A model generated the notes under the pieces. It was not told the origin of the DNA. It saw only the letters and a program-made list of their open reading frames with translations, and did no database searches. Below are positions 1-11,598 of a stretch of 11,598 nucleotides of DNA, piece after piece. The translations under genes were made by a program, and so were the position numbers. Positions within the stretch are counted from its first letter, which is position 1, and the number at the start of each line of letters is the position of its first letter. The DNA comes from an uncultured bacterium (GTDB lineage: Bacteria; CAIJMQ01), in contig CAIJMQ010000013.1 of NCBI GenBank assembly GCA_903821905.1, positions 1-11,598 on the forward strand. Reading direction: 5' to 3'.

Positions 1-36
1 GGTTGAAAAAGCTTCTTTTGCGATATGTTCTAACAC
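1..36 (-). CDS. 5' end of an unidentified gene, cut by the window edge
   Basis: Only the first 12 codons are visible (MLEHIAKEAFST), starting at GTG 36-34. The start is supported by a strong Shine-Dalgarno sequence, AAGGAGG on the minus strand at 47-41, four bases upstream of the GTG; an in-frame TTG at 39 is an alternative. The peptide is too short to assign to a family. The gene lies downstream of the comM remnant on the same strand, across an AT-rich gap that could hold its own promoter. That there is a gene start here is inferred from the ribosome binding site and the open frame only. Confidence 0.5.
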   Translation of the reverse strand, partial: MLEHIAKEAFST

Positions 37-72
37 CAAACCTCCTTATCTCATTTAAACAAATATAACTAT

Positions 73-100
73 ATAATATTTATATTATAAAATAAAACAA
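73..100 (-). promoter_or_regulatory. Possible promoter for the gene at the left edge
   Basis: On the minus strand TTGTTT (100-95) and TATTAT (78-73) are separated by 16 bases, upstream of the ribosome binding site at 47-41. The -10 matches the sigma-70 consensus at five of six positions but the -35 is poor. The whole gap 37-172 is very AT-rich and includes a perfect 8-bp A/T inverted repeat (72-79 and 82-89), so chance matches are likely. Nothing else recognisable was seen in this gap. Confidence 0.25.
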
Positions 101-172
101 CTTCTATTATTAAAATAGATGGAAGGTATCCCATAAGAATTGAAGTAACTCCAGAAGGCAGATTCACCATAA

Positions 173-684
173 TTACACCTCAAGGTTTCTATCAAGAACT
201 CTGTACTGGATGGCTTCGGCGATATGAGAGGATTTGATTTCATCTTCACCTTCCAAATCAGCAATTGTTCGACTCACCTTTAATATTTTATGATAGGCTC
301 TGGCACTTAAACCTAATTTTGCCATAGCTTGCTTAAGAAGATTACTGCCAGCTTCATCCACCTTACAGTAAATATTAATGTCCTTGTTGCTCATAAAAGC
401 ATTACAAAAATATTTTTTGTGTTTGAATCTTTCAAGCTGAATTTTTCTTGCTTTGTTTACTCTTTCTTTTATATTCTGAGATTCTTCAGCGTCTTTACTA
501 TCTGAAACCTCAGCAAATTTGAGTGGGGGGACTTCTATTTGTATGTCTATTCTATCAAGTAGAGGGCCTGATATTTTAGAACGATATTTTTGTATCTGGT
601 GTAGAGTGCAAGTGCATTCTTTATCCGGATGAGTGAAATAACCGCAGGGACATCCATGCAGTACAGAATACAAACTTTTTGCCC
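173..684 (-). pseudogene. comM: comM/yifB 3' remnant (Mg-chelatase-like AAA+ ATPase, C-terminal part only)
   Basis: ComM is a hexameric helicase acting in branch migration during natural transformation; the family is usually about 500 residues. Only the last ~165 residues remain: the CPCG...CTC cysteine cluster, the arginine-finger block SGPLLDRIDIQIEVPP, and the C-terminal Mg-chelatase domain (LSARAYHKILKVSRTIADLEG). Walker A and B are absent. Just upstream of CPCG the expected AMNPCPCG is broken: GCATGG precedes TGTCCC where about 5 more bases are expected, and the residues before it read as KFVFCTA in another frame, so a small frame-breaking deletion is inferred. ComM similarity ends near 681 and the HTH gene begins at 685 on the other strand. 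The frame does stay open to a TTG at 712, but that part is antisense to the HTH gene and is not a credible N-terminus. The protein is roughly 60% identical to the second comM copy in this window, judged by eye. Confidence 0.8.
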
Positions 685-1140
685 CCATTAGTGTATACAC
701 TTGAATTATCAATTAACCTGAATGATTTTAAACCATCTTACCCTAAAAATCCACAAACCTTGGGAGAGAGAATAAGAAAGGCGAGGATGGATAAGGGATT
801 ATATGCAAAAGAGCTGGCTAAGTTAATAGGCATTGATGAAGATACAGTGATAAATTGGGAGAAAGACAGGAATATGCCACAATATGGAGATGTCAGGAAT
901 CTGCAAGATACCCTTGATTTAAAACTTCCTGCTGTTCTGATATATAGAGATTATCCCTCTAATCCTATCACGTTTAGCCAAAAATTCAGGCAAAAAAGGT
1001 TAGACTTGAATCTTAGCCAGAAAGAAGCTGCAAAGAAATTAGGGCTTGAAGTTACTACAATTAGAAGACTTGAATGTGAAAAAATGAAGAAACCTCAAAA
1101 AGCTACCATGGGAAAATTGAAGAGTTTCTTACTTGACTGA
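679..1140 (+). CDS. Two-domain HTH (Xre-like) DNA-binding protein, apparently 5'-truncated
   Basis: Read from TTG 679 this gives 153 residues with two Xre/Cro-type helix-turn-helix units: residues ~28-66 (GERIRKARMDKGL, ELAKLIGIDEDTVINWEKD) and ~98-136 (FRQKRLDLNLSQKEAAKKLGLEV). It is presumably a DNA-binding regulator with unknown target. The N-terminal arm PLVYTLELSINLND closely matches residues 11-24 of the HTH protein at 10031-10321, which has ten further residues and a strong ribosome binding site in front. Here similarity starts at CCATTAGT (685) and no Shine-Dalgarno precedes the TTG or the GTG at 691, because the upstream DNA is the comM remnant. I infer that the original start was lost in a rearrangement, so the gene may be silent. 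Its stop lies 1 nt from the convergent phoU stop. The HTH fold is clear; activity is doubtful. Confidence 0.7.
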   Translation: MPPLVYTLELSINLNDFKPSYPKNPQTLGERIRKARMDKGLYAKELAKLIGIDEDTVINWEKDRNMPQYGDVRNLQDTLDLKLPAVLIYRDYPSNPITFSQKFRQKRLDLNLSQKEAAKKLGLEVTTIRRLECEKMKKPQKATMGKLKSFLLD

Positions 1141-1141
1141 A

Positions 1142-1810
1142 CTATTCCAATTTTTCAGGATGATGCCTTACTACTTTGGCTTTAACCATATAAACAACAT
1201 CTTCTGCAATATTTGTCGCATGGTCACAGATACGCTCAAGATGACGGGCAATAAGAAGTAGTGACACTGCGCGGCTGGCAGTTGAAGGGTCACGGCTCAT
1301 ATAATCATTAACTAATTCTTCCTGCACACGATTACGAAGTTGGTCTGCTTCTGAATCAGATAAAATTACTTTTTTAGCTAAATCCACATCTTTTTTGATA
1401 AAAGCATCTATAGAGTTGTGAACCATTTTTTGCGCAATAGCAGATAATTTGGGTATATCTATGAGTGGTTTCAGTAAGGGTTTATCTACTAACTCCAAAA
1501 CTCGTTGGCAGATATCTACCGCTAAGTCCGCAATACGCTCTAATTCCGCATTTAGCTTCATCCCCGTAGTTATAAAACGCAGGTCTTGAGCAACGGGTTG
1601 ATGTTTTGCAATTAAATCTATACACTTCTCGTCTATCTTTAACTCCAGCGCATCAACCCGAACATCATTATCCATTACGCTTTGTGCCATTTTTTTGTCG
1701 CGATTTCTGAGTGACTCTATAGATTTAAAAATCGCCTCTTCTGCAAAAGTGCTCATCTTCAATATTTCATTCTTTAACTCGTATAGTTCTTCATCGAAAT
1801 GGGTAGCCAT
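1142..1810 (-). CDS. phoU: PhoU, phosphate-signalling regulator
   Basis: PhoU is a cytoplasmic protein that links the Pst transporter to PhoR and keeps the Pho response off when phosphate is plentiful. The 222-residue length is typical. Two tandem three-helix PhoU repeats are visible, each with the metal-binding motif: ELERIADLAVDI at 89-100 (E91, D95) and HLERICDHATNIAED at 190-204 (E192, D196). The conserved QPVAQDLRFI segment is at 71-80. The ATG follows the arsC stop after 1 nt with a GGGGG ribosome binding site inside the arsC end, so it is the last gene of the pstSCAB-arsC-phoU operon. No terminator hairpin can fit before the convergent HTH gene, whose stop is 1 nt away. Identification is secure. 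Confidence 0.96.
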   Translation of the reverse strand: MATHFDEELYELKNEILKMSTFAEEAIFKSIESLRNRDKKMAQSVMDNDVRVDALELKIDEKCIDLIAKHQPVAQDLRFITTGMKLNAELERIADLAVDICQRVLELVDKPLLKPLIDIPKLSAIAQKMVHNSIDAFIKKDVDLAKKVILSDSEADQLRNRVQEELVNDYMSRDPSTASRAVSLLLIARHLERICDHATNIAEDVVYMVKAKVVRHHPEKLE

Positions 1811-1811
1811 T

Positions 1812-2216
1812 TTATCCCCCTGATTTTAATTTGATTTCTTGTATCAATCCTTTTACTTTATCCTCTATAAAATCTCTTATCTTCCTGAAATATTCTATAT
1901 CTTTTCCTTTTGGGTCATCAATATGCCAATCAATGTGTTCTTTTGCAGGTATAAAAGGACATACATCCCCACAACCCAAAGTAATTACATAATCAAAAGT
2001 TGTTATGGGTAAATCTTTAAAACCCTTGGGTTTATAAGACGAGATGTTGATGCCAAGTTCTTCCATAACTTTTATTGCATCCGGGTTTATTTTCTGAGAA
2101 GGTTTGGAACCTGCACTATATGGTTCTAAAATATCTTTACCAAACTTTCTGGCAAAACCTTCAGCCATCTGGCTGCGACAAGAATTCTCTATACAAACAA
2201 ATAAAACTTTTTTCAT
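1812..2216 (-). CDS. arsC: Arsenate reductase, thioredoxin-type ArsC (LMW phosphatase fold)
   Basis: Reduces arsenate to arsenite in the cytoplasm. The 134-residue protein has the low-molecular-weight tyrosine phosphatase P-loop C-X5-R (C8-IENS-C13-R14-S15) and the general-acid DDP motif (D100, D101, P102). It has extra cysteines C82 and C86 in LGCGDVCP. The set C8, C82 and C86 matches the nucleophile plus redox relay of thioredoxin-coupled ArsC, although the S. aureus pI258 enzyme has a longer C-X6-C spacing; the short GCGDxCP form also occurs in related reductases, so the electron donor is uncertain. A plain protein tyrosine phosphatase is less likely because of those cysteines. The gene sits 3 nt after pstB and 1 nt before phoU, so it must be co-transcribed with the phosphate transporter, which also admits arsenate. 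No arsR, arsB or acr3 gene is present here. Confidence 0.9.
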   Translation of the reverse strand: MKKVLFVCIENSCRSQMAEGFARKFGKDILEPYSAGSKPSQKINPDAIKVMEELGINISSYKPKGFKDLPITTFDYVITLGCGDVCPFIPAKEHIDWHIDDPKGKDIEYFRKIRDFIEDKVKGLIQEIKLKSGG

Positions 2217-2219
2217 ATT

Positions 2220-2981
2220 TTAACCAAACCTTCCTGTAATATAGTCTTCGGTTCTTTTATCTTTTGGCGCCTTAAAGATAGTCCCTGTCCTATCAAACTC
2301 TATTAACTCGCCTAAAAGAAAAAATCCAGTGTAGTCTGAGACACGTGCCGCCTGTTGCATATTATGTGTAACTATAACAATAGTATAATCTTTTTTTAAC
2401 TCTAAAAGTAATTCCTCGATTTTTCTAGTAGAAATAGGGTCAAGGCTGGCGCACGGTTCATCAAAAAGAAGTACTTCCGGATCAACCGCAAGACATCTGG
2501 CAATGCAAAGCCGTTGCTGTTGTCCCCCGGACAGTTTTAAGGCACTGTCATGCAATCTATCTTTTACCTCTTCCCATAGAGCTGCTTTTTGAAGTGATTT
2601 AACAACTGTTTCTTCAATAAAGCTTTTATTTTTTATGGCATTTACTACCAATCCGTAACTTACGTTTTCAAAAATAGTTTTTGGGAAAGGGTTTGGTTTT
2701 TGGAATACCATACCAACACGCTTTCTAAGTTCTACTGGATCCATACAGGAGCTGAAAATATCCTGCTCATCTAAATAAATTCGCCCGGTTAATGTAGTGT
2801 TGGGAATAAGTTCATTCATGCGATTAAGCAATCTAATGAACGTTGATTTTCCACACCCTGAAGGGCCAATTATTGCGGTGATTCGGTTGCTAAGAATACC
2901 CAAATTTATATCTTTTAGGGCGCGGTGCTTGCCATAGAAAAAATTAACATCCTGCACTCTAATTTTTATTTCTTTATCCAT
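2220..2981 (-). CDS. pstB: PstB, phosphate ABC transporter ATPase
   Basis: Cytoplasmic ATPase of the PstSCAB high-affinity phosphate importer. From ATG 2981 it has 253 residues, normal for PstB, with Walker [10 protein letters not shown] (39-47), Q-loop (Q94 in [10 protein letters not shown]), signature LSGGQQQR (150-157), Walker B LLFDEP (171-176), D-loop SLD and H-loop His206 (VTHN). The frame is open further upstream to 3035, but that stretch overlaps pstA and lacks family similarity. The ATG at 2981 has an AGAGGAG ribosome binding site and overlaps the pstA end by 8 nt, a usual arrangement for translational coupling. All catalytic motifs are intact. Confidence 0.97.
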
Positions 2982-3825
2982 GGTAAGAACTCCTCTGTTT
3001 CTGGCGTAAAAAAATCGCAATAAAAGAAACTGCAAGAACCAGAATCAAAAGAAGCAAACTACATCCATATGCAATCGCAGTTTGTTTTTCCGGGTGTGTG
3101 CCTTCTGTCATAAGCGCATATATATGATATGGCAGTGCCATTACTTCAGAGAAAATAGATTTAGGGAAACCCCTTATGTAGAATGCCGCCGCTGTAAATA
3201 AAATAGGAGCTGTTTCACCTGCAATCCTTCCTATACTTAAGATTACACCGGTAAGTATACCGGGTGTAGCAGCAGGTAAAACTATCCTTTTTATTGTTTG
3301 CCATTTAGTTGCACCCAATGCTAAAGATGCCTCGCGTAAGGACTGAGGTACCGCCAACAGAGCTTCCTGAGTTGCAGAAATAATTACCGGCAGTGCCAAA
3401 ATCCCAAGTGTTAGACTGCCGGAAAGAATAGATACTCCGAAACCAAACAATTTTACAAATACTGCTAAGCCAAATAATCCAAAAACAACCGACGGAACCC
3501 CAGCTAAATTGTTTACTCCCATTCTAATAAGATTGACAACGTAACCCTGAGGAGAATACTCACAGAGATAAATCGCACAAGCCAATCCTAAAGGCAAGGA
3601 GAACAAAATTGCACCCAGAGTAAGATATAATGTGCCTAAAATAGCCGGCGCCACACCTCCTTCTGTCATGGCATTACGCGGCCCTTGCGTTAAAAATTCC
3701 CAAGAAATAACTTTTATGCCTCTTGCTCCCACAAAATAAATAATCAAGAATAAGAATAAAATAGTGATAGCCATAAAAAATCCTAAAAAACTAAAACCTA
3801 TTTTTTGTGTAATATCTTTTCTCAT
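2974..3825 (-). CDS. pstA: PstA, phosphate ABC transporter permease
   Basis: Inner-membrane permease that pairs with PstC to form the phosphate channel. The 283 residues contain about six hydrophobic segments, the first at ~11-33 and the last at ~250-273. The EAA coupling loop that docks on PstB is at 165-185 ([11 protein letters not shown]... followed by RIVLPA). [16 protein letters not shown] (105-120) and [12 protein letters not shown] (199-210) are typical PstA stretches. The start codon overlaps the pstC stop as ATGA (4-nt overlap) and the end overlaps pstB by 8 nt, so the three genes are translationally linked. PstA is told from PstC by this sequence and by its position directly before pstB. 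Confidence 0.96.
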
Positions 3826-4706
3826 CCTGCAAGCCCCAGTTTTAATCTGAATCTTCTACTTACTAGTTCAGCAATAATATTAAAGATGAAAGTAATTAAA
3901 AATAGAACAAGTGCAATAGCAAAAAGCGCATGATAATGCGGACTTCCCATTGAAGCTTCTCCCATCTCGGCGGCGATTGTCGCAGTCATAGGTCGTACCG
4001 GGTCAAAGAATGATTTTGGTATTACTGCCGCTCCTCCAGCAACCATAAGCACGGTCATTGTTTCACCTACTGCACGGCTCATTCCTAAAATGATTGCCGT
4101 TGAAATTCCAGAACCAGCTGCAGGTATAACTACCCGAGTAAGCGTCTGCCATCTGTTTGCGCCTAAGGCGAAAGAGGCTTCTCTAAAAGTGCGAGGGACA
4201 TAGCTAAGTGCATCTTCGGCGATACTACATATGGTTGGAGTTGCCATAATTCCTAAAGTTAAACTGGCAGTAAAAGCACAAAGACCAATTGGTAAATGCA
4301 GTAATTTTTGCAAGAAAGGTGCCAGAATTACCATTCCGAAAAAGCCATATACAATCGAAGGGATACCAGCCAGGATTTCAACCATCGGTTTTAATATGGC
4401 TTTTTGTCTATTGCTGGCAAGTTCGTTAAGATAAAGTGCACTTCCTACACCTAAAGGTACGCATACAAGCATTGCTCCTAAGCAAACCCAGACAGAAGCC
4501 AATATCAAAGGCAGGATCCCAAATTCCGCTGGTGAATATGTCGGATACCAAAACTTTCCGAAAATAAATTGGAAAGGTGTAACAATTTTAAATATAGGCA
4601 GTGCTTCTTTAAAAAGTACAATTACTATACCGACAAGAAATATCAAAGAAGCAAAAGCAAGGGCTGCAAAACACCATTTATATATATTCTCTCTTATACG
4701 GCTCAT
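3822..4706 (-). CDS. pstC: PstC, phosphate ABC transporter permease
   Basis: Second inner-membrane permease subunit of the Pst importer. The 294 residues have about six hydrophobic segments, with a first long one at ~12-33, the conserved EILAGIPSIVYGFFGM (110-125), an EAA loop at 176-197 (EASFALGANRW... RVVIPA) and SRAVGETMTVLMVAGG (210-225). It starts at ATG 4706. Unlike its neighbours it has no clear Shine-Dalgarno: the bases just upstream are AT-rich and include the palindrome AACATGTT. It lies 82 nt downstream of pstS across a hairpin, so its expression may be lower than that of pstS, as is common for binding protein versus permease. Confidence 0.95.
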   Translation of the reverse strand: MSRIRENIYKWCFAALAFASLIFLVGIVIVLFKEALPIFKIVTPFQFIFGKFWYPTYSPAEFGILPLILASVWVCLGAMLVCVPLGVGSALYLNELASNRQKAILKPMVEILAGIPSIVYGFFGMVILAPFLQKLLHLPIGLCAFTASLTLGIMATPTICSIAEDALSYVPRTFREASFALGANRWQTLTRVVIPAAGSGISTAIILGMSRAVGETMTVLMVAGGAAVIPKSFFDPVRPMTATIAAEMGEASMGSPHYHALFAIALVLFLITFIFNIIAELVSRRFRLKLGLAG

Positions 4707-4733
4707 AAATATAACATGTTAAATTGCTAAGTT

Positions 4734-4763
4734 TGCGAGCAACAGCTCAAGCCGTTGCTCGCA
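4734..4763 (-). terminator. Intercistronic hairpin between pstS and pstC
   Basis: A perfect 10-bp inverted repeat (TGCGAGCAAC at 4734-4743 and GTTGCTCGCA at 4754-4763) with a 10-nt loop. It lies 26 nt beyond the pstS stop and 28 nt before the pstC start. On the transcribed minus strand it is not followed by a run of T, so it is not a classical intrinsic terminator. It more likely acts as a partial terminator or 3'-end stabiliser that leaves more pstS than pstCAB mRNA. The stem is far more GC-rich than its surroundings, which argues against chance. Confidence 0.65.
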
Positions 4764-4788
4764 GGGGTTAAGGAGAGTTGTTTGTTTT

Positions 4789-5604
4789 TTATTTTAACCC
4801 CACAAAACCTTCCTCTTCTACTAATTTTTGGCCTTCGGCGCTCTTTATAAAATCAATCAATTCTTTAGCTAATCCTTTAGGTGTTCCATTTGTATACATA
4901 AACAAAGGTCTACCTATTGGATATTTATTGGTAAGTACTGTATCTTTTGTGGGCATTATTCCATCAATAGATAATGCTTTTACAGATGAAGAAATGAACC
5001 CTAATCCCACATATCCAATTGCACCAGGTGTGCTCGCTACAGTAGAAGAAACTGCCTGATTTGAGGCTTGCATTAAAGCATCCGTTCTGACTTTTTCGTT
5101 ATTTAAAACCAATGCACCAAATGCCTCAAAGGTGCCACTTGAAGTATCACGTGAGATAACTACTATCTTTTGGTCACCCCCACCTAATTGTGACCAGTTT
5201 GAGATTTTTCCAGTATAAATGTCTTTAACCTGATTCTTGGTTAAGGCGCTTATTTTATTCGTGGGATGGGCAATCACAGCAATACCATCCATGGCTATGA
5301 CGTGCGCTTTTATATCTCTGCCATTGCTAGCAGCTTTTTCTAATTCAGCGCTTTGTATAGGCCGTGAAGAATCGGCAATGTCACATGTCCCATCAATTAT
5401 TGAAGCAATCCCAACACCAGAGCCTCCCCCACGCACAATTATATCGGCTGAAGGATTTTTTTGCATAAATACCTCTGCTGTTCTTTGAGCAATCGGCAAA
5501 ACCGTTGTTGAACCTGCCAACACAATCTTTTCCGCAGCATGGGATAGAAACGAAAATCCCAAAAGAAATCCCATCAGGGTTACTACTGTAATTAGCTTTT
5601 TCAT
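4789..5604 (-). CDS. pstS: PstS, periplasmic phosphate-binding protein
   Basis: Captures phosphate in the periplasm and delivers it to PstCA. The 271-residue precursor has a Sec signal peptide (MKK, hydrophobic core ~4-20, likely cleavage after SHA at residue 23). Ligand-loop motifs are visible: AGSTT (30-34), RGGGSGVG (58-65), DSSR (78-81) and SRDTSSGTFEAF (151-162). The C-terminus EGFVGLK is usual for short PstS proteins. There is no lipobox cysteine after the signal, so it is predicted soluble. The start ATG has a strong AAAGGAGG ribosome binding site. A Pho-box-like array and a -10 box lie directly upstream, so it is the first gene of its own phosphate-controlled transcript. Confidence 0.96.
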   Translation of the reverse strand: MKKLITVVTLMGFLLGFSFLSHAAEKIVLAGSTTVLPIAQRTAEVFMQKNPSADIIVRGGGSGVGIASIIDGTCDIADSSRPIQSAELEKAASNGRDIKAHVIAMDGIAVIAHPTNKISALTKNQVKDIYTGKISNWSQLGGGDQKIVVISRDTSSGTFEAFGALVLNNEKVRTDALMQASNQAVSSTVASTPGAIGYVGLGFISSSVKALSIDGIMPTKDTVLTNKYPIGRPLFMYTNGTPKGLAKELIDFIKSAEGQKLVEEEGFVGLK

Positions 5605-5629
5605 CGTATCCTCCTTTTTCTATTCCAAT

Positions 5630-5682
5630 TTTATACTCTTAATTATTATTTGATATTAAGTTTATGTAAAATCTATGTAAAA
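5630..5682 (-). promoter_or_regulatory. Pho-box array and -10 box of the pstS promoter
   Basis: On the minus strand two identical 7-mers TTTTACA (5682-5676 and 5671-5665) are spaced 4 nt apart. CTTAATA (5660-5654) and a weaker ATAATAA (5649-5643) follow at the same spacing, giving four units with an 11-bp period. This is the 7-4-7 layout of PhoB half-sites; the sequence differs from the E. coli CTGTCAT consensus but keeps the form T-x-x-C-A-T in the first two units. A -10 box TATAAA (5635-5630) begins 7 nt after the last unit with no good -35, as expected for a PhoB-activated promoter. PhoB binding is inferred from the pattern and from the downstream pstS. Confidence 0.75.
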
Positions 5683-5691
5683 TTTATTTCG

Positions 5692-6984
5692 TTAAAACTT
5701 CATATTCCAATCTACTTGTACTACACCCTCAGGAGTATGGGGACTTTCTAACATCTGAGTGCGGTAAATATCAAATGAAAGCCAGGTGTTTTTAGCAAGA
5801 CCATACTGGAATATTAGTTCGTGCCCTTCTATGTCTGTTTTACCCCCCATACGGTCTGAATCCGGTAATATATCCAAAACTGCATCTTTTTCTAAACTGG
5901 CATAATTATAAGAAATTTGCCAATCTCCATGGTTTGCAATACTTGCAGCACCCAAACCTAAGCCAACCATATATCCTTCATTATGTGGTTTAGCATCTGT
6001 AAGCATATTTTTCACATATTCACCGAAGAAATTAAGCTGGGGAACATCGGCAAATAAGTTAAAATCCTTGAATGGTGTATTTATTGTGAGCTGAAAGGCA
6101 GGCATTATATTCGTAATATCTTGCCGGGGAGTACAAGTAGTCCCGGCGGACCAAGAATTGCTCGCGGAGCTACCCTTTAAGGCAGGATGTCCTGTACTAT
6201 GCCCAACCTCAAAATCATCATAAGCTAAAGCTGCTTTTAAAGAGATTCTATCGTTAAAACTATAGATGATACCGGGTTGGACATGGAATAAGACGTCATC
6301 TTTTTTAGATGCGTCCTCTTGTAAAACAAGAAAGTCTCCTTTAACAAAGAAAATTGTAGCAGGATTCAATTGCTTGGAGACGTCAAGCACAACTCCTTCG
6401 GGAGTTATATCAGTGTCCCACATCAAATCTCCCGGCTCCCACAGCGCATCTTTTAACAATACCTTTCCTCCTATAACATTCAGCCACGGTGTAGCCATAT
6501 ATTTTGCGTAGGCATAGTCTAAATCTATAGGGTGTTTTGAGAACGAATCTGTAAAAGTTTGGTTTGTGGAACGGATGTAATCTTTATTAACTGTGGAACC
6601 TCCTGTATCACTAAGACCAGTTGCTAATCCTGCGCTGATTAATAACTTGTCGTTAGCTTTATAATCTGTCCCTAATCTAAGTCTAATCCGCCCTCTATTT
6701 CTATCGTCAGCATTTTCATTCACATGGTCATTCTGATATCTTAATCTAAAATCTCCTTTCATCTTTACATTCTGCACCCACTGTGGAAGGCTTGAAGATT
6801 TTCCTTCAGCTACATCCTTTTTAACTTGTTCTTCTGTTTCTGTTTTTATTTCCTGTGCTTCACCAGCACTTAAAACTCCTTTTTCAACTAACTTTTGCAA
6901 AAGAATATCCACGTCACTCGCAAATACCCTACCTGTAAACAACATCATTACGGACACCAACATTGTTAAGAACTTCTTTTTCAT
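5692..6984 (-). CDS. Putative outer-membrane porin, likely for phosphate uptake
   Basis: A 430-residue precursor with a signal peptide (MKKKFLTMLVSVMMLFTGRVFA, likely cleavage after residue 22). A charged helical segment (~25-62, rich in E, K and Q) is next and may form a coiled coil or bind peptidoglycan, then a long barrel-like region with alternating aromatic and polar strands such as GDFRLRYQND (77-86). It ends WNMKF with the C-terminal phenylalanine recognised by the barrel-assembly machinery. This is the layout of the 'putative porin' group of diderm bacteria; I cannot assign a closer family. It starts at ATG 6984 after a GGAGGAAGG ribosome binding site. Its place between phoR and pstS, downstream of a Pho-box-like array, suggests a role like that of PhoE or OprP, but specificity for phosphate is inference. 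Confidence 0.85.
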   Translation of the reverse strand: MKKKFLTMLVSVMMLFTGRVFASDVDILLQKLVEKGVLSAGEAQEIKTETEEQVKKDVAEGKSSSLPQWVQNVKMKGDFRLRYQNDHVNENADDRNRGRIRLRLGTDYKANDKLLISAGLATGLSDTGGSTVNKDYIRSTNQTFTDSFSKHPIDLDYAYAKYMATPWLNVIGGKVLLKDALWEPGDLMWDTDITPEGVVLDVSKQLNPATIFFVKGDFLVLQEDASKKDDVLFHVQPGIIYSFNDRISLKAALAYDDFEVGHSTGHPALKGSSASNSWSAGTTCTPRQDITNIMPAFQLTINTPFKDFNLFADVPQLNFFGEYVKNMLTDAKPHNEGYMVGLGLGAASIANHGDWQISYNYASLEKDAVLDILPDSDRMGGKTDIEGHELIFQYGLAKNTWLSFDIYRTQMLESPHTPEGVVQVDWNMKF

Positions 6985-7172
6985 GCTCCCTTCCTCCTTT
7001 TCTTTTTCCTATAATTAAGTGATACACCCCATCTTTTCTTTTTACTATAGATGTGTGGAACAACTGACGTTTAGTTTCTTTTAAAGAAATATTTGCCACC
7101 CCATTTTTTACCCCTCCTTTCTTAATGGTTTCCATTTCAATTGAATGCATATAAATTAAAACCTCTTCCGAT
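6985..7172 (-). other. Leader region between the small gene and the porin, with a possible 7-codon ORF and a longer basic ORF
   Basis: This 188-nt stretch separates the small gene from the porin. A ribosome binding site AGGAGGGG precedes ATG 7104, which opens a 7-codon ORF (MGWQIFL, stop at 7083-7081); it could be a leader peptide or chance. In another frame an open stretch runs from ATG 7150 to 6929 (73 residues, very basic, e.g. SIVKRKDGVYHLIIGKRKGG), overlapping the porin start by 56 nt. It has only a weak distant ribosome binding site and no recognisable domain, so I do not call it a gene. No convincing hairpin was found by eye. Confidence 0.3.
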
Positions 7173-7286
7173 TCAGACCCCCAAAGTGCGGTTATCAAAA
7201 TCAATGACTCTTCTCGCTTCTTGGTCTATGATTTTGTTAAAGAAGTCTGTTATGGAGTTTAGTATCTGTGAAAATATTCTTTTCAT
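7173..7286 (-). CDS. Small 37-residue amphipathic protein, first gene of a Pho-controlled transcript
   Basis: ATG 7286 is preceded by AAAGGAGGTG at 7300-7291, a near-perfect Shine-Dalgarno 4 nt from the start, and the frame runs 37 codons to TGA (7175-7173). The N-terminal half (MKRIFSQILNSITDFFNKII) places I, F and L at positions 4, 5, 8, 9, 12, 15, 16, 19 and 20, the periodicity of an amphipathic helix. The C-terminal part (DQEARRVIDFDNRTLGV) is charged. There is no signal peptide or transmembrane segment, so a peripheral membrane or protein-binding peptide is plausible. It lies about 22 nt downstream of the -10 box of a promoter with four Pho-box-like units and 188 nt upstream of the porin. 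I recognise no family. Translation is well supported by the ribosome binding site; function is unknown. Confidence 0.65.
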   Translation of the reverse strand: MKRIFSQILNSITDFFNKIIDQEARRVIDFDNRTLGV

Positions 7287-7290
7287 ACCA

Positions 7291-7300
7291 CACCTCCTTT
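7291..7300 (-). promoter_or_regulatory. Strong ribosome binding site of the small protein gene
   Basis: AAAGGAGGTG on the minus strand matches the anti-Shine-Dalgarno sequence almost completely and sits 4 nt before ATG 7286. It is among the best ribosome binding sites in the window and is the main reason to accept the 37-codon frame as a real gene. Confidence 0.75.
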
Positions 7301-7315
7301 TTATTCTTTGAGTAA

Positions 7316-7370
7316 AGTATAAAATGCAGGTGTTAAGTATGCTTCAAGAAGAGGTTAAACGTAGGTAAAA
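7316..7370 (-). promoter_or_regulatory. Pho-box array and -10 box upstream of the small gene and porin
   Basis: On the minus strand four 7-mers occur at an exact 11-bp period: TTTTACC (7370-7364), TTTAACC (7359-7353), CTTGAAG (7348-7342) and CTTAACA (7337-7331), each separated by 4 nt. A -10 box TATACT (7321-7316) starts 9 nt after the last unit. The geometry and the unit sequences resemble the array before pstS. It lies in the 105-nt gap after phoR, so the small gene and porin probably have their own phosphate-starvation promoter. Binding by PhoB is inferred. Confidence 0.7.
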
Positions 7371-7391
7371 TTAAAAGAAGTAAAAAAGTGG

Positions 7392-9158
7392 TTATTTAGG
7401 AAGGTAAAAAAAGAATTTTGAACCAAAGCCCTCGGTGCTCTCTACTCCGACATTACCATCGTGCAATTCAATAATATGTTTTACAATAGAAAGACCTAGG
7501 CCTGTTCCGCCAAGCTGGCTCGAACGAGCTTTATCTACTCGATAGAACCGCTCAAAAATACGAGGGATATCTTTTACGGGGATACCAATTCCAGAATCTT
7601 CAATTACGATTTTAATTTTATCAGGCAAATCTTCGTGTCTAATATTAATGGTTCCTTTCTCTCGGTTAAACTTTATGGCATTATCTATCAGATTAGTTAA
7701 CACTTGCTCTATTTTATTTTTGTCAATTTTTAATGATAAATTAGCGGGTAACTCGTTATTTAGCTTAATATTTTTTAGCTGAGACTTAAAGCTATCTAAA
7801 ACCTGCTTGGATAAATTTCTAATATTGGTATCTTCTTTTTGCAGGATTACTTCCTTCGATTCCAGATATGACAATTTCAGCAAGTCATTAACTAAATTAT
7901 CTAAACGATTAGCATGTTCCTGAATAACTTTAAGAAAATTGCGACTATTAACTTTATCTTCTAATGCTCCATCTAATAAAGTTTCAATGAATCCTTTAAT
8001 AGAAGTGAGGGGAGTTTTTAACTCATGAGAAACATTTGCTACAAAATCTTTTCGGACAGTCTCTAATTTTCGTGCTTCTGTAATATCATGTATGACTAAA
8101 AGACATGCGCTGGGAGTTTTATTTTCAAAAATGGGGATGGCATTTATTTCAAAAACCTTCTTTAGTGGCCAAACTAAATAAAGCTCTTTAGATATGAACT
8201 TGCCGTTTTGCAAAGCAGTTTTAATAATTTCTTCAATATCATTATTGCGAATCACCTCCAGAAAATTCTTATCTTTGGACGATTCTTTTGTAATGCTAAA
8301 TATCTTTTCTGCACTGGAATTTAAAGAGATTATTTTATTTGAACTGTCTACAACCACAATACCTTCAATCATGCTTTCAAGGATTGCTTTTGATTGCTGG
8401 TTCTGCAGTTGAACTTGAGCGATTTTTTCTTCCAGATTCTTTGCCATTGCGTTGAGAATTTGAGCGAGTTCGCCTATCTCATCATTTGAGGCAAGCAGTA
8501 TCTCATGCTTAAAATCACCTTTAGCAAAGTTACGAGAGATATTCATAATTTTGTTGATAGGTCTAATAATACCGGCTGCAAACATAGAACCCAGAACAAG
8601 AGCAACACCTAACGCAAAAAACAAGCTTAAAAGAATGGTTCTCCTGATTATGCCCAACGTATTCTTCACATTAGACAGAGGTAAGGCTAACCTTAGAACA
8701 CCACGTGTTGCACCTTGATACATAATTGGTTTTGCTATATACAACATGTCAATTTTTAAAGTTGTAGAGTATCTAATCTCTTCGCCAATTTCTCCATCTA
8801 AGGCGGCTTTCACCTCGGGGCGAGAGGCATGATTTTCTAACTTGGCAGTCGCTTCCAAGCTTTCGTCTGAATCGGCAAGAACTTTGCCTTGGGTATTAAT
8901 AATCGTAACTCTTGAATTAGCTTTTTGACCTAATTGTTTTGAAAATGAGTCCAGATAAATGATATCTTCTTTAATTAGATTTTCTATGATTAACTGGTTT
9001 CCAATGAGGTCTATATCTTTTAAGAGTGATGATTTGATTTCCTGAAGTAAATTTTCTTCCAGATTTTTGTCTAGAAAATATGCAACGAATCCGAACGAAA
9101 TAAGAATTATGAGGATATAGGAAAGAGCTAACTTGATTTTAATGCTTTTAATCTTCAT
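7392..9158 (-). CDS. phoR: PhoR-type sensor histidine kinase
   Basis: Inner-membrane kinase that phosphorylates PhoB under phosphate limitation. The 588 residues contain TM1 (~8-28), an extracytoplasmic sensor region of about 145 residues (29-173), TM2 (~174-197), HAMP (~195-250), PAS (~255-362), HisKA with phospho-acceptor His378 in FVANVSHELKTPLTSI, and an HATPase_c domain. The ATPase shows the N box NLIDNAIKF (489-497), G1 DSGIG (521-525), F box FERF (535-538) and G2 GGTGLGLSIV (550-559). The large periplasmic domain makes it longer than E. coli PhoR (about 430) and closer in layout to Bacillus PhoR. The ATG lies inside the phoB end (11-nt overlap) without its own clear ribosome binding site, so it is translationally coupled. 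The phosphate role follows from the neighbours. Confidence 0.93.
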   Translation of the reverse strand: MKIKSIKIKLALSYILIILISFGFVAYFLDKNLEENLLQEIKSSLLKDIDLIGNQLIIENLIKEDIIYLDSFSKQLGQKANSRVTIINTQGKVLADSDESLEATAKLENHASRPEVKAALDGEIGEEIRYSTTLKIDMLYIAKPIMYQGATRGVLRLALPLSNVKNTLGIIRRTILLSLFFALGVALVLGSMFAAGIIRPINKIMNISRNFAKGDFKHEILLASNDEIGELAQILNAMAKNLEEKIAQVQLQNQQSKAILESMIEGIVVVDSSNKIISLNSSAEKIFSITKESSKDKNFLEVIRNNDIEEIIKTALQNGKFISKELYLVWPLKKVFEINAIPIFENKTPSACLLVIHDITEARKLETVRKDFVANVSHELKTPLTSIKGFIETLLDGALEDKVNSRNFLKVIQEHANRLDNLVNDLLKLSYLESKEVILQKEDTNIRNLSKQVLDSFKSQLKNIKLNNELPANLSLKIDKNKIEQVLTNLIDNAIKFNREKGTINIRHEDLPDKIKIVIEDSGIGIPVKDIPRIFERFYRVDKARSSQLGGTGLGLSIVKHIIELHDGNVGVESTEGFGSKFFFYLPK

Positions 9159-9843
9159 CTACTTTAAAGCGATAACCGTAATTTTTAACCGTGACGATGT
9201 GGCTTGCCTCACTCTTTAGTTTCTTGCGGAGACTACGGATATGCACATCTACAGTCCTGGTCTGTATTTCTAAAGCTTGGTCAAAACCCCAGATAGAATC
9301 CAAGAGGTAATTTCTTGATAAAACCCTGCCTTTGGCTTTTATCAAAGCGGTTAATAACTCAAATTCTTTTGAAGTGAGTTCTATAAGTTTATTTTTAATA
9401 CTAACCGAAATTTTTGAAGAATCTACTATTAAGTCGCCTATTTTTATAACTTCAGGTGTTTTATCTTTTTCTTTTACCCGGCGTAAAACTGCTTTGATTC
9501 TGGCAATTAACTCGCGCGGGCTAAACGGCTTAGTTACATAATCATCGGCCCCCAATTCAAGGCCTACAACTTTATCTGATTCATGAGTTTTTGCTGTAAG
9601 CATAATAATAGGGATAGCAGATGTTTTACTTTCTTTTTTTAGAATCTTGCAGACCTCTAACCCATCAATTTGGGGTAGCATTAGGTCCAATATAATTAAG
9701 TCCGGATGTTCTTTCTTAGCTAAATCTAATGCGTCCTCTCCATTATTTGCTGAAACTGTTCTGAAGCCTTCTTTCTTTAAGTTGTAATCCAACATTTTTA
9801 CTATGTCTTTTTCATCATCCACAACTAAAATTTTTTCTTTCAT
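9148..9843 (-). CDS. phoB: PhoB, response regulator of the phosphate regulon
   Basis: An OmpR/PhoB-family transcription factor of 231 residues. The receiver domain (~1-122) has the acidic pair D9-D10, phospho-acceptor D53 (LIILDLMLP), T83 and K105 (VTKPFSPREL). The winged-helix DNA-binding domain (~130-228) carries the recognition-helix region RTVDVHIRSLRKKL (196-209) and the C-terminal hairpin TVKNYGYRFKV. It starts at ATG 9843 after an AAAGGAT ribosome binding site and overlaps phoR by 11 nt. It is expected to bind the 11-bp-periodic arrays upstream of pstS and of the small gene. It is divergent from the HTH gene at 10031, with 187 nt between them. All catalytic residues are intact. Confidence 0.95.
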   Translation of the reverse strand: MKEKILVVDDEKDIVKMLDYNLKKEGFRTVSANNGEDALDLAKKEHPDLIILDLMLPQIDGLEVCKILKKESKTSAIPIIMLTAKTHESDKVVGLELGADDYVTKPFSPRELIARIKAVLRRVKEKDKTPEVIKIGDLIVDSSKISVSIKNKLIELTSKEFELLTALIKAKGRVLSRNYLLDSIWGFDQALEIQTRTVDVHIRSLRKKLKSEASHIVTVKNYGYRFKVDED

Positions 9844-9873
9844 GATATCCTTTAAAATGTATTAATGGAGTTT

Positions 9874-9891
9874 ACTAAAGTTATTTAACAG
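9874..9891 (-). promoter_or_regulatory. Weak Pho-box candidate upstream of phoB
   Basis: On the minus strand CTGTTAA (9891-9885) and CTTTAGT (9880-9874) form a 7-4-7 pair about 31 nt before the phoB start. They resemble the units in the two clearer arrays and could give autoregulation, which is usual for phoB. The -10 region is not convincing, and only one pair is present. The rest of the gap 9844-10030 is AT-rich and shows no clear hairpin. Confidence 0.3.
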
Positions 9892-10030
9892 AATCAATAG
9901 ACATAAAACTTCCCTTAAAATAATTTGAAGAAAAAGTGTTTTTTGTGTTCTTATAGAATGTATCTGAATATGAGTTAGTAGAAAAATCAATTCAGGGAAT
10001 GATAACCCTACATTAAAAAGGAGGTGTTAA

Positions 10031-10321
10031 ATGGAACAGGATATAGATCCAAAAGATATACCATTAGTATATACATTGAATGTCACAATCAATCTTAATG
10101 ATTACAATCCCAAATACCCAAAAAATCCGAAGACTTTTGGTGAAAGGATTAGAAAGAAACGGATGGATTTAGGTTTAACAATGAAAGAAGTTTCCCAGAA
10201 ATTAGGAGTTTCGGAAACAACTATACATAACTGGGAAATAAAAGGAAGAAAACCTTACAGAAGAACAGAAGAGAAACTTAGGGAAATTCTTGGCTTAAGG
10301 AAGAAAAAAGTCTCTATCTAA
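10031..10321 (+). CDS. Small one-domain HTH (Xre-like) DNA-binding protein
   Basis: A 96-residue protein with an N-terminal arm (MEQDIDPKDIPLVYTLNVTI, then NLNDYNPKYPKNP) followed by a single Xre-type HTH (~36-88: FGERIRKKRMDLGL, EVSQKLGVSETTIHNWE). The start is secure: ATG 10031 follows AAAAAGGAGGTG with 5-nt spacing. It is a paralog of the protein at 679-1140, sharing the arm and first HTH but lacking the second HTH domain. Its last 27 bases overlap the 3' end of the convergent comM copy. It is probably a DNA-binding regulator; the target is unknown. Being divergent from phoB, it could in principle act on that promoter, but nothing in the sequence shows this. Confidence 0.85.
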   Translation: MEQDIDPKDIPLVYTLNVTINLNDYNPKYPKNPKTFGERIRKKRMDLGLTMKEVSQKLGVSETTIHNWEIKGRKPYRRTEEKLREILGLRKKKVSI

Positions 10322-11598
10322 AGTTCTATATTGAATTGCTTCTGACAGATGCTCTTTATTTATCTGTTCTACACCGGCAAGATCAGCGATAGTTCTGGAT
10401 ACTTTCAATATCTTATCATAGGCTCTGGCGCTGAGACTCAGATGAAACATTGCCATTTTTAACAGCTCCATTTCTTCTTTGCCTAAAGTACAAAACTTGC
10501 GTGTCTGTCTATGACCCATCTGGGCATTACACATAATATTTTCATTCTTTTTACCTTCAGAAGAAAATCTTTCTCTTTGAATTGCTCTTGCTTTGTTGAC
10601 TCTTTCTCTGATTTGAGCGGAACTTTCAGCAGGTATGTCGCTACTTAATTCCTGATAATTGATAGGAGGAACCTCAATCTGAATATCTATTCTGTCAAGC
10701 AAAGGCCCTGAAATCTTGGAGCGGTACTTCTGTATTTGGTATGGAGTACACCTACATGAAGATTTAAGTTGCCATTCTGTACCACAGGGACAAGGATTCA
10801 TTGCACAGACTAAAGTGAAGCGAGCAGGATAGCTTAAAGAACCACTTGCTCTTGATATGTTTATCATTCCGTCTTCAAGCGGCTGACGAAGAGCTTCCAG
10901 AACATCACGATTAAATTCCGGTAATTCATCCAAGAAAAGAACACCGTTATGCGCAAGACTAATCTCCCCCGGATGAGGATACTGACCGCCTCCCACAAGT
11001 GCCACATCGGATGTCGTATGATGAGGAGAACGAAAAGGCCGTGATGCCACTAAAGGGCTATTGGGTGTCACAAAACCTACCACCGAATGAATTTTAGTTG
11101 TCTGGATAGCTTCTTCAAGAGTAATGTCAGGCATAATAGTAGGCAATCTTCTCGCCAACATTGTTTTCCCGGCACCCGGCGGCCCAATCATAATAATATT
11201 ATGGCCTCCCGAAATAGCTACTTCTAAAGCTCTTTTGATGTGATATTGACCCCTAACTTCAGAAAAATCCATAGAGTAGGAACGGGTATTCTTAAAAATT
11301 TTCTCAATATCAAGTTCGACAGGTTCTATCTTTTCCTCGCCATTCAAAAAATTAACACATTGAGCTAAATTTTTTATGGGATATACATTCAGATTTTCAA
11401 TTATGCCTGCTTCAATATGATTTTCGTACGGAACTACCAAAGAATATTGCTTCTCTTTAGTAAATATAGCTATAGGAAGAATGCCTTTTGTACTTCTTAA
11501 GGTGCCGTCTAAAGTTTACGAAGCGATAATAACTGCCAAGGAAACCGCGTCGTTGGCAAAACCTAGCGCATTAAATATAGGTGTGTCAAAAACGGATA
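10295..11598 (-). pseudogene. comM: comM/yifB with intact AAA+ core but broken N-terminal domain
   Basis: The frame from 11515 to 10295 holds the AAA+ Mg-chelatase core: Walker A GPPGAGKT (11185-11162), MPDITLEEAIQTTKIHSVVG, the RPFRSPHHTTSDVALVGGG block, Walker B VLFLDE, sensor AMNPCPCG with a cysteine cluster (CPCG...CRC), arginine finger SGPLLDRIDI and a full C-terminal domain. The frame continues upstream of the first possible TTG (11440) through TLDGTLRSTKGILPIA, which is ComM N-terminal-domain sequence, and then meets TAA at 11518-11516. Beyond the stop, in the same frame, SVFDTPIFNALGFANDAVSLA resembles the early ComM pattern P-x-F-N-x-x-G-x-x-x-x-A-V-S-x-A. About 55-70 residues expected between these parts are missing. 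I infer an internal deletion plus a stop, with the true 5' end outside the window. A shortened but active ATPase started at a downstream codon cannot be excluded. Confidence 0.7.

Follow-up and report, generated by a model that had tools for sequence, protein, structure and literature searches.

Small Proteins in Phosphate Control

Small proteins of the DUF1127 type have only recently been shown to bind the sensor kinase PhoR. Specifically, small DUF1127 proteins of Agrobacterium bind PhoR and damp pst expression, and E. coli YjiS also binds PhoR (PMC12501420). MgrB binds the periplasmic domain of a different protein, PhoQ (PMC12501420). Here, we compare these systems with a small gene lying directly after phoR in the genome of an uncultured bacterium, and with its relatives in Omnitrophota, a phylum that has seen hardly any experiments.

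The proteins encoded by these genes share with DUF1127 (PF06568; the Agrobacterium SDPs and E. coli YjiS) a length of about 50 residues or less, a basic character, and a tie to phosphate control. Unlike DUF1127 genes, the Omnitrophota gene is linked to phoR and a porin gene and lies under a Pho box. Membership in DUF1127 was rejected: the PF06568 profile matches none of the 28 members searched and gives nothing over its cut-off in ten genomes, and arginine accounts for 8.3% of residues over 35 members (10.8% in the protein studied here) versus about 14% in DUF1127. Thus, the resemblance lies in a possible mode of action, not in ancestry. With MgrB and other small sensor-kinase regulators the likeness is one of logic only, namely that a short peptide may adjust the very two-component system by which it is induced; MgrB makes a periplasmic contact with PhoQ, whereas the Omnitrophota family reads as a surface amphipathic helix. 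Leader and arrest peptides are likewise the first short open reading frame (ORF) on a regulated transcript, but in the small-gene family the protein sequence is constrained and no RNA structure is found.

A Conserved Small Gene

The window, i.e., the whole 11,598-nucleotide stretch of DNA analyzed, carries a pho cassette on its minus strand. A phoB-type response regulator gene (9148–9843; Response_reg and Trans_reg_C) is followed by phoR (7392–9158; HisKA, HATPase_c, HAMP, PAS, and Cache-type matches) and by the small gene (7173–7286), an ATG-initiated frame of 37 codons encoding MKRIFSQILNSITDFFNKIIDQEARRVIDFDNRTLGV. The next full-length gene of the predicted transcript specifies a Porin_5 porin (5692–6984; PF16930, E=6.7e-44). 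After it come a gene for a PstS-type phosphate-binding protein (4789–5604), identified by reading its translation, and the further Pst genes and phoU, whose translations, likewise read, give the order pstSCAB-phoU. The sequence-only reading from which this work started had placed the ORF between PhoR and a porin and had credited it with a strong ribosome binding site, and both points hold: the Shine-Dalgarno sequence AAAGGAGGTG lies at 7291–7300, 4 nt before the ATG. Its distance of about 22 nt from the -10 box to the ATG needs correction to 29 nt; 22 nt is roughly the distance from the predicted transcription start. A 91-residue frame overlapping the porin start (6929–7204) was set aside, as it has no relatives in the fetched loci. 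Between the small gene and the porin (about 7075–7120, minus strand) a strong Shine-Dalgarno sequence precedes an ATG and seven codons (MGWQIFL), possibly the remnant of a lost small gene.

Relatives of the small protein surfaced only by way of PhoR. When 84,980 species genomes were searched with the window's PhoR, dozens of Omnitrophota loci with about 53–63% identical PhoR proteins were retrieved, and tblastn within them located small-ORF relatives at the same place. Searching with the single sequence in 98 genomes, namely that of the window and those of its relatives, yielded nothing but chance matches besides the window itself. A ten-sequence profile matched 31 of 384 Omnitrophota genomes at E<=0.01, and a refined 28-sequence profile detects the family in 34 of the 384 at E<=0.001; the window's protein matches the family profile at E=1.7e-14. 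Among 290 genomes around the window's own, most of them from other phyla, the same profile search gave one convincing match, the window, and chance-level scores in the other 289. Weak matches outside Omnitrophota were rejected as lying in long frames, being partial, or containing stops. The curated set comprises 35 intact members.

Family members are 32–52 residues long and carry an invariant glutamate (E23); their N-terminal half is basic and amphipathic, their C-terminal half more acidic. The sequences of one subfamily close with approximately E-E-x-x-x-M-D-x-F-Y-x-Q-Y-A; the other, which includes the window's protein, has F-F-N-R-x-x-D-x-E-A-x-R. Three genomes carry two copies, and in two of these (G200 and G275) there is one of each subfamily. 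The window's protein has the invariant glutamate, a length within the family range, and a start at the family position, and its gene has the family's surroundings: Pho box and phoR upstream, porin downstream. No Pfam or NCBIfam entry covers the family; a Pfam PscD match (E=0.002, below its cut-off, in one member only) was rejected, a PDB sequence search returned nothing meaningful, and an Rfam scan had no match. These one-helix proteins of about 35 residues, found in many uncultured Omnitrophota, are an undescribed family. The original description of the window's protein as undescribed and led by a Pho promoter is borne out, and its frame is conserved in other species, something the sequence alone could not reveal. 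In many Omnitrophota the members appear to be made first when phosphate runs out.

The nucleotide record bears the marks of a coding sequence. In 14 disjoint pairs picked by nucleotide identity, 125, 74, and 184 differences fall at codon positions 1, 2, and 3 (p=5e-11), and BLOSUM62 scores sum to 1093 in the true frame versus 461 and 363 in the shifted frames, so the true frame alone is conserved. Most close pairs also show fewer amino-acid changes than a random-placement null, which is weaker evidence because protein identity served to rank those pairs. A chance ORF with a good Shine-Dalgarno sequence would fit the shortness of the frame and the pair formed by the window and locus L025, which by itself shows no significant coding bias (P=0.08); one further pair (L117–L148) shows no coding bias. 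Against chance stand frame, start, position, and codon-position bias, conserved across dozens of genomes, and the bias in the 14 pairs refutes that reading, leaving it a negligible probability. Conservation of frame, start, and ribosome binding site together with coding bias had been set beforehand as the test of the gene, and the gene survived it. The ribosome binding site calls for one correction: about a third of members do not conserve it, because their mRNAs are predicted to be leaderless. Specifically, in 12 members the ATG follows the -10 hexamer by exactly 6 nt, and the predicted transcription start therefore falls on the A of the ATG. The 37-codon frame is a real, conserved gene.

A Pho-Type Promoter

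The PhoB box of E. coli consists of CTGTCAT repeats and the PhoP box of B. subtilis of TTAACA repeats. Common to both species and to Omnitrophota are 11-bp direct repeats upstream of the -10 box. The Omnitrophota dialect, shared after phoR in most loci of the phylum, differs in reading TTTTACC.ACA TTTTACTTACC CTTGAAGCGGA TTTAAC, with TATACT at fixed spacing. In the window, the four 11-bp units noticed at the outset are present on the minus strand at 7327–7370 (TTTTACCTACG TTTAACCTCTT CTTGAAGCATA CTTAACACCTG), and the -10 hexamer TATACT, placed by alignment of 20 phoR-downstream promoters, lies at 7316–7321. The array has an autocorrelation of 0.52 for a period of 11 (shuffle P=0.0018).

A matrix built without the window (the array also occurs in other phoR loci) gives the window's Pho site a score of 62.5 and the next-best window site -2.7; on 20 simulated dinucleotide-Markov windows its maximum is -8.1. 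Sites after phoR score mostly 48–81 versus a shuffled maximum of -6 over 322,000 positions, and Pho boxes directly upstream of most family members score about 47–78 (shuffled maximum -6). A second promoter dialect with the same four-unit layout, read by eye, precedes some members: GTTCACA.AAA GTTCACA...C TTTAAGGAT...GTTACA. The promoter of the small gene escaped a sigma-70 scan because it lacks a -35 box, an element that activated promoters are expected to do without. The direct-repeat array at a fixed distance from the -10 box is the pattern of a PhoB-dependent transcript, and the claim is strong because array and spacing are conserved and the matrix scores lie far above the shuffled and simulated maxima. 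The small gene is thus very probably under PhoB-type control. The second-best Pho-box-like site of the window (about 5622–5682, minus strand, score -2.7) lies a short way upstream of the pstS-type gene; in related loci, the Pho boxes at the matching position are clearer.

A Probable Helix at the Membrane Surface

AlphaFold2, run on the family alignment, predicts one helix spanning residues 2–35 (mean pLDDT 90). In every one of the 35 members the N-terminal half carries a net positive charge, and the mean hydrophobic-moment z is 2.5. The amphipathic helix proposed for the window's protein is borne out by its moment (muH 0.76, shuffle p=0.004). The charged tail proposed alongside it holds only in part: the C-terminal half is mildly acidic and differs among relatives. 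Judged from composition and hydrophobic moment, the small protein is probably a helix on the cytoplasmic surface of the membrane.

Gene Neighborhood

Each of the 35 curated members is located in a pho locus, with phoR or a phoB-like regulator gene upstream; in most, the end of a PhoR-type kinase is found directly upstream. The next gene after about 20 members encodes a stand-alone receiver of roughly 130–170 residues (PF00072, confirmed in two loci). A Porin_5-type gene follows, directly or after the receiver gene, in 33 of the 34 members on long enough contigs. The exceptions are L025, where an intact copy sits beside a DUF2490 gene, and L116, where the contig ends. The L030 porin, missed by a text pattern, matches PF16930 (E=1.1e-50); the other downstream porins were called by a motif at the N terminus rather than by a family search in every case.

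Across phoR loci, the ORF is present in 8 of 20 Porin_5 loci versus 1 of 19 DUF2490 loci, and it tracks porin type at least as well as it tracks PhoR. Most loci with a 55–62% identical PhoR lack it; PhoR therefore does not need the small protein. In every informative pair on the PhoR tree, the ORF accompanies Porin_5 rather than DUF2490, never the reverse. The direction is consistent, but only 1–3 of these pairs are independent and the test is not significant.

Proposed Role and Rival Explanations

We propose the following course of events. When phosphate is scarce, phospho-PhoB would turn on the promoter of the small gene, usually the first cistron of a transcript running on to the porin (and in the window to pstSCAB-phoU), so that a peptide of 35–37 residues would be made at once, ahead of the porin. 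As a single amphipathic helix with a basic N-terminal half, the peptide would lie on the cytoplasmic face of the inner membrane. There, a conserved face around the invariant glutamate and the D-x-F-Y or E-A-x-R motif would contact a Pho-signaling partner, likeliest PhoR or the stand-alone receiver encoded downstream in many loci, and the peptide would provide feedback, tuning the Pho response or shutting it down. To this explanation as a whole, a first-cistron peptide on the Pho transcript acting as a membrane-surface feedback helix, we assign a probability of roughly 0.4. By analogy with the DUF1127 proteins that bind PhoR, the family most likely comprises cytoplasmic-face helices that would tune Pho signaling. 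The placement of the partner within Pho signaling, tentative in its own right, is favored by a gene position directly after phoR and directly before the receiver.

The main rival takes its support from the constant presence of the porin: as an accessory helix, the peptide would help the co-transcribed Porin_5 protein to be expressed, exported, or assembled when phosphate is lacking. The 33 of 34 downstream porin genes and the direction of the PhoR tree both fit. So do a decayed ORF, without start codon and with an internal TAA, in a DUF2490 locus (L029), second copies directly before the porin in some loci, and two loci (L114, L115) in which the small frame runs stop-free into the porin gene, which keeps its own Shine-Dalgarno sequence and start. 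Yet no signal peptide is evident, so the small protein should stay cytoplasmic; the receiver, not the porin, comes first after about 20 members; one intact copy stands beside DUF2490, several Porin_5 loci lack the ORF, and the independent tree pairs are too few for significance. Gene order fits a role with PhoR or the receiver and a role with the porin alike and does not decide between them; we regard the porin-linked role as unlikely.

Still less probable is an amphipathic surface peptide with no specific protein partner that would act on the inner membrane itself, remodeling or sensing it when phosphate is scarce. The basic amphipathic N-terminal half of every member and the single-helix prediction accord with such a role, but the conserved part is the C-terminal half, with its invariant glutamate and D-x-F-Y-x-Q, which suggests a protein contact. 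A leader peptide, whose translation or ribosome arrest at the end of the ORF would control the downstream genes while the product itself stays idle, would account for a short and often predicted leaderless first cistron and, in the D-x-F-Y-x-Q subfamily, for a conserved motif at fixed distance right before the stop codon. We consider it very unlikely: amino acids are constrained along the helix, no alternative or stable RNA structure in excess of expectation precedes the next gene (z -0.48 and -0.03), the distance from motif to stop varies in the window's subfamily, where the frame can even run on, and one copy (L023) is a later cistron, kilobases from phoR.

A larger arrangement can be imagined, although as a complete module it is speculative and rather improbable. 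A Pho box after phoR would drive an often leaderless mRNA for a PhoR-binding membrane-surface peptide and for a receiver, free of a DNA-binding domain, that would drain or relay the phosphoryl group of PhoR, all ahead of the porin and pst genes. Omnitrophota would then have a hitherto unknown Pho feedback module that resembles the DUF1127 proteins by convergence, not by sequence. With a second small family, unrelated to DUF1127, encoded beside phoR, it would seem that small peptides came to control phosphate sensing on more than one occasion. The present family adds an unlisted and strongly conserved small protein to one of the best-studied bacterial regulons, and its conserved positions lend themselves to a simple, direct test of binding.

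Other Small Frames and the Origin of the Contig

A second unlisted family, of about 62 residues (F-I-A-S-H-L-R-S-Q...E-S-L-K-x-I-E-x-N-L-R-K-L-R-K), occurs in 74 of 384 Omnitrophota genomes and has no convincing Pfam or NCBIfam match. Its genes lie downstream of the Pho promoter or the receiver and ahead of the porin, and the first family is often next to them (L034, L024, L041, L048, L051, L071, L073). Seven loci with DUF2490 instead of the porin (L025, L027, L028, L037, L058, L060, L064) contain another short frame, F-G-L-L-Y...E-R-R-E-D-E, which has a good Shine-Dalgarno sequence and overlaps the DUF2490 gene start out of frame. The Shine-Dalgarno sequence and start of the DUF2490 gene itself impose some of this conservation.

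The window's genome does not group with Omnitrophota genomes. Its PhoR shares about 60% identity with Omnitrophota PhoR and at best 40% with PhoR of its host's class relatives, in which the small ORF and Pho box are absent. Either the pho cassette was acquired from Omnitrophota by horizontal transfer or the contig was mis-binned; base composition does not clearly separate the contig from the host genome. On either side of the cassette lie related pieces, namely ComM-like ATPase sequence together with a helix-turn-helix protein (173–712, 679–1140, 10031–10321, and 10295–11440). These flanking pieces are 51% identical to each other and are the only copies found in the draft genome, and their relatedness suggests a duplication or insertion event.
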